64,000 nucleotides of DNA. Source: Williamsia sp. 1138. Its GTDB lineage: Bacteria > Actinomycetota > Actinomycetes > Mycobacteriales > Mycobacteriaceae. Within the stretch, counting starts at the first letter, position 1; every line of letters starts with the position of its first letter. The notes beneath the pieces are model-generated. The model saw only the letters and a program-made list of their open reading frames with translations, did not search any database and was not told where the DNA came from. The stretch covers positions 186,001-250,000 of the forward strand of contig NZ_MJEJ02000051.1 of the NCBI RefSeq assembly GCF_002095435.2. Direction: 5' to 3'. Positions 1 to 64,000 of this stretch are shown here, one piece after another. A program made the position numbers and the translations under genes.

Positions 1-99
1 CGGGGTTCCGGGGCGTCTGCGGTGTACTTCGATCCACTCGCGCTACTCGGTCGGATTCAGGTTCGGCTCAAACCGGTGGCCCCGGAAGACGGGCGGTGA
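1..99 (+). CDS. 3' end of a gene cut by the window edge, possibly M23 peptidase
   Basis: The first 99 bases are open in frame 1 on the + strand and end at TGA 97-99, giving the last 32 residues of a protein. The piece contains YFDPLALL followed by a short basic tail. M23 (LytM-like) peptidases often end with a similar 'DP..LL' element after the catalytic domain. In M. tuberculosis an M23-type gene (Rv2891) lies near xerC and runs toward it, which fits this position and strand. The catalytic part is outside the window, so the family assignment is an inference from context and a very short match. It converges on xerC, whose stop is 20 bases away. Confidence 0.45.
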   Translation, partial: RGSGASAVYFDPLALLGRIQVRLKPVAPEDGR

Positions 100-119
100 A
101 GAGAAAGACTGAACGGGCG

Positions 120-1019
120 TCAGGCTCGTGGATGCGCCTGATCGTGAACCTTGCGTAGCCGTTCGACGCTGACGTGGGTGTACAGCTGCGTCGTCGCCAA
201 GCTGGCATGCCCGAGCAGCTCCTGCACCACACGGAGATCGGCCCCACCCTCGAGCAGATGAGTGGCCGCGCTGTGCCGTAGTCCGTGCGGGCCGAGATCC
301 GGGGTGCCGGGCAGTGCCCCCAGCACTCGATGGACCACGGTCCGGGCCATCCGCTGATCGAGTCGACCACCTTTCGCCCCCACCAGCAGAGCGTTGCCCG
401 CGGCGGCCTGCGCAAGTGCGGGCCGGCCACTGCGCAACCAGGTATCCAGGGCCGCGGCAGCAGGTGCACCGTAGGGCACGGTCCGCTCCTTGTTGCCTTT
501 ACCGATGACACGCAACACATTTCGCGAGGGGTCTATGTCTCCGATGTCGAGACCGCAGAGCTCGCCCACCCGGATACCGGTGGCATACAGCACTTCGACG
601 ATCACCCGGTCTCGTTGCGAGAGAGGCGCATCGGGGTCGTGGTCCGGTTCGGACGGCTCCATCGCGGCAGCAGCTTGGCTCGTACTCAGGACACCGGGCA
701 GCGTTCGGTGCGCACGCGGCGCCTGCAGCCGGGTACCGGGGTCGACGGCGAGAATGCCCTCGCGCGTCGCCCATGCCGTGAATCTCTTGGCGGACGAAAC
801 CTGCCTGGCGATGGTGGTGCGAGCGGCCCCCCGCTTGCTGTGTGAGGCCAACCATGCGCGCAAGACCGGCAGATCGATCGCGGCCGGTGACAATCCGCGC
901 GCACCGGCAAAGCTCACCAGGGATCGAATGTCACCGAGGTAGGCGCGCACCGTGTGCTCGCTGTGACCACATTCGAGCCGGAGATGGCTCTCATAGTCGT
1001 CGATGATCGTTGCACTCAC
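120..1019 (-). CDS. xerC: Tyrosine recombinase XerC
   Basis: Site-specific tyrosine recombinase that acts with XerD at dif to resolve chromosome dimers. The N-terminal SAM-like domain (about residues 1-95) carries the conserved 'HT.RAYLGD' stretch. The catalytic domain shows Arg150 in ATGIRVGEL, Lys174, the H-x-x-R box in [11 protein letters not shown] (His245, Arg248), His271 in [10 protein letters not shown] and the nucleophile Tyr280 in QLYTHV. The complete active-site set suggests a working enzyme. The start is placed at GTG 1019 (299 aa), which aligns with the mycobacterial N terminus. The longer open frame to 1130 would run into an inverted repeat and add 37 residues with no family match. 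Confidence 0.93.
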
Positions 1020-1080
1020 CTGCACAGCCAACCGATCGGGGTGACGGCCCGCAAGCCGCCACACCAGGTCGCGCCCATAT

Positions 1081-1131
1081 TGTGTTGTTCTGGCGAAGCC
1101 GACCTGGGCCTTTGCTCGCCAAAACAACACA
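1081..1131 (-). terminator. 16-bp inverted repeat between sip gene and xerC
   Basis: The arms are 1081-1096 and 1116-1131, 16 bases each with one mismatch and a 19-base loop. The hairpin begins 9 bases after the stop codon of the siderophore-interacting gene on the minus strand. There is no run of U after it. Actinobacteria often use stem-loops without a U-tract as terminators or mRNA 3' ends, so that role is likely. The arms are AT-richer than the surroundings (TGTGTTGTT), so a protein-binding site is also possible. Confidence 0.55.
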
Positions 1132-1139
1132 TCATCGCC

Positions 1140-1988
1140 TCAGGCGGTGATCCCGGCCTTTTCGTCTCGACTGCGCTGACTGGCCTTCCATTCACGGAAG
1201 CCCTCTTCCGTGTGTCCACGACGCCAATACCCACTGATCGACGCGTTCGCGGCCCCGACCCCCCGTTCCTTGCGGATGTATCCGCGGAGGTTCTGCATCA
1301 CCACTTCGGCCTCACCGTGGATGAAGACCTGCACCGAGCCCGGCAGCCATTCCGCGTTGCGGACGGCTGCGACAAGAGGTGCGTTGGCGCCGCCTTGGGC
1401 ATCACTGACGGCGTCTGAACTGACGCCTCGGTGCAGCCACGTTATCTGCGCGGTGTCCGGCGCGGCGAGTTCGATCTCGTCCTCCGGTCCGGCGACCTCG
1501 ATGAAGGCCTTCGCGACGGTACCTGCGGGCATCGACTCGAGTGCCGCGGCGAGGGCAGGTAGGCCCGCCTCGTCGGAGGCCAGCAGGTGCCAGTCGACAT
1601 CGGTCTTGGGTCGGTAGCCACTACCCGGGCCGAAGAACTTGATCACCTCACCGGGCTGGGCATTGGCCGCCCAGGGCCCCGCCACTCCATCGTCGCCGTG
1701 TACGACGAAGTCGACGGCGATCTCGCGAGCTGTCCGGTCGACGCTACGCACGGTGTAGGTACGCAGAATCGTGGGTTCGTCCGCACTCAACGTGTCGCGG
1801 ACTGTTCCCAGACCGGACTTCGCCGCTCGGTCCGCCGCATCGGCGGGAAAGATGAACTTGACGTACATGTCGGTGTCGTCCGACGCCTGGAAGTCGTCGA
1901 ACCCGGCACCGCCGAGGTACACCCGCACGAGATGTGGGGAGATCTGTTCGGTCCGCTGCACCGTCATGGTGTTTTCTCGCTTGGCCAC
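1140..1988 (-). CDS. Siderophore-interacting FAD-binding protein (ViuB/SIP family)
   Basis: Predicted cytoplasmic flavoprotein reductase that releases iron from ferric siderophores using NAD(P)H. The N-terminal FAD-binding beta-barrel contains the family stretch 'RTYTVRSVD' (compare R-x-Y-T/S), and 'DFVVHGDDGVAGPWA' is a hallmark of the SIP family. The C-terminal part holds the SIP domain with FIHGEAE and the ending 'ISGYWRRGHTEEGF'. M. tuberculosis has a homologue (Rv2895c) at the same place beside xerC. GTG 1988 is preferred as start (282 aa) because GAGAGGA lies 7 bases upstream; the frame stays open to 2060. A degenerate iron-box-like palindrome lies upstream at 2067-2085. Confidence 0.9.
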   Translation of the reverse strand: MAKRENTMTVQRTEQISPHLVRVYLGGAGFDDFQASDDTDMYVKFIFPADAADRAAKSGLGTVRDTLSADEPTILRTYTVRSVDRTAREIAVDFVVHGDDGVAGPWAANAQPGEVIKFFGPGSGYRPKTDVDWHLLASDEAGLPALAAALESMPAGTVAKAFIEVAGPEDEIELAAPDTAQITWLHRGVSSDAVSDAQGGANAPLVAAVRNAEWLPGSVQVFIHGEAEVVMQNLRGYIRKERGVGAANASISGYWRRGHTEEGFREWKASQRSRDEKAGITA

Positions 1989-2066
1989 GCGAAAGTCCTC
2001 TCGTCGGCGGCACCTACGGTCGAGCTGCGATCTGCATCGGCTCTGGCCGCCCGGACCCACCGTACC

Positions 2067-2085
2067 TGAAAATAGGGCACCCTAA
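2067..2085. promoter_or_regulatory. Degenerate IdeR/DtxR-like box in a divergent promoter region
   Basis: The core TAGGG-CA-CCCTA at 2073-2084 is a perfect palindrome. The 19-base stretch 2067-2085 matches the IdeR consensus TTAGGTTAGGCTAACCTAA at 12 of 19 positions by eye. It lies between the siderophore-interacting gene and the divergent SDR gene. Iron control of the first gene would make sense, but the match is weak. Confidence 0.33.
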
Positions 2086-2125
2086 GTCGCCCGGAGAGAC
2101 GCCGACCACCGCTAGCCTCGTGGGC

Positions 2126-2955
2126 ATGCCGACAATCCTCATCACCGGCGCCGCACGCGGCATCGGTCTCGCCATCACCGAGCGCCTGGCGGCGTCGGGC
2201 TGGGACGTCATCGCAGGTGTCAGAGATGAACGGGCTGCCGACGAGTTGAGGGCGCCGAACGTCACGCCCGTCATTCTCGACATCACGAACCCCGATCAGG
2301 TCGCCGAACTGGATCAGGTGCTGCCGCAGCGACTCGATGCCGTGGTGAACAACGCCGGGATCGTTGTCGGCGGCCCGGTGGAGGCGCTGACCCGGATCAG
2401 CTCCGACACCAGCTCGATGTCAATGTGATCGGCCAACATGCGGTCACCCGAGCGGTGTTGCCACGGTTACGGACATCGCAGGGGCGCATCGTCTTCGTCT
2501 CGTCGATCAGTGGTCGCGTCGCCACCCCGATGACCGGTGCCTACAACGCCTCGAAGTTCGCTCTGGAAGGCATGGCCGACGCGTTACGGATGGAGTTGGC
2601 GCCGTGGAAGATCCGGGTGGTCCTCATCGAGCCCGGACAAACAGACACCGACATCTGGCGCGATGCCGAGACGACCCTCGAGAGCACGGTCGAGAGCATG
2701 ACGACCGAGCACCGCACCCTGTATGCCAGACAGATCGCCGGCTATCGCAAGTCGATCCCGCTCTCCCAGAAGCTCGCCGTCCCCGCCGACTCGGTGGCGG
2801 CATCGGTCGAAACCGCGCTGCGCGCCAAACGACCCCGCGCGCGGTACGTGGTCGGCCGAGCAAACCAGGTACAGGCCGCGCTGGTCGGAGCCATGCCGAC
2901 CGCTCTCTCCGACAAGGTGATTCGCATCGTGACCGGTGTCCCTCGACGTCCGTGA
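2126..2955 (+). pseudogene. Short-chain dehydrogenase/reductase, frameshifted
   Basis: Two overlapping frames together encode one SDR protein of about 276 residues. The first part (ATG 2126) has the Rossmann motif TGAARGIG and the NNAG motif, then runs off frame and stops at 2428. The second part continues in the next frame with VSSISGR, the catalytic YNASK pair and the C-terminal region, ending at TGA 2953-2955. The break sits at CCC 2391-2393. One more C there restores a smooth family sequence (EALTPDQLRHQLDVNVIG). This looks like a one-base deletion in a C run, either real gene loss or a sequencing error. It is convergent with dprA, with three bases between the stops. The substrate cannot be predicted. 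Confidence 0.85.
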
Positions 2956-2958
2956 GGC

Positions 2959-4116
2959 TCACTGGCGCGGCGCCAGCATCCACCCCGATCCGCCCAATGT
3001 GACGAAACCCCGTGCTTCCAGCGCTGCCAGCCCCGAGCGGACAGCGTGCACGTCGAGTCCGGCAGAGAAGGCGACCTCGCCGATGGTCACAGCGCCCTTC
3101 GCAGGTATCGCCTCGTAGACCCGGAGCTGCTGGGGATCGAGTTCGTCGGTGCGTTTGCCGGACCCGCCGCGATGAGGAACACCTGCGGCCGCACCGGCCG
3201 CGCTTGCCCCATCGGGTTCTGCGAGCCGCACGATGTCGCTCGCGTCGGTGACGAGTTGAGCAAGACCGTCAGCAATCATCCGATGGCAGCCGACGGACGT
3301 CGCCGAGGTGACGGGTCCGGGCACCGCTCCCAACGGGGTGCCCAGCTTGCGCGCCCAGGCCGCAGTGTTGGCGGCGCCGCTGCGTCGGCCCGCCTCGACA
3401 ACTGCAACGACCCGAGACAGGGCCGCCACCAGCCTATTTCGCGTCAAGAAACGATGTTTGGCGGCCGAGGTGCCAGGCGCGTACTCACTGACCACCAGAC
3501 CCGTACGGCCGATTTCCGCGAGAAGGCGGGCATGTCCGGTGGGATAGTCGCGGTCGATGCCACAGGCGAGGACCGCCACCGTCGTGCCGCCGGCGGCGAG
3601 CGCGTTCCGATGTGCGACCCCGTCGATTCCGTACGCCCCGCCCGACAACACAGACCAGCCGTCGACCACCAGGTCCCCGGAGATCGATGCGGTGACATGC
3701 TCGCCGTATGCCGAGGCGGCCCGCGACCCGACCATGCCGACCGACCGCGCGACAGCCTCGTCGAGCCGCGCAGGACCACGTACCCACAGAGCGGTGGGTT
3801 CCCCGCCCTTCGCCGCCGTGTCCGCATTACCGAGACTCAGCAGTTGCCAACCCGGCCAGTCGTCGTCATCCGGCGTGATCAGCCGACCGCCGATCCGGTC
3901 GACAGCGTCGAGGTCCGCGGCGGCGGTGTTGGTCTGCCACCGTGCTTCGGTGGCCTGCAGGACGGCGGCATGCAAAGGAGGTACCGATCTCGTTGCCACC
4001 CCTGAGGCGGCCTCCTGCACTCCGACATCCGCGATCAGCGCCGCGATCGCGGCATTCGGTGGTTCGGCGACGGCGGCCAGATAGGCCCAGGCGCGCCGCT
4101 GTTGTTCGTCGATCAC
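2959..4116 (-). CDS. dprA: DNA-processing protein DprA
   Basis: DprA (Smf) binds incoming single-stranded DNA and loads RecA during natural transformation. In mycobacteria its role is less clear. The protein is 385 aa. The Rossmann-like core shows GMVGSRAAS and SGGAYGIDGVAHRNAL, followed by 'AVLACGIDRDYP', the KHRFLTRNR block and VVEAGRRSGA, all family hallmarks. A C-terminal winged-helix (about residues 320-385) ends the protein. It lies 10 bases downstream of comM and probably shares its mRNA, as in M. tuberculosis (Rv2896c-Rv2897c). Confidence 0.95.
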   Translation of the reverse strand: MIDEQQRRAWAYLAAVAEPPNAAIAALIADVGVQEAASGVATRSVPPLHAAVLQATEARWQTNTAAADLDAVDRIGGRLITPDDDDWPGWQLLSLGNADTAAKGGEPTALWVRGPARLDEAVARSVGMVGSRAASAYGEHVTASISGDLVVDGWSVLSGGAYGIDGVAHRNALAAGGTTVAVLACGIDRDYPTGHARLLAEIGRTGLVVSEYAPGTSAAKHRFLTRNRLVAALSRVVAVVEAGRRSGAANTAAWARKLGTPLGAVPGPVTSATSVGCHRMIADGLAQLVTDASDIVRLAEPDGASAAGAAAGVPHRGGSGKRTDELDPQQLRVYEAIPAKGAVTIGEVAFSAGLDVHAVRSGLAALEARGFVTLGGSGWMLAPRQ

Positions 4117-4126
4117 GTTCTTCCTC

Positions 4127-5680
4127 TCAGCTGTATCCGCGATCGCGGAACATCAGGGCTTGTGCCACATGGTCTTCGGTGGGTTGATCGGTGCCGGCGA
4201 GGTCGCACAGGGTCCAGGCCAGCCGAAGTGCGCGATCGGCACCACGTGCGGTGACCCGACCGTCCCGCAAGAACAGTTCGACAGGTCGCGTGACCGTGGG
4301 CGGGAGCCGAAAGTCGCCGCGGCGCAACGCCGAACCCGGTACCTCGGAGTTGGTCTGCCAACCGTGCGCCCTCCAGCGGTCCCGAGCGCGCGCACGGGCG
4401 GCGACCACGCGCTCGCGTACCTGTGCGCTCGACTCGGCGGCGCCACCGCTGAGTGCGGCATTTCCGGGAGGATCCATCCTGACTCGGATGTCCACCCGGT
4501 CCATGAGCGGTCCGGACAACTTTCCGAGGTAGCGCCGGCGCGCAGAGGGCGAACACACACAGTTGACGTCGTTTGCCGGTGCGCATGGGCATGGGTTCGC
4601 TGCCAAGATCAGCTGAAAGCGAGCCGGGAACAGCGCCATCCCGTCACGACGGGCCACCCGAACCTCGCCGTCCTCGAGCGGGGTCCGCAGTGTTTCGAGC
4701 ACCTTCACCCCGAGCTCGGCGCACTCGTCGAGGAACAGGACGCCGCGGTGCGCCCGCGACACCGCCCCCGGCTTGGCCATCCCGGTACCGCCACCGATCA
4801 TCGCCGTCACCGTCGTACTGTGATGCGGGGCGATGAACGGCGCCTCGACGATCAACGGATGATCAGCAGGCAAACCACCGGCAATCGAATGAATCGCCGT
4901 GACCTCCAACGCCTCCGACTCACTCAGCGGCGGCAGAATCCCCGGCAACCGCCGCGCCAACATCGTCTTCCCGATCCCCGGCGGACCCGTGAGCAACAAA
5001 TGATGGGCACCCGCCGCCGCGATCTCCATCGCATACCGCGCCTCATCCTGACCCACCACATCACACAGATCAGGACCGGCGACCACCGGCGGACTCGACA
5101 CCACCGGCCCGACCGTGTCCAGCACCCCCACACCCCGCAACCACTCCAACACCTCCCGCAGATGCGACGCCCCACCCACCTCGATCCCCGAGACCAGCGT
5201 CGCCTCCGCCACATTCGCCAACGGCACCACCACATGCGTGAAACCGGCCGCCCGCGCAGCCACCACCGCAGGCAACACACCCCGCACCGGCCGCACCCGA
5301 CCATCGAGCGCCAATTCACCCACGAACACCGTCTTCTCGAGCAACCCCGACGCAAACCCGCTGTTCGCCGACAACACCGCCAACGCCAAACCCAGATCGA
5401 ACGTCGACCCCGACTTCGGCAACGTCGCAGGCGACAACGCCAACGTGATCCGCCCCTCCGGCCACTTGTCCGGATCGCTCTCCTCCCCCGAACCCCCCTT
5501 GCGCGCCGCCGCGGTATTGGTAATCGCCGCCCGCACCCGATCCTTCGCCTCCTTGAGCGCCGCATCACCCAGACCCACCAGATGCACCCCCGGCAACCCC
5601 TGCCCGATCGAAGCCTCGATCTCCACGATCACCCCCTCCACCCCGGTGATCGCCACCGACCGCACCCTGCCCAACTTCAT
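4127..5680 (-). CDS. comM: YifB-family Mg-chelatase-like AAA ATPase (ComM)
   Basis: ComM is a hexameric helicase-like AAA+ protein that promotes branch migration during integration of transformed DNA. The N-terminal Lon-protease-like domain (about residues 1-170) precedes the Mg-chelatase AAA domain, with Walker A GPPGIGKTM near residue 230, Walker B-like VLFLDE and the C-terminal Mg_chelatase_C part. ATG 5680 (517 aa) is chosen because MKLGRVRSVAITGVEG is the usual N terminus and it sits one base after the yraN stop (TGA-G-ATG), suggesting translational coupling. The frame is open to 5752. Odd: the 5' two thirds prefers G- or T-ending codons while the 3' third prefers C-ending codons like the neighbours, as if the gene were a mosaic. 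Confidence 0.94.
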   Translation of the reverse strand: MKLGRVRSVAITGVEGVIVEIEASIGQGLPGVHLVGLGDAALKEAKDRVRAAITNTAAARKGGSGEESDPDKWPEGRITLALSPATLPKSGSTFDLGLALAVLSANSGFASGLLEKTVFVGELALDGRVRPVRGVLPAVVAARAAGFTHVVVPLANVAEATLVSGIEVGGASHLREVLEWLRGVGVLDTVGPVVSSPPVVAGPDLCDVVGQDEARYAMEIAAAGAHHLLLTGPPGIGKTMLARRLPGILPPLSESEALEVTAIHSIAGGLPADHPLIVEAPFIAPHHSTTVTAMIGGGTGMAKPGAVSRAHRGVLFLDECAELGVKVLETLRTPLEDGEVRVARRDGMALFPARFQLILAANPCPCAPANDVNCVCSPSARRRYLGKLSGPLMDRVDIRVRMDPPGNAALSGGAAESSAQVRERVVAARARARDRWRAHGWQTNSEVPGSALRRGDFRLPPTVTRPVELFLRDGRVTARGADRALRLAWTLCDLAGTDQPTEDHVAQALMFRDRGYS

Positions 5681-5681
5681 C

Positions 5682-6065
5682 TCAAAACACCCCACGCAGA
5701 TGCGAGACCGTCGGCAAAGCACCCCAATTGAGCTGCACCGCAACAACATCAAACCTGATCACCGGCCAATGAACGTCCTGCTCCGACAACCACATCCCCG
5801 TCAACCGACGCATCCGCTGATACTTCGCCGGCGTCACAGCCTCGGCCACGTCACCGAACAGCGAACCCGACCGCGTCTTCACCTCCACCACGACCAGATC
5901 CCGCCCCTCGGCCGCAATCACATCCAATTCGCCGTACCGACACCGCCAGTTGCGGGCCAACACCACCCACCCCAGCCCATCCAGGAAATCGACAGCAAGA
6001 TCCTCACCCAACTGCCCCACCTCACGACGCGAACGTCGCGCACCACCTACCCCCGACTGATCCAT
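5682..6065 (-). CDS. UPF0102 (YraN) family nuclease-fold protein
   Basis: Small protein of 127 aa of the YraN family, which has a restriction-endonuclease-like fold. The biochemical role is unknown; the gene usually travels with comM and dprA. The hallmark stretch is visible as 'LGEDLAVDFLDGLG', 'RNWRCRYGELDVIA' and 'VVVEVKTRSG', which carry the E/D-x-E-V-K residues of the fold. ATG 6065 is chosen over the open frame to 6182 because it gives the usual family length. Codons strongly favour G and T at the third position (GTG, TTG, GTT), unlike dprA or rnhB. Upstream lies the transposon scar. Confidence 0.9.
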   Translation of the reverse strand: MDQSGVGGARRSRREVGQLGEDLAVDFLDGLGWVVLARNWRCRYGELDVIAAEGRDLVVVEVKTRSGSLFGDVAEAVTPAKYQRMRRLTGMWLSEQDVHWPVIRFDVVAVQLNWGALPTVSHLRGVF

Positions 6066-6256
6066 GAACCAACCATGACCACCCACACCCACACGGCACC
6101 CACCACAAACCGCCACCCGCCACCGACCTGTGCACAACCACCAGAACTGTGGACAAAGCCGCCTTGCGGACGCGGAACTCACGACGCGGTGTCAGTGAGC
6201 AATCAGCCACCGCGAGGGAGTGCTTTTTAAACGGTCTTTCGACCCGACACCACCCA

Positions 6257-6467
6257 GGCGAGGTGTACGCGGCGATCTTGATCGGCGTCATCGTGGTGAA
6301 AGTTCGCCACAGCCAGGTCGCGAGGACAATTTACGCCGCCGTTGGGCTGAGCTTAGATGCGCGTCGCGACGTGTCTGGTTTGTGGGCCGGCACGGCCGGT
6401 GAGGGTGCCACGCTCTGAATGAGTGTGCTCACTGACATCCGCAAGCCGCGGCACCAGGGACGTGCTG
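6257..6467 (+). mobile_element. Decayed internal fragment of an IS256-family transposase
   Basis: Translation of 6260-6415 reads EVYAAILIGVIVVKVR...TIYAAVGLSLDARRDVSGLWAG...EGA, which lines up with the central part of IS256-type transposases (pattern VYPVIFIDAI.VKVRDG......YVA.GV..DG.RDILGLW.G..GEGA). It continues after an in-frame TGA at 6416-6418 as MSVLTDIR and, after a one-base shift, as RGTRDVL up to about 6467. The expected catalytic Asp ('IDA') is Gly here ('IGV'). With a nonsense codon, a frameshift and both ends missing it is dead. No terminal inverted repeats are visible. Confidence 0.72.
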
Positions 6468-6944
6468 TCGGGCTCCATTCCGACAATCCAGCAGATCGGA
6501 TGCTCTGTCGGACTGGCCTTGATCAGCATCGTGTTCTTCAATCAAGTTGCGGCCCAGTCGCAATCGGCTGTCGACGATGCGGGCGGCACCCTGTCCCGGT
6601 CGCTGGAAACGACGGCCGTGGCGCCGGCCCTGAGACCCGCGGTAGTAGGTGAGTTCACCCGTTGCGCGCAGTTGCAGCTGAGTTCACCGCATCCGGAGCA
6701 GACGCCACCCGGGTGTGCGGGCGGGGCCTCATCGGTGGCTGCGACCCCGGGAGACATCAGGAGTACCGTCGCCGTCCAGGCGGCGCCAGAGCTCGAGGAC
6801 GCCGCGCGTCAGGCCGCAGCCCGATCATTCCTCGGAGCACTCACCATTGTGCTGTGGTCGATCGCCGGGGCGGCAGTGGTACTCGCGGGTGTCAGCCTCT
6901 TACTCAAGAAACCGGTGACCGCAGGTGCCGAAGCAACCGGTTAA
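6468..6944 (+). pseudogene. 3' remnant of a DHA2-type MFS transporter gene
   Basis: The frame from 6468 to TAA 6942-6944 encodes the last ~158 residues of an EmrB/QacA-type drug exporter. It shows 'TIQQIGCSVGLALISIVFF' (the conserved TM segment of DHA2 permeases), a loop with two Cys, and a last membrane segment 'FLGALTIVLWSIAGAAVVLAGVSLLL' ending in basic KK. The 12 preceding membrane segments are missing. The 5' edge is joined directly to the IS256 fragment in the same frame, so the ORF starting at 6423 is a chimera of transposase residues and transporter tail. The stop overlaps the stop of the convergent DUF2469 gene. Confidence 0.7.
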
Positions 6945-7264
6945 TCTCCCAGTACGCCGTCTTCGGGAAGCCGCAGATCCTGTTTTTCCAGCTCTTCGAT
7001 GTTGACGTCCTTGAAGGTGATGACCCGGACCTGTTTCACGAACCGGGCCGGCCGGTACATGTCCCACACCCAGGCGTCACTCATGCGCACCTCGAAGTAG
7101 ACCTCGCCGTCTGCGTTGCGAGGCACCATCTCGACGGCATTCGCCAGATAGAACCGGCGCTCGGTCTCGACTACATAGGTGAATTGACCGACGACGTCCT
7201 TGTACTCCCGGTACAGGGACAATTCCATCTCGGTTTCGTACTTCTCGAGATCTTCGGCGCTCAT
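6941..7264 (-). CDS. DUF2469 domain protein
   Basis: Conserved actinobacterial protein of 107 aa, homologous to M. tuberculosis Rv2901c, function unknown. It starts MSAEDLEKYETEMELSLYRE and is very acidic and well conserved, with the block 'YREYKDVV.QFTYVVETERRFYLAN'. It has no signal peptide or membrane segment. It lies just downstream of rnhB (30 bases) on the same strand and is probably co-transcribed with lepB and rnhB. The gene order matches mycobacteria, except that fdhD and the fdhF-like gene, which sit between yraN and this gene in M. tuberculosis, are replaced here by an IS/MFS scar. Confidence 0.93.
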   Translation of the reverse strand: MSAEDLEKYETEMELSLYREYKDVVGQFTYVVETERRFYLANAVEMVPRNADGEVYFEVRMSDAWVWDMYRPARFVKQVRVITFKDVNIEELEKQDLRLPEDGVLGD

Positions 7265-7294
7265 CCTCTAAGCCTAACTTGCGTACAGCCCGGT

Positions 7295-7948
7295 TCAGCG
7301 CACGCGCATGCGCACGTTGCGGTACGACATTCGGTGCTGCTCTGAAGGTCCGAGCGCATCGAGGCACCGCATGTGCATCTCCGTGCTGTAACCCTTGTGG
7401 ATTGCGAACCCGTATCCGGGTAGCTCGTTGTCCATCGCGACCATGATCCGATCGCGGGTGACCTTTGCGACGATGCTCGCCGCCGCAATACAGGCGGCGG
7501 CCCCGTCGCCACCGATCACCGGCAGTGAAGGTGCGGTCAGGCCGGGGACGCGAAATCCATCGGACAATACGTAGCCGGGCTGGATTCCCAAACCTGCTAC
7601 CGCTCTGCGCATTCCCTCGATGTTCGCGACGTGGATGCCGATCCGGTCCACCTCCGCCGCGTCGATGATCACCGCGCTCCACGCCGCTGCGTGACGCGTC
7701 ACCGATTTGTACAGCTTGTCCCGGGTGGCGGCCGTGAGCTTCTTGGAATCGTTCAGATCGGCCAGGGACGTCAATTGGGTGGGCTTGAGAACGCAGGCGG
7801 CCACGACCAGCGGTCCCGCGCAGGCACCGCGACCCGCTTCGTCGACCCCGGCGACAGGTCCGAGCCCGCTGCGATACAGGGCGGCCTCGAAGGTGCGCAG
7901 GCCCGCCGCACGTCTGATCGCCACCCTCGGCGGCCAACGCGTTGCCAC
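7295..7948 (-). CDS. rnhB: Ribonuclease HII
   Basis: Ribonuclease HII cuts the RNA strand of RNA-DNA hybrids and starts removal of ribonucleotides from DNA. The catalytic acidic residues are visible as Asp36-Glu37 in [13 protein letters not shown], a third Asp in VLSDGF and a fourth in the AKVTRD block. GTG 7948 is chosen as start (217 aa): it gives [13 protein letters not shown], which aligns with the mycobacterial N terminus, and lies 7 bases after the lepB stop. The frame is open to 8065, but that stretch overlaps lepB and looks like a shadow of it. No clear Shine-Dalgarno is seen, so coupling to lepB is likely. Confidence 0.93.
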
Positions 7949-7955
7949 CAGGGTG

Positions 7956-8813
7956 CTACTTCTGCGGATTGACGGAGTCGACAGAACCCATCCGCGAGAA
8001 CGGGTAGATGACGAACCGGACCTTGCCGCGGATGTCGTCGACGGGCACCATGCCGTGCAGTTCATCGTCTTGGTGGTAGCGCGAGTCCGCGGAGTTGCCG
8101 CGGTTGTCGCCCATCACCCAGACCTGCCCCGCGGGCACATCCAGCGGACCGAAATCCTCACCGAGACACGAGTTGAGCTCGCCGTTCGTGTCCAGCAGAT
8201 CTCCGGGGCGCATCGCAGCATTCTGTTCCTGGAGCTTCATGTCGATGTACGGCTCCACCAGCGGCTTACCGTCGACCTTGACCCCGGTGCGGTCGGCGTT
8301 GTGGCACTCCACGCGCTGCCCTCCGGTCGCGATGACGCGCTTGACCAGGTTGTTCTCGTCTGGTGGGGCAAACCCGAACCAGGACATCGCGTTCTGGGCA
8401 CCGCGCACCACGGTGTTGTCCGAACGAGGTGACCGCCACCCGAGATCCCACGATGACGTAGGGGCTTTGAACACCACCACGTCACCGGCCTTGGGCTCGC
8501 CGAACCGGTAGACCAACTTGTCGATGACGATGCGATCGTTGGTGCACCCGGCGCATCCGGTCAGCGTCGGTTCCATCGACTCCGACGGGATCACGTACTG
8601 CCGACCGACAAAGGTCTGCAGCACCCAGGTCAACAAGAGCACGCAGACGATGATGATTGCCGTCTCGCGGAGTATCGAGCCCTTTTTCTTGGGCTTGCTC
8701 TCGTCCTTGTCGCTCAGGCTGCGCCACGGACGGGCGCCCTCGGAATCGGGGTCTCCGTAGGTGTCGTCGCCCGAAGGGCTGGAACTCTCGGGACCGCGGG
8801 GGGTGTCTACCAC
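7956..8813 (-). CDS. lepB: Signal peptidase I
   Basis: Membrane-bound serine protease that removes signal peptides from exported proteins. The protein is 285 aa with a cytoplasmic acidic tail (residues 1-45), one membrane segment (about 48-70, [19 protein letters not shown]) and an extracytoplasmic catalytic domain. The nucleophile is Ser79 in PSESMEPT and the general base is Lys158 in [11 protein letters not shown]. The C-terminal box '[16 protein letters not shown]' is also typical. Two Cys in 'TGCAGCTND' after the active serine are an actinobacterial feature. The gene starts 17 bases after the rplS stop. Confidence 0.96.
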
Positions 8814-8830
8814 GCCGCAAGCTTAGTGCG

Positions 8831-9172
8831 TCAGCGCTTTTCTTTGATCTTGGCAGCCTTGCCGCGCAGGTCGCGGAGGTAGTACAGCTTCGCGCGACGC
8901 ACGTCGCCGCGGGTGACGACCTCGATCTTCGCAAGGTTGGGGCTGTGCACGGGGAACGTACGCTCCACGCCTACACCGAACGACACCTTGCGGACGGTGA
9001 ACGTCTCACGCACGCCACCACCCTGACGACGGATCACAACGCCCTTGAACACCTGGACGCGTTCTTTCGAACCCTCGATCACCTTCACGTGAACGTTCAG
9101 GGTGTCGCCCGCACGGAAGTCGGGGATGTCGTCGCGCAGGGACTTGTTGTCCAAGAAGTCCAGAGTGTTCAT
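8831..9172 (-). CDS. rplS: 50S ribosomal protein L19
   Basis: L19 lies at the interface between the large and small ribosomal subunits. The 113-aa protein has the expected length and conserved blocks: [19 protein letters not shown], '[24 protein letters not shown]' and '[39 protein letters not shown]'. It heads rplS-lepB-rnhB-DUF2469 on the minus strand. It may be read from its own promoter in the 77-base gap upstream or from the trmD side. A possible hairpin in its leader covers the region just before the ATG. Confidence 0.97.
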
Positions 9173-9177
9173 GTTGC

Positions 9178-9215
9178 AGGTTCCAATCTTGCAGTTGGCG
9201 TGAGTAGAGGAACCT
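9178..9215 (-). other. Possible leader hairpin of rplS
   Basis: AGGTTCC at 9178-9184 pairs with GGAACCT at 9209-9215, a perfect 7-bp stem with a 24-base loop. On the minus strand it ends 5 bases before the rplS ATG at 9172, so folding would cover the ribosome binding site. This would suit feedback control of a ribosomal protein, but the stem is short and could be chance. Confidence 0.3.
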
Positions 9216-9249
9216 AGCGGCTTTCGACGTGGCCTCGTGTGCTCACGCG

Positions 9250-10221
9250 CTACGGCTCGACTGGTTCGTGCTCCGATTCGTGTGGTCTCCGCGACGTCTC
9301 AGCCTCCGCGGGCGCGCCGGGCTGCTGACCGTCAAACGGCAACTGGTCAATTGTGCCAGAAGCACCCCCGCCAGGCGAAATCGCCTCGGTCAGCACGAGC
9401 CCAGCGGACTCGCCCTTGGCGGGGGCGGGATGGACCTTGGCGTTCAATTCCTCTTCGGCGCCCGACTTGGCGTGCGCGACGTCGGGTTTACCGGCCATGA
9501 GGTCTTGCATGAAGATCTTGGCCCGGATGAGTGGCCTGCGCACCCGGCGTTCCCGTCTGACGGCGGCATTCATCTTCTTCGGCCGTTTCGTGTAACGCCA
9601 GCGAGCCCATGGTGAGGTCGGACGGGCGAGACGGATGGCCGCGACCACGAGCAGCGGGAAGATGAACAAACCGATGAGACCTGTCCAGATCTTTCCTTTG
9701 AGCAGCACGAGCCCGGCCAGCGCCAGGACCACTCCCGAGTAGATCACCGCGGCGGCCGTTGCAGCGACGTCGTTGGTGTCGGCACCCCACCAGTCGAGCG
9801 GGTGGTAACCGAGGAGGATCAATCCCATGACCGCCATTGCCACGAACACGGCATCGAGGGAGGCGCGCCCCTCTTCTGCCCAGTAGACATCGCGTAGATA
9901 GAAGATCAGCGCGAACTCGTCCAGGACCAGCGCAGCACCGACGCCGAAGAGTGCGGCGAAGATCGACAGCGTCGTCTGAGAGCCGTTGATGGCCAGAGCG
10001 ATCAGCCCGAGGCCGGACAACATCGTCAGCACGGTGCCGAAGACGACGTGATGGATGTGCAGCCCGCCGGGGGTGACGTTGTTGAACCACCAGCTGACCT
10101 CGGCTCGGATCAGCCGCACGCTGATGCGGATCCCCAGGAATCCCAGGATGAAGCCGATGTAGGCCATGAACAGAGGTAGTCGGCCGTTGTCGATGATGTT
10201 CTCGGTGAACCAGTGGCCCAT
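9250..10221 (-). CDS. Conserved integral membrane protein, function unknown
   Basis: Protein of 323 aa with about six membrane segments in residues 15-200 and a basic, charged cytoplasmic tail (about 205-323) rich in Arg, Lys, Glu and Pro. Visible segments include '[17 protein letters not shown]', '[20 protein letters not shown]', '[23 protein letters not shown]', '[15 protein letters not shown]' and '[14 protein letters not shown]'. A His-rich motif [10 protein letters not shown] precedes the second segment and an Asp-Glu pair lies inside the third, so metal binding or transport is conceivable. I do not recognise a named family. It is the last gene of the cassette lying between trmD and rplS, 9 bases after the 144-aa gene. 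Confidence 0.8.
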
Positions 10222-10230
10222 GGGGTCAGA

Positions 10231-10665
10231 TTAGTCGCCGCCATGGTCGCGCAAGAGGTTTGCGACCAAAGACGCCGATCCTGTGGCGGCGCACGCCTCG
10301 CACGCGACTTCGCGCAACCCCTCTCGGCCGCCACCGCCGACCCCGAACTCGAGGGCGGCGACAGCACGCGCACGAGCGAACACAGCCCGATACTCGGCGT
10401 CGCGGCCGGCGTGGGACGCGGCGAGGGCGGCGGTGTCGAGGCGGCCCCGGAGCGCCGCGATCTCCAGACGCTGGTGCGCCGCGGCAGGTCGCCCGGAACG
10501 CCAGGTCTTGAGCGCTTCGGCGACCGGCCCGTCGGCCGGGACGGCTGCGGTGTCGAGGGCGGCCACGGCGATCAGCAGACCCACGCGGTCCAGCTGCCTG
10601 GAATCGACCCGGTCTACCAGTCCCGCGACCCCTGCGCCCAGGACATCGATGCGATGAGGGCTCAT
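10231..10665 (-). CDS. Hypothetical protein of the EspC/YbaB-like cassette
   Basis: Protein of 144 aa, Ala-rich and predicted mostly helical, with no signal peptide or membrane segment. It begins MSPHRIDVLGAGVAGLVDRV and contains a C-terminal 'CEACAATG' motif with two close Cys. Its ATG overlaps the stop of the 333-aa gene by four bases (ATGA), so the two are translationally coupled and probably work together. By position it could be a chaperone, an immunity protein or a regulator for the larger protein; nothing in the sequence decides this. Not recognised. Confidence 0.72.
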   Translation of the reverse strand: MSPHRIDVLGAGVAGLVDRVDSRQLDRVGLLIAVAALDTAAVPADGPVAEALKTWRSGRPAAAHQRLEIAALRGRLDTAALAASHAGRDAEYRAVFARARAVAALEFGVGGGGREGLREVACEACAATGSASLVANLLRDHGGD

Positions 10666-11663
10666 TGCGCCGACCCCGCTGAGTCTTCGTGGCCGGCGGG
10701 GTCGAGCGCGTGCGCCCCTGAGTCGTTGACCGCCGCGGCCACCTCGGGTGGCGGTGGTGACGCTGCGCAGACGGCCAGGGGAACGAGCTCGGCGTCCCGG
10801 AAGTATCCGAGGATGGCGAGTTCGGGTGCGCGCCCGTCGCCCACCACCACCTCGTGCGGCTCAGGAGCCACGCCCGGTCTCAGATAACCGGCAGGCTCAC
10901 TTGTCCCGACGACAACGGTGCGGCGACCGTTCGGGTCGACGCCCAGACCGACAGCCACCCGGATCCACGGCGCGACCTCAGGAGGCTGGGTTGCGGACAG
11001 AACGGCGGCCCGGGCGCGCAACATGATCAGGTCCGCGTCGGACGGCTGTGAGTCCCCCGCTGCGGCGACAGCACGACCTGCGGCGATCCCGGCAAGGGCG
11101 GCGCCCATCGGGGCCATCATCGCGCCCGGCGTCATCGGCATACCGCCGGACTGCTGACCATGCTCAGCGCTGGTCTCCTCCACCGCCCCCTGCGAGATCT
11201 GGGCTGCGTGCCGGTCCAGCTCTGCCGCGGTGGCCGCCATCGTGCGCGCCGCGAAGTGCTCCGCGCCTGCCAGCGGCGTGGTGTCGCCGGTGGCCGCCGC
11301 GAGCAATGTCCCGGCGAGCAACTCCCGATCCGCGATCGCCGCGACAACGGCCAGTCGCTGCCTCGTCTGCTCGACCGCATCGGCGTAGGCCCGGACCACC
11401 TCGGCGATGCTGCTCACCTTCTCGGCGCTCGCGTGCAGGGCGCGAACCGTCGACGCACCCACGGCGTCTGCGGCCACCGCCGTCTGTCCGTCGATCGCTC
11501 CGGACACTGCGCGGGTCCCCTTGTCGATCGCCCAGGTGCACTCCGAGATCCGCTGCTGCACTGACTCATAACGCTCGGCGAGAAGGTACAGGGCGGCCGC
11601 GTCGATCTCGGGGGCAAGTTCACGTAACAACGACCCGACCGGTTCGCCGTAGCCGGTCGGCAT
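10662..11663 (-). CDS. ESX/WXG-like helical protein with C-terminal alpha/beta domain
   Basis: Protein of 333 aa in three parts. Residues 1-165 are helical and Ala-rich ('RYESVQQRISECTWAIDKG', 'SSIAEVVRAYADAVEQTRQRLA'), similar in style to EspB/PPE/WXG-type secreted proteins. Residues 165-205 form a Gly/Met/Pro linker (GGMPMTPGAMMAPMG), common in ESX-associated proteins. Residues 220-315 look like a compact alpha/beta domain ('WIRVAVGLGVDPNG', 'VVVGTSEPAGYLRPGV') resembling, from memory, C-terminal domains of mycobacterial ESX-linked proteins. No signal peptide. It overlaps its upstream neighbour by one base (TGATG) and its downstream neighbour by four. Secretion by a type VII system is plausible but not shown; no EccC-type genes are in the window. 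Confidence 0.7.
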   Translation of the reverse strand: MPTGYGEPVGSLLRELAPEIDAAALYLLAERYESVQQRISECTWAIDKGTRAVSGAIDGQTAVAADAVGASTVRALHASAEKVSSIAEVVRAYADAVEQTRQRLAVVAAIADRELLAGTLLAAATGDTTPLAGAEHFAARTMAATAAELDRHAAQISQGAVEETSAEHGQQSGGMPMTPGAMMAPMGAALAGIAAGRAVAAAGDSQPSDADLIMLRARAAVLSATQPPEVAPWIRVAVGLGVDPNGRRTVVVGTSEPAGYLRPGVAPEPHEVVVGDGRAPELAILGYFRDAELVPLAVCAASPPPPEVAAAVNDSGAHALDPAGHEDSAGSAQ

Positions 11664-11998
11664 CAGTGCCCCGCCCCGGGCGACCCGGATGCGGCATCAT
11701 CTGCGTCCTGGTTCACCAATACCTCGGCAGCTCGGGTCAGGCCGCCGGCATAGCCCGCGGCAGCTGCGCGCGCCTCGTCGAGAGCGGCAACGGCCTCGGC
11801 ACTGAGTCGGCTGTGGGCGCGGGCGAAGACGTGCCCGCTCGCATGGGCCCGACACGTCGACGCGATCTGCCCGGCGAGTTCATCCAGTTCCGACGAGATC
11901 GCCGCGAGCTCGGTGAGAACCGGTTCGAGTTCTCTCACCGCCGCGTGAACTGCGGCCGCATCGATCCGAAGTTCCGACCCCGGTAGTGCTGCCGGCAT
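11663..11998 (-). CDS. EspC/WXG100-like small helical protein
   Basis: Protein of 111 aa with the look of the EspC-type ESX family. A short 'LRIDAAAVHAAVRELEPV' opening is followed by two long Ala-rich helices (about residues 14-50 and 60-95) with an AHASGHVFARAHSRL turn between them. No WXG is present, and the typical C-terminal secretion motif Y-x-x-x-D/E is only partly visible (YAGGL). Its stop shares one base with the start of the 333-aa gene (TGATG). Pairing of a small EspC-like protein with a larger helical partner is typical of type VII secretion substrates. Confidence 0.68.
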   Translation of the reverse strand: MPAALPGSELRIDAAAVHAAVRELEPVLTELAAISSELDELAGQIASTCRAHASGHVFARAHSRLSAEAVAALDEARAAAAGYAGGLTRAAEVLVNQDADDAASGSPGAGH

Positions 11999-12021
11999 TC
12001 GCGCCTCCCCGATCTGTCGAC

Positions 12022-12372
12022 TCAGTCCAGATCCCGAAGATGGGGACCCTGGTCTTGGACGATCCCGGCCACCAGTTGGTTCCGGCGAGCGGTCAGTTCA
12101 CTGTCCGCCCGCTCGACCAGATCGCGGATGAGCATCGACAGCTGATCGGCGCGGTGTCGCCGCAGCGCGAGCGGAGCGATGTCGAGGTCGGTCAGCATGC
12201 CTCTGGCGTTGATCACCACCCTGACCAGACGGTCGGCGGACATGGCCTCCACGGTGACGGAACCGAGTTCCTGCGCGACCGCCCGCAACTGTTCCCGTTG
12301 CTCGTCCACCTCCCCCAACAGCGCATCCCAGGCCCGGTTCATCTCACCGGACCTCGTCGATTCTGCGACCAT
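12022..12372 (-). CDS. YbaB/EbfC-family DNA-binding-like protein
   Basis: Protein of 116 aa resembling YbaB/EbfC nucleoid-associated proteins: an N-terminal helix (AWDALLGEVDEQREQLRAVA), a central sheet (SVTVEAMSADRLVRVVINARGMLTDLDI) and a C-terminal helix with Arg residues. Divergent YbaB-like proteins are often encoded beside WXG/EspC genes in actinobacteria and are not the main nucleoid EbfC. It is the first gene of the cassette, 27 bases after the trmD stop and 23 bases before the EspC-like gene, so transcription may continue from trmD. Confidence 0.75.
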   Translation of the reverse strand: MVAESTRSGEMNRAWDALLGEVDEQREQLRAVAQELGSVTVEAMSADRLVRVVINARGMLTDLDIAPLALRRHRADQLSMLIRDLVERADSELTARRNQLVAGIVQDQGPHLRDLD

Positions 12373-12399
12373 CGTGACCCCCCACTCGCTGCGGAGATC

Positions 12400-13149
12400 T
12401 TAGCCCGCGGGGGCGCCACCGGTGGGGTCTGCGGAGTCTGTGGACTCGCGAGGCAACAGATCTGGACGCCGCGCCCGGGTACGGGCGATCGACTGCTCGG
12501 TGCGCCAGCGATCTTGTTTCGCGTGGTCACCGCTCAGGAGTACCGGCGGCACGTCGAGTCCACGCCACGTCGGTGGACGCGTGTAGCTCGGACCTTCGAG
12601 CAGACCATCGGAGAAAGAATCCTGCTGGTGCGAGTTCTTGTTGCCCAAGACCCCGTCGATCAGGCGAACGGTGGCCTCGACCATGGCCATCACGGCCACC
12701 TCACCGCCGATCAAGACGAAGTCGCCCAGTGAGACCTCCTGCACGCGAACACGTTTGGCGGCATCGTCGAAGACCCTCTGGTCGATGCCCTCGTACCGTC
12801 CGCAGGCGAACACGATGTGGCTCTCGCGACTCCACTCCTGCGCGGTGGCCTGGGTGAACGGAACGCCCGCAGGGGTCGGTACGACCAGGAGCGCGTCGTC
12901 GGGGCAGACCTCGTCCAGGCACGGCCCCCACACTGTGGGTTTCATGACCATGCCCGGACCACCGCCGTACGGGGAATCGTCCACTGCGCGGTGGACGTCG
13001 TGGGTCCAGTCCCGCAGGTCATAGGTGTCGAGCGCGAGGATTCCACGGTCGATGGCCTTGCCCAGCAGTGCCATTCGCATCGGTTCGAGATATTCAGGAA
13101 AGATCGAGACCACGCCGATCCGGATGGCCGGGTCGCTCCCCTGGCTCAT
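12400..13149 (-). CDS. trmD: tRNA (guanine-N1)-methyltransferase TrmD
   Basis: TrmD methylates G37 next to the anticodon of several tRNAs with S-adenosylmethionine and prevents +1 frameshifts. The 249-aa protein has the SPOUT trefoil-knot fold. Seen are '[13 protein letters not shown]' at the N terminus, '[15 protein letters not shown]', '[13 protein letters not shown]', '[18 protein letters not shown]' and the C-terminal '[21 protein letters not shown]', all family hallmarks. Its start overlaps the rimM stop by four bases (ATGA). It is part of the rpsP-khpA-rimM-trmD cluster. Confidence 0.97.
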
Positions 13150-13670
13150 TCGGGATCCAGCAGGCCGTCGGGCGGATCGATCTCGATGAGTTCTCGACTC
13201 ACGGTCGGCACGATCGCGGTGACGAACGGGATCAGTACCTCACGGCCGTCGGTCATGTTCACCGACAGCAGATCCCCGGCAGGCAGGTGGACGACATCGG
13301 TGACGGACCCCACGTCTTCGCCGTCGACCATGCGCACGGGGACCCCTTGCAACTCGTGGTCGTAGAACTCGTCCGGGTCATCCCCGGAGCTGACGTCCTC
13401 GGCATCGATCAGGAAGAGCACACCGCGCAGCGCGGCAGCGGATTCCCGGTCGTTGATCTCGGCAAGAGACAGCAACAGCCGCCCGGAGTGATTCCGGGCG
13501 GCTGTCACCGTATAGCTGTTCTCGACGAAGGTGTTCTTACCGGTCGACTTCCGGCCGCGCAGCACGTTCCCGACTGCGAAGCGCACGTCCGGCTCGTCCG
13601 TACGGACGTCGACCATCACCTCGCCACGCACGCCGTGCGATTTGGCAACGCGGCCGACAACCAGATCCAC
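13146..13670 (-). CDS. rimM: 16S rRNA processing protein RimM
   Basis: RimM binds S19 and helps mature the 30S subunit head. The 174-aa protein starts [18 protein letters not shown], the typical beginning of the RimM N-terminal beta-barrel, and carries a C-terminal PRC-barrel with '[11 protein letters not shown]' and '[14 protein letters not shown]'. It lies 27 bases downstream of khpA and overlaps trmD by four bases. Order and length match mycobacteria (Rv2907c). Confidence 0.96.
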
Positions 13671-13697
13671 CTGTGAGCGCCTTGTTCCGCGGTGCGA

Positions 13698-13940
13698 TCA
13701 GCGGTCGGTGTCGACGATGTCGACCCGGACCCCGCGACCACCGATTCCGGTGACGAGGGTGCGCAGCGCGGTGGCCGTACGGCCGTTGCGGCCGATGACC
13801 TTTCCGAGGTCCTCCGGGTTGACATGCACCTCGACGAAGCGGCCACGTCGGCCGGTCACCAGCTCGACGCGGACGTCATCTGGGTTCGCGACGATACCTC
13901 GTACGAGGTGCTCGACGGCGTCAGCGACGACGACGCTCAC
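13698..13940 (-). CDS. khpA: KH-domain RNA-binding protein KhpA
   Basis: Small KH-domain protein (80 aa) that in other Gram-positive bacteria pairs with KhpB and affects cell elongation and RNA regulation. The KH signature is clear: '[28 protein letters not shown]' includes the G-K-V-I-G-R-N-G loop that grips RNA. The C terminus runs '[14 protein letters not shown]'. The ATG overlaps the rpsP stop by four bases. M. tuberculosis Rv2908c is the counterpart. Confidence 0.94.
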
Positions 13941-14398
13941 TTGTCGGCGACCTCAGCTGCGGGAGCCTCGGCAGCAGGCTCGTCGGCCTTCGGTGCATCT
14001 TCTGACTTCTTGGCAGCCTTCTTCTTCGGGGTGACGGCTTCGCCCGCGGGAGCGTTGTCGGCAGCGGCGAGAGCAGCGTTGAAGAGGTCCTGCTTCGACG
14101 GCTTCGGCTCCGCGACCCGCAAGGTGCCCTCGGCACCCGGCAGGCCCTTGTGCTTCTGCCAGTCACCGGTGATCTTCAGCAGGGCCGCGACGGGCTCGGT
14201 CGGCTGTGCGCCGACACCGAGCCAGTACTGCGCGCGATCGGAGTCGATCTCGATCAGGCTGGGCTCTTCTTTGGGGTGGTAACGACCGATGGTCTCGATT
14301 GCCCGGCCGTTGCGACGGGTGCGGGCGTCAGCGACGACGATCCGGTACTGGGGATTACGGATCTTGCCGAGGCGGGTGAGCTTGATCTTGACAGACAC
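13937..14398 (-). CDS. rpsP: 30S ribosomal protein S16
   Basis: S16 is needed for 30S assembly. The core (residues 1-85) is typical: [22 protein letters not shown]... with '[18 protein letters not shown]' and '[21 protein letters not shown]'. The protein is 153 aa, against about 80-90 in E. coli or Bacillus. The extra C-terminal 65 residues are Ala/Lys/Glu-rich and end in [11 protein letters not shown], a known actinobacterial extension. It is the first gene of rpsP-khpA-rimM-trmD. GAAGGAAG upstream of the ATG is a good ribosome binding site. Confidence 0.97.
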
Positions 14399-14431
14399 GA
14401 GTTACTTCCTTCTATGGTCACAGTGCAATTC

Positions 14432-14456
14432 GGCGACGTTCCACGGTCGGAACGCC
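14432..14456 (-). other. Hairpin in the rpsP leader
   Basis: GGCGACGTTCC (14432-14442) can pair with GGAACGCC (14449-14456) with a bulge and a 6-base loop. It lies 34-58 bases upstream of the rpsP start on the minus strand. It could be a control hairpin of this ribosomal-protein operon or simply a 5' leader structure. Confidence 0.3.
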
Positions 14457-14554
14457 CGGTTTTGCTGTTGAGGTGGTGTGACCGCCGGTCGGCACGTGGC
14501 CGGGTCCGGCGAACCAGGGAGCCATTGTGCCAGAGAAAGGCCTCCCCACAGAAA

Positions 14555-15541
14555 TCACGACACTGACGAGGACAGTTCAGCGACTGCGGCACGGGTCTCC
14601 GCGGCGATCAGATCCCCGTTGATGTGGGCGCCGGCCATCGCGCCGGCTGCAGCTGCCGCACCGACCTGGGCCATCAGATTGCTGACGTTGCCTGCGGCCC
14701 ACACACCCGGTATCGCGGTCACGCCGGACTCGTCGGCGGGAATGTAGTCGCCGACGCCCATCGGATGCGGGACCGACTGCAGCCCCAGGTCCTCGAGGAA
14801 TGCCGCACGTGCGACGAATCGGGGCGTGACCGTCAGCGCTTGGCGCGCAACGAACGTGCCGTCGGCGAGCACGACCCCGGCGATGGCATCGCTGTCGGAC
14901 CTGACTGCCGCGACCTTCCCCTCGACGAGGCGTATCCCGCGGGCGGTCAGCTGCGTGCGCTCGTCGTCCGTGGGCCGCAGCTCGTCGTTGAGGAACACTA
15001 CGATGTCCGCGCTGAGCTGCCGGAACATCTGCGCCTGGTGCAGGGACATGGCATTCACGCCAAGGATGCCGATGGCCTGATCCCGGACTTCCCAGCCGTG
15101 GCAGTAAGGACAGTGCAGCAAGTCTTTACCCCATCGTTCGGCAAGGCCCGGGATGTCCGGCAGCTCATCGACCAATCCGGTCGTCACCAGCAGTCGTCGT
15201 GCTTCGGCACGGACCCCGCCCACGGTCGTCACGACGAATCCGCTGTCGACGTCGCCGCCGACACCGATGACCTCGTCGTCGAGGATCCGGGCGCCGTACC
15301 GCTGGGCTTCGTCGCGCCCGATCGCGACCAGCTCGGCCGGTGGCAGTCCGTCGCGGGTCAGGAATCCGTGCACGCCTGCCGCGGGTGCGTTCCGCGGCCT
15401 GCCACCGTCGATCACGAGTACCGAACGCCGTGAACGACCCAACATCACCGCCCCGCTCAGGCCGGCGGACCCGCCGCCGATCACGATCACGTCATAGTTT
15501 GCTTGCGGTTTCTCAGTCATGCGTTCCGGTTTCTCAGTCAT
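14555..15541 (-). CDS. Thioredoxin-reductase-like FAD/NAD(P) oxidoreductase
   Basis: Flavoprotein of about 328 aa. The FAD-binding motif is DVIVIGGGSAGLSGAVML and the second FAD motif is 'GVWAAGNVSN'. A redox-active CPYC pair lies in 'LLHCPYCHGWEVRD', as in thioredoxin reductases. The NADPH motif is unusual (GILGVNAMS rather than GxGxxA), typical of TrxR-like enzymes not proven to reduce thioredoxin. The N terminus contains a perfect 21-bp tandem duplication (15506-15547) that repeats the start: MTEKPER-MTEKP. ATG 15541 or 15520 could be used, and the frame is open to 15610. No strong Shine-Dalgarno decides. It is divergent from the XRE-cupin gene and probably controlled by it. Confidence 0.85.
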   Translation of the reverse strand: MTEKPERMTEKPQANYDVIVIGGGSAGLSGAVMLGRSRRSVLVIDGGRPRNAPAAGVHGFLTRDGLPPAELVAIGRDEAQRYGARILDDEVIGVGGDVDSGFVVTTVGGVRAEARRLLVTTGLVDELPDIPGLAERWGKDLLHCPYCHGWEVRDQAIGILGVNAMSLHQAQMFRQLSADIVVFLNDELRPTDDERTQLTARGIRLVEGKVAAVRSDSDAIAGVVLADGTFVARQALTVTPRFVARAAFLEDLGLQSVPHPMGVGDYIPADESGVTAIPGVWAAGNVSNLMAQVGAAAAAGAMAGAHINGDLIAAETRAAVAELSSSVS

Positions 15542-15547
15542 GCGTTC
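15506..15547. repeat. Perfect 21-bp tandem duplication over a start codon
   Basis: The 21-base unit CGGTTTCTCAGTCATGCGTTC occurs at 15506-15526 and again, without change, at 15527-15547. It duplicates seven codons including an ATG of the TrxR-like gene, giving MTEKPER-MTEKP. The identity of the copies suggests a recent replication-slippage event. Confidence 0.95.
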
Positions 15548-15570
15548 ACAGTGCGTCATCAGCTCAAGAT

Positions 15571-15588
15571 CGGCAAGTATGCTTGCCG
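15571..15588. promoter_or_regulatory. Palindromic operator between the TrxR-like and XRE-cupin genes
   Basis: CGGCAAG-TATG-CTTGCCG is a perfect 7+7 inverted repeat with a 4-base centre. It lies 29 bases before the XRE-cupin start at 15617 and 30 bases before the ATG at 15541 of the divergent oxidoreductase. On the minus strand the centre provides CATACT, a possible -10. It is a good candidate binding site for the XRE regulator. Confidence 0.55.
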
Positions 15589-15616
15589 TTTCAGCAATTT
15601 CTGGCACCATGGCCGC

Positions 15617-16189
15617 ATGGACGACGAGCTGAACGAGACCCTGAGCGCGGTCGGGCCGCGGCTTCGTGCCCTGCGCCGCGAACGGGAGATCACCCTCGCA
15701 GAGCTGTCGGAGAGCACAGCCATCTCCGAGAGCACGCTGTCGAGACTCGAATCAGGGGGCCGCAAACCCACGTTGGAGTTGCTGCTGCCGCTCGCAAAGG
15801 CCTACGGGATCCCACTCGACGAACTCGTGGGCGCACCGGCCACCGGAGATCCACGGATCCATATGCGCCCCATCCGGCGCCACGGCCGCGTGTTCATCCC
15901 GTTGACGCGGCGGCCCGGAGGGATCCAGGCCTTCAAGCAGATCATGCCGCCGCAGACACCGATCGAACCCGAATTGAAGGTGCATGAGGGCTATGAGTGG
16001 CTGTACGTGCTCTCCGGCCGGGTACGCCTGCTACTCGGTGAACAGGACCTGACGTTGCTGCCCGGTGAGGTGGTCGAGTTCGACACCCATGTCCCGCACT
16101 GGATTGCCGCCGTCGGCCCCGAACCGGCAGAAGTTCTGTGTCTGTACGGAACCCAGGGCGAACGCGCACATATCCGGACCAACACCTGA
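15617..16189 (+). CDS. XRE-family regulator with C-terminal cupin
   Basis: Transcription regulator of 190 aa. The helix-turn-helix (about residues 10-65) reads 'LRALRREREITLAELSESTAISESTLSRLESGGRKPTL', a classic XRE pattern. The cupin_2 domain (about 100-185) contains 'HEGYEWLYVLSGRVRLLLG' and 'LLPGEVVEFDTHVPHWI' and may bind a small ligand. Such proteins often repress a nearby enzyme gene, here probably the divergent TrxR-like oxidoreductase through the palindrome at 15571-15588. ATG 15617 gives the standard N terminus; there is no clear Shine-Dalgarno, so the mRNA may have a short leader. Confidence 0.92.
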   Translation: MDDELNETLSAVGPRLRALRREREITLAELSESTAISESTLSRLESGGRKPTLELLLPLAKAYGIPLDELVGAPATGDPRIHMRPIRRHGRVFIPLTRRPGGIQAFKQIMPPQTPIEPELKVHEGYEWLYVLSGRVRLLLGEQDLTLLPGEVVEFDTHVPHWIAAVGPEPAEVLCLYGTQGERAHIRTNT

Positions 16190-16196
16190 GAGTTCG

Positions 16197-17273
16197 TCAG
16201 ACGAGATGGCCACCGCACACGATCGCATCCGGCGATCGCAGTACAGACAGGTCTTGTGCCGGATCGCCGTGCAACACCAACACGTCCGCGCGGTCGCCGT
16301 CGCCGAGTCCACCGGCCCCCAGCCACTCCCTGGCGGAGGCGCAGGCCGCGTCGAGTGCCTGACCCGGACTCAGCCCGATCCCGGCGAGCGCGACGACCTC
16401 GTCGACGATGCGGCCGTGTTCGACGAAACCTCCTGCGTCCGTCCCGGCATAGATGTCCACTCCGGCCTCGATCGCGGCCGCGAACGTGCTCGGCGCATCG
16501 GCGTGCAATTTGCGCATGTGCTGCTGATAGGCGGGGAAGCGGTCGGCCCCGTCGGCGATCGACGGAAAGTTCTCGACCTGGATCAACGTCGGCACCAAAC
16601 CGATTCGCTGGGCCGCCATGATCGCGATGAGTTCGTCGTTCAGGCCGGTGCCGTGCTCGATGCAGTCGATTCCGGCGTCGATCAACCCGTATAGGGCCTC
16701 GGTGCCGAACACGTGCGCAGTCACTTTGACGCCGAGCTGGTGGGCCACCGAGATCGCCTCGCGCAGAACGTTGTCCGGCCACAGCGGAGACAGGTCGCCG
16801 GTGTCCCGGTCGATCCAGTCCCCCACCAGCTTGACCCAGCCGTCACCCGCCTGGGCCTGCCGGGCGACCTCGGCGGGCAGATCCGTGACCTCGCCGAGGT
16901 CGACGCCGTAGTCGCGCAGGTAGCGCTTCGGACGGGCGATGTGCTTGCCCGCCCGGATGAAACGCGGTCCGGCGGGATCGTCGTCCAGCGGATGGGTGTC
17001 CACCGGTGAGCCGACCTCACGGATCAACGTCGCCCCGGCCTGCAGATCCTGCCGGGCGAACGCCCTCGCCTGCTCGATCGTGACTCCGAGCCCGGGTGCG
17101 ATGCCGACGTGGTTGTGCGCGTCGACCAACCCCGGCATGATCCAGCCACCGTCGGTGACCGTATCTGCGCCCGGGATGGGCTCGCGGGTGATGACACCGT
17201 CATCGACCCAGAACTCGACGGGTTCACCCGACCCGACCGCAAATCCACGAAAGTGCAGCTGGGACAGAATCAT
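16197..17273 (-). CDS. Amidohydrolase family metalloenzyme
   Basis: TIM-barrel metal-dependent hydrolase of 358 aa. The metal and catalytic residues are visible: His53 and His55 in DAHNH, the likely bridging Lys148 in WVKLVGD, His187 in TAHVFG, His207 in EHGTG and Asp279 in AGTDAGG. This set matches the prolidase/imidazolonepropionase-like branch of amidohydrolases. M. tuberculosis has a homologue at the same place upstream of ffh (Rv2915c) with unproven substrate. It converges on the XRE-cupin gene and lies 14 bases after the ffh stop side on the same strand as ffh. Confidence 0.88.
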   Translation of the reverse strand: MILSQLHFRGFAVGSGEPVEFWVDDGVITREPIPGADTVTDGGWIMPGLVDAHNHVGIAPGLGVTIEQARAFARQDLQAGATLIREVGSPVDTHPLDDDPAGPRFIRAGKHIARPKRYLRDYGVDLGEVTDLPAEVARQAQAGDGWVKLVGDWIDRDTGDLSPLWPDNVLREAISVAHQLGVKVTAHVFGTEALYGLIDAGIDCIEHGTGLNDELIAIMAAQRIGLVPTLIQVENFPSIADGADRFPAYQQHMRKLHADAPSTFAAAIEAGVDIYAGTDAGGFVEHGRIVDEVVALAGIGLSPGQALDAACASAREWLGAGGLGDGDRADVLVLHGDPAQDLSVLRSPDAIVCGGHLV

Positions 17274-17287
17274 CGACGCGACCGCCC

Positions 17288-18868
17288 CTACTTCTTCTTC
17301 GGCCGCTGGAACTGGCTGACGTCGATGCCCTCGAGCCCGGGCGGAAGCTGGTCGAGCCCGGCAGGCATGTTCGACAGGTCGGGGAAGCCTGCGGGCATAC
17401 CACCTGGCATGCCCGGGAACCCGCCCCGCACCTTCGGAGGCGTGGGTCCGCGCCCACCCTTCTTGCCCTTCTTGCCGCCCTTTTTACGATTGTTCTTGCG
17501 GCCACCCGGCATGCCCATACGGCCGGCCATCTGCGACATCATCTTTCGCGCGTCGAAGAAGCGGTCGACGAGCTGATTGACGTCGCTCACCGTCACGCCA
17601 GAACCGTTCGCGATGCGAGCACGGCGCGACCCGTTGATGATCTTCGGATTCTCCCGCTCGGCCGGGGTCATACCGCGAATGATCGCCTGCACCTTGTCGA
17701 GCTGCTTGTCGTCGACCTGGGAGAGAGCATCTTTCATGCCCGCCGCGCCCGGCAACATCCCGAGCAGGTTCCCGATCGGACCCATCTTGCGGATCATGAG
17801 CATCTGCTCGAGGAAATCCTCGAGGGTCAGCTCACCCTGGCTGATCTTGTTCGCAGCCGCCTCGGCCTGCTGGACGTCCCAATGCGTCTCCGCCTGCTCG
17901 ATCAGGCTCAGCACGTCGCCCATTCCGAGAATGCGACTCGACATCCGGTCGGGGTGGAAGACGTCGAAGTCCTCGAGCTTCTCGCCGGTGGACGCGAACA
18001 TGATGGGACGGCCGGTGATCTCACGCACCGAGAGCGCGGCACCACCACGGGCATCGCCGTCGAGCTTGGTCAGGACCACGCCGGTGAAATCGACACCCTG
18101 GGCGAACGCTTCCGCCGTCGCCACGGCGTCCTGACCGATCATCGCGTCCAGGACGAAGAGCACTTCGTCCGGCTCGACCGCATCGCGGATGCCCTTGGCC
18201 TGCGCCATCAATTCTTCGTCGATACCGAGGCGACCGGCGGTGTCCACGATCACGACGTCGTGGTGCTTCGACCTCGCCTCGGCCACACCGGATCTCGCCA
18301 CCTCGATCGGCTCGGCCAGACTGCCCGCGCCCTCCGAGCCCGAGACACCGAGCTCCCCGGTGCCGCCGACGCTCGTGCCCGGGTTGGGCGCGAAGACCGG
18401 GACACCGGCCCGCTCACCGACGATCTGGAGCTGACTGACCGCGCCCGGTCGCTGCAGGTCGCAGGCCACCAGGATCGGGGTGTGACCCTGCTTCTTCAGC
18501 CACGCCGCGAGCTTGCCCGCGAGGGTGGTCTTGCCGGCACCCTGCAGACCGGCGAGCATGATGACCGTCGGTGGTGTCTTCGCGAACTGGATGCGCCGGG
18601 TCTCGCCGCCGAGGATCCCGACGAGCTCCTCGTTGACGATCTTGACGACCTGCTGTGCGGGGTTGAGTGCACCCGACACCTCAGCGCCTTTGGCACGTTC
18701 CTTGATCCTGGCGATGAAACCGCGGACGACGGTCAGCGAGACGTCGGCCTCGAGTAGGGCGAGACGGATCTCGCGGCAGGTGCGGTCGATGTCTGCATCG
18801 GACAGCTTGCCCTTGCCGCGCAGATCGGTCAGGACACCGGCCAACCGGCCTGAGAGGGAGTCGAACAT
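17288..18868 (-). CDS. ffh: Signal recognition particle protein Ffh
   Basis: GTPase subunit of the signal recognition particle; it binds 4.5S RNA and signal sequences and docks with FtsY. The 526-aa protein has the N domain (1-85), the G domain with GLQGAGKTT (107-115), VDTAGR and TKLDGDARGG, and the Met-rich M domain (about 300-440), including GSRRARIANGSG that contacts SRP RNA. The C-terminal tail (about 455-526) is rich in Lys, Gly, Met and Pro. Its start is 4 bases after the glnD stop, so co-transcription with the glnD operon is likely. Confidence 0.97.
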   Translation of the reverse strand: MFDSLSGRLAGVLTDLRGKGKLSDADIDRTCREIRLALLEADVSLTVVRGFIARIKERAKGAEVSGALNPAQQVVKIVNEELVGILGGETRRIQFAKTPPTVIMLAGLQGAGKTTLAGKLAAWLKKQGHTPILVACDLQRPGAVSQLQIVGERAGVPVFAPNPGTSVGGTGELGVSGSEGAGSLAEPIEVARSGVAEARSKHHDVVIVDTAGRLGIDEELMAQAKGIRDAVEPDEVLFVLDAMIGQDAVATAEAFAQGVDFTGVVLTKLDGDARGGAALSVREITGRPIMFASTGEKLEDFDVFHPDRMSSRILGMGDVLSLIEQAETHWDVQQAEAAANKISQGELTLEDFLEQMLMIRKMGPIGNLLGMLPGAAGMKDALSQVDDKQLDKVQAIIRGMTPAERENPKIINGSRRARIANGSGVTVSDVNQLVDRFFDARKMMSQMAGRMGMPGGRKNNRKKGGKKGKKGGRGPTPPKVRGGFPGMPGGMPAGFPDLSNMPAGLDQLPPGLEGIDVSQFQRPKKK

Positions 18869-18872
18869 TCCC

Positions 18873-21404
18873 CTAGCCTATCGGGACGCCGGATTTACCG
18901 GTGTCCTCCTCTGGTTCCCGGGGTGGCGCAGGTGGCGGGACGACCGCCAGGATCGCCTCTTCGAGCTGGTCGCGCGTCTGCGGACCATCTCCGGGCAGCC
19001 TGATGCAGAAGGAATCGACCACCGATCCGCCCAGCGTGGAGACCTTTGCCCACGTGATGAAGACCCGATGTTGCTCGAGCACCGCACTCACCCGTGCCAG
19101 CAGGCCGACACGGTCGCCGGCGCGCAGTTCCAGGATCACGCTGTTGTCGTCGTATCCGTCGAACCACAGGACCCGCGGCGGGGCTTGCGCGAACAACGCC
19201 GGCACGGCCGGGCCATGGGAGTTCTCTCCGCCCGGCCCCGGCGCCACCGGGAGCTGCGACTCCCGCTCACGGGCGTCGAGCCGGGCGATCACGTCGATGT
19301 TGCCCTCGAGCGCCTGGATCAACTGCTGCCGCAGGAGGCCGGATTCCGACGGCTCACCGAACAACGGGGAGACCAGGAACGTATTGACCGCGCTCCCCGC
19401 GTGTGACTGGACCGAAGCGCTCAGCAACCGCAGGCCCCGCAACGAGAGCACACCCGCCATCTGCGAGAGCAGACCCGGCTGTTCGGGCGCGATCATGGTC
19501 ACTGCGAAGGTGTGCGGGTTGTCCGTCGTCACGAGGTCGACGCTGACGCCGCCCGCCTCCGCCAGTGCGGTCAGTTCAGGAGTCAGCGGCCCCGGATCGG
19601 CGAGCTCGCCGCCGTCCATCAGTCGCAGGCACCGACGCACCAGTTCGCCGATCAGCGAGGACTTCCAATCGCCCCAGACCCCGGGACCGGTCGCCTTCGA
19701 ATCGGCTTCGGCAAGCGCGGCAAGCAATTCCAGCAGGACACGGGAACCGCCGAGGGTGTCCACGACACCCTGCACCGTGGCCGGATCGTCGAGATCGCGC
19801 CTGGTCGCCACGTCGGGCAGGAGCAGGTGATAGCGGACCATCTTCGACAAGATCTGCACGTCTTCTGGCCACAGGCCGATGCGGTTACCCACCTGATTGG
19901 CGAGCTCGGCACCGACGACGCTGTGGTCGGCACCGCGTCCCTTCCCGAGGTCATGGACCAGCGCGCCCAGGACCAGCAGGTCCGGACGCGACACCCTCGT
20001 CGTCATCGAACCCGCGTTGGCCGCGGTCTCCACGAGATGGCGGTCCACGGTCCACGTGTGAATCGGATCGCGTGGGGGTAGGTCGCGAATCGCGCCCCAT
20101 TCAGGGATCAGCCTGCCCCACAGGCCCGTCCGGTCGAGGGCCTCGATCGGCGCGATCATGTGTTCACCCGTACCGAGAAGCACCAGCAGGTCGCTGAGCG
20201 CATCGATCGGCCAGGGCTCCCGCAGCTCCGGTGCATAATCGGCCAGCCTGGCCAGGGTGGAGGCCGCCATGGGCAGGCCGGTCCGCGCCGATGCAGCGGC
20301 CACCCGCAGGATCAGACCCGGATCCTTGCTGGGCAGCGCGTTACGCGCGAGGACGACCTCGCCGAAGTGCTCGACAACCCCTTCGTCGAGAGGACGCCGG
20401 ATGGGCGAGCGGCGGAGCTTCGAAAGCCCCTTGCGCGGAAGCGAATTGGACGAGGTCCGCAGTCCGACGTCCACCGCGTAGCTGATCGTGCGCGCGCTGT
20501 CACTGATGGTCCGGGCCAAATCGAATCGATCACCGATCCGCAGCGCCGCACCGATCTCGTCGGCATCCTGCGCACGCAGTTGCTCGCGGGGTCGGCCGGT
20601 GATCCGGTGTAGTTCGGTGCGCACGTCGAGCAGGCGGGTGTAGGCCTGCCGGAGCCCACCACCGGGAGAATCCGGACGGAGCGCAGCCATGCCGTCGGTC
20701 AGCTGTGCCACGGCGAGGGCATCGAGCATGTGCACGTCGCGCAACCCTCCGCGCCCGTACTTGAGATCGGGTTCGGCGCGGTGGGCGATGTCTCCACTGC
20801 GCCGCCAGCGATCGCGAGCCTGGTCGACGAGTCCGCCGAACCGCGAACGGATGTCGGTGCGCCACTGCTGACGGATCCCACCGATGAGCAGCTTGGACAG
20901 ATCCTCGTCCCCCGCGATGTGGCGCGCCTCGAGCAATCCCAGCGCCGCGGTCATGTCGGTGGCGGCCACCTGAAGGGCCTGTGACACGGTCCGCACACTG
21001 TGGTCGAGTTTGATGTGCGCGTCCCACAGCGGATACCAGATCTGGTCGGCGATCTCCGCGACGACCGCCGGGTCCATCTCGTCGTGCAGCAGGATCAGGT
21101 CGAGATCTGAATGGGGCAGCAATTCCTGCCTGCCCAGCCCACCGACGGCGACGATGGCGAAACCGCTACCGGGTTTGATCCCGATCTCGGCGGCCTTGGT
21201 GGTGAGCCAGAAGTCGTGCAGGTCGACGAGAACCCTGCGCAGCGCGGGCGCATCGACCCGTTTGTTGCCGTCGGTCCGGCGTAGGAGTTGTTTGCGTGCT
21301 GTGACCAGATCCGTCGCGGCAGCCGGTGTCAGGTGAGACGGCTGCGGTCCTGCTCCCGAGGGCTCCTCGGATGCAGGACCGCGACCGCCACGTACGAATG
21401 GCAC
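18873..21404 (-). CDS. glnD: [Protein-PII] uridylyltransferase / uridylyl-removing enzyme
   Basis: Bifunctional nitrogen sensor that modifies and demodifies the PII protein GlnB in response to glutamine. About 843 aa. The nucleotidyltransferase domain shows GGLGRQELLPHSDLDLILLHD with its catalytic Asp pair, the HD domain shows LVHDLGKGRGADHS, and two ACT domains occupy the last ~190 residues ('FAVTMIAPEQPGLLSQMAGVL' and 'LELRAGDRVGLLARVSAVL'). In actinobacteria this enzyme is often an adenylyltransferase for GlnK, so the nucleotide used is uncertain. GTG 21404, six bases after the glnB stop, is preferred; the frame is open to 21476 inside glnB. Confidence 0.95.
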   Translation of the reverse strand: MPFVRGGRGPASEEPSGAGPQPSHLTPAAATDLVTARKQLLRRTDGNKRVDAPALRRVLVDLHDFWLTTKAAEIGIKPGSGFAIVAVGGLGRQELLPHSDLDLILLHDEMDPAVVAEIADQIWYPLWDAHIKLDHSVRTVSQALQVAATDMTAALGLLEARHIAGDEDLSKLLIGGIRQQWRTDIRSRFGGLVDQARDRWRRSGDIAHRAEPDLKYGRGGLRDVHMLDALAVAQLTDGMAALRPDSPGGGLRQAYTRLLDVRTELHRITGRPREQLRAQDADEIGAALRIGDRFDLARTISDSARTISYAVDVGLRTSSNSLPRKGLSKLRRSPIRRPLDEGVVEHFGEVVLARNALPSKDPGLILRVAAASARTGLPMAASTLARLADYAPELREPWPIDALSDLLVLLGTGEHMIAPIEALDRTGLWGRLIPEWGAIRDLPPRDPIHTWTVDRHLVETAANAGSMTTRVSRPDLLVLGALVHDLGKGRGADHSVVGAELANQVGNRIGLWPEDVQILSKMVRYHLLLPDVATRRDLDDPATVQGVVDTLGGSRVLLELLAALAEADSKATGPGVWGDWKSSLIGELVRRCLRLMDGGELADPGPLTPELTALAEAGGVSVDLVTTDNPHTFAVTMIAPEQPGLLSQMAGVLSLRGLRLLSASVQSHAGSAVNTFLVSPLFGEPSESGLLRQQLIQALEGNIDVIARLDARERESQLPVAPGPGGENSHGPAVPALFAQAPPRVLWFDGYDDNSVILELRAGDRVGLLARVSAVLEQHRVFITWAKVSTLGGSVVDSFCIRLPGDGPQTRDQLEEAILAVVPPPAPPREPEEDTGKSGVPIG

Positions 21405-21409
21405 CGTCG

Positions 21410-21799
<390 letters not shown>

Positions 21800-23155
21800 T
21801 TAAACGAGGTCGTACGCGCTTTCGCGGTGATCCGTCTCATCAATACCAGTGTCCTCATCCTCTGCGGTGATCCGCCAGCCGAGTGGCTTGAGAGCGAACG
21901 CGATGATGGCGGTCATGACCGCGGTGAACGCGACTGCGACCAGTGCGATCACGACCTGGATGACGAGCTGCTTGCCGCCGCCGCCGTAGAACAGGCCGGT
22001 CTCCGACGCCAGGAAGCCGATGCCGATGGTGCCCCAGAGGCCCGCGACCAGGTGGACACCGACGACGTCGAGCGAATCGTCGAAGCCGAACTTGGACTTG
22101 AAGCCGACTGCGATTGCGGCGATCACGCCGGCCACAGCGCCGAGGATCAGCGAGCCGATCGGGGTCAGCGCGCCACAGGCGGGGGTGATGGCGACCAGAC
22201 CGGCCACGATTCCCGAGGCCGCGCCGACGCCGGTGGCGGATTTGTCGCGGATCTTCTCCACCACGAGCCAGCCGATCAGACCTGCGGCGGTTGCAGCGGT
22301 GGTGTTGATCCAGACCAGGCCGGCGAGTGCGTCTGCGGTGCCTTCGGAACCGACGTTGAAGCCGAACCATCCGAACCACAGGATCGCGGCACCGAGCATC
22401 ACGAACGGTACGTTGTGCGGGCGGTAAGCGGTCCTGCCGTATCCGACACGCTTACCGATGATGAGCACGAGGACGAGCGCAGCCATACCGGCGTTGATGT
22501 GGACCACGGTGCCACCGGCGAAGTCGATGGGTGCGACCTTCGCGACCATCGTGCCGTCGACGTCCTCGGTGCCGAAGATCCACGAGGCGAAGCTGGTCTC
22601 GTTGTTCGACAGCAGACCGCCGCCCCACACCATGTGGGCGAGTGGGAAGTAGACCAGGGTCGCCCAGATGCCGGTGAAGACCAGCCAGGTCGAGTACTTG
22701 ACGCGTTCGGCGAGCGCACCGGAGATGAGGGCCACGGTGATCACTGCGAATGTCAACTGGAAGCCGGCCCATACGATGGCCGGGACATCACCGAAGCCGC
22801 CGATGACGTTGAGGACCTCGTCAGGGTTCTCGGGATCCGGGATCGTTTCCATCAGCTGGTTCAAGCCGAACAGCGAGAACGGGTTGTCGAAGATGCCCGC
22901 GATGTCGCTTTCTCCGGTGTGAGCCGACGAGAACGACATCGAGTAACCCCACAACACATAGATGATGCTGACGACTCCGAGTGAGCCGAACGACATCATC
23001 AACATGTTGAGGACGGACTTCTGTCGCGAGAGGCCACCGTAGAAGAAGGCCAGTCCCGGAGTCATGAAGAGCACGAGTGCGGCGCTCGTCAGGACCCAGG
23101 CGGTTGCCCCGACGTCGTAGGGCGCGAACGCATCGTCTGGCAGTGCCAAAACCAC
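21800..23155 (-). CDS. amt: Ammonium transporter Amt
   Basis: Trimeric ammonium channel of 451 aa with about 11 membrane segments. Family hallmarks are 'LVLFMTPGLAFFYGGLSR' near the N terminus, 'FAGGTVVHINAGMAALVL' with one of the pore His residues region, and 'DDSLDVVGVHLVAGLWGTIGIG' near the C terminus. GTG 23155 is chosen as start because AGGAGG lies 9 bases upstream; the frame is open to 23215. The order amt-glnB-glnD is the usual nitrogen operon. Two GTTTC-n6-GT motifs upstream suggest GlnR control. Confidence 0.96.
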   Translation of the reverse strand: MVLALPDDAFAPYDVGATAWVLTSAALVLFMTPGLAFFYGGLSRQKSVLNMLMMSFGSLGVVSIIYVLWGYSMSFSSAHTGESDIAGIFDNPFSLFGLNQLMETIPDPENPDEVLNVIGGFGDVPAIVWAGFQLTFAVITVALISGALAERVKYSTWLVFTGIWATLVYFPLAHMVWGGGLLSNNETSFASWIFGTEDVDGTMVAKVAPIDFAGGTVVHINAGMAALVLVLIIGKRVGYGRTAYRPHNVPFVMLGAAILWFGWFGFNVGSEGTADALAGLVWINTTAATAAGLIGWLVVEKIRDKSATGVGAASGIVAGLVAITPACGALTPIGSLILGAVAGVIAAIAVGFKSKFGFDDSLDVVGVHLVAGLWGTIGIGFLASETGLFYGGGGKQLVIQVVIALVAVAFTAVMTAIIAFALKPLGWRITAEDEDTGIDETDHRESAYDLV

Positions 23156-23239
23156 TGTAAGAAACCTCCTAGAGTGCGCCGACGGCTCGGCGCCTTCAAA
23201 GAGATTGGCGGGCAAGGATTTCGTTCGTGGTGCTGTGGT

Positions 23240-23287
23240 GTTTCATGCATGTGAACCAGCGGGCAGTTCATGTTTCATCTGTGTATA
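23240..23287 (-). promoter_or_regulatory. Two candidate GlnR boxes upstream of amt
   Basis: GTTTC-n6-GTGAA at 23240-23255 and GTTTC-n6-GTATA at 23272-23287 are spaced 32 bases apart, three helix turns. On the minus strand each reads as an imperfect half of the actinobacterial GlnR consensus gTnAC-n6-GaAAC, with GAAAC intact in both. They lie 85-132 bases upstream of the amt start. Nitrogen-limitation control by GlnR is the natural reading. Confidence 0.48.
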
Positions 23288-23363
23288 CCGCCAGGAGCGG
23301 TGTTGATCAGATGGGGCGAGGGGCAGCCATTTGTTGTTCTCAGGCTGGTACGGCGCGGTGGGA

Positions 23364-24836
23364 TCAGCCGAGCAGCGCGTCGACGAACGCCTCTGGTTCG
23401 AAGGGTGCGAGGTCGTCGGCGCCCTCGCCGAGACCGACCAATTTGACCGGTACGCCGAGCTCTCGTTGGACGTGGAAGACGATGCCGCCTTTGGCGGTGC
23501 CGTCGAGTTTGGTCAGCACCACACCGGTGATCGAGACGACGTCGGCGAAAACCTTCGCCTGGGCGAGACCGTTCTGCCCGGTCGTCGCGTCGAGCACGAG
23601 CAGGACCTCGTCGACGACGGCCTTCTTCTCGACCACCCGCTTGACCTTCCCCAGTTCGTCCATGAGGCCGGTCTTGGTGTGCAGACGCCCGGCTGTGTCG
23701 ATCATGACCACGTCGACGCCCTCGTCGATGCCGCGCGCGACGGCGTCGAAGGCCACCGCGGCCGGATCGGCCCCTTCCTTGCCGCGGACGACCTCGGCAC
23801 CGACCCGCTCGGCCCACGTCTGCAACTGATCGGCCGCGGCTGCGCGGAAGGTGTCGGCAGCACCGAGCAACACCCTGCGCCCGTCGGCGACGAGCACGCG
23901 GGCCAGCTTGCCGGTGGTCGTGGTCTTCCCCGTGCCGTTGACCCCGACGACCAACAGCACCGACGGCTTGCCCGCGTGCGGCAGCGCCTTGATCGAGCGG
24001 TCGAGATCAGGACCGACCTCGGCGACGAGAACCTTGCGCAACAGGGCCCGGACCTCGTCCGCGGTCCGCACGGGCGAGGCGGCCAGTTCGGTACGCAAGC
24101 GGTCGACGACGGCAGTCGTCACCGCCGTCCCGAGGTCTGCCATCAGCAGGGTGTCCTCGATCTCTTCCCAGCCGTCCTCGTCGAGGTCGCCCGCACCCAA
24201 CAGCCCCAACACACTCTTGCCGAGCGCATTCTGCGACCGGGACAGGCGACCACGGAGCAACCCCAGGCGCCCGGCTGTCGGCGCGATGTCGTCGAGCACC
24301 GGGGTCGCGGGGACCGGTTCGGCGACCGGTTCGGGCTCCACGACCGGCTCGGGCTCGATCACCGGTTCCGGCGCCACGACCTCTGGTTCGGCGGGCGGGG
24401 CCTCGACCTCGGGGGTTGTCGCCTCGGGTGCCGGGGCGGCGGGTTCCGGTTCTGCTGCCTTCGGTTCTGTCTCGTCTGTCTTCGGTTCGGGCAGAGGAAC
24501 ATTGCGCAGGCCGCGTTTGGGTGCGTCGCGAGGGATCGCCGCATCGTCACCCACGCCCGGCTGCCCGTCGGTGTCTGTCCGCTCGATCGTGGGCGTGTCC
24601 CTGGCCGGAGGCTCGGCGGTGGCCGCGCCCGCGCCACCCTGGGTGAACGAGAACCCACTACCGGCCTTGTAGCCACCCGACTTGTCGACCTGCCTGGTGC
24701 CATCGGACGGTGTCCGATCTGCGCTGTCGCTCAGAGAGATTCGCCTGCGACGGGACAGGACCAGGCCGGTCGCCACCAGGGCGACGAGCAGGAGGACGAC
24801 GACTACGACGATCGCGACGATGGCACCGGTGTTCAC
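23364..24836 (-). CDS. ftsY: Signal recognition particle receptor FtsY
   Basis: SRP receptor GTPase that hands ribosome-nascent chains to the membrane translocon. The 490-aa protein begins with a membrane segment (residues 5-28), unusual for E. coli FtsY but normal in actinobacteria. A Pro/Glu-rich acidic linker (about 60-185) contains repeats of the type PEPVVEPEPVAEP. The C-terminal NG domain holds GVNGTGKTTT, DTAGR and TKLDGTAKGG. In M. tuberculosis ftsY is followed by smc; here egtB, egtD and an HNH-like gene on the other strand stand between them. Confidence 0.97.
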   Translation of the reverse strand: MNTGAIVAIVVVVVLLLVALVATGLVLSRRRRISLSDSADRTPSDGTRQVDKSGGYKAGSGFSFTQGGAGAATAEPPARDTPTIERTDTDGQPGVGDDAAIPRDAPKRGLRNVPLPEPKTDETEPKAAEPEPAAPAPEATTPEVEAPPAEPEVVAPEPVIEPEPVVEPEPVAEPVPATPVLDDIAPTAGRLGLLRGRLSRSQNALGKSVLGLLGAGDLDEDGWEEIEDTLLMADLGTAVTTAVVDRLRTELAASPVRTADEVRALLRKVLVAEVGPDLDRSIKALPHAGKPSVLLVVGVNGTGKTTTTGKLARVLVADGRRVLLGAADTFRAAAADQLQTWAERVGAEVVRGKEGADPAAVAFDAVARGIDEGVDVVMIDTAGRLHTKTGLMDELGKVKRVVEKKAVVDEVLLVLDATTGQNGLAQAKVFADVVSITGVVLTKLDGTAKGGIVFHVQRELGVPVKLVGLGEGADDLAPFEPEAFVDALLG

Positions 24837-24964
24837 GGCCTCAGTCTGCCAGAGGCGGCTCCGCCCTCGGTGCCAGAGGCGGACACGACCTAGCTGCGGG
24901 TACCGTGAGTGTCAGACGCCTCATCCATACTGCTGTCCCGCCGGTCATCTTCCAGGAGACGAGC

Positions 24965-26197
24965 ATGAGCATCACAGTCGAGCAGTCCACTCTCACCACC
25001 AGGTTCCGTGACGTCCGTGCGCTCACCGACGAGCTCACCGCGCGACTGTCACCCGAGGACCAGGTTCCGCAGTCGATGACCGATGCCAGTCCGACCAAAT
25101 GGCACCGCGCCCATGTCACCTGGTTCTTCGAAGAGTTCATCCTGCGGAATCTGCCGGGATACACGGTGTACGACGAGAGCTTCCGGTACCTCTTCAACAG
25201 CTATTACGAGGCGGTGGGCGCCCGCCACCCCCGTCCTCATCGAGGCCTCGTCACCCGACCCGGTGTCGACGAGGTCACCCGCTACCGCGAATACGTCGAT
25301 CAGGCCATGACCTCGGCACTCGAGCAGGATCGGCTCGACGAGTACGCCCGCACCCTGGTCGAACTGGGCTGCAATCATGAGCAACAGCACCAAGAACTGT
25401 TGCTCATGGACGTCAAGCATCTTCTCTCGACGCACCCGTTCGCGCCGGTCTACGTCGAGCGAGGGCCGGATGCCACGGCGGAGGCGGCACCCCTGCGCTG
25501 GCAGTCGTTCGACGGAGGGCTCGTCACGATCGGGGCAGATCCGAACGGTTTCAGCTACGACAACGAGGGGCCCGGCCATTCGGTCTACCTGCAGGACTTC
25601 CAACTCACCAACCGGCAGGTGACCAATGGTGAATGGCTCGAGTTCATGGCAGACGACGGCTATCGCCGTAGTGAACTCTGGTTGTCCGACGGCTGGAACA
25701 AGATCGGCGAGACCGGCTGGTCGGCCCCCGGTTACTGGAGCCTCGACGACGGCACCTGGACGTCGTTCACGCTGTCCGGTCGGCGTCCGATCATCGAGAG
25801 CGAACCGGTCGTACACGTGTCCTTCTACGAAGCCGACGCCTATGCGCGGTGGGCCGGCGCGCGGCTACCCACCGAGTTCGAATGGGAGACCGCGGCGATG
25901 CGCACCGGAGCGTCTCGCGGTCAACTCCTCGACCCTGCGCGATGTCATCCCGGCGTCGCCGGCGAGACCATGATCGGCGACGTCTGGGAATGGACCGCAA
26001 GCGCCTACCTCCCCTACCCCGGGTTCGTACCGGCCCACGGCGCCGTGGGCGAGTACAACGGCAAGTTCATGAGTGATCAGCATGTGCTCCGTGGTGCCAG
26101 CGCATTGACTCCCACCGGCCACGAACGGCCCACCTATCGCAACTTCTTCCCGGCCGGGTCCCGGTGGGTCTTCAGCGGACTCCGGTTGGCCCGATGA
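24965..26197 (+). CDS. egtB: Ergothioneine biosynthesis sulfoxide synthase EgtB
   Basis: Non-haem iron enzyme that joins a thiol substrate to hercynine with oxygen. The 410-aa protein has an N-terminal DinB-like domain with iron ligands at His50 (WHRAHVTWFFEEF) and His137/His141 (HEQQHQE), and a C-terminal FGE-sulfatase domain with 'IGDVWEWTASAY', 'VLRGAS' and a 'FSGLRLAR' end. The stretch SPTKWHRAHVTWFFE followed by 'LFNSYYEAVG' matches the EgtB type of cyanobacteria, proteobacteria and Chloracidobacterium, not the mycobacterial LVWDLAHIGQQEE type. Some enzymes of that type use cysteine rather than gamma-glutamylcysteine. ATG 24965 has AGGAGA 6 bases upstream. egtD overlaps it by four bases. 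Confidence 0.93.
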   Translation: MSITVEQSTLTTRFRDVRALTDELTARLSPEDQVPQSMTDASPTKWHRAHVTWFFEEFILRNLPGYTVYDESFRYLFNSYYEAVGARHPRPHRGLVTRPGVDEVTRYREYVDQAMTSALEQDRLDEYARTLVELGCNHEQQHQELLLMDVKHLLSTHPFAPVYVERGPDATAEAAPLRWQSFDGGLVTIGADPNGFSYDNEGPGHSVYLQDFQLTNRQVTNGEWLEFMADDGYRRSELWLSDGWNKIGETGWSAPGYWSLDDGTWTSFTLSGRRPIIESEPVVHVSFYEADAYARWAGARLPTEFEWETAAMRTGASRGQLLDPARCHPGVAGETMIGDVWEWTASAYLPYPGFVPAHGAVGEYNGKFMSDQHVLRGASALTPTGHERPTYRNFFPAGSRWVFSGLRLAR

Positions 26198-27150
26198 CGA
26201 TGTCACAGTCGTCTGTGGACCCGCTGCTGGTCGCCGACGCCGTAGCAGGGCTGTGGCAGAGCCCACCCGTCCTGCCTGCGAAGTGGCTCTACGACAAGCG
26301 CGGCAGTGAGCTGTTCGACGAGATCACCCGGCTGCCCGAGTATTACCCGACACGGCGAGAGACCGAGATCCTGCGACGGAGCGCAGCAGAGATCGTCTCC
26401 ATCACGGACGCTCGGACCATGATCGAGCTCGGTTCGGGCACGTCGGAGAAGACGCGGCTCCTGCTGTCGGCGTTCGCAGCCCGCGGGACCGACTTCACCT
26501 ACGTACCGCTCGACGTCAGCGTCGAGATGCTCACGTATGCGGCGAACCAGGTGTCAGCTGAGTTCCCGGAGATCTCGGTCCAACCCCTGCACGCCGACTT
26601 CGGTGAACCCGACCTAGATCTCGCGGACCACGACGGTCCGCGTATGGCGATTTTCCTCGGCGGGACGATCGGGAACCTCGACCCCACCGAACGGTCCGAT
26701 TTCTACCGCCACATCGCGGGGGCGTTGCGATCCGGCGACTACTTCCTACTCGGAGCCGATCTGATCAAGGACACCGGCCGGCTGATCGCCGCCTACAACG
26801 ACCGCGCCGGGGTCACCGCCGACTTCAACCGGAACGTCATCGAGGTACTGCGAAAAGGGCTCGACGCGACCGGCCTCTACACCGACGACTTCGATCACAT
26901 CGCACGGTGGAATCCGCCGGAGCACCGAATCGAGATGTGGCTGCGCGCCCGGCGCGACGTGCACGCCCGGTTCGGCGCGATCGAGCGGACGTGGGAATTA
27001 CCTCGAGGAGCCGAGATCCTCACCGAGATCAGCACCAAGTTCAACCTCAGCTCGCTGCATGACGAACTGGCCGCCGCGGGTCTGCGGCAGCTGGAGAGTT
27101 GGACCGACCACGCCGACGACTTCGCAGTTGTGCTCGGTCAGGTCAGCTGA
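26194..27150 (+). CDS. egtD: L-histidine N-alpha-methyltransferase EgtD
   Basis: SAM-dependent enzyme that adds three methyl groups to histidine to give hercynine, the first step of ergothioneine synthesis. The 318-aa protein shows 'PPKWLYDKRGSELFDEIT'-like LPAKWLYDKRGSELFDEIT, 'PEYYPTRRETEIL', the SAM motif IELGSGTSEKT, 'FLGGTIGNLDP' and the C-terminal 'EISTKFNLSSL.DELAAAGL', all EgtD hallmarks. The ATG overlaps the egtB stop (ATGA), so the two are coupled. egtA, egtC and egtE are not adjacent. Confidence 0.96.
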   Translation: MTMSQSSVDPLLVADAVAGLWQSPPVLPAKWLYDKRGSELFDEITRLPEYYPTRRETEILRRSAAEIVSITDARTMIELGSGTSEKTRLLLSAFAARGTDFTYVPLDVSVEMLTYAANQVSAEFPEISVQPLHADFGEPDLDLADHDGPRMAIFLGGTIGNLDPTERSDFYRHIAGALRSGDYFLLGADLIKDTGRLIAAYNDRAGVTADFNRNVIEVLRKGLDATGLYTDDFDHIARWNPPEHRIEMWLRARRDVHARFGAIERTWELPRGAEILTEISTKFNLSSLHDELAAAGLRQLESWTDHADDFAVVLGQVS

Positions 27151-27168
27151 GCAATAGACTCACTTCCC

Positions 27169-27537
27169 GTGGTCGCCAACCGGACGAGATACGCGCGCAA
27201 ACGCCGCCGCCGGATGGCCCGCGTCGAGCACGACCTGAGTGACGAACAGTGGTCGCAACTCAAGGCGGCCTGGGAAGGTTGCGCGTACTGCGGCGCGGAT
27301 GACCGCCCGCTGCAACGAGATTGCGTGCTCCCCATCTCACGTGGGGGCCGGTACACCCTGGACAACATCGCGCCCGCCTGCGGTTCCTGCAACGCCAGCA
27401 AATGCAACGACGAGGTGACCGCGTGGATGCGCCGTAAGAAACTGGACGAGCGCGCGTTCCTCGAACGGTACGTCGCCATCAGGTACGCGATGGCCGCGAA
27501 GTTCCCCGTTGGACAGGACAACGAGCAAGACAGCTAG
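27169..27537 (+). CDS. HNH-endonuclease-like protein with altered active site
   Basis: Protein of 122 aa with a basic N terminus ([11 protein letters not shown]) and an HNH-like zinc fold: Cys38/Cys41 (CAYCG) and Cys71/Cys74 (CGSCN) are the likely zinc ligands, with LDNIAPAC and SCNASK as the second half. The usual catalytic 'DH' of the first strand is Asp51-Cys52 ([11 protein letters not shown]), so the general base His is replaced by Cys. It may be a DNA-binding relative rather than a nuclease. GTG 27169 is the start, 18 bases after egtD. Its stop shares the CTAG tetramer with the stop of convergent smc. Confidence 0.8.
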
Positions 27538-30500
27538 CCTGTGGTCGGCGCCGGCAGGTCCTGTCCGCGCATGCGCTGCGAGATGACGGTGGTGATGCCG
27601 TCGCCCTGCATGCTCACACCGTAGAGAGCATCCGCAACTTCCATGGTGGGCTTCTGGTGAGTGATCACGATGAGCTGCGATTTTTCGCGTAGTTGCTCGA
27701 ACAGCGTGATAAGACGACGGAGGTTGGTGTCGTCGAGGGCGGCCTCCACCTCGTCCATCACGTAGAACGGCGACGGGCGGGCGCGGAAGATCGCCACCAG
27801 CATGGCCACCGCGGTCAGTGACTTCTCGCCGCCGGACAGCAGGGAGAGGCGCTTCACCTTCTTCCCGGGCGGTCGCGCTTCCACGTCGATACCCGTGGTC
27901 AGCATGTCGGATGGGTTGGTCAGGATGAGACGGCCGTCGCCGCCCGGGAAGAGTGTCTTGAACACCTCGACGAACTCGCGTTCGACGTCGGCGTAGGCCT
28001 CGGTGAAGACCTGCAGGATCCGGCTGTCGACGTCCTGCACCACATCGAGAAGGTCCTGTCGCGCCTTTTTCACGTCCTCGAGCTGAGTCGACAGAAAGTT
28101 GTACCTCTCCTCGAGCGCGGCAAACTCTTCCAACGCAAGCGGATTGACCTTTCCCAGTGTGTTGAGGTCGCGCTGTGCCTTCTTCGCGCGGGCCTGCTGG
28201 GTCGCCCGGTCGTACGGTATCGGGGTGGGCGCGACGACCATCTCGCCGCGTTCTTTCGCCTGCTCGTACTCCGCCATCTCGAGTTCTGACGGCGGCATCG
28301 TGACATCGGGGCCGTACTCCGCCACCAGATCATCCGGACTGATCGAGAAGTCCCCCATGATCTGCTCTTCGAGTTGTTCGATCCGAAGTGCCACCTGCGC
28401 CTTGGCCACCTCGTCGCGGTGCACAGCGTCACGCAATGCGCTCAGCTGCGCCCCGACCTCCGCAGCGGCCTTCTTGGCCACGTCCAGTTGTTCCGTGCGG
28501 ACCCGACGCTCCCGCTCGAGATCGTCACGGTGCGTCTGTGCCCCGGCCACTGCGGTTTCGAGCCTTTGAGCGATCAGACCACCGCACTCGAATACGACTT
28601 CGGCCACACTCGCCGCGTGCCGACGGGCGCGGTTCTGGCGTTCGGCCCGCTCGCGTGCTTCTCGCTCTGCGCGTGCCGCACGCCGGAGGGAATCCGACTT
28701 GCCCCGCACAGAGGCCAACCGCTCCTCAGCGCTGCGCAGGGCGAGACGTGCCTCCATCTCCACCGAACGTGCCTCGGTCACGGCGGCGGCCGTCCGGTCA
28801 CGATCGCTGTCGGGCAGATCCCCTTCCGAGGGGGTCTCTTCGCTGTCGTCGCGGGCCAGGCGCAATCGTTCCTCGAACTCCGCCAGCTTCGCCAGAGCCT
28901 CGGTGCGGCCGTCTTCCGCCTTAGCCCGCTGATTGATGAGCCGGGTCGACTCTTCCTGCGCCGCACGGGCAGTCTGACCGAGCCGCGCCAATTGCTCGTA
29001 CACCGCACCCAACTCGGCGTCCGACTCGTGCAGCGCAGCCAGCGCCTGCTCAGCGGTCTCTCGGCGTTCGGTCTGCTGCGCGAGGGCCCCGGCGAGCGCG
29101 GCGACCAGTTCTTCACTGCGTCGCCGCGATTGCTCGAGTTCGGCACGTGCGGAATCGATCGCCGACTGCACCTCGATGGTCGACGGGCGCGCGCCGGTTC
29201 CGCCGCTGCGCCAGCCCGCTCCGATCAGATCGCCGTCGAGTGTCACGACCCGAAGTGAACCCAGGTATGGGACTGCACCGACGGCCTCGTCGAGCACTGC
29301 TTCCGCGATCGACACATCGTCCGCGACGACGGTGTAGCCCAGCAGCAGTTCCAGGGCTCCCTGGAGAGTGTCCGGACCGTCGACGACGTCGAGCGCCCAG
29401 ACCGCGCCCGCCGGAAGGCCGGCTGAGCCGCGGCCGGTCGGGTCGACGCCGCCGATCAAGACCGCAGCGCGCCCACCCTCGTTCTCTCGCAGAGACGACA
29501 GGGCGGAACGGGCGGCCGGTAGGTCCGCCGTCGCCACCGCATCAGCTGCCGGCCCCATGGCAGCAGCGATCGCCGCCTCGTAACCGCCGCGCACGCGCAG
29601 CAGCGACGACATCGGCCCCAGCAGTTCACCGGCCCTGTTCTCCAGCAACCAGGCGCCACCGTCCTTGCGCTCGAGACCGACTGCGAGCGCGTCGATCCGG
29701 GCGCCGAGCGAGGTGACCCGCTGTTCCGCGGCGCGCTCGGCGGCCTGCAGTTCCGCGACCCGTTCATTCGCCTGGTTCAACGCCGCGACGCTGCGCTCGT
29801 GGTGCTCGTCCAACCCCAGCTCGGAGGCATCGAGGCCGGCGACGGTGGCCTGGACCGCGTCGAACTCGTCGGCGGCCTCGGTCGCCCTGGCGACTGCGTT
29901 GTCGATCGCCGCACCCAGACGGGTCGCCTCGGCGTCGATCGATTCGACCTTGGTGCGGAGATTGTTCACCTGACCCTCGAGCCGCGCCAGCCCCTCGCGG
30001 CGATCGGCAACCGCGCGCACCGCGGCCAGGTGCTGCTGCTGCGCCGCCGCGGCTTCCTGTTCACGTTCGCTCAGCGCAACTTTCGCGTCGTCGAGGGCCT
30101 CAGCGGTCGCTTCGACGGTCTCGGTGAGGATGAACTCCTCCTCCGCTGCGACCTCTGCCTGGCGGTCGAGCTCATCGGGATCGCGCCCGGAGTCGTTGCG
30201 CACCGGTTCCGCGAGGTACCGGCTGCGCTCGCCGGCGATTCGGCAGGTTGCCCCCACGCGCTCGGTCAGCGCCGACAACGCGAACCAGGCCTGGCCGGCG
30301 TCGTTGGCAGCCGGGACGATCTGCGCCAGATACTTCTCGTTCTCATCGACCTGGCCACCGAGTTCGTCGAGGCGGTGCGCCAGCTCGTCTTGCTGCCTGC
30401 GGAGTTCCGCCTCGGTGGTACGTTGCTCCGCCAGTTCGTCACGACGGATCACCAGATCATCTGCAGCCAAACGCAATCGGGCATCGCGCAGGTCGGCCTG

Positions 30501-31154
30501 GACGGTTTGGGCCCGGCGGGCGACCTCAGCCTGCCTACCAAGTGGTTTGAGCTGACGACGTAGTTCGGCTGTGAGGTCGCCCAGACGCGCCAGATTCGAC
30601 TGCATGGCGTCGAGCTTGCGAACCGCTTTTTCTTTGCGCTTGCGATGTTTGAGGACACCGGCGGCTTCTTCGATGAAGGCCCGACGCTCCTCCGGTCGCG
30701 ACTCCAGGATCGCCGCCAGCCGTCCCTGGCCGACGATGACATGCATCTCCCGGCCTATCCCGGAGTCGCTGAGCAGTTCTTGCACGTCCATCAGCCGGCA
30801 CGAGCTGCCGTTGATCTCGTACTCTCCGGCACCGTCGCGGAACATCCGCCTCGTCACCGACACCTCGGAGTAGTCGATGGGTAGAGCGCCGTCGGAGTTG
30901 TCGATGGTCAGCGTCACCTCCGCACGCCCCAGGGGGGCGCGGCCAGATGTGCCCGCGAAGATGACGTCCTCCATCTTCCCTCCGCGCAGCGCTTTCGCGC
31001 CCTGCTCGCCCATCACCCAGGTCAGAGCGTCGACGACGTTCGATTTGCCCGAACCGTTGGGGCCCACCACACAGGTGATCCCCGGTTCGAACCGCAGGGT
31101 GGTTGCTGACGCAAAGGACTTGAAGCCCTTGAGGGTCAGACTTTTCAGGTGCAC
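27534..31154 (-). CDS. smc: Chromosome partition protein Smc
   Basis: Condensin ATPase that compacts and separates chromosomes with ScpA and ScpB. The 1206-aa protein begins [15 protein letters not shown] and has Walker [10 protein letters not shown] at about residues 32-40. Two long coiled-coil arms (about 165-490 and 660-1000) flank the hinge (about 500-650, with [20 protein letters not shown]). The signature [10 protein letters not shown] (about 1105-1114) and Walker [14 protein letters not shown] close the head domain. The start is GTG. It is convergent with the HNH-like gene. Confidence 0.97.
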
Positions 31155-31228
31155 AGCGCTTGAGCGTACCCATCACCTTCGTCGGTGTGGGCGGGCGGTG
31201 TGATCGGGCGGGGCCGGGCGGGGAGGGA

Positions 31229-31528
31229 TCAGCGCTCGACAAAGCCTGTCAAGCCACCGCGGGCGGGTCCCCAATCCGTCACCACCGTGTCCACCTGACC
31301 CGGGCTCCGCCCCTGGTCGAGCAGGCCCAACAAGTTGTCGCAGTCCGCCCTGCGACCTTCTGCCACGATCAGGACACGGCCATCGGCCTGGTTCGTCGCG
31401 GACCCCACGAGCCCCAGTTCGAGTGCCCGGGCACGCGTCCACCACCGGAATCCGACGCCCTGCACGTGCCCGTGCACCCAGGCGGTCAGCCGAACTCGGT
31501 CCGAATCAGGTCCTGGGTGCTCGGCCAC
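31229..31528 (-). CDS. acyP: Acylphosphatase
   Basis: Small enzyme (99 aa) that hydrolyses carboxyl-phosphate bonds such as acetyl phosphate. The phosphate-binding loop is 'VHGHVQGVGFRWW' with catalytic Arg28, and Asn46 in 'GSATNQADGRV' is the second catalytic residue. It lies between OsmC and smc as in M. tuberculosis (Rv2922A) and starts 4 bases after the OsmC stop. A G-rich 74-base gap separates it from smc. Confidence 0.95.
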   Translation of the reverse strand: MAEHPGPDSDRVRLTAWVHGHVQGVGFRWWTRARALELGLVGSATNQADGRVLIVAEGRRADCDNLLGLLDQGRSPGQVDTVVTDWGPARGGLTGFVER

Positions 31529-31532
31529 GGTC

Positions 31533-31991
31533 CTACTCCGTGTCGATACGCAGGTCGACGGTGGTTCCCGCCTTGAGGGTCCGCCCCACCGTGCACACCG
31601 CGTCCACGGCCCGTTCGACCACGACCAGCAACCGTTTGGCCGCGTCCGGGTCCAGCTCGGACAGATCTACCTCGAGCACCTCACTCAACGCCGGATAGAA
31701 CTCGTTCTCCCGGTCTGCGTCCCCGCGCACGCGCACGATCGCGTCGTAGTCGTCTCCGAGCCTGCGCGAGAGTGGTTTGTCCGAACTCATCCCGGTACAG
31801 GCGGCGAGCGCGATCTTCAGCAACTCTCCTGGCGTGAAGGCTCCCTCGACGTCCTGCGAACCGATGAGGACCTCGGCGCCGCGGCTGCTGCGCCCGGTGT
31901 ATCGCCTGCTGCCGGTTCGCTGAACCCACAGTTCTGTCGCATGCTGCTCACTGGTCACTGGTTCGGTTGCGCTCATGTCCATATTGAACAC
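31533..31991 (-). CDS. OsmC family peroxiredoxin-like protein
   Basis: OsmC/Ohr-fold protein of up to 152 aa, homologous to M. tuberculosis Rv2923c; members reduce organic hydroperoxides with a Cys pair. The family blocks are 'FTPGELLKIALAACTGMSSDKPLSRRLGDD' with the first Cys, and 'RAVDAVCTVGRTLKAGTTVDL' with the second Cys. GTG 31991 and ATG codons at 31982 and 31976 are all possible starts, and none has a clear ribosome site. The homologue begins near ATELWVQRTG, further downstream. Confidence 0.9.
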   Translation of the reverse strand: MFNMDMSATEPVTSEQHATELWVQRTGSRRYTGRSSRGAEVLIGSQDVEGAFTPGELLKIALAACTGMSSDKPLSRRLGDDYDAIVRVRGDADRENEFYPALSEVLEVDLSELDPDAAKRLLVVVERAVDAVCTVGRTLKAGTTVDLRIDTE

Positions 31992-32046
31992 GCTGCCGTA
32001 CCCCGCAATTCCGCGGGACTCAGCCGGAGCGTCGACGCCACAGGGG

Positions 32047-32691
32047 TCACCAACGGTCGATGTGGAGCAGGTTGTCGAGAGGTTCGCGCGGCGCCGGCTT
32101 GAACGTGTCGCCCGTGTAGAACGCCGTCGGGATCAATGCCGCCTGGTGAAAGCCGGCGGGGATCCCGAGGAGTTCAGCGATTTCCGCCTCTCGCTGCAGA
32201 TGCAGCGTGGTCCACGCGGTGCCGAGCCCGCGGGCACGTGCAGCGAGGGCAAAACTCCAGACCGCCGGCAGCAACGACCCCCAGAGTCCGGCCTGATTTC
32301 CCGACGGCAGGGTCTTGCCCGCCTTGATACACGGGATCACCAGGACCGGTACCTCCCCCATGTGCTCGCCGAGCCACGCGACGCTGCCGCCGACCCGCTG
32401 CTGGACGGGCGCGCGGTCCGGGTCGTCGGCGAACAGCTTCGCTGCCGACTGGTTCGAGGCGAGATACTCGTCGACGAGTTCGCCGTAGATCTTCCCGATC
32501 GCCGCGCGTACCTCTGGGTCGCTGACGACAATCCACTGCCAGCCTTGACGATTGGATCCCGACGGCGCCTGGAGTGCGATCTCGAGGCACTCTTTGACGA
32601 GTTCGATGGGCACGGGTTTCGTCAGGTCAAGCCGTTTACGCACGGTTCGAGTGGTGGTCAGCAGTTCGTCGGGCGTCAGGTTCACGGTCAT
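32047..32691 (-). CDS. Nitroreductase family oxidoreductase
   Basis: FMN-dependent nitroreductase of 214 aa. The FMN-binding N-terminal block is 'TRTVRKRLDLTKPVP' (R-x-V-R-x-x-x) and 'ALQAPSGSNRQGWQWIVV' matches the A-P-S-x-x-N-x-Q family signature. The C-terminal half has 'ARARGLGTAWTTLHL' and 'IPAGFHQAALIPTAF'. The physiological substrate is unknown. It sits in the OsmC-mutM interval, 55 bases before OsmC on the same strand, and is not part of the conserved mycobacterial order, so it is probably an insertion. Confidence 0.88.
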   Translation of the reverse strand: MTVNLTPDELLTTTRTVRKRLDLTKPVPIELVKECLEIALQAPSGSNRQGWQWIVVSDPEVRAAIGKIYGELVDEYLASNQSAAKLFADDPDRAPVQQRVGGSVAWLGEHMGEVPVLVIPCIKAGKTLPSGNQAGLWGSLLPAVWSFALAARARGLGTAWTTLHLQREAEIAELLGIPAGFHQAALIPTAFYTGDTFKPAPREPLDNLLHIDRW

Positions 32692-32718
32692 ATGACGATC
32701 ATGCCCGACGCGCAGCGG

Positions 32719-33576
32719 CTAGAACCGCGGGCGAACCTGGCACCTGGGGCAGCTGAAGGAACTGCGATTCATGAAGTGCTCCCGTCGCATCGCTGCACCG
32801 CAGCGCCGGCAGGGCTTGCCCTCTCGCCCATAGGCGTTGAGCGAACGCTCGAAGTAGCCTGACTGGCCGTTGACGTTGACGTACAAGGCATCGAACGAGG
32901 TGCCGCCCTGGTCGAGTGCCTCGGACATGACGGCGGCGGCATTGTCGAGCACTGCGCGCAGCGACTTGACCGGCAGTTTGTCGGTGAGCCGCTGACCGTG
33001 GATCTGACTGCGCCACAGCGCTTCATCGGCGTAGATGTTCCCGACCCCGGATACCACCGTCTGATCGAGAAGAGCACGTTTGATCTCGGTGTGCTTGCCG
33101 CGCAGGACCTTGACGACGGCCGACTGGTCGTAACCGGGGTCGAAGGGGTCGGGTGCGATGTGCGCGATCGATGCGGGGACGGAGCCCACGATGTCGTCGA
33201 CCATCCACGAGCCGAAAGTTCGCTGGTCGACGAACCGCAATTCGGTGCCGTCGTCAAGAGTGGCGCGGATGCGCAGGTGCTTTTCGTCGACTGCGCCCGC
33301 GGACTGGACGAGCATCTGTCCGCTCATGCCGAGGTGCACGAGTATGGCGATCGGGTCGGCGGCCGCTGCCGGATCCGCCTCGAGCCACAGATACTTACCT
33401 CGTCGCCGAGCCGCTGTCACCGTCGCCCCGGCCAGCAGACCGATGAGGTCTGCGGCGCCGCCGAGCTGTCGCCTCACCGCACGTGGATGTAGCACCTCCA
33501 CGGCCACGATGCGTTTACCCACCACATGTCCGAGCAGGCCGCGGCGAACAACCTCCACCTCGGGCAGTTCAGGCAT
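32719..33576 (-). CDS. mutM: Formamidopyrimidine-DNA glycosylase
   Basis: Repairs 8-oxoguanine by base removal and strand cleavage. The N-terminal MPELPEVE gives the catalytic Pro2 and Glu3. A helix-two-turn-helix region includes '[14 protein letters not shown]', and the C-terminal zinc finger has four Cys in 'CRRCGAAM' and 'SCPRCQ'. 285 aa, normal length. The gene start overlaps the rnc stop by eight bases. Confidence 0.96.
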
Positions 33577-34303
33577 CGTCTCCGGTACCCGAGATCTCTT
33601 TCCACGCGGTGGAAGCCGCGATCTGTTCGGCTTCTTTCTTGGTTCGTCCGACGCCGGAACCCATCGAATCGCCTCCGACCATCACCGTCGCGGTGAACTC
33701 CTTGCAATGATCAGGGCCGGTCGAGGTGATCTGGTACGCCGGAACCCCCAGGCCCTTCTCGGCGGTCAGTTCCTGTAGTGACGTCTTCCAGTCGAGTCCG
33801 GCGCCCAGTGCCGCCGACCGATTCAGCGCCGGCTCGAACAGCGCGAGCACCGTGGTCCGCGCAGTTTCGAGGCCGTGTTCGAGGTGGATGGCGCCGATGA
33901 GCGCTTCCATACCGTCGGCGAGGATGCTCGCCTTGTCCCGGCCACCGGTCATTTCTTCGCCGCGACCGAGTCGCAGATGCGCACCGAGTCCACCCGGGCC
34001 GAGGCCTTTCGCAACTGCGGCGAGCGCGTGCATGTTCACGACGCTGGCTCGGATCTTGGCGAGCTCACCTTCCGGACGGTCAGGGTGCGTCCGGTAGAGC
34101 TGCTCGGTGATGACGACCCCGAGAACCGAGTCGCCCAGGAACTCCAGCCGCTCGTTGGTGGGCAACCTACCGTGCTCGTACGCGTACGAGCGGTGCGTCA
34201 GTGCCAGCGTCAGCATTTCGTCTGACAGAGAAATGCCGAGCGCCGCAAGCAGGTCTGAATGGTCGACGTCTGCGCCGGCCACCTCACGAACGCTGTCCGT
34301 CAC
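33569..34303 (-). CDS. rnc: Ribonuclease III
   Basis: Double-stranded RNA endonuclease that matures rRNA and some mRNAs. The 244-aa protein has the RNase III signature [12 protein letters not shown] (residues 51-62) with catalytic acidic residues and a C-terminal dsRNA-binding domain (about 168-240, '[22 protein letters not shown]'). It overlaps the DUF177 gene by four bases upstream and mutM downstream. Confidence 0.97.
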
Positions 34304-34887
34304 TTTTTCGACTCAGGATCCTCGGCGAACTTCGATGCCAATCCAGCCCAGCGTGGGTCGATGACATCGTGCTGGTGACCGGCCTCGGCGAGGTCCAGCC
34401 GGATCCCGCACTCCGGGCACAATCCCGGACAGTCCGGTCGGCACAGCGGGGTGTGCGGCAGGTCGAGCGCGACGGCGTCGACAACCGCTTGCTCGAGATC
34501 GATCTTGTCGTCGACGATCCGATGAATGTCCTCGGCATCGGTCGTCTGTTCCGTCGCGCTGTTCGGGTACGCGTACAGCTCGGTCACGTACACGCTGGCA
34601 GTCCCCGCGATCGGCTCCAGACAGCGGACACACTGCCCTTCCGTCTCGCCGCTGACGCATCCGGTGACCAGGACGCCCTCCGAGACCGCTTCCAGACGTA
34701 GGTCGAGATCGACGTCACTGCCCGCCGGGATCGCGATCATGTCCAAACCGATCCGCGGGGCAGGGGTGATGGCACGATGCACCTCTCGCATCGAGCCGGC
34801 CCGTCTACCCAGACTGCGAATGTCCAGGGTGAAGGGGCCGTCGATGGTGCGATCGTGGCGTGATTGTTTGTTTTCGCGCTGCGACAC
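34300..34887 (-). CDS. DUF177 (YceD) family protein
   Basis: Protein of about 195 aa of the YceD/DUF177 family, linked to 23S rRNA metabolism and ribosome assembly in plants and bacteria. Zinc-type Cys pairs are visible in 'CVRCLEP' and '[13 protein letters not shown]'. GTG 34887 is chosen as start; the frame is open to 34926. In many actinobacteria rpmF (L32) follows this gene, but here rnc follows at once with a four-base overlap, as in mycobacteria, so L32 must be encoded elsewhere. Confidence 0.9.
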
Positions 34888-34965
34888 AAGGAACCACGAT
34901 ACGCCTGTGATGGGCTGTGGCCGCAATCCATGACGCGCGGGGTCGGCCGCGCCACAAATCGCGGG

Positions 34966-35739
34966 TCAGACGGCCATTCCGGTACCGAAGTCGCCGCGTC
35001 GGACGTGCTCGGCGTAGTCGTGGACACCCGCCCCGGTACGCAGCTGCTGCCGCCCGCGGTTGACCGAACGAATCGTCCCGGTCAGCAGCTCCTCGAACTC
35101 CGCGAGTTTGTTGTCCACATAGATATCGCATTCGCCGCGCAGACGATCGGATTCGGCGTGTGCCGCGTCGATCACCCGCTCGGATTCCGCCCGCGCGGCC
35201 TGTACGACCTCCGTCTCGGAGACCAACCGCTGCTGCTCGGCAATCCCCTCGGCGACCGACCGTTCATAGTTGGCGTTGCCCGACTCGATCATCCGCTCGG
35301 CCTCGGCATGCGCGCGCCCGGTCACCGACTCGTACTCGCGATGCGCGGCCGAACCGATGCGCTCGGCCTCCGCGGTGGCGTCGGACAGCAACTGTCCCGA
35401 ATGTGACTGCGCTTCGGCGACCATCCGATCGGCCGCGGACTTGGCCTCGGAAAGCACCCGGTCGGCCTCCGACCTGGCGTGAGCGAGCGTCGAATCAGCC
35501 TCGGCGGTGGCTTCACCGACCATGGTGTCGGCATGCATCCGGGCATCGCCGATCAGCTTGTCTCGCTGGTCGAGGACGTCCTGCGCGTCATCCAGGTCGC
35601 CAGGTATGGCGTCCTTGACGTCGTCCAGCAGCTCGAGAACGTCGCCTCGAGGAACGACGCAACCCGCTGTCATCGGAACACTGCGCGCTTCTTCGACGAT
35701 GGCGCCCAGTTCGTCCAGTGCTTCGAAAACCCGGTACAC
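34966..35739 (-). CDS. sepIVA: DivIVA-like coiled-coil cell-division protein SepIVA
   Basis: Homologue of SepIVA (M. tuberculosis Rv2927c), a coiled-coil protein needed for division and polar growth in mycobacteria. The 257-aa protein starts MYRVFEALDELGAIVEEAR, and residues 60-220 form a nearly unbroken coiled coil rich in 'ADR...EA...' repeats (SEADRVLSEAKSAADRMVAEA). The C terminus is short and basic (RSVNRGRQQL). The position next to DUF177 and rnc matches mycobacteria. A 198-base gap upstream probably contains its promoter. Confidence 0.9.
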   Translation of the reverse strand: MYRVFEALDELGAIVEEARSVPMTAGCVVPRGDVLELLDDVKDAIPGDLDDAQDVLDQRDKLIGDARMHADTMVGEATAEADSTLAHARSEADRVLSEAKSAADRMVAEAQSHSGQLLSDATAEAERIGSAAHREYESVTGRAHAEAERMIESGNANYERSVAEGIAEQQRLVSETEVVQAARAESERVIDAAHAESDRLRGECDIYVDNKLAEFEELLTGTIRSVNRGRQQLRTGAGVHDYAEHVRRGDFGTGMAV

Positions 35740-35937
35740 AGCTACCTCACTCCTCGCCGCACATGCCGAACGAGCCCGGTCGACTCGTCCCCGTCACAGT
35801 GCGATCAGTGGTTGGTGTTAATTCTGTGACTATTGTGCCCAATGTTGCGCCTGTGACGCCGCAACCGGGCCGGTGTGTCGGCTCTACGGTAGGACGAACA
35901 CCCAGGGCACACCAGGTGTGGAAAGAAATTTCCGGCG

Positions 35938-36426
35938 TCAGACCTGTCGTTCGTCGGACAGCTTCGCCAGCAACTGCTCGTGCACCAGAGGAGGAAGGAA
36001 GTCGCCGACCGCTCCCCCGAGGCGTGCGACCTCCTTGACGAGCGAGCTGGAAACGTGCGCCAGACGCGGATCGGTGAGCAGGAATACGGTCTCCACGCCC
36101 GTCAGATCACGATTCATCTGCGCCATCGGCATCTCGTACTCGAAATCGACAGCACCGCGGAGGCCCTTGACGATGGTGTCGAGGCCCTGCTGCCGCACAT
36201 AGTCGACGAGAAGCCCTTGCCAACTGTCGACGCGCACGTTCGGCAGATGCGCAGTGGTTTCCCTGATCAGCTCGAGCCTCTCGTCTATACCGAAGAATCC
36301 ATGCTTTTTCGGATTGACGGTCACCAGGATCACCAGTTCGTCGAAACGGGCGGCTGCGCGCTCGAACACATAGAGGTGACCGGAGGTCACGGGGTCGAAC
36401 GATCCTGGACACACGGCTCCGGACAT
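35938..36426 (-). CDS. coaD: Phosphopantetheine adenylyltransferase
   Basis: Fourth enzyme of coenzyme A synthesis; transfers AMP from ATP to 4'-phosphopantetheine. The 162-aa protein has the nucleotidyltransferase motif GSFDPVTSGH at the N terminus and the 'SSSLVKEVARLGG' stretch near the C terminus. ATG 36426 gives the standard start; the open frame to 36645 overlaps rsmD. It follows rsmD by 13 bases on the same strand, as in M. tuberculosis (Rv2965c-Rv2966c). Confidence 0.96.
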   Translation of the reverse strand: MSGAVCPGSFDPVTSGHLYVFERAAARFDELVILVTVNPKKHGFFGIDERLELIRETTAHLPNVRVDSWQGLLVDYVRQQGLDTIVKGLRGAVDFEYEMPMAQMNRDLTGVETVFLLTDPRLAHVSSSLVKEVARLGGAVGDFLPPLVHEQLLAKLSDERQV

Positions 36427-36439
36427 GGCTGCCAAGTTA

Positions 36440-37018
36440 TCAGTCCGCCGCGCCGGCGCCGTCGACCGAGGACGCGAACTCGGCCAGTTCGATTCGGGTC
36501 TCGCCGTACTGCCGGACCTGCACGTCGGTGAACTCTTCTGGCCACTCTGTGGCCGCGCTACGCGCAGATCGCTCGACGACGACCATCCCGCCAGGCACAA
36601 CGCGACCTGTGGCGAGCAAGCGTAGGAGCTCCGACAGTTGCTCATCCGGTAGGTCGTAGGGCGGATCGGCGAACACGATGTCGGCGACCTTCCCCTGCGT
36701 GCGAAGGTGATCGACCACCCGGCGCCGCGCGACCACCGCGCCGGTAAGGCCGGTGGAGCGGATGTTTGCCTCGATCACCTTGGCCGCCTTGCTTCCGGAT
36801 TCGACCAGCACCACGGAGGCGGCACCGCGGGACAGCGCCTCGAGCCCCAGCGCCCCTGACCCCGCGAACAAATCGAGCACCGCCGCTCCATCGAAATCGA
36901 CGCGGGCCGCAAGGATGTTGAAGACCGCTTCCCGGACGCGGTCGGTGGTCGGCCGGGTGCCCGCCTCGGGTACGGACAGCCGTCTGCCCCGGGCGGCGCC
37001 GGCGATGATGCGGGTCAT
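36440..37018 (-). CDS. rsmD: 16S rRNA (guanine966-N2)-methyltransferase RsmD
   Basis: Methylates G966 of 16S rRNA during 30S assembly. The SAM-binding motif is 'VLDLFAGSGALGLEALSRGA' and the catalytic tetrapeptide is DPPY in 'IVFADPPYDLP'. ATG 37018 gives MTRIIAGAARGRRL, the usual family start (192 aa); ATG 37027 is an alternative and the frame is open to 37063. It is divergent from ectA. Confidence 0.94.
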   Translation of the reverse strand: MTRIIAGAARGRRLSVPEAGTRPTTDRVREAVFNILAARVDFDGAAVLDLFAGSGALGLEALSRGAASVVLVESGSKAAKVIEANIRSTGLTGAVVARRRVVDHLRTQGKVADIVFADPPYDLPDEQLSELLRLLATGRVVPGGMVVVERSARSAATEWPEEFTDVQVRQYGETRIELAEFASSVDGAGAAD

Positions 37019-37092
37019 GATGTCCATTGTCCAGCTTGATCCACCGCCGATTCGCACCGGCATGCGTCTGCATTGGTTGAACAGATCAAGTA

Positions 37093-37112
37093 TTTGTGAG
37101 CCACCTCACAAA
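37093..37112. promoter_or_regulatory. Perfect palindrome upstream of ectA
   Basis: TTTGTGAG-CCAC-CTCACAAA is a perfect 8+8 inverted repeat in the rsmD-ectA gap, about 95 bases before ectA. It looks like a dimeric regulator site and could control ectABC. Downstream, GTGACA at about 37168 and TAACTT at about 37191 are spaced 17 bases apart and could be -35 and -10 elements with a very short leader. Confidence 0.5.
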
Positions 37113-37205
37113 GCACCGCTGAGCAGGGGCTAAGGGGGTGCTTTCGGCACCAATTCCCGTAGGTGGGTGACATTGGTGTGATGCCTTGTTAACTTGAAAA
37201 TCGAT

Positions 37206-37727
37206 ATGAGCCCAACTCAGATCAGCGCTACCCTAACCGCCGCGCCGGACGCGGTGGCATTTCGTAAGCCAAAGGTTTCCGACGGAGTCCGGCTCTGGGA
37301 AATCGCCCGTGACTCGAAAGTTCTCGATCTGAACTCGAGTTACGCCTACCTTCTGTGGTGTCAGGATTACGCCCAGACTTCAGTGGTCGCCGAGGTGGAC
37401 GGCAAAGTGGTCGGTTTCGTGACCGGCTATCTGCGCCCGCAACTCCCGGACGCGGTCATGGTGTGGCAGGTAGCTGTCGACGCCGACCAGCGGGGACTCG
37501 GATTGGCCGGAAAGATGTTGAGCCAGCTGATGGATCGGCTCGAACCTCGCGGCATCACCACGCTGCACACCACCATCAGCCCGGACAACACCGCATCGCA
37601 GGCCTTGTTCGCCGGCCTCGCCGAACGTCGAGGGATGGACTTCCGCAGGGAAGACCTCTTCTCCCCCAACGACTTTCCGGATGATCACGAACCAGAAGAT
37701 CTGTACATCGTCGCTCCGCGACGCTGA
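37206..37727 (+). CDS. ectA: L-2,4-diaminobutyrate acetyltransferase EctA
   Basis: GNAT-fold enzyme that acetylates diaminobutyrate from acetyl-CoA in ectoine synthesis. The 173-aa protein shows 'DGVRLWEIARDSKVLDLNSSYAYLLWC' typical of EctA and the acetyl-CoA loop 'VAVDADQRGLGLAGKML'. ATG 37206 is preferred; a TTG at 37194 adds four residues. No Shine-Dalgarno lies before either, so a leaderless mRNA is likely. It is first of ectABC, with a 181-base gap before ectB. Confidence 0.95.
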   Translation: MSPTQISATLTAAPDAVAFRKPKVSDGVRLWEIARDSKVLDLNSSYAYLLWCQDYAQTSVVAEVDGKVVGFVTGYLRPQLPDAVMVWQVAVDADQRGLGLAGKMLSQLMDRLEPRGITTLHTTISPDNTASQALFAGLAERRGMDFRREDLFSPNDFPDDHEPEDLYIVAPRR

Positions 37728-37908
37728 CACCGACATCTGACGAACGGTCGACGCCACCCCGGATCGACCCCTATCGCGGCCTGTCACGGTCGCTGACGGC
37801 AGGCGCGGGGATTGACCCCCCGCCCGCCAGTACTTTGTTCATCAGTCGAATGATGGCTGCCCACCAGTCGCATGGTCGACTGAATTTTCGCACCCTTCGG
37901 AGGACGAA

Positions 37909-39186
37909 ATGACTGCATCTGTGCAAGAGACCTTTTCCAGCAATATCTTCGAGACCCGCGAGTCCGAGGTCCGGAGCTACAGCCGAGGCTGGCCCGCCAT
38001 CTTCACCAGCGCCAAGGGCGCGTGGTTGACCGATCGCGACGGCAAGCAGTACCTCGACTTCTTCGCCGGGGCCGGAGCGCTCAACTATGGGCACAACAAT
38101 CCGGTCCTGAAGGCCGCACTCCTCGACTACATCGAGAGCGACGGGATCACCCACGGCCTCGACATGTCAACGGTCGCCAAAGGCGAGTTCCTGCAGACGT
38201 TCCAGGACAAGATCCTCGAGCCCCGTGGACTCGACTACAAGGTCCAGTTCCCCGGCCCGACCGGCACCAATGCGGTCGAAAGTGCGCTGAAGCTCGCCAG
38301 GAAGGTGACCGGTCGAACCTCGATCATCAACTTCACCAACGCATTTCACGGCATGACTCTGGGTGCCCTTTCGGTGACCGGAAACTCCATGAAGCGTGCG
38401 GGCGCCGGTATCCCGCTGGTACACGCCACCCCGATGCCGTTCGACAACTATTTCGGCGGCGTCATGGAGGACTTCAGCTGGTTCGAGCGCGTACTCGACG
38501 ACTCCGGCAGTGGGCTGAACCGCCCGGCAGCAGTCATCGTCGAGACGGTTCAAGGTGAAGGCGGCGTCAACATCGCACGGCCGGAATGGCTTCAAGCTCT
38601 TGCCGAGCTCTGCAAGCGCCGCGAGATCCTGCTGATCGTCGACGATGTGCAGATGGGCTGCGGACGCACCGGCCCATTCTTTTCGTTCGAGATCGCCGGC
38701 ATTACGCCGGACATCGTCACGATGTCGAAGTCGATCGGCGGCTACGGGATGCCGATGGCGCTGACCCTGTTCAAGCCCGAGCTGGACGTGTGGTCGCCGG
38801 GTGAGCACAACGGAACCTTCCGCGGGAACAATCCCGCTTTCGTGACCGCCAAAAAGGCGATCGAAGAGTACTGGTCGGACGACACCTTCGAAAAAGAGGT
38901 CATCGCCAAGGGTGAGCGCATCCGCGACTTCTTCATCTCACTGTGCAGCGCCCACCAGGGCATCAGCACCCGTGGACGCGGCATGGTCCAGGGTCTGGTG
39001 TTCGAGGACGCCGACGCGGCCGCCAAGGTGTGTGGGCTCGCGTACGACCGAGGCCTCCTGGCCGAGACGTCGGGTCCGTCCGACGAGGTCGTGAAGTTGC
39101 TGCCTCCGCTGACCATCACCAACGAGGAACTCGATCAGGGTCTGGCCATCCTCGGGCAGGCCACCGCAGAGGTCCTCAACTCCTGA
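37909..39186 (+). CDS. ectB: Diaminobutyrate-2-oxoglutarate transaminase EctB
   Basis: PLP enzyme that makes L-2,4-diaminobutyrate from aspartate semialdehyde and glutamate. The 425-aa protein matches the EctB length. The PLP lysine is Lys274 in TMSKSIGGYG, with VDDVQMGCGRTG as the preceding Asp motif. GGAGG lies 6 bases upstream of ATG 37909. The 181-base gap after ectA contains CAGTCG repeats and may hold a second promoter or a leader; it is longer than usual for ect operons. Confidence 0.97.
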   Translation: MTASVQETFSSNIFETRESEVRSYSRGWPAIFTSAKGAWLTDRDGKQYLDFFAGAGALNYGHNNPVLKAALLDYIESDGITHGLDMSTVAKGEFLQTFQDKILEPRGLDYKVQFPGPTGTNAVESALKLARKVTGRTSIINFTNAFHGMTLGALSVTGNSMKRAGAGIPLVHATPMPFDNYFGGVMEDFSWFERVLDDSGSGLNRPAAVIVETVQGEGGVNIARPEWLQALAELCKRREILLIVDDVQMGCGRTGPFFSFEIAGITPDIVTMSKSIGGYGMPMALTLFKPELDVWSPGEHNGTFRGNNPAFVTAKKAIEEYWSDDTFEKEVIAKGERIRDFFISLCSAHQGISTRGRGMVQGLVFEDADAAAKVCGLAYDRGLLAETSGPSDEVVKLLPPLTITNEELDQGLAILGQATAEVLNS

Positions 39187-39223
39187 TTCGGCCGAAATCT
39201 GAGCTATCGAAAGGATTTCATAC

Positions 39224-39622
39224 ATGATCGTGCGCACCACCCAAGAAATCACCGGCACCGACCGTGACATCGAAGCGGAGAACGGTAATTGGCGTTCCAA
39301 GCGCATCGTGCTCGGCGGCGACAAGGTTGGATTCTCGTTTCACGAGACCACCATCAAGGCGGGCTCGGTCAACGAGTTCCACTACGCCAACCACGTCGAG
39401 GCGGTGTGGCTCGTCGAGGGCGAAGGCACTCTGACGGACCGGGAAACCGGCGAGGTCTACCCTCTCGGCCCGGGCTCGATGTACCTGCTCAACGGTCACG
39501 AGCGACATACCGTCAAGGCCGACACACAGATGGTCATGCTCTGCGTGTTCAACCCGCCTGTGGTCGGTAATGAAACGCACGACGAGAACGGGGTCTATCC
39601 CCTCGTGACCGTCGGCACCTGA
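39224..39622 (+). CDS. ectC: L-ectoine synthase EctC
   Basis: Cupin-fold metalloenzyme that closes N-acetyl-diaminobutyrate to ectoine. The 132-aa protein begins [21 protein letters not shown] and has the '[30 protein letters not shown]' cupin core and the '[10 protein letters not shown]' block. It ends the operon; no ectD (hydroxylase) follows. A strong terminator lies downstream at 39763-39797. Confidence 0.97.
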
Positions 39623-39762
39623 CGGGGTTCGGCCCACCGCGCGCGCAGTTCGCGGACGGGCCTTCGCCTGGGTAGCGCTGGCCGGGCGTTTACACGAAGA
39701 CGCCAGGTTCGCCCGACCCCCGAACCGCCGCGGCGCACACCTACAACGCGGCCGGACCCATG

Positions 39763-39797
39763 AAGGCTCGGCACCCCTGATCAGGGTGCCGAGCCTT
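39763..39797 (+). terminator. Rho-independent terminator after ectC
   Basis: AAGGCTCGGCACCC (39763-39776) pairs perfectly with GGGTGCCGAGCCTT (39784-39797) around a 7-base loop, followed by TTCCC. It is one of the strongest hairpins in the window and probably ends ectABC. The intervening 140 bases hold no gene that I can see. Confidence 0.85.
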
Positions 39798-39823
39798 TTC
39801 CCGTTGCCGAGCCTTTTCCCGTT
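39788..39823. repeat. 18-bp tandem duplication of the terminator 3' arm
   Basis: GCCGAGCCTTTTCCCGTT occurs twice in a row (39788-39805 and 39806-39823), followed by GCCGATGACGGG. The unit includes the distal half of the terminator stem plus its T-run, so a second copy can compete for pairing with the left arm. It looks like recent slippage. Confidence 0.9.
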
Positions 39824-39847
39824 GCCGATGACGGGAGTCCCGGTACT

Positions 39848-40729
39848 GTGGTTGAAGTGCGTACTCGCCCCGTTCAGTGGGCACCAGCCCAGCCGACAAC
39901 GCCCGATCCGGACCTGCCCGACCGCATGGACCGCCTCCGCGAACTGCTGTCCGGTGCACGGACCCTGGCCCTGACGGGCGCCGGCGTATCCACCGATTCG
40001 GGCATTCCCGACTACCGCAGCCCCGGCACACCTGCGCGCACCCCCATGACGATCGACATGTTCCTCAGCACCCCTGACTTCCGACGCCATTACTGGGCCC
40101 GCAACCACCTCGGGTGGCGGCACATGGACTCCGCGCTACCCAACGCAGGCCATCGCGCCCTCGCAACGCTCGAGCGCCGAGGCGCGGTCAGCGGGGTGAT
40201 CACCCAGAACGTGGACATGCTGCACCTCAAGGCCGGCAACCGCGCCGTCCTCGAACTCCACGGTTCATACGGGCGGGTGAGATGTCTCAGCTGTGATCAC
40301 AAGATCTCCCGGCATCACCTCGCCGACTTACTCGAGCCGGTGAACGCCGACTTCGTCAGTCGAATCCGTGGCCGCGGTGCGATCGAGTTCGCGCCCGACG
40401 CCGATGTCGTCGTCGCGGACACCACCGACTTCAGCATGGTCGACTGTCAGATGTGCGGCGGAATACTGAAACCCGACATCGTCTACTTCGGAGAAAGCGT
40501 GTCGAAGACTGTTGTCACGCAGGGGTTTTCCATGGTCGATGACGCAGATGCCCTCCTCGTCCTCGGGTCCTCGCTGACGGTCATGAGTGGACTGCGGTTC
40601 GTCCGGCACGCCAAGCGCACCGGCAAGCCTGTGTTCATCGTCAACCGGGGTCACACCCGTGGGGATGAGCTCGCCACGATGAAGATCGACGGTCCCTGCT
40701 CGCAGGTGCTGGAGTCGCTGGTCAGCTGA
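39848..40729 (+). CDS. Sir2-family NAD-dependent protein deacylase
   Basis: Sirtuin of 293 aa. The NAD-binding motif is LTGAGVSTDSGIPDYRS, followed by 'TQNVDMLHLKAG' and the catalytic His in 'ELHGSYG'. A zinc site has two Cys pairs (CLSC and CQMC), and 'VYFGESVS' and 'LLVLGSSLTVMSGLRFV' complete the family pattern. It is a class II-type or undefined sirtuin rather than CobB, judged by the 'GIPDYRSP' form. GTG 39848 is the start; the N-terminal 25 residues are a Pro-rich extension. It converges on proB, one base apart. Confidence 0.9.
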   Translation: MVEVRTRPVQWAPAQPTTPDPDLPDRMDRLRELLSGARTLALTGAGVSTDSGIPDYRSPGTPARTPMTIDMFLSTPDFRRHYWARNHLGWRHMDSALPNAGHRALATLERRGAVSGVITQNVDMLHLKAGNRAVLELHGSYGRVRCLSCDHKISRHHLADLLEPVNADFVSRIRGRGAIEFAPDADVVVADTTDFSMVDCQMCGGILKPDIVYFGESVSKTVVTQGFSMVDDADALLVLGSSLTVMSGLRFVRHAKRTGKPVFIVNRGHTRGDELATMKIDGPCSQVLESLVS

Positions 40730-40730
40730 T

Positions 40731-41834
40731 CTACAGCGCGACCAGGTCGTCGGCGTGCACGACGGGACGGCGCAGGTCTGCGGGGAGTGCACCGCTCGAC
40801 TTACCGAGCATCTCGCTGACCTCGGACGCGTCGTAGGCGACCACCCCGCGGGCTCGGACCTGTCCGGATTGGTCGGCGAGGTCCACGACGTCTCCGCCGA
40901 AGAACCTACCGGCAGCCGCAACGATCCCCGCCGAGAGCAGTGAGCGCCTGGCCGTCGACACCGCGCGCACCGCGCCGTCGTCGAGCACGAGTCGACCCGT
41001 GGCCTCCGCCGCATGCCGAACCCAGAACTTGCGGGCCGAAAGTCGTTGGGCGCGAGGCGCAAATGCGGTGCCAACTGACGCATCCGTCAATGCGGCCGCG
41101 GCATCGGCGGCCGCGGCCAACAGGACGGGCAGACCGGCGTCTGCGGCCAGACGTGCGGCAGACAGCTTTGACGCCATCCCCCCCGTGCCCAGCGCGCCAC
41201 CTGTGCCGGCGATGACCCCTTCGAGGTCGTCGGGGCCGTCCACCTCGCGGATCAAGGTCGCTCCGCCCTTACGCGGATCACCGTCATACAGACCATCCAC
41301 ATCCGAGAGCAGGATGAGCGCATCGGCTCCCGCCAGGTGAGCCACCAGTGCGGCGAGCCGATCGTTGTCGCCGAACCGGATCTCGTTGGTGGCCACCGTG
41401 TCGTTCTCGTTCACGATCGCGACGGCGCCGAGCGAGCGCAGCCTGTCCAGGGTCCGCTGGGCGTTCGCGTGGTGGGCACGCAGCGACACATCATGAGCGG
41501 TGAGCAGCACCTGTCCGACCGTCCTGCCGTACCGAGCGAAAGACGTGTTCCACGCGTGTGCCAACGCCAGCTGACCGACACTGGCCGCAGCCTGCTTGGT
41601 CGCCAGATCCTGCGGCCGCGACCTCAGTCCCAGCGGGGCTATGCCGGCGCCGATCGCACCGGACGAAACGACGATGACGTCTGAACCCGAACACATGCGA
41701 GCCTCGATGGCGTCCGCCAGCGCATCGAGTCGACCGGTGTCCAAACCTGTCGTCAACTCCGTCAGAGCAGACGAACCGATCTTGACCACAACACTGCGTG
41801 CACCCGAAATTCGTTGGCGAGTAACGCTATCCAC
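40731..41834 (-). CDS. proB: Glutamate 5-kinase
   Basis: First enzyme of proline synthesis; phosphorylates glutamate. The amino-acid-kinase domain shows '[11 protein letters not shown]' at the N terminus, '[12 protein letters not shown]', 'VLLTAHDV' and '[17 protein letters not shown]', followed by a C-terminal PUA domain ('[23 protein letters not shown]'). GTG 41834 (367 aa) overlaps the obg stop by eight bases; the frame is open to 41906. proA is not adjacent in the window. Confidence 0.95.
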
Positions 41835-43296
41835 GATCGTCGGGTTCCTCGAGTTCGGGGTCCAGGCCACGGCGAAGGCGACGAGCAATTTTTCGGTCGG
41901 TGGCACCGATACGTTCGGGACGATCGAGCCTGATGTCGGATCCGCGTCCGCTCATCGGGAAGTCCTCGGCCACGGGGGTCATGGGTTCCCATTCGAACGT
42001 CACCTCTCCGATGGTCACCGAACAGCCGGCTTCGGCACCGAGTTTGATCAGCTCGGCCTCGACCCCCAAGCGATTGAGCCGGTCGGCGAGGTATCCGACG
42101 GCCTCGTCATTGCCGAACTGGGTCTGCTTGATCCAGCGCTCCGGCCGGACGCCGCGCACGATGAACGCACCTGGCTCGGCGGGGTCGGAGATGATCGAGA
42201 AACCGTTGTCGTCGGTCGCGATGGGCCGGATCACCGGGCGTCGCGCAATCGGCTTGGGGTGATCGATGCGGTACTGGCGCACGAGATCTGCGAGGGCGTA
42301 GGTGAGTTCTTTCAGACCCTTGTGGGTCACCGCCGAGATGGCGAAGACCGGCCAGCCGCGTTCGGAGAGTTCCGCGGTGACCATCTCGGCCAGTTCCGCG
42401 GCCTCCGGCACGTCGATCTTGTTGAGGATCACCACCCGAGGCCGATTCGCCAGCTCGCCCAGCCCGGTATCGGACTGCAGCGCAGGCTGGTAGGCCGCGA
42501 GTTCACCTTCGAGTACGTCGATATCGGTGATCGGGTCGCGGCCGGGCTCCAGGGTGGCGCAATCGACCACGTGTGCCAGGACCGCGCATCGCTCCAGATG
42601 CCGGAGGAAGTCCAGACCCAGGCCCCGACCGGTGGACGCTCCCGGGATCAGTCCCGGTACGTCGGCGATGGTGAACACATCCGAGCCGCTGTTGACCACA
42701 CCGAGGTTCGGTCGCAGAGTGGTGAACGGGTAGTCCGCGATCTTCGGCTTTGCCGCCGACAGCACGGACACGAGCGAGGACTTGCCCGCGGAAGGGAACC
42801 CGACCAGCCCGACGTCCGCGACGGACTTGAGTTCGAGTACGAGCTCGCGAATCTCGCCTTCTTCGCCGTTGAGGGCAAAGCCGGGCGCCTTGCGTGCGCG
42901 CGACGCCAGCGACGCATTGCCGAGCCCGCCGCGACCACCGGACGCGGCGGCGAAGGTGGTGCCCTCACCGACCAGGTCGGCCAGCAGGCGGCCTTCCGCG
43001 TCGAGCACCATCGTGCCGTCGGGTACGGGAAGAATCAGCGGTTCACCGTTGGCGCCGTCACGGTTCGCGCCCGCACCCGGACGACCGTTTCCGGCTTTGG
43101 CGTGGGGATGGAAATGGAAGTCGAGCAACGTGTGAACCTGCGGATCGACGACCAGGGTGACGTCGCCGCCGTTGCCCCCGTTGCCGCCGTCTGGTCCGCC
43201 GAGCGGCTTGAACTTCTCGCGGTGCACTGACGAGCAGCCATGTCCCCCGTTGCCCGCGGTCGCGTGAATCGTCACGCGGTCAACAAATCTCGACAT
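41827..43296 (-). CDS. obg: GTPase Obg/CgtA
   Basis: Essential GTPase that links ribosome assembly with growth control. The 489-aa protein has the Gly-rich Obg fold (residues 1-158, '[10 protein letters not shown]'), the GTP-binding domain with GFPSAGKSS (166-174), DVPG and NKID, and the C-terminal OCT domain found in Gram-positive bacteria (about 350-430). It starts [12 protein letters not shown]. It follows rpmA and rplU on the same strand, as in most bacteria. Confidence 0.97.
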
Positions 43297-43328
43297 TTTT
43301 TCACCTTGAGAGAGTTCGGAGAATTCCT

Positions 43329-43366
43329 AAGGGGCGGACCGGATCGAATGACCCTGCCCGCCCCTT
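43329..43366 (-). terminator. Hairpin between rpmA and obg
   Basis: AAGGGGCGG (43329-43337) pairs with CCGCCCCTT (43358-43366) around a 20-base loop. On the minus strand it lies after rpmA and before obg, without a U-tract. It may reduce read-through into obg or mark an mRNA 3' end. Confidence 0.45.
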
Positions 43367-43395
43367 GGGAGCTATGAAAAGCCGGCTACGCGGGT

Positions 43396-43659
43396 TCAGG
43401 CCTGCGCAGGTTCCGGCACGATGTTCACGGTCTTGCGGCCGCGCTTCGCACCGAACTCAACAGCACCTGCAGCGAGAGCGAACAGGGTATCGTCGCCGCC
43501 ACGCCCGACATTCACGCCGGGGTGGAAGTGAGTGCCGCGCTGACGGACCAGGATCTCGCCCGCGCTGACCTGCTGGCCACCGAAGCGCTTCACACCGAGC
43601 CGCTGGGCATTCGAATCGCGCCCGTTGCGCGAGCTTGATGCACCCTTCTTATGTGCCAT
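43396..43659 (-). CDS. rpmA: 50S ribosomal protein L27
   Basis: L27 reaches the peptidyl-transferase centre of the ribosome. The 87-aa protein begins [29 protein letters not shown], the exact family pattern, without the N-terminal extension cut in Firmicutes. It follows rplU by 31 bases and is followed by a hairpin and obg. Confidence 0.97.
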
Positions 43660-43690
43660 GACAGATCTCCTGAAAAGTGTGGTGGGCTGT

Positions 43691-44002
43691 TTACTTGATA
43701 CCGGTGACCTTGAGAACCGTCAGCTTCTGACGATGCCCCTGGCGCTTGTGGTAGCCGGTCTTGTTCTTGAACTTGTGGATCTTGATCTTCGGTCCCTTGA
43801 CATGCTCGACGACCTCGGTGGTCACCGAGATCTTCGCCAGCTTGTCGGCGTCTGTCGTCAGGTCCGCGCCATCGACGACAAGCGTCACGGGCAGCGCGAC
43901 GGTGTCGCCCAGCTTGCTGTCAATCTTCTCGACCTTCACCAGATCGCCTTCAGCGACCTTGTACTGCTTACCGCCGGTCTTGACGATTGCGTACGTTGCC
44001 AT
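43691..44002 (-). CDS. rplU: 50S ribosomal protein L21
   Basis: L21 binds 23S rRNA. The 103-aa protein begins [20 protein letters not shown] and contains '[28 protein letters not shown]'-like sequence '[24 protein letters not shown]', typical of L21. It is the first gene of rplU-rpmA-obg-proB. The 169-base gap up to rne holds a small CGGGC/GCCCG hairpin (44039-44052) in the leader and probably the promoter. Confidence 0.97.
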
Positions 44003-44171
44003 CGGAGAGCTACCTCTTACTGTCTGTCGTGGTTCGTTCGGGCTCTTGCCCGTTGCCGATCCGGCCGGGCGCTGCAGGACACAGCGCTATCCGTCCGCCG
44101 AATGGCGACTGATCCAGGTTACGGGAGTATGGCCGACCGGGTCAAACCAGCGTCTGTCGCCGTGTCCCCGA

Positions 44172-47100
44172 TCACTCCTCCACCGGCGGCCCTGCCGGCC
44201 TACCGGCTGCCCGCCGACGCGGCTTGCGTCGTACGGCGACCGCCGGCTCATCGGATGGTGTCGTCGAACCCGACGTCGTGATGGGCCCCGACGTCGTCAC
44301 CGGCGGGGTCGTCACCGGCTCCGCAGTGATCACGTCGGTGATCACCGCCGTATCCGGCGACGTCACTGTCGGCGCCGCCGCCTTGCGACGGACTGCACGG
44401 CGCCGCTTCGGGGGTGCTGCTGTCTCTGCCGTCGGTTCGGGCTCCGGCGTGGTGGGCTGGGCCACGACAACCGGCTCGTCGCCGGCGGGCGGCTCAGCCT
44501 CAGGCGCAGCCACCGCCGTTTGCTCGGCCGAACCGGCCGGAGATGTGCTCTCCGTGGCCTCGACGACCGACGACGTGGCGTCCGGCGCAGCGGCTGGTTT
44601 GCTGCCGTTTCGCCCCGCCCCGCGCCTCGACCTGGACCTCGAAGAACCGTTGGTCCTCGGCTCGACCTCCGGGGCGGTCTTCTCGTCCGGTGTCTCGGAG
44701 GCGTCTGAAGCGGCCGGGTTCGACGCCGAGTCGGTGACCTCGAAATCCTTCAGCTCCTCGCCGGTGACCTCCGGCGTCTGCGCCTCCGGGTCAACGGCGT
44801 CGGGATCGGTCGTGTGGCTCGCCATCGCGCGGAACATCGGGTGCTCCGCCGGACTGTGGGCGGCCGGCTTGGTCTCCGCAGCGGCGGGCTGGTCGGGCTT
44901 GCCATTACGCCGATTACGCCTGGCACGCTTCGCGTTGTCGCCTCCACCACCCGCGCCGCGACCGGGGTCGTCGCCGCCGCCGGAGATCTCCACCGGGTTG
45001 GCATGTATGACGATTCCCCGGCCGTTACAGCACGTACAGGTGGTCGAGAAGGCCTCGAGCAGTCCGGTTCCGAGTCGTTTACGTGTCATCTGGACCAGGC
45101 CCAGCGAGGTCACCTCGGACACCTGATGGCGGGTGCGATCACGGCCAAGTGCCTCCGTGAGCCTGCGCAGCACCAGGTCCCGGTTCGATTCGAGGACCAT
45201 GTCGATGAAGTCGACGATGATCATGCCGCCGATGTCGCGGAGCCGCATCTGCCGCACGATCTCTTCGGCGGCCTCGAGGTTGTTCCGCGTGACCGTCTCT
45301 TCCAGGTTGCCGCCGGAACCCGTGAACTTGCCGGTGTTCACGTCGACCACTGTCATCGCCTCGGTGTGCTCGATGATCAGCGTTCCACCGGAGGGCAACC
45401 AGACCTTGCGATCGAGCGCCTTCGCGAGCTGTTCGTCGATCCGATGAACGTCGAACACGTCGGGGGCATCGGCGTGGGCCTTGTCGAAACGCTCAGTGCG
45501 ATCGAGCAGATCGGGCGCGACGCTGCGAACGTAGTTCTCGACCTGGTTCCAGGCGCCGTTTCCCTCGACGACGAGCTTCTTGAAGTCCTCGTTGAACAGG
45601 TCGCGGACGACCTTCACCAAGAGATCCGGCTCTTCGTACAGGGTCTGCGGAGCCGCCGATTTCGATTTGCCCGCCGCAGGATTGGCAGCGTTGATGGTCT
45701 CCCATTGCTGCTGGAGTCGTTCGATGTCGCGGGTCAGCTCGTCCGCAGCCACCCCTTCGGAGGCGGTACGGATGATCACACCGGCGTCGTCGGGGACGAT
45801 CTTGCCGAGAATTGCCTTGAGCCGCTTGCGCTCGGTGTCGGGCAGCTTACGACTGATGCCGGTGGATCCACCCCCGGGGACGTACACGAGGTAACGTCCC
45901 GCCAGCGAGATCTGTGTGGTCAGCCGTGCACCCTTGTGCCCCACAGGATCCTTGCTCACCTGCACGAGAACCGGGTCTCCGGGGCGCAGAGCTTGCTCGA
46001 TCTTGCGTGAGCCGCCGTCGAGTCCGGCCGCATCCCAGTTGACCTCACCGGCGTAGAGCACGCCGTTGCGTCCCCTGCCGATGTCGACGAACGCGGCTTC
46101 CATACCCGGCAGGACATTCTGTACCCGGCCGAGGTAGATGTTGCCGACCATCGACGAAGAGTTCGAGGTCGTCACGAAATGTTCGACCAGCACGCCGTCT
46201 TCGAGAACAGCGACCTGCGTGTAGTCGCGGGTGGCCTGCGGCGCCGCGTCACCACCGTTGTCACCGTGGGCGTCGTGGGTCACGGTCGCCGCGACTCCCG
46301 AGCGCTCGCGGACGACCATCACACGGTCGACGGCTTCGCGCCGGGCCAAGAATTCGGATTCGCTCAGGATCGGCGGCCGCCTGCGGCCCGCATCGCGTCC
46401 GTCCCGACGTCGCTGTCGTTTGGCCTCGAGCCTGGTGGACCCCGAGATGCCCTGGACTTCGTCGCGCCCTCGCGCCTTGTTGCGCGGTTCGCGCTCGTGA
46501 ACGACCGTGTTGGGCGGATCATCAGAGGGTCCGGAGTCGTCGCCATCACCGCCCTTGCGACGACGGCGACGCCGACGCCGACGGTTGGCAGAGCCGCCAT
46601 CGGCGGAGTCGTCCTGGTCATCCGACTCCGCCGAGTCGGCGTCGGGATCGGTCTCCGACTCCTTCGACTCCTCGGTATCCGGCTTGGCCGCGGCATCCGA
46701 GGTCGCTGCCTCGTCTCCGCCCTGCTCGCCCTGGTCGTCTTCGCTCTCGGTCCTGGGCTTCTTCGGCCGGCTCCGCTTGCGTTTGCTGCTCTTGATGTCC
46801 GGCTTGTCCGACGTGTCGGCGTCGTCCGAGGTGGGTTTGTGGTCGGAAGAGTCTGCTGATCCGGCCTCGTCATCCGAGGTGGCCGAGTCGGCACCGGTGT
46901 CCTCGTCGGAGCTGTCCTGATCATCCGCGGTGCTCTGGTCGTCGGTGCCGCCCTGGTCACCGCGACCGCGGCCGCGACCACGACGCCCCCGACGCCGCTT
47001 GCGGGACGCGGTGTCACCGTCGTCATCGGAGTCGTCCTGATCAGAGGTGTCATCGGTGTCGGCCGGTTGCTCCGTCGACCGGACCGATTGCTCCGCCGAC

Positions 47101-47651
47101 AGGAACAGCGGCGAACCACCGGCGGCGGGTGCCGCCGGGGCGGAGCTGGTGCGCGGCAGCTCCTCTTCGATCGCCGAGAAAAGATGTGGGGTGGAGGTGA
47201 CAGAAGGCAGCACCTCGACGGAGGCGGCGACCTCATCGGACGCCTCCGCCGTGCTCGCCTCGGTGACGACCGGCTCATCGGCCCCGGCCGGAACGTCGTC
47301 TGTGGTCTCTTTCTCCACCGGAGCAGGTGCGGGCTCGTCCACGGCCTGAGTGGCGGGCGGAGTTGCCTCTACGTTCTCGTCGCCCTGCGCGGTGGCCACG
47401 GGGCTCTCGCCGGTGACACCCGCGCTCGCAGGGTCGTCGCCTGCGGCGATCTTGTCGCGCACCGCGATGGCGGTGCTCCTGACGATGCTCGATTGTGGGC
47501 TGCGGGCCACGATCCCGAGGTCGGCGAGATGCACCAGCACCTCACGACTGCTCAGACCAAGAATTCTGGCCAGCGCATGCACGCGCATCTTGTGCGGAAA
47601 CTCTTGCGCCGAATTCGTATTGACTTCGTCCGGCGACTGGTTGTCGGCCAC
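44172..47651 (-). CDS. rne: Ribonuclease E/G family protein
   Basis: Endoribonuclease for mRNA decay and rRNA maturation. The 1159-aa protein is larger than M. tuberculosis RNase E (about 950). An N-terminal domain (about residues 20-55) reads 'MRVHALARILGLSSREVLVHLADLG', similar to the N-terminal domain of IF2. Residues 70-480 are disordered, acidic and basic by turns. The catalytic core includes an S1 domain (from about 503, 'NIYLGRVQNVLPGMEAAFVDIG'), the DNase I-like part with IIVDFIDM (about 815) and a CTCC zinc link (about 873). The C-terminal tail (about 900-1159) is disordered. GTG 47651 has GGAG upstream. Confidence 0.95.
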   Translation of the reverse strand: MADNQSPDEVNTNSAQEFPHKMRVHALARILGLSSREVLVHLADLGIVARSPQSSIVRSTAIAVRDKIAAGDDPASAGVTGESPVATAQGDENVEATPPATQAVDEPAPAPVEKETTDDVPAGADEPVVTEASTAEASDEVAASVEVLPSVTSTPHLFSAIEEELPRTSSAPAAPAAGGSPLFLSAEQSVRSTEQPADTDDTSDQDDSDDDGDTASRKRRRGRRGRGRGRGDQGGTDDQSTADDQDSSDEDTGADSATSDDEAGSADSSDHKPTSDDADTSDKPDIKSSKRKRSRPKKPRTESEDDQGEQGGDEAATSDAAAKPDTEESKESETDPDADSAESDDQDDSADGGSANRRRRRRRRRKGGDGDDSGPSDDPPNTVVHEREPRNKARGRDEVQGISGSTRLEAKRQRRRDGRDAGRRRPPILSESEFLARREAVDRVMVVRERSGVAATVTHDAHGDNGGDAAPQATRDYTQVAVLEDGVLVEHFVTTSNSSSMVGNIYLGRVQNVLPGMEAAFVDIGRGRNGVLYAGEVNWDAAGLDGGSRKIEQALRPGDPVLVQVSKDPVGHKGARLTTQISLAGRYLVYVPGGGSTGISRKLPDTERKRLKAILGKIVPDDAGVIIRTASEGVAADELTRDIERLQQQWETINAANPAAGKSKSAAPQTLYEEPDLLVKVVRDLFNEDFKKLVVEGNGAWNQVENYVRSVAPDLLDRTERFDKAHADAPDVFDVHRIDEQLAKALDRKVWLPSGGTLIIEHTEAMTVVDVNTGKFTGSGGNLEETVTRNNLEAAEEIVRQMRLRDIGGMIIVDFIDMVLESNRDLVLRRLTEALGRDRTRHQVSEVTSLGLVQMTRKRLGTGLLEAFSTTCTCCNGRGIVIHANPVEISGGGDDPGRGAGGGGDNAKRARRNRRNGKPDQPAAAETKPAAHSPAEHPMFRAMASHTTDPDAVDPEAQTPEVTGEELKDFEVTDSASNPAASDASETPDEKTAPEVEPRTNGSSRSRSRRGAGRNGSKPAAAPDATSSVVEATESTSPAGSAEQTAVAAPEAEPPAGDEPVVVAQPTTPEPEPTAETAAPPKRRRAVRRKAAAPTVTSPDTAVITDVITAEPVTTPPVTTSGPITTSGSTTPSDEPAVAVRRKPRRRAAGRPAGPPVEE

Positions 47652-48013
47652 GTATTCTCCTCGAGCCCCCGGGCGCGGATAAACGCGGCCACGCGAGGGC
47701 TGTGCTATTTACCCGGCCTGGGCCGGGATTGTAGGTCTCGCTTCGCCCGGTTTCCGCGAGAACTTCTCGCATTCACCGGCGACGCCTGGCGTGATGACTT
47801 GACTACTGCCCGAGTGCCGCGATGTCCACACCACGACAGGTGAAAAACCACCTGAGTGGGGACCGAGCACACGAGCTGATCATCTGGTCGTCGGCGCCCC
47901 TTGTCCATTAAACAGAGCAGTGGGCTCGACAACCGTTGTCAGTATCCCACACAACCGACCCGGCGCTGCCGAGTCCACCGACATCACCCGGATTCGGGCG
48001 TCAGGCCGACCTG
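47652..48013. other. 362-base gap between ndk and rne
   Basis: No gene is supported here. It contains the rne leader and promoter (TACAAT at 47733-47728 on the minus strand), the palindrome CCCGGCC-TG-GGCCGGG (47712-47727), and otherwise unremarkable sequence with several GAACTTCTCG-like short repeats. The rest may be the ndk 3' region and additional rne control. Confidence 0.6.
47712..47733 (-). promoter_or_regulatory. Possible rne promoter -10 with an overlapping palindrome
   Basis: TACAAT on the minus strand (47733-47728) is a good -10 element. The palindrome CCCGGCC-TG-GGCCGGG (47712-47727) begins directly behind it, at the expected transcription start. It leaves a leader of about 70 bases before the rne GTG. 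No clear -35 is visible. Confidence 0.4.
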
Positions 48014-48427
48014 TCAGCCGAGGTCAGGGAACCAGAGCGCGATCTCGCGCTCTGCCGAGTCCGGCGAGTCCGAGCCGTGTACGAGATTGAACTGAGTACT
48101 GAGGGCATAGTCGCCCCGGATGGTGCCCGGGACAGCTTTCTCCACCGGGTCGGTGCCGCCGGCTATCTGTCGGAATGCGGCCACTGCGCGCGGGCCCTCG
48201 AGGACAGCCGCGACCAGGGGGCCCGACGTGATGAATTCGAGCAGGGATGGATAGAAGGGCTTGCCCTCGTGCTCGGCATAATGGCCGGCCGCTATGTCAT
48301 CGCTGACGGTCTTGAGTTCGAGGGCGACAAGGCTCAGGCCCTTGCGCTCGATCCGCTCGATGATGTCGCCGACGAGCCCACGCTCGACGCCGTCGGGCTT
48401 GATCAGTACCAGAGTCCGTTCAGTCAC
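48014..48427 (-). CDS. ndk: Nucleoside diphosphate kinase
   Basis: Transfers the gamma-phosphate between nucleotides. The 137-aa protein starts [23 protein letters not shown]; the phospho-histidine is His117 in [16 protein letters not shown]. Length and order (ndk next to rne) match M. tuberculosis (Rv2445c). Confidence 0.97.
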
Positions 48428-48470
48428 CCGACAAGACTAACCCGACGGCACTTCGAGACGTGGACCCGAC

Positions 48471-48565
48471 TGTGCGTCGAACAGAGCTAGGGGCGTCGAA
48501 CCGAGCCAGGGGCGTCGAACCGAGCCAGGGGCGTCGAACCGAGCCAGGGGCGTCGATCCGGGCTA
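48471..48565. repeat. 19-bp tandem repeat, five copies
   Basis: Units begin at 48471, 48490, 48509, 48528 and 48547. The three inner copies read GGGGCGTCGAACCGAGCCA without change; the outer two differ at 3-5 positions. There are no spacers, so it is not a CRISPR array. It lies downstream of the small secreted-protein gene and its last unit contains that gene's stop codon (TAG on the minus strand, 48565-48563). Confidence 0.93.
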
Positions 48566-48955
48566 GGGCTGGCAGTACTGTCCTTCGACGGCGAAGAATC
48601 CATAGCTGAAGACGCCTCCGGACGTGGGCGCGGGGTCGATGACGACCTGGACGCAACCACCGGGCGATGCGAGAGCTTCATCGACGACGATGTCGAAGCG
48701 GGCCGCGAGCGCGAGGTTCGCCGGCTTGTACTCCGCAGGCACCGGAATCGAGGCGACGAACTCCGGAAGGTTCATGTCAGCTGCGCGCTGAGTCAGCGCG
48801 TGAGTCGCGATGTAACCGAACTGACTGTCTCCCACCGGCATCGGCGAGCTCGCCTCAGCAGAAGCAGCCCCAGCTCCTGTCGCAGTTCCTGCGATGACAC
48901 AGGCGGCACCCGCGGCGGCGAGTACGGCAGGAACGAACTTTGCGGAGCGTGACAT
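48563..48955 (-). CDS. Small secreted protein, function unknown
   Basis: Protein of 130 aa with a clear signal peptide: basic MSRSAK, hydrophobic 'FVPAVLAAAGAACVIAGTATGAGA' and a likely cut after ASA near residue 33. The mature part (~97 aa) has one Cys pair (Cys in 'GGCVQVVI' and in the final QYCQP) that could form a disulfide, and 'VVIDPAPTSGGVFSYGFFAVEGQYC' near the end. AAAGG lies before the ATG. It stands alone between ndk and the DUF4233 gene, where M. tuberculosis has none. Not recognised. Confidence 0.78.
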   Translation of the reverse strand: MSRSAKFVPAVLAAAGAACVIAGTATGAGAASAEASSPMPVGDSQFGYIATHALTQRAADMNLPEFVASIPVPAEYKPANLALAARFDIVVDEALASPGGCVQVVIDPAPTSGGVFSYGFFAVEGQYCQP

Positions 48956-49108
48956 ATATATGTGTACCTTTCGAGTGCTTCACGGTGTGGTGTGCCTGCG
49001 ATCTTGTCAGCACCCCGAGCCGGGCGAAACCCGATTTGCGACTTTTCAGGTCACGTTCCGGCAACATCGCCGCGCGACTCCTCCTGACCAGCCCACACCG
49101 GCGAGCGG

Positions 49109-49525
49109 TCAGTCGGCGATGCGTTCCTGCCCGTTCAGCAAGCCGCGTTCCATGCGCAGCCGGACATCCCGTTTGATGTAGGCGATGTAGAGCCACACGA
49201 TCATGAAGACGATCCCGACGACTCCGATGGACCAGTGGACGATCCAACCGGCGATCGTGATCACTTGTAGCGCAAGGTCATACGGCAACGCCCACGATCG
49301 GCCCTGCAATCCCGAACCCAGGATCATCGCAAGCGTGAGCACACCGAGGTAGGTCCCCGAAGCAACGGTCAGACCGCCCCCGACCCGCACGACGATGGGA
49401 AATGCCAGCAACACCACGATCGCTTCGAGGATCAACGTCCCTGCCATCACCCCGCGCAGGCCGCGCCACGGATCGACGGTGGGCGGCGTGAACCTCGCTG
49501 GTAACTCGGAAGATTCGTCGCTCAT
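49109..49525 (-). CDS. DUF4233 membrane protein
   Basis: Protein of 138 aa, homologous to M. tuberculosis Rv2446c (DUF4233), function unknown. It has about four membrane segments (for example 'MAGTLILEAIVVLLAFPIVV', 'TYLGVLTLAMILGSGL', 'VITIAGWIVHWSIGVVGIVFMIVWLYIAY'). It is located directly after folC with a four-base overlap (ATGA), so it is co-translated with valS and folC. Confidence 0.93.
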   Translation of the reverse strand: MSDESSELPARFTPPTVDPWRGLRGVMAGTLILEAIVVLLAFPIVVRVGGGLTVASGTYLGVLTLAMILGSGLQGRSWALPYDLALQVITIAGWIVHWSIGVVGIVFMIVWLYIAYIKRDVRLRMERGLLNGQERIAD

Positions 49526-50940
49526 GCCGGGTCCTTTCCGAACAGCGTGCGTGCCGCACCCGCGGTGACGACCGAGCCGGTGATCACCACGCCCGTCCCG
49601 GACATCCCCTCGGAGTCGTCGAGATTTTCCTCCGCGAGCTCGATCGCGGCCTCGACGGCGTCGGGCAGGAATCCGTGAACCTTCACCCTGTCCTCGCCGA
49701 AGATCGCGGTGGCCACCTCCGCCAAACTCTCGGGGTCCATCGCGCGGGGGGATCCGTTGTGCGTCAACACGATGACGTCGAACACCGGCTCGAACGCGGT
49801 GAGCAAACCCGCAGCGTCCTTGTCGGCGAGCACGCTGACCACCCCGATCAGTCGCCGGAAATCGAACTCGTCCTCCAACGCCGCCGCCAGCGCCGCCGCG
49901 CCGTGCGGGTTGTGGGCGGCGTCCAGGAATACCGTTGGCGCCGAACGCACTCGCTCGAGTCGGCCCGGACTCGTCGCCGCGGCGAAGCCGGCACGGACCA
50001 ACTCCGAATCGAGCTGGCGATCCGCGCCGGCGCCGAAGAACGCCTCGACAGCTGCGAGAGCCAAAGCCGCGTTGGACGCCTGATGGGCGCCGTGTAGCGG
50101 CAGGAAGATCTCGGGGTATTCGCCGCCGAGTCCCTGCAGCGTCAGCAACTGTCCCCCGACAGCGACCCGCCGCTCGAGCACCGCGAACTCGGAGCCCTCA
50201 CGGGCGACGAACGTGTCGGCTTCGACAGCTGCTCGCAAGAGGACGTCCGCAACTTCCTTCTCCTGCACCGCGAGGATCGTCACCGGATCGGTCGGTACCA
50301 ACGAGTCCGGCGCCTTCTTGATGATCCCGGCCTTCTCCCCCGCGATCTCGGTGAGCGTGTCGCCGAGATAGTCGGCGTGGTCGAGGGCGATCGGGGTGAT
50401 CACGGCGACCGTGGCGTCGATCACGTTGGTGGCGTCCCATCGTCCACCCATGCCCGTCTCGACGACGGCCACCTCGACCGGCGCCTCGGCAAACGCGGTG
50501 TACGCCATCGCGGTCAGTACCTCGAATTTACTCATCCGGGGCCCGTCGGCGGCCAAGGAGCGGTCGTCGATCATGTCGATGTACGGCTCGAGTTCGCGGT
50601 ACGTGTCCACATAGGCCCGTGGCGTGACGGGGACCCCGTCTATGGAGATGCGTTCGGTGGCGAGTTGCAGATGGGGGCTGGTGATCCGGCCCGTCCGCCG
50701 GTGAAAGGCGGTGAGCAGAGAATCGATCATCCTCGTCACCGACGTCTTGCCGTTGGTCCCCGCAACATGGATCGCCGGATACCCCTTTTGGGGGGAACCC
50801 AGCAGGTCCATCAGCGCCGAGATGCGCGCCAAGGACGGATCGATCTTGGTCTCGGGCCAGCGGGTATCGAGGGAGGCCTCGACCTCGCCCAATTCGGCGA
50901 GATCATCCGCGGTCGGCTGCGTCGGATCCGGCTGGGTCAC
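49522..50940 (-). CDS. folC: Folylpolyglutamate synthase / dihydrofolate synthase
   Basis: Adds glutamates to folates. The 472-aa Mur-ligase-type protein has the P-loop [11 protein letters not shown] (residues 60-70), the '[13 protein letters not shown]' block, '[15 protein letters not shown]' and '[13 protein letters not shown]', then the C-terminal Mur-ligase domain with '[11 protein letters not shown]'. It overlaps valS upstream by four bases and DUF4233 downstream. Confidence 0.96.
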
Positions 50941-53612
50941 GATTGGCCTTCCAGCGCTGCCAGCGCCGCTGTGATTCGGGCGACCTCGTCACGCGCCACC
51001 TGCTGACGTCCGCGAATCTTGTCGACCACGGCATCGGGAGCCTTGGAAAGGAACTGCTCGTTGCCCAGTTTGGCCGTGGTCCCGGCGAGTTCCTTCTCGT
51101 TGGTCGCCAAGTCCTTGGTCAGCCGCCGCCTCTCCGCCTCGACGTCGATGGTCCCGGAGGTGTCGATGCGAACGACCACTGTCGTGTCCCGCAATCGGAC
51201 CTCGATCGTGGCGGTGGCCGAGAAGTCCGCGTCGGCGGGGTCGAGCCGCGCCAACGAATCGAGGTAGTCGCGCTGGGCTGTCAGGCCCGCCTCGGCGAGC
51301 CCCTCCAGTTGAACGGCCACCCGCTGCGAGTCCTTGACACCTTGATCGCTACGGAACCGGCGGATCTCGGTGATCAGCCGCTGAGTGTCCTCCACCCGAT
51401 GCCGGGCGGTCAGGTCCACGGCCTCGCCCGATCCTTCCGGCCAGTCGGCGATGACCACCGACTCGCCCCCGGTGAGGGTCTTCCAGAGCACCTCGGTGAC
51501 AAAGGGCATGAACGGGTGCAGCATCCGCATCAGGGAGTCGAGGACGGTTCCGAGCACGAGTTTTGTTGCCGCCGTGACGGCTTCGTCACCTCGCGCGAAC
51601 TGCACCTTGGCCAGCTCGAGGTACCAGTCACAGAACTCATCCCATGCGAAGTGGAACAGCGCCTCACACGCCTTGGAGAACTCATAGGCCTCGAAACCCG
51701 CGTCGACGTCGGCGCGGACCTCCTCGAGCCGATCGAGGATCCAGCGGTCGGTGTCCGTCAGCTGATCACGCGGTGGCAACTCACCCACGGCAGCACCGTT
51801 CATCAGCGCGAACTTGGTGGCGTTGAACAGCTTGGTGGCGAAATTGCGCGACGACTGCGCGTGACCTTCTCCCACCGAGAGATCGCCGCCCGGATTCGCG
51901 CCACGCGCCAGGGTGAACCGGAGGGCGTCGGCGCCGTATTGGTTCACCCAGTCCAGCGGGTCGATACCGTTGCCCTTGGACTTCGACATCTTGCTGCCGT
52001 GCTCGTCACGCACCAGCCCGTGCAAGAACACGTTCCGGAAGGGCACGGGTGTGTCGGTGCCGGTCTGCTCGCCCAGCGACTTCGCCACGTACGTGCCGAA
52101 CATCATCATCCGGGCGACCCAGAAGAAGATGATGTCGTAACCGGTGACCAGTACCGATGTCGGATAGAACTTCTTCAGATCGTCGCCGACCTCCGGCCAG
52201 CCCATGGTCGAGAACGGCCACAGTCCCGACGAGAACCAGGTGTCGAGGACGTCGTTGTCCTGCACATAGCCCGCCGGCGCCTCCTCATCCGGTCCGACGC
52301 AGACCATGTCGTCGTCGGGGCCGTACCAGACCGGGATCCGGTGCCCCCACCACAACTGCCGGGAGATGCACCAGTCGTGCATGTCGTCGACCCAGGCGAA
52401 CCACCGTGGTTCGAGAGACTTCGGGTGGATCACGGTGTCGCCGGAGCGCACCGCGTCACCGGCGGCCTTGGCGAGGCTCTCCACCCGAACCCACCACTGC
52501 ATGCTCAAGCGGGGCTCGATCGGCTCACCGCTGCGCTCCGAGTGTCCGACGCTGTGCAGGTACGGCCGCACCTCTTTCACGATGCGGCCCTGCTCGGCGA
52601 GGACTTCCCGGATCTTCACGCGGGCCTCGTAGCGATCGAGGCCGTCGAACTGGGTTCCGGTGCCCGTGACGTGCGCGGTCTCGTCCATCATCGTCGGCAT
52701 CGGCAGATTGTGCCGGGAGCCGAGGGCGAAGTCGTTGGGGTCGTGCGCCGGGGTGATCTTGACGGCACCGGTACCGAACTCCGGGTCCACGTAGTCGTCT
52801 GCGACCACGGGGATCCGGCGATCGACGAAAGGATGGTCCAGCTCTGTGCCCACCAGGTGCCGGTAGCGGTCGTCGTCGGGGTGCACCGCGATGGCGGTGT
52901 CGCCGAGCATCGTCTCGAGCCGGGTCGTGGCGACCACGATGTGCGGCTGCGTGTCGTCGAGGGAGCCGTACCGGAAGCTGACCAGCTCGCCTTCGACGTC
53001 GGAGTACTTCACCTCGATGTCGCTGATCGCGGTCTGCAGGACCGGCGACCAGTTGACCAGTCGCTCGGCCCGATAGATTAGACCTTCGTCGAACATTCGC
53101 TTGAACACCGTCTGCACCGCGCGCGAGAGCCCGTCGTCCATCGTGAACCGTTCGCGAGACCAGTCCACGCCGTCGCCGAGGCTGCGCATCTGCGCGCCGA
53201 TGGTGCCGCCCGACTCGGCCTTCCACTTCCAGACGCGATCGATGAAGTCCCCGCGGCCGATGTCGCCACGGTTGATGCCCTCGGTGGCCAGCTGTCGCTC
53301 CACGAGCGACTGGGTGGCAATGCCCGCATGGTCCATGCCCGGGAGCCACAGGACCTCGAAGCCACGCATCCGGCGCTGCCTGCACATGGCGTCCATCAAG
53401 ACGTGGTCGAGCGCGTGCCCCATGTGCAGCGAGCCCGTCACGTTGGGGGGCGGCAGCACGATCGAGAACGGCGGCTTGTCACTCGTCGCATCCGCGGTGA
53501 AGTACCCGGCATCTACCCAGGTCCGGTACAGCTCAGCCTCGTGTACCCCGGGATCCCAGGTCTTGGGCAGGGCGGCGGAACTGGTTTCGGCGTGCGGGGA
53601 CGATTCGGTCAC
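50937..53612 (-). CDS. valS: Valyl-tRNA synthetase
   Basis: Class I tRNA synthetase of 891 aa. It has the HIGH-type motif HMGH at residues 63-66 ([16 protein letters not shown]), the KMSKS motif at about 542-546 ([11 protein letters not shown]), the CP1 editing domain between them, and a C-terminal coiled-coil with '[21 protein letters not shown]'. GTG or ATG at 53612 begins [12 protein letters not shown]. It heads valS-folC-DUF4233. Confidence 0.97.
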
Positions 53613-53628
53613 CGGCCAATTCTAGGCA

Positions 53629-53667
53629 GTCGCCTCGGGGGCGACGAAGCCGCAGGTGGTGTGCGGC
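53629..53667 (-). terminator. Two tandem hairpins between mobA and valS
   Basis: GCCGCA-n7-TGCGGC (53649-53667) abuts the mobA stop codon, and GTCGCC-n5-GGCGAC (53629-53645) follows on the minus strand. Together they fill the 55-base gap before valS and probably separate the two transcripts. Neither has a U-tract. Confidence 0.5.
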
Positions 53668-54273
53668 TCAGGGCACCCGGAGGCGATGCAGGTCTTCCGG
53701 CGCGTTGACGTTGGTCAACCAGGTGGAATCGGTCAGTGTGACGCGGTTGGTGCGCAACGCGTCGACTGCTGCGAGCATGCGACGTTCACCGGAAGCGACG
53801 AGATCGGCGAGGGTCCCCGATGCCCTGGTGCGGTAGACGCCCGCCAGGGGGTGCGCCCGTTGCGAGTCCACCGCGATCGCGGCGTCGTCGGACTCAGAGA
53901 GCCCGCGCAGCAACTCGTCCACCATCTCCGCGCTCACCAGGGGCATGTCGGTGGCGCAGACGAACACCACCTCGCGCCCCGCAGCCGCCGCGGCGACCAG
54001 ACCGGTGACGAGACCACCGAGGGGACCCGCCCCGGGCTTCTCGTCGGTGACCCAGTTGATCTGTCCCGTCCCCGACTGCCCCTCGCTCAGACCCCGGTAG
54101 GCCGGTGATCCCTCCCGAGCGACAACCAGCACCGGGTCGCACCGTTCGGCGACGATCCGGGTGATGCGCCCGAGCATCGATTCCCCGTTCCATTCCAATG
54201 CCGCTTTGTCGCTACCCATTCGTTTCGACGCGCCGCCTGCCAAGACCACTGCGCCAATCTGTGCAACATCCAT
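53668..54273 (-). CDS. mobA: Molybdenum cofactor guanylyltransferase
   Basis: Converts molybdopterin to the guanine dinucleotide form used by DMSO-reductase-type enzymes. The 201-aa protein has the signature LAGGASKRMGSDKAALEW and the 'GPLGGLVTGL' and 'VFVCATDMPLVSAEMVDELL' blocks. It is divergent from the FdhF/YdeP-type gene, whose product needs this cofactor. Confidence 0.93.
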   Translation of the reverse strand: MDVAQIGAVVLAGGASKRMGSDKAALEWNGESMLGRITRIVAERCDPVLVVAREGSPAYRGLSEGQSGTGQINWVTDEKPGAGPLGGLVTGLVAAAAAGREVVFVCATDMPLVSAEMVDELLRGLSESDDAAIAVDSQRAHPLAGVYRTRASGTLADLVASGERRMLAAVDALRTNRVTLTDSTWLTNVNAPEDLHRLRVP

Positions 54274-54318
54274 AGGACACAGTTAACGCGAGCGCGAGAG
54301 CGCTGTGGGCGAAAACGG

Positions 54319-56640
54319 ATGCAGAGGGTGATGATGGATGCCATGAACGTCGAATCCGTACCCGAACCGAAGGCGCACGACGTCGAACAGCATCCGCCCA
54401 AGGTCTGGGCGGCAGGGGTACCTGCGGTGGCTGTGGCGCTCGCACGTTCGGTGAGGCAGATGGGCGCGACCCGCACGGCACGCACTCTCACCGCGCTCAA
54501 TCAGCGTGAGGGTTTCGACTGCCCCGGTTGCGCCTGGCCCGAGACGCCCGGCCACCGCAAGCACGCAGAGTTCTGCGAGAACGGCGCGAAAGCCGTCGCC
54601 GAAGAGGCGACCACACGCACCGTCGGGCCCGACTTCTTTGCTGCACACAGCATTTCCGATCTCCGCGAGAGGTCCGAGTACTGGCTGTCCCAGCAAGGCC
54701 GGATCACCCATCCCATGGTGCTCACCGAGGGGGACGACCACTACCGGCCGATCCGGTGGGACCAGGCATTCACCCTCATCGCCGACGAACTGACGGGGCT
54801 GGAGCACCCTGACCAGGCAGCGTTCTACACCTCCGGTCGAACGAGCAACGAGGCAGCATTTCTCTACCAGCTCTTCGCACGATCCTTCGGTACGAACAAC
54901 CTGCCCGACTGCTCGAACATGTGCCACGAGTCATCTGGTAGCGCCCTCATCGAGAGCATCGGGATCGGCAAGGGGTCGGTGTCCGTACCTGATCTCGAGA
55001 ACGCCGACCTGATCATCATCGCGGGACAGAATCCCGGCACCAATCATCCCCGGATGCTCTCGACGCTCGAGAAGGCCAAGGAGCGGGGCGCCACCATCGT
55101 TGCGGTCAATCCCCTGCCCGAGGCCGGGCTCCTGCGCTTCAAGGATCCACAGAAGGTCGGCGGTGTCATCGGTAAAGGCACATCGCTGGCCGACCAGTTC
55201 CTGCAGATCCGGATCGGTGGGGACATGGCCCTGTTCCGGGGCCTGGCCAAACTGTTGCTGGACGCCGAACAATCGAGTCCGGGAACGATTTTCGATCACG
55301 CCTTCCTCCAGCAGCACTGTCTCGGGGTCGAGGACTACCTCGCAGAGGTGGCCACCGTCGACCTCGAAGAGATCGCCGAAGCCACCGGCCTGACAGAAGC
55401 GCAACTGCGCGACACCGCCGACAAACTGATCAGCTCGCATCGCACGATCATCTGCTGGGCCATGGGTTTGACCCAGCAGGCGCATGGGGTCGCGACCATC
55501 GAAGAACTCACCAATGTGTTGCTGCTGCGCGGCATGATCGGCAAACCTGGTGCCGGAGTGTGTCCGGTCCGTGGTCACTCGAACGTCCAGGGTGACCGGA
55601 CCATGGGGGTCTGGGAGAAGATGCCGGACCACTTCCTCGACGCTCTCGATCGCGAGTTCGGCCTCGAGGTGCCGCGGCAACACGGGTTCGACACCGTGGA
55701 CACGATCCGCGCCATGGCCGCGGGCGACATCAAGGTGTTCATCGCCATGGGCGGCAACTTCGTCTCCGCCTCCCCCGACACCCACGCCACTGCCGCTGCC
55801 CTGGGAACCTGCCGCCTCACGGTGCAGGTGAGCACGAAAATCAATGCCTCACACTTACGTTCGGGTTCAATAGGCCTGATCCTTCCCACGCTGGGACGCA
55901 CCGATCGGGATATCTGCGACGGCCGCAAGCAGGAGGTCACCGTCGAGGACTCGATGTCGGTGGTTCACCTGTCCAGAGGTTCGCTTCCACCCTCGGGTAC
56001 CGAGCTGCGGAGTGAGGTCGCCATCATCAGTGGGCTCGCAGAGGCCACGCTCGGACCGGATCATCCGGTGCCCTGGGGCCGTTTCCCGGCGGACTACAAC
56101 GCGATCCGCGACCACATCTCCCGGGTGATACCAGGATTCGAGGACTTCAACACCAAGGTGCGCCACCCAGACGGCTTCGTGTTGCCGCACCCGCCGCGGG
56201 ACACGCGAACCTTTCCCACCACGACCGGGAAGGCCAACTTCGCGACCAATCCGCTTCAGTGGCTGCGCGTTCGGTCTGGGCGCGTCATCCTGCAGACCAT
56301 GCGCAGCCACGACCAGTACAACACCACGATCTACGGTCATGATGATCGGTATCGCGGGATCAAGGGTGATCGCAACGTCGTGCTGCTCAATCCCGACGAC
56401 ATCACGGCCCTCGGCCTGGCCGACGGACAGACCGTCGATCTCATTTCCGAGTTCGATGGGCCGGGGGGCCTCGAAGAACGCCGGGTCCACGCGTTCCGCG
56501 TCGTCGCGTACCCGACCCCGCGCGGCAACGCTGCGGCGTACTACCCCGAAACCAATCCACTCGTCCCCCTCGAACACGTTGCGGCCAAATCGAACACACC
56601 CGTCTCCAAGGCGATCACCGTCCGTATCGAGGCCTGCTGA
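54319..56640 (+). CDS. FdhF/YdeP-family molybdopterin oxidoreductase
   Basis: Protein of 773 aa of the DMSO-reductase family, FdhF/YdeP branch. N-terminal 'GFDCPGCAWPE' and 'EFCENGAKA' are the hallmark of this branch and lack the full [4Fe-4S] Cys spacing of classic FdhF. Cys202 in SNMCHESSG aligns with the Mo-ligating Sec/Cys position. Further family blocks are 'GQNPGTNHPRM', 'CWAMGLTQQAHGVATI', 'GKPGAGVCPVRGHSNVQGDRTMG' and the C-terminal molydopterin-dinucleotide-binding part. No Tat signal, so cytoplasmic. Homologous to M. tuberculosis Rv2900c. Substrate unknown; formate is not proven. fdhD overlaps its stop by one base. Confidence 0.9.
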   Translation: MQRVMMDAMNVESVPEPKAHDVEQHPPKVWAAGVPAVAVALARSVRQMGATRTARTLTALNQREGFDCPGCAWPETPGHRKHAEFCENGAKAVAEEATTRTVGPDFFAAHSISDLRERSEYWLSQQGRITHPMVLTEGDDHYRPIRWDQAFTLIADELTGLEHPDQAAFYTSGRTSNEAAFLYQLFARSFGTNNLPDCSNMCHESSGSALIESIGIGKGSVSVPDLENADLIIIAGQNPGTNHPRMLSTLEKAKERGATIVAVNPLPEAGLLRFKDPQKVGGVIGKGTSLADQFLQIRIGGDMALFRGLAKLLLDAEQSSPGTIFDHAFLQQHCLGVEDYLAEVATVDLEEIAEATGLTEAQLRDTADKLISSHRTIICWAMGLTQQAHGVATIEELTNVLLLRGMIGKPGAGVCPVRGHSNVQGDRTMGVWEKMPDHFLDALDREFGLEVPRQHGFDTVDTIRAMAAGDIKVFIAMGGNFVSASPDTHATAAALGTCRLTVQVSTKINASHLRSGSIGLILPTLGRTDRDICDGRKQEVTVEDSMSVVHLSRGSLPPSGTELRSEVAIISGLAEATLGPDHPVPWGRFPADYNAIRDHISRVIPGFEDFNTKVRHPDGFVLPHPPRDTRTFPTTTGKANFATNPLQWLRVRSGRVILQTMRSHDQYNTTIYGHDDRYRGIKGDRNVVLLNPDDITALGLADGQTVDLISEFDGPGGLEERRVHAFRVVAYPTPRGNAAAYYPETNPLVPLEHVAAKSNTPVSKAITVRIEAC

Positions 56641-57461
56641 TGGGCCGGGTCAGCAGCCGAACCCGAGTTCGGCGCATCCGTCCGGGGAGCACGGACTCAC
56701 GGGCCGACACCCTCGCCGTCGAAGAGCCACTGGAGATCAGGATCGCCGGTGAATCCCTGGCGGTGACCATGCGCACCCCCGGCTCCGATATCGAGCTCAC
56801 ACACGGCTTCTTGCTGACCGAAGGCATCATTTCCGGCGCCGACGACATCAGCGTCATCCGCTACTGCGACGGTGTCGACGACCAGGGTCGAAACACCTAC
56901 AACGTCCTCGACGTGGCGATGCGTGATCAACAATCGATCCCGGAGACCGCGACCCGAAACTTCTACGCGACCTCATCGTGTGGGGTCTGCGGCAAGGCCT
57001 CACTCGACGCGGTGCGCCTCAAGTCAGATCATCGGCCGGCAGACGACCGTTGCACCGTCGAGGTGGGGACGCTCACCGGCCTGCCTGAGCAACTTCGCAA
57101 CGCCCAGAAGACTTTCGACCTCACCGGTGGTGTTCACGGCGCCGCCCTGTTCCGCACCGACGGAACCCTGCTCGTGGCACGGGAAGACGTGGGACGGCAC
57201 AACGCGGTCGACAAGGTGATCGGCTGGGCGGTACAGGAACGACTGCTGCCACTACGTGAGACCATCCTGATGGTGTCTAGTCGCGCGTCCTTCGAACTCG
57301 CACAGAAGGCCGTGATGGCCGGTATTCCCATCCTGGCGGCTGTCTCCGCCCCATCCTCGCTTGCCGTCGACCTCGGAAACGAAACGGACCTGACGGTCAT
57401 CGGTTTTCTGCGCGGCGAATCGATGAACGTCTACTCCGGCGGTCACCGGGTCCTGGAATGA
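56640..57461 (+). CDS. fdhD: Formate dehydrogenase accessory sulfurtransferase FdhD
   Basis: Transfers sulfur from a cysteine desulfurase to the molybdenum cofactor of formate dehydrogenases. The 273-aa protein has the active Cys pair in SSCGVCGKAS (Cys114, Cys117), 'VAREDVGRHNAVDKVIGWA' and 'ILMVSSRASFELAQKAVMAGIPI', all FdhD hallmarks. TGATG overlap with the FdhF-like gene indicates coupling, so that enzyme is the likely client. Confidence 0.95.
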   Translation: MGRVSSRTRVRRIRPGSTDSRADTLAVEEPLEIRIAGESLAVTMRTPGSDIELTHGFLLTEGIISGADDISVIRYCDGVDDQGRNTYNVLDVAMRDQQSIPETATRNFYATSSCGVCGKASLDAVRLKSDHRPADDRCTVEVGTLTGLPEQLRNAQKTFDLTGGVHGAALFRTDGTLLVAREDVGRHNAVDKVIGWAVQERLLPLRETILMVSSRASFELAQKAVMAGIPILAAVSAPSSLAVDLGNETDLTVIGFLRGESMNVYSGGHRVLE

Positions 57462-57464
57462 CAG

Positions 57465-57494
57465 AACGCCGGTGGGATCGCTCCCACCGGCGTT
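57465..57494. terminator. Bidirectional terminator between fdhD and clpX
   Basis: AACGCCGGTGGGA (57465-57477) and TCCCACCGGCGTT (57482-57494) are perfectly complementary, with a 4-base loop. It lies between the convergent stops of fdhD (57461) and clpX (57510) and can serve both strands. Confidence 0.85.
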
Positions 57495-57509
57495 GTCTGG
57501 AGAATCGGG

Positions 57510-58787
57510 TCAGGCGCTCTTGTCGCGCCGTTCGTCGCGGCGCGGCTTGCGAGGCACGATGGTCGGAAGAACGTTGTCGCGCACCGTTTCCCCGGTGACG
57601 ACGACCTTCGCAACATCGTCGCGGCTCGGGATGTCGTACATCACCGGCAGCAGGACCTCTTCCATGATCGCGCGAAGCCCACGTGCACCGGTGCCGCGGT
57701 GGATGGCTTGATCAGCGATCGCTTCCAGCGCATCGTCGGTGAACTCGAGTTCCACACCGTCCATGTCGAACAACCGCGCGTATTGCTTGACCAACGCGTT
57801 CTTCGGCTGCGACAGGATGTTGACGAGAGACTCTTTGTCGAGGTTCGTCACGGATGCGATGACCGGCAGACGTCCGATGAACTCGGGGATCAGGCCGAAC
57901 TTGATCAGATCCTCGGGCATGACTTCGGCGAAATGATCGGCGCTGTCGTCGTCGTTCTTTGCAACTTCTGTCCCGAAACCGATGCCTCGCTTGCCAATTC
58001 GATCGGAGACGATCTTGTCGAGTCCGGCGAAGGCACCGGCGACGATGAAGAGGACGTTGGTGGTGTCGATCTGGATGAACTCCTGGTGCGGATGCTTCCG
58101 TCCGCCCTGCGGGGGAACAGAAGCCTGCGTACCTTCCAGGATCTTCAGCAGTGCCTGCTGGACACCTTCGCCCGAGACGTCGCGCGTGATCGACGGATTC
58201 TCGCTCTTGCGGGCGATCTTGTCGACCTCATCGATGTAGATGATGCCGGTCTCTGCGCGCTTGACGTCGTAGTCCGCGGCCTGGATCAACTTCAGCAGGA
58301 TGTTCTCGACGTCCTCACCGACGTACCCGGCCTCGGTCAGTGCCGTCGCGTCGGCGATGGCGAACGGGACGTTCAGCATCTTCGCGAGGGTCTGGGCGAG
58401 ATAGGTCTTTCCACAGCCTGTCGGGCCGAGCATCAGAATGTTCGACTTCGCCAATTCCACCGGCTCCACCCCACGGGAATCCTTACGATCGCCCGCCTGG
58501 ATTCGCTTGTAGTGGTTGTACACCGCAACGGCCAGGGTCCGCTTCGCCGTGTCCTGCCCGATGACGTAGTTCTCGAGGAAATCCCGGATCTCCATGGGCT
58601 TCGGGAGCTCATCGAGTTTGACGTCGCTGGTCTCGGCGAGCTCTTCCTCGATGATCTCGTTGCACAGGTCGATGCATTCATCGCAGATGTACACACCGGG
58701 ACCAGCGATCAGCTTCTTCACCTGCTTCTGACTCTTTCCGCAGAAAGAACACTTCAGCAGATCGCCACCATCTCCGATACGTGCCAT
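57510..58787 (-). CDS. clpX: ATP-dependent Clp protease ATP-binding subunit ClpX
   Basis: AAA+ unfoldase that feeds proteins to ClpP1P2. The 425-aa protein has the N-terminal zinc finger (Cys13, Cys16, Cys35, Cys38), Walker A GPTGCGKT at 121-128, Walker B '[11 protein letters not shown]', and the C-terminal '[14 protein letters not shown]' sensor region. It is separated from clpP2 by 209 bases with two strong hairpins, so it probably has its own promoter. Confidence 0.97.
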
Positions 58788-58923
58788 CTGTCGCTGTACC
58801 TACTTCCCTTACCCTGCTGCCCAGAAAATTCAAAGAATTCGCGCGGTCCGCCCAGCTCACCCGGAGTTCGGTAACCACGACCGTACCCGTAGGTGACCCG
58901 AACTTCGACCGATAAAGCCAAAT

Positions 58924-58951
58924 GTCGCGGGCCTCTTTCAAAGCCCGCGAC
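58924..58951 (-). terminator. Second hairpin after clpP2
   Basis: GTCGCGGGC (58924-58932) pairs perfectly with GCCCGCGAC (58943-58951) around a 10-base loop. On the minus strand it follows the hairpin at 58961-58985 and is followed by ATTTGGCTTT. It forms a tandem terminator with that hairpin. Confidence 0.65.
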
Positions 58952-58960
58952 CCTCGGGCC

Positions 58961-58985
58961 GCCCTTTGCGCATCGCGCAAAGGGC
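58961..58985 (-). terminator. First hairpin after clpP2
   Basis: GCCCTTTGCGC (58961-58971) pairs perfectly with GCGCAAAGGGC (58975-58985) around a 3-base loop, 11 bases after the clpP2 stop on the minus strand. It is very stable and probably ends the clpP1P2 mRNA. Confidence 0.7.
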
Positions 58986-58996
58986 AACCCATCGAT

Positions 58997-59638
58997 CTAC
59001 TTCTTGCGTCCGGACTTCTTGCGGTACTCGAAGACCTCGTCGATGATGCCGTATTCCTTGGCCTGCTCGGCGGTCAGGATGTTGTCGCGGTCGGTGTCCT
59101 TGCGGATCTTGTCGGCCGGCTGGCCGGTGTGGCCGGCCAAGATGTCGTCGAGCTTGCGGCGGATGCGTTCGATCTCGGCGGCCTGGATCTCGAGGTCGGA
59201 GACCTGACCCTGGTAGGCACCGCCGGTGCGGGGCTGATGGATGAGGATGGTCGCGTTCGGCAGGGCCGCCCGCTTACCCGGGGTTCCACCGGCCAGCACG
59301 ATCGCGGCGGCGGACGCTGCTTCGCCGAGGCAGACCGTGGCGATGTCGCAGTGCACGTACTGCATCGTGTCGTAGATGGCAAGCATCGCCGGCACACTGC
59401 CACCGGGTGAGTTCACGTACATGATGATGTCGCGGTCGGGATCCTGCGACTCGAGCACCAGCAGCTGAGCCATGATGTCGTTCGCGACGGTCTCGTCGAT
59501 CGGGGTGCCGAGGAAGACGATTCGTTCTTCGAAAAGCTTTGCGTACGGGTTGTACTCGCGTGCACCGTTCGGGGTGTGCTCGATGAACGAGGGCAGGATG
59601 TACCGAGCTTGGGGTGAAAGGTTGTTCATGGTTCTCAT
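58997..59638 (-). CDS. clpP2: ATP-dependent Clp protease proteolytic subunit 2
   Basis: One of the two ClpP subunits that form a mixed ClpP1P2 barrel in mycobacteria and relatives. 213 aa. The catalytic triad is Ser109 in LGEAASAAA, His134 in ILIHQPRTGG and Asp185 in TDRDNILTA. The start is ATG 59638 (MRTMNNLSPQ), with MNNLSP at 59629 as an alternative. It lies 64 bases after clpP1. Confidence 0.95.
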   Translation of the reverse strand: MRTMNNLSPQARYILPSFIEHTPNGAREYNPYAKLFEERIVFLGTPIDETVANDIMAQLLVLESQDPDRDIIMYVNSPGGSVPAMLAIYDTMQYVHCDIATVCLGEAASAAAIVLAGGTPGKRAALPNATILIHQPRTGGAYQGQVSDLEIQAAEIERIRRKLDDILAGHTGQPADKIRKDTDRDNILTAEQAKEYGIIDEVFEYRKKSGRKK

Positions 59639-59702
59639 TACTTTCCGATGAGGTTGCGACGGGCCGGAGACGAAGCGGAGCGGAGCTCGACCATGGAATT
59701 GA

Positions 59703-60374
59703 TCAGGCGCGCGTGATCACGTGATCGACGAGGCCGTAGTCCTTGGCCTGCTCGGCGGTGAACCACTTGTCGCGATCGGCGTCCAATTCGATCTGTTCCA
59801 GCGTCTGACCCGAGAACTCGGCGTTCAGCCGGTTCATCTCTTTCTTCGTCTGCGCGAACTGCTCCGCCTGGATGGCGATGTCGGCAGCTGTTCCGCCGAT
59901 GCCCGCCGACGGCTGGTGCATCATGATCCGCGCGTGCGGCAGGGCGTGGCGCTTGCCCTTGGTTCCTGCGGCGAGTAGGAACTGGCCCATCGAGGCGGCC
60001 ATGCCCATCGCATAGGTGGCGACGTCGCACGGTGCGAGTTGCATCGTGTCGAAGATCGCCATGCCGGCGGTCACCGAACCGCCGGGCGAGTTGATGTAGA
60101 GGTTGATGTCCTTGGTCGGATCCTCGGCCGAGAGCAGCAGGATCTGCGCGCACAGACGGTTGGCGATCTCGTCGTCCACCTGGGTGCCCAGGAAGATGAT
60201 TCGCTCACGGAGCAAACGCTCGAACACCGAGTCGGTCAAGTTCAGTCCGGCCACACCCGAACTCGCGGTTGCTCCGGAGAGCGCGGGGGTGTGGATCTTC
60301 GGCTCAGTCACGGTACCTACCTTCGACGTCCCGGAAATCGATCCGGGGTTTTCGTTCAACGGACTCACAGTCAT
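59703..60374 (-). CDS. clpP1: ATP-dependent Clp protease proteolytic subunit 1
   Basis: Partner subunit of ClpP2. 223 aa, with catalytic Ser128 in MGMAASMGQ, His153 in IMMHQPSAG and Asp202 in [13 protein letters not shown] 60374 has GGAGAG upstream; GTG 60311 (202 aa, with AAGGTAGG upstream) would match the mycobacterial length better. If GTG is correct, 60312-60397 becomes leader or promoter sequence. It follows the tig terminator-like hairpin directly. Confidence 0.94.
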
Positions 60375-60397
60375 TTGATTGCTCTCTCCGACACTAA

Positions 60398-60439
60398 CGA
60401 ATAGGGGCGACGCCGATGGCTCGGCGTCGCCCCTATTCG
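60398..60439 (-). terminator. 19-bp perfect hairpin between tig and clpP1
   Basis: The arms 60398-60416 and 60421-60439 are perfectly complementary over 19 bases with a 4-base loop (TGGC). On the minus strand it lies 34 bases after the tig stop and 24 bases before the clpP1 ATG at 60374. No U-tract follows. It must separate tig from clpP1P2 or stabilise an mRNA end; a clpP1 promoter would have to overlap it. Confidence 0.75.
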
Positions 60440-60472
60440 CTGACAGCAGAAATTGTGCTGGCGTTTTGCCTG

Positions 60473-61846
60473 TTAGGACTTGTCGTCTGCCGACTCGTCG
60501 GCATCGCCGGCGTCTTCGGCGGCTTCTGGACGCGGGTAGAACTCCGTCGTGTCGACGGTTTCGCCCGCGGTGTCCTTGACCGTCACATCAGGGACGATCT
60601 GCGACAGTGCCTTGCTCCGGCGCACCTCGGCATACACGGCGCCGACCTGGTTGGCCTGCTGCAGTTGCTGAGCGAACTCTGCCGGCTGCATGCCGTAGCG
60701 CTGGGCCTGAAACATGATCTGCTGCATGAGCTCGTCCTGGCCGACCTCGGTCTCCTGCTGATCGGCGATGGCGTCGAGCAGCAACTGGGTCCGCACGGAC
60801 TTCTCGGCGACCTCGCGGGCATCGGCCTCGAACTTCTCGCGAGTCGTGCCCTGTGCCTCGAGGAGGCTCTCGAACGCAGCGTCGTCGTGGCCGAGGCTGT
60901 GGACGACCTGGTGGATCTGGCTGTCGACCTCGGCGGTGACGATAGCCTCGGGCAGCGGAACATCGACGGTCTCGAGAAGCTTGGCGACGAGACCTTCGCT
61001 GATGGCGTTGGCCTGTTCCATCCGCTTCGACCGGGCGACACGCTCGCTCAGATCAGCTTTCAGCTCGTCGACCGTGTCGAACTCGCTTGCCAGCTGGGCG
61101 AACTCGTCGTCGACCTCGGGCAGCTCGCGCTCTTTCACAGAGAGGACCTTGACCGTCACGTCGGCCTGGTCACCACTGTGGTCGCCGGCGACCAACGTGC
61201 TCGTGAAGGTCTTTTCCTCGCCGGACTTGAGTCCGATCAGGGCCTCGTCCAGCCCGTCGATGAGCTCACCGGAACCGACCTCATGGGAGAGTCCGCTGGT
61301 GGCGGCTTCCTCGACCTCTTTGCCGTCGATGGTGGCGGACAGGTCGATGGAGACGAAGTCGCCATCGGCAACCGGACGATCGACACCGGTGAGGGTGCCG
61401 AAGCGGGCACGCAGTGCCTGCAGTTGCTCGTCGACGGCCTCGTCGGCGACCTCCAAGGGCTCGACCTCGATCTCGAGAGTCGAGTAATCCGGCAGCTCGA
61501 TGTCGGGGCGGACGTCGACCTCGGCCGTGAAGGTGATGCTCTTGCCGTACTCGAGCTCTGCGAGGTCGATCTCCGGCTGACCGATCGCCTTGATATCGGT
61601 CTCGTCGACGGCCTCGCTGTACTTCGCGGGAAGCGCTTCGTTGACGACCTGCGCCAGCACTGCGTCGCGGCCGACACGGGCCTCGATGAGCTTGGCCGGG
61701 GCCTTGCCGGGACGGAACCCGGGGATCCGGATGTCGCGGGCCAGCGTCTTGTAGGTGCGGGCGAATTCCGGCTCCAGTTCCTCGAACGGAACCTCGACGT
61801 TGAGTTTGACCCGCGTCGGGCTGATCTGCTCGACGGTGCTCTTCAC
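60473..61846 (-). CDS. tig: Trigger factor
   Basis: Ribosome-bound chaperone. The 457-aa protein starts [24 protein letters not shown], with the ribosome-binding signature '[19 protein letters not shown]', an FKBP-type PPIase domain (about 150-245, with '[17 protein letters not shown]') and a helical C-terminal domain. The end is acidic ([10 protein letters not shown]). GTG 61846 has GGGAG upstream. The open frame to 62023 runs back through tRNA-Pro and is not coding. Confidence 0.96.
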
Positions 61847-61875
61847 TTGACTCCCTTTATTGCTGTTCTCGTGAG

Positions 61876-61949
61876 TCGGGATGACAGGATTCGAACCTGC
61901 GACCCTCCGCTCCCAAAGCGGATGCGCTACCAAGCTGCGCCACATCCCG
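61876..61949 (-). tRNA. tRNA-Pro (anticodon UGG)
   Basis: 74-nt tRNA on the minus strand. Acceptor stem CGGGATG/CATCCCG, anticodon stem TCCGC/GCGGA with loop TTTGGGA giving anticodon TGG, T-loop GGTTCGAATCC. CCA is not encoded. The 3' end lies only 29 bases before the tig start codon on the same strand. Confidence 0.95.
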
Positions 61950-61997
61950 TGTAGGTCGTTCTGCCGCGTCCGGCGGCGCCTGCAGAACCGAACGCAA

Positions 61998-62027
61998 ATA
62001 CTACGTGCCAGCTCGCCCCGCACCTAA
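61998..62027 (-). promoter_or_regulatory. Possible promoter of tRNA-Pro and tig
   Basis: TAGTAT (minus strand, 62003-61998) could be a -10 and TTAGGT (62027-62022) a -35, spaced 18 bases. The start would lie near 61990, about 41 bases before the tRNA. No other promoter fits in the 29-base gap between tRNA-Pro and tig. Confidence 0.35.
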
Positions 62028-62148
62028 ACCGGTGACTCACATCGGCTCGAACACCCCCGTTTCCAGCCGATTTCTGATCGGCGGGCACGAGGCGGTACAG
62101 TCCTTTTCGCAGCGACAGCAATGGCGATCCCACTGATGTCGTATGCAC

Positions 62149-62219
62149 GCGGGTGTAGCTCAATGGTAGAGCCCTAGTCTTCCAAACTAGCTACGCGGGT
62201 TCGATTCCCGTCACCCGCT
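62149..62219 (+). tRNA. tRNA-Gly (anticodon UCC)
   Basis: 71-nt tRNA on the + strand. Acceptor stem GCGGGTG/CACCCGC, anticodon stem CTAGT/ACTAG with loop CTTCCAA giving anticodon TCC, T-loop GGTTCGATTCC. CCA is not encoded. A terminator follows at 62227. Confidence 0.96.
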
Positions 62220-62226
62220 CAATCCG

Positions 62227-62265
62227 CGAAAGCCCCGGTCAGAGCATTGCTCGCCGGGGCTTTCG
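62227..62265 (+). terminator. Terminator after tRNA-Gly
   Basis: CGAAAGCCCCGG (62227-62238) pairs with CCGGGGCTTTCG (62254-62265), a perfect 12-bp stem with a 15-base loop, directly after the tRNA gene. Confidence 0.75.
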
Positions 62266-62407
62266 TCGTCTGAACACCCGCCTGGCGGGGTGAGCCCGTC
62301 GGCAACATAACTCGACTTGTTGACAGCGTGAGCGGCGCCATGTTTCATTTCGGTCACGTCGACGGGGAGGCCGACGGAATCTGTCGATCCGATGCCCCGG
62401 AGGCGAA

Positions 62408-63679
62408 GTGTCCGTGAGAAGTGCCCCTGTGTCCGACCGTGTGCGACCGCGGCGCGCCGTCCACCGCGTTCGCTTGCTGACCACCACCTCGGCCATCGTG
62501 GCGATGGCGCTGGCGGTGCTGGCAGTCACGCCGGGCATCGCGAACGCCGACGAGGCGGCCCTGCCGACGCCGCTGGCGGATCCGTTCTACGCTGCGCCGG
62601 CGAACCTCGGCGACTACGCCAACGGCGCGATCGTCGCCGAGCGCAAGATGCCGAACCCGCCCGGATTAAGTGACCTCGACACCTGGCAGCTCAAGTTCCG
62701 CAGCACAGACATGTACGCGCGGCCCATCGCGGCGGTCACCACCCTCCTGCTGCCGAAAAACCGGCGGGTCGATGCACCGGTTCTGAGTTTTCAGGACATC
62801 GTCAACGCACTCGGTCTCGAGTGCGCCCCATCGCGCACTCTGTTCACGCAGACGAACAGCCTCACGGCACGCCAGGTCCCCGCATTGGGCGGACTGCTCG
62901 CGCAAGGCTGGGTGATCGCGGTCCCCGATCATCTCGGCCCCCGCAGTGCCTATGGCGCCGCCCAGCTCGGCGGGCGCATCACCCTCGACGGCATCAAAGC
63001 GGCGCAGAACCTGCGCACCGCGAACATCTCACGCAGCCCTGTGGGCCTCATCGGTTACTCCGGCGGCGGCATGGCGACCGCGTGGGCTGCAGCCCTGGCA
63101 CCGACCTATGCGCCCGACCTCGACCTTGCAGGCAGCGCTTACGGCGGTGCGCCGATGAACCTCATCAAGATGGCCGAGGGACTCGGCTACAACAAGCCGC
63201 ACCCGGCGTTCGGGCTCGCGTACGCGGCCGCCGTCGGCCTGTCTCGCGAGTACCCGAACGAGATCGAGATGTGGGACAACCTCACCCCGCTCGGCCGATC
63301 GATGTACCTGCAGATGCAGAATGCCTGTACCACCGAGATCCTGGAGATCGGTGAAGATCACAGCGCCGATGAGATGACTCCCGACGTGAAGGTGTTCGAC
63401 GATCCGGTCGCACGCAGGGTGGTCGCGGCCAACGGTCTCGACGCCTACCCAGGCGTTCCCAACTCACCCGTGTTCGAATGGCACAGTCCCACAGACGAAC
63501 TCATTCCAGTCGATTCGATTGTCGCGACCAACGACCGCTACTGCCGGGCCGGGGTCCGCGTGACCAGCTTGTCGACGCCCGCCCCCAACCACGTGGCCGC
63601 CTATCCCCTGGGCCTTCCCGGCGCTTTCCAGTGGCTCAGCGATCGATTCGCGGGCGCAGGGGCGCCCAGTACATGCTGA
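62408..63679 (+). CDS. Secreted lipase (LIP family, PF03583 type)
   Basis: Exported alpha/beta hydrolase of 423 aa. The N-terminal signal peptide contains a basic stretch (RVRPRRAVHRVR) and 'TTTSAIVAMALAVLAVTPGIANA', cut probably after ANA near residue 47. The nucleophile Ser lies in GLIGYSGGGMATAWAAALAP, a family pattern of secretory triacylglycerol lipases in Mycobacteriales; the acid Asp and the His lie further on ('HSPTDELIPV', 'PAPNHVAAYPLG'). GTG 62408 is the start. The substrate is probably a lipid ester; not proven. It stands alone between tRNA-Gly and the next secreted-protein gene. Confidence 0.9.
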   Translation: MSVRSAPVSDRVRPRRAVHRVRLLTTTSAIVAMALAVLAVTPGIANADEAALPTPLADPFYAAPANLGDYANGAIVAERKMPNPPGLSDLDTWQLKFRSTDMYARPIAAVTTLLLPKNRRVDAPVLSFQDIVNALGLECAPSRTLFTQTNSLTARQVPALGGLLAQGWVIAVPDHLGPRSAYGAAQLGGRITLDGIKAAQNLRTANISRSPVGLIGYSGGGMATAWAAALAPTYAPDLDLAGSAYGGAPMNLIKMAEGLGYNKPHPAFGLAYAAAVGLSREYPNEIEMWDNLTPLGRSMYLQMQNACTTEILEIGEDHSADEMTPDVKVFDDPVARRVVAANGLDAYPGVPNSPVFEWHSPTDELIPVDSIVATNDRYCRAGVRVTSLSTPAPNHVAAYPLGLPGAFQWLSDRFAGAGAPSTC

Positions 63680-63845
63680 GACATCGGTCACGTTTGGGCG
63701 CATGTCCAAACCCATCCGTCACATCAGCAACTCCAGTCACAGATGCGCATTTTCCGTTTGGCACCTGGGGTCCCTCATGCAACTATTGAATCCGCGCTTT
63801 CGGGGAGCGTACCGAAGAACGTCGCCAACGTTAGGGTTCAACATA

Positions 63846-64000
63846 GTGTCGACCAACAAGCTCGCCCGCGGTAGCTCCTTCGGGCGCACCGTCACCCGCC
63901 TTGTGGCCGCCGTTCTCGGCGTCATCGTCGTGACGCTGGCCATTCCGGCCACCGCGTCCGCGCAACCCGCACCCACCATTCCCGGACTGCCCGGCGTACC
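63846..64000 (+). CDS. 5' end of an exported protein gene, cut by the window edge
   Basis: GTG 63846 opens a frame that runs to the window end (51 codons). It encodes a signal peptide: MSTNKLARGSSFGRTVTR, then hydrophobic 'LVAAVLGVIVVTLAIPATASA', then a Pro-rich start of the mature part (QPAPTIPGLPGV). The rest is outside the window, so the family is unknown; another lipase would fit the neighbour. Confidence 0.65.
   Translation, partial: MSTNKLARGSSFGRTVTRLVAAVLGVIVVTLAIPATASAQPAPTIPGLPGV

Follow-up and report, generated by a model that had tools for sequence, protein, structure and literature searches.

An EspK-like chaperone apparently split into two proteins, encoded between trmD and rplS in Williamsia and in related genera

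EspK (Rv3879c) of the mycobacterial ESX-1 system is a chaperone of EspB (PDB 8AKO; PMC9811218). According to the structure paper, helices 9-10 of its C-terminal domain grip the helical tip of EspB, and the amino acid changes F659D or K663A abolish EspB binding (PMC9811218). The fold has been taken as specific to mycobacteria because the searches described there found mycobacterial proteins only, and it is unrelated to the fold of EspG, the chaperone that goes with PE-PPE proteins (PMC9811218). A stabilizing role has been proposed for EspD, EspH and EspL, small proteins of YbaB fold (PMC6107294, PMC6319747). A review describes ESX-4 as the only type VII system of members outside the mycobacteria, Nocardia and Gordonia among them (PMC11217815). 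Some genera have an extended ESX-4 carrying espG, pe and ppe genes, and the function of ESX-4 was termed unknown in a 2016 survey (PMC4791881).

The window studied here is a stretch of 64,000 nucleotides from the soil bacterium Williamsia sp. 1138. An initial annotation had proposed five genes between trmD and rplS as one cassette, resembling type VII secretion substrates or an effector-immunity pair. Open reading frame (ORF) calls confirmed the five genes and their spacings, which are 27, 23, -1, -4 and 9 bases from trmD through the membrane gene on the minus strand; the genes for P333 and P144 overlap by 4 bases. The features are as follows.

12400-13149, minus strand: trmD, the upstream flank, by sequence and synteny.
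12022-12372, minus strand: YbaB-like protein (YbaB/EbfC fold), 116 aa, by its PF02575 match.
11663-11998, minus strand: EspC-like small protein, 111 aa, by position and family profile.
10662-11663, minus strand: P333, an ORF of 333 aa with a WXG100/PPE-like N-terminus, a linker and a C-terminal alpha/beta domain.
10231-10665, minus strand: P144, an ORF of 144 aa, helical and like EspK 613-721.
9250-10221, minus strand: membrane protein, 323 aa, a resident of the site outside the module, with full-length relatives adjoining rplS at 13 of the 21 sites read in other genera.
8831-9172, minus strand: rplS, the downstream flank, by sequence and synteny.

P333 was present in all nine genomes searched within the genus, one of which is the window's. 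In the eight loci read from Williamsia relatives, the order trmD, YbaB, P333, P144, membrane gene, rplS was kept throughout. Together, these counts imply an arrangement beyond chance. When the five proteins were searched against Pfam and NCBIfam, all except the YbaB-like one gave no match reaching a curated cut-off. An anti-phage system was rejected, as none of the five had a PADLOC match up to E = 1. A scan for promoter-like and terminator-like sites told little, with none of the former and four of the latter, every one on the plus strand.

In the predicted structure, P333 consists of a helical N-terminus, a disordered linker (residues 169-203) and an alpha/beta domain (209-320). The best VIA match of this domain was EspK (8AKO), residues 484-604. 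The best VIA match of P144 was the same PDB chain, residues 613-721; this came from a second look with VIA at 149 chains, EspK being absent from the 50 Foldseek rows for P144. The two ranges are consecutive and in the same order as the genes, and the two predicted structures combined reproduce both the alpha/beta shell and the helical foot of the EspK C-terminal domain. Both F659 and K663 of EspK fall in the half matched by P144. This position of the EspB-binding residues points to P144 as a client-binding foot, and to P333 as the shell and the targeting part.

Sequence-only searches for a link of P333 or P144 to EspK failed. A profile of the P333 C-terminus aligned with the DUF5632 part only marginally (prob 26.7, P = 7e-4), its score of 25.8 exceeding those of 100 of 100 column permutations (best 19.8). 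For P144 and the DUF5631 part, hhalign gave nothing (score 11.7, best permuted 18.8), so the link of P144 to EspK rests on structure and genetics. (L107, with a frameshifted P333, and L108 were excluded from alignment A3, and L018, near-identical to its neighbours, from alignments A1-A4.) DUF5632 and DUF5631 co-occur in the four genomes matching both, all of genus g29 (presumably Mycobacterium), and are in one frame in the proteins aligned. In Rv3899c and other DUF5632-DUF5631 proteins, both domains are in one protein, whereas here there are two.

The N-terminal half of P333 appears WXG100/PPE-like, which supports a link of the module to type VII secretion. The ESX-like N-terminal fold suggested in the initial annotation was seen. 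By sequence, PF25547 matched 4 of 19 P333 relatives (best E = 2.5e-8) and not the window's own P333. Matches to TIGR03930 (E = 0.024) and to EsxA chains in the PDB (E = 0.001-0.034) were weak, and the latter weakened once more sequences were added.

A survey of 301 genomes from the family gave P144 matches in 45. Matches of P333 at E < 1e-20 fell in these 45 and in no others; the two surveys are taken as covering the same genomes by their identical denominators (301, 283 and 31). Thirteen further genomes with weak matches to the N-terminal helices of P333 (positions 1-160, best E = 2.8e-8) were not counted. The co-occurrence expected of a cassette is therefore strict for this pair. The carriers are nine Williamsia genomes, G019 (genus g12), G023 (W. 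sterculiae), 15 g71 genomes and 19 g9 genomes; at least ten other g9 genomes are without both genes. Genus g9 is probably Gordonia and g71 probably Tsukamurella.

P333 and P144 are separate genes in all 45 carriers. By coordinates, they are adjacent in 31 and apart in 14, all of the latter in g9. At 13 of these 14 (the exception is G331), the separated P144 adjoins an EspB-like gene; the count is from coordinates, with 8 of the 14 loci read directly. In two of the 13, G370 and G376, only a C-terminal piece of the EspB-like gene is beside P144, its remainder lying on a different contig. At the trmD-rplS sites read in six of the 14 separated carriers, YbaB and P333 were present in six of six, the EspC-like gene passed the threshold in five, and P144 and the membrane gene were missing from all six. 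Unless the genes share a function, a move of P144 from the P333 locus to an EspB-like locus would be difficult to account for; simple probabilities for this linkage are inflated by the relatedness of the species.

Members of the EspB-like family combine an N-terminal part free of repeats with a linker rich in Gly and Pro and a conserved tail, the core of which is LPLVGPPV then GDW in most members. Five members from Williamsia, g12 and g9 gave no Pfam match, and a search of the PDB with the family found no EspB chain, so the name denotes an architecture. Since the Gly/Pro linker attracts chance matches, the cut-off of the family profile (A7) was set at E < 1e-20, and matches above it were not counted (105 of 301 genomes match at E <= 0.001). 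At this cut-off, EspB-like genes were found in 30 of the 30 P144/P333 carriers outside g71, in none of the 15 g71 carriers and in 7 of the 256 non-carriers, all g9. In the window's genome, the gene (C24:87960-89258) adjoins glpK- and glpD-like genes, with an lpdA-like gene close by, and the pairs of P144 and EspB-like genes in g9 sit among the same kinds of genes. (These names, like those of the dapB, citrate synthase, tex, rplM, rpsI, glmM, rplQ and truA neighbours, were given by eye from translations.) In G023 the EspB-like gene is a convergent neighbour of P144, and in four unsplit g9 loci it is 4.6-5.9 kb downstream of P144.

Of 61 genomes, 32 encode a protein with the EspB-like tail. Five tail-sharing proteins of other genera were tested, and all gave a PPE match at E < 0.01, three of them above the cut-off. 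Among 11 tail loci of other genera that were read, the five EspG-looking neighbours tested all matched PF14011 above the cut-off, L243 has one more neighbour resembling EspG by eye, and the five remaining loci show none within the stretch. Thus, some genera place EspG beside a tail-sharing protein, and g9 places P144 there. The arrangement resembles EspG with PE-PPE in that a chaperone gene adjoins a PPE-type gene.

The proposal of a five-gene unit was not borne out, as the membrane protein occurs without the other cassette genes. Among 21 rplS loci from other genera, each read with some 1.5 kb of flank per side, a full-length relative of the 323-aa protein adjoins rplS in 13, a C-terminal piece in two and none in six; trmD is in view directly before the membrane gene in 2 of the 13 (L038, L039). 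Only 2 of the 21 genomes (G023, G019) have P333, on contigs other than that of rplS. In G023, trmD and the membrane gene are less than 30 bases apart at the rplS site. We therefore rejected the membrane protein as a part of the module.

The module itself is found in other settings. In two g71 loci the order is trmD, sensor kinase, YbaB, EspC-like, P333, P144, tex-like, membrane protein, rplS; YbaB, P333 and P144 were in order in all eight g71 loci, and the EspC-like gene was detected at E < 0.01 in seven. In four g9 loci (L093, L097, L098, L218) the four module genes come after trmD, just as they do in Williamsia. G023 has the first two genes in exchanged order, with the module beside a citrate synthase-like gene, while in G019 the module is near a dapB-like gene with a 395-aa EspB-like gene before it.

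The YbaB-like assignment held, with a PF02575 match of 42.4 bits against a cut-off of 25.5. This gene may recall the EspD, EspH and EspL chaperones, which also lie as small YbaB-fold genes next to Esp-type genes (PMC6107294, PMC6319747), and by this analogy supports the type VII link; the difference is that here it is in a module without an ESX core. We propose it as an EspL/EspD/EspH-like helper. The EspC-like assignment stands by position and family profile and is weak by sequence: PF10824 (EspC family) matched 1 of 13 family members (E = 0.0011), not the window's own protein. Used alone as the query against 101 genomes of the order, the window's protein retrieved nothing but itself. The gene was found by tblastn in three of the eight relatives' loci and by profile in all seven loci given to that search. 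We propose the EspC-like protein as a partner of the P333 N-terminus.

One EccC was above the family cut-off in the window's genome. Its locus also holds EccD and an Rv3446c-type protein and is near rplM-, rpsI- and glmM-like genes. We take this locus to be ESX-4-like by comparison with the M. tuberculosis ESX-4 gene order. The presence of an ESX machine supports the type VII link. A second locus has PE, EspG and WXG100 genes with a sub-threshold YbaB match; in relatives, the corresponding locus also contains PPE and EspC genes and gives a full YbaB match. This implies that an EspG route exists too.

Taken together, we consider it probable that P333 and P144 form a split EspK-type chaperone, with an EspC-like partner, a YbaB/EspL-like helper, an EspB/PPE-like client and export of ESX-4 type. 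From gene order, predicted folds, co-occurrence and the adjacency of P144 to a substrate gene, all observed by computation, we infer a P333-P144 complex, its substrate binding and export by ESX-4. The alpha/beta shell of P333 would dock with P144, and P144 would grip an EspB/PPE-like substrate by its helical tip; the gene for this putative substrate lies at another place in the genome. The complex would keep this substrate monomeric and ready for export. The P333 N-terminus and its EspC-like partner would carry it to the EccC ATPase of an ESX-4-type machine, with the YbaB-like protein stabilizing.

The likeness to EspK lies in the fold of both halves of the C-terminal domain, in the helical ESX-like N-terminus and low-complexity linker of P333, and in the linkage of the module to EspB-like genes and a YbaB-like gene. 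EspK, however, is one polypeptide with the N-terminal domain, linker and whole C-terminal domain; the Williamsia module is two proteins, outside any ESX locus and outside Mycobacterium, with marginal sequence similarity for the P333 C-terminus and none for P144. The EspK N-terminus is described as having a WxG motif (PMC9811218), unlike P333. WxG occurs in 1 of 19 P333 relatives, near the C-terminus, and YxxxD/E in 6 of 19 P333 proteins at scattered positions (residue 26 in the window's P333). The respective counts for WxG and YxxxD/E are 5 and 7 of 15 in EspB-like proteins, at varying places, and 0 and 0 of 13 in EspC-like proteins. As neither motif is conserved, another export signal would be needed, which counts against the model.

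The type VII part of the initial annotation is upheld by the P333 N-terminus, the YbaB-like gene and the ESX machine; a secreted effector with an immunity gene is not. We best read the locus as a type VII module, without the membrane gene; a split EspK-like chaperone fits it better than an effector pair does. Alternatively, P333 and the EspC-like protein could be a secreted ESX pair of EspA/EspC or PE/PPE type, with the YbaB-like protein and P144 as chaperones and an indirect link to EspB-like genes. The order of a small then a large gene, the WXG100/PPE-like N-terminus and the adjoining YbaB-like gene, as in Esp operons, would fit such a pair. We regard it as unlikely in view of the EspK chaperone fold in the P333 C-terminus, the lack of conservation of both motifs, and the separated P144 lying beside an EspB-like gene, not P333, in 13 of 14 cases.

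A nucleoid- or translation-linked operon, in which YbaB is a DNA- or RNA-binding protein and the other genes act together with rplS and trmD in growth-rate control, would accord with the PF02575 match and the site between these genes. It appears very improbable, as the module is at other sites in W. sterculiae and g12 and P144 is linked to EspB-like genes. For M. tuberculosis EspL, moreover, a direct effect on espE/F/H transcription is described as ruled out, although whiB6 fell in the mutant (PMC6319747).

The least probable reading makes P333 an ESX effector and P144 its immunity protein. The overlapping genes, the variable N-terminal half and the deaminase-like fold seen in the P333 C-terminus might speak for it. 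Against it, the P333 family has no invariant His or Cys, P144 is encoded apart from P333 in 14 of the 45 carriers and tracks both P333 and the EspB-like gene, the set is kept in nine of nine genus genomes, and both parts match one chaperone domain, as if EspK were cut in two. A deaminase toxin was rejected on the same lack of invariant residues and on the separation of the loci.

The proposed split EspK-type chaperone places the EspK fold in Williamsia and related genera, in two genes outside ESX loci and in a genome with a single EccC above the family cut-off. It hints at an export route older and more widespread than thought, and offers ESX-4 a candidate chaperone together with a candidate client. 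Tentatively, the EspB-EspK route may predate ESX-1, with ESX-4 and a two-protein chaperone in non-mycobacterial genera and mycobacterial EspK as a later fusion. The chaperone would then be built on a catalytically dead deaminase-like fold, and its client-binding piece could travel to the client's gene; if so, both a chaperone and a client would be defined for ESX-4. The claim of novelty is limited to the literature searched, with most subscription papers outside it: no paper combined Williamsia with type VII secretion, papers on both EspK and Gordonia described no such module in their accessible parts, and no title or abstract opening on EspK/EspB with ESX-4, Tsukamurella or Nocardia, or on DUF5631/DUF5632, reported a split EspK. 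The Williamsia module offers harmless bacteria for finding out by which half the chaperone binds its client. In one g9 genome that is without P144 and P333 (G016), an ORF with the same tail, weakly matching A7 (E = 2.3e-5), lies between trmD and rplS.

A tail with the core LPLVGPPV, followed by GDW, was conserved at the C-terminus of Gly/Pro-rich ESX-type proteins in 32 of the 61 genomes searched (alignments A8 and A10). An example from one of the loci read, L213, is as follows.

L213:7970-8137, - strand, tail (LPLVGPPV...GDW; alignments A8/A10)

This tail on ESX-type proteins is not known to have been described before. It is possibly a recognition or processing signal. In G016, a genome of genus g9 (presumably Gordonia) that carries neither P144 nor P333, a tail-bearing ORF lies between trmD and rplS, the same place as the module (L251/L260).

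The conserved 323-amino-acid membrane protein encoded next to rplS (window 9250-10221) had no match in Pfam or NCBIfam. It adjoins rplS in 13 of 21 loci from other genera.

P333 is broken by an apparent frameshift at locus L107 of G304 (completeness 83%), which may reflect an assembly error or decay. A locus of the Williamsia type is present in NZ_JNYV01000001.1 (L057), a record titled Kitasatospora arboriphila that is probably a mislabelled genome.

The window's own genome carries a second ESX-type gene set following rplQ- and truA-like genes (G000:C21:86000-95000, L255), with YbaB (a sub-threshold match), PE, EspG and WXG100 genes. An EspA/E-like gene is whole in a relative's locus, L257, and apparently interrupted in L255.

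One genome of genus g29 (presumably Mycobacterium), G086, had seven DUF5632 and ten DUF5631 matches, many of them clustered at G086:C1:4587000-4600000; this cluster is a local expansion of EspK/Rv3899c-like genes. Near-cut-off DUF5632 matches (E 1e-4 to 1e-6) at loci L121 and L123-L127 of genus g71 (presumably Tsukamurella) sit in open frames of ~700-1450 codons, outside the module.
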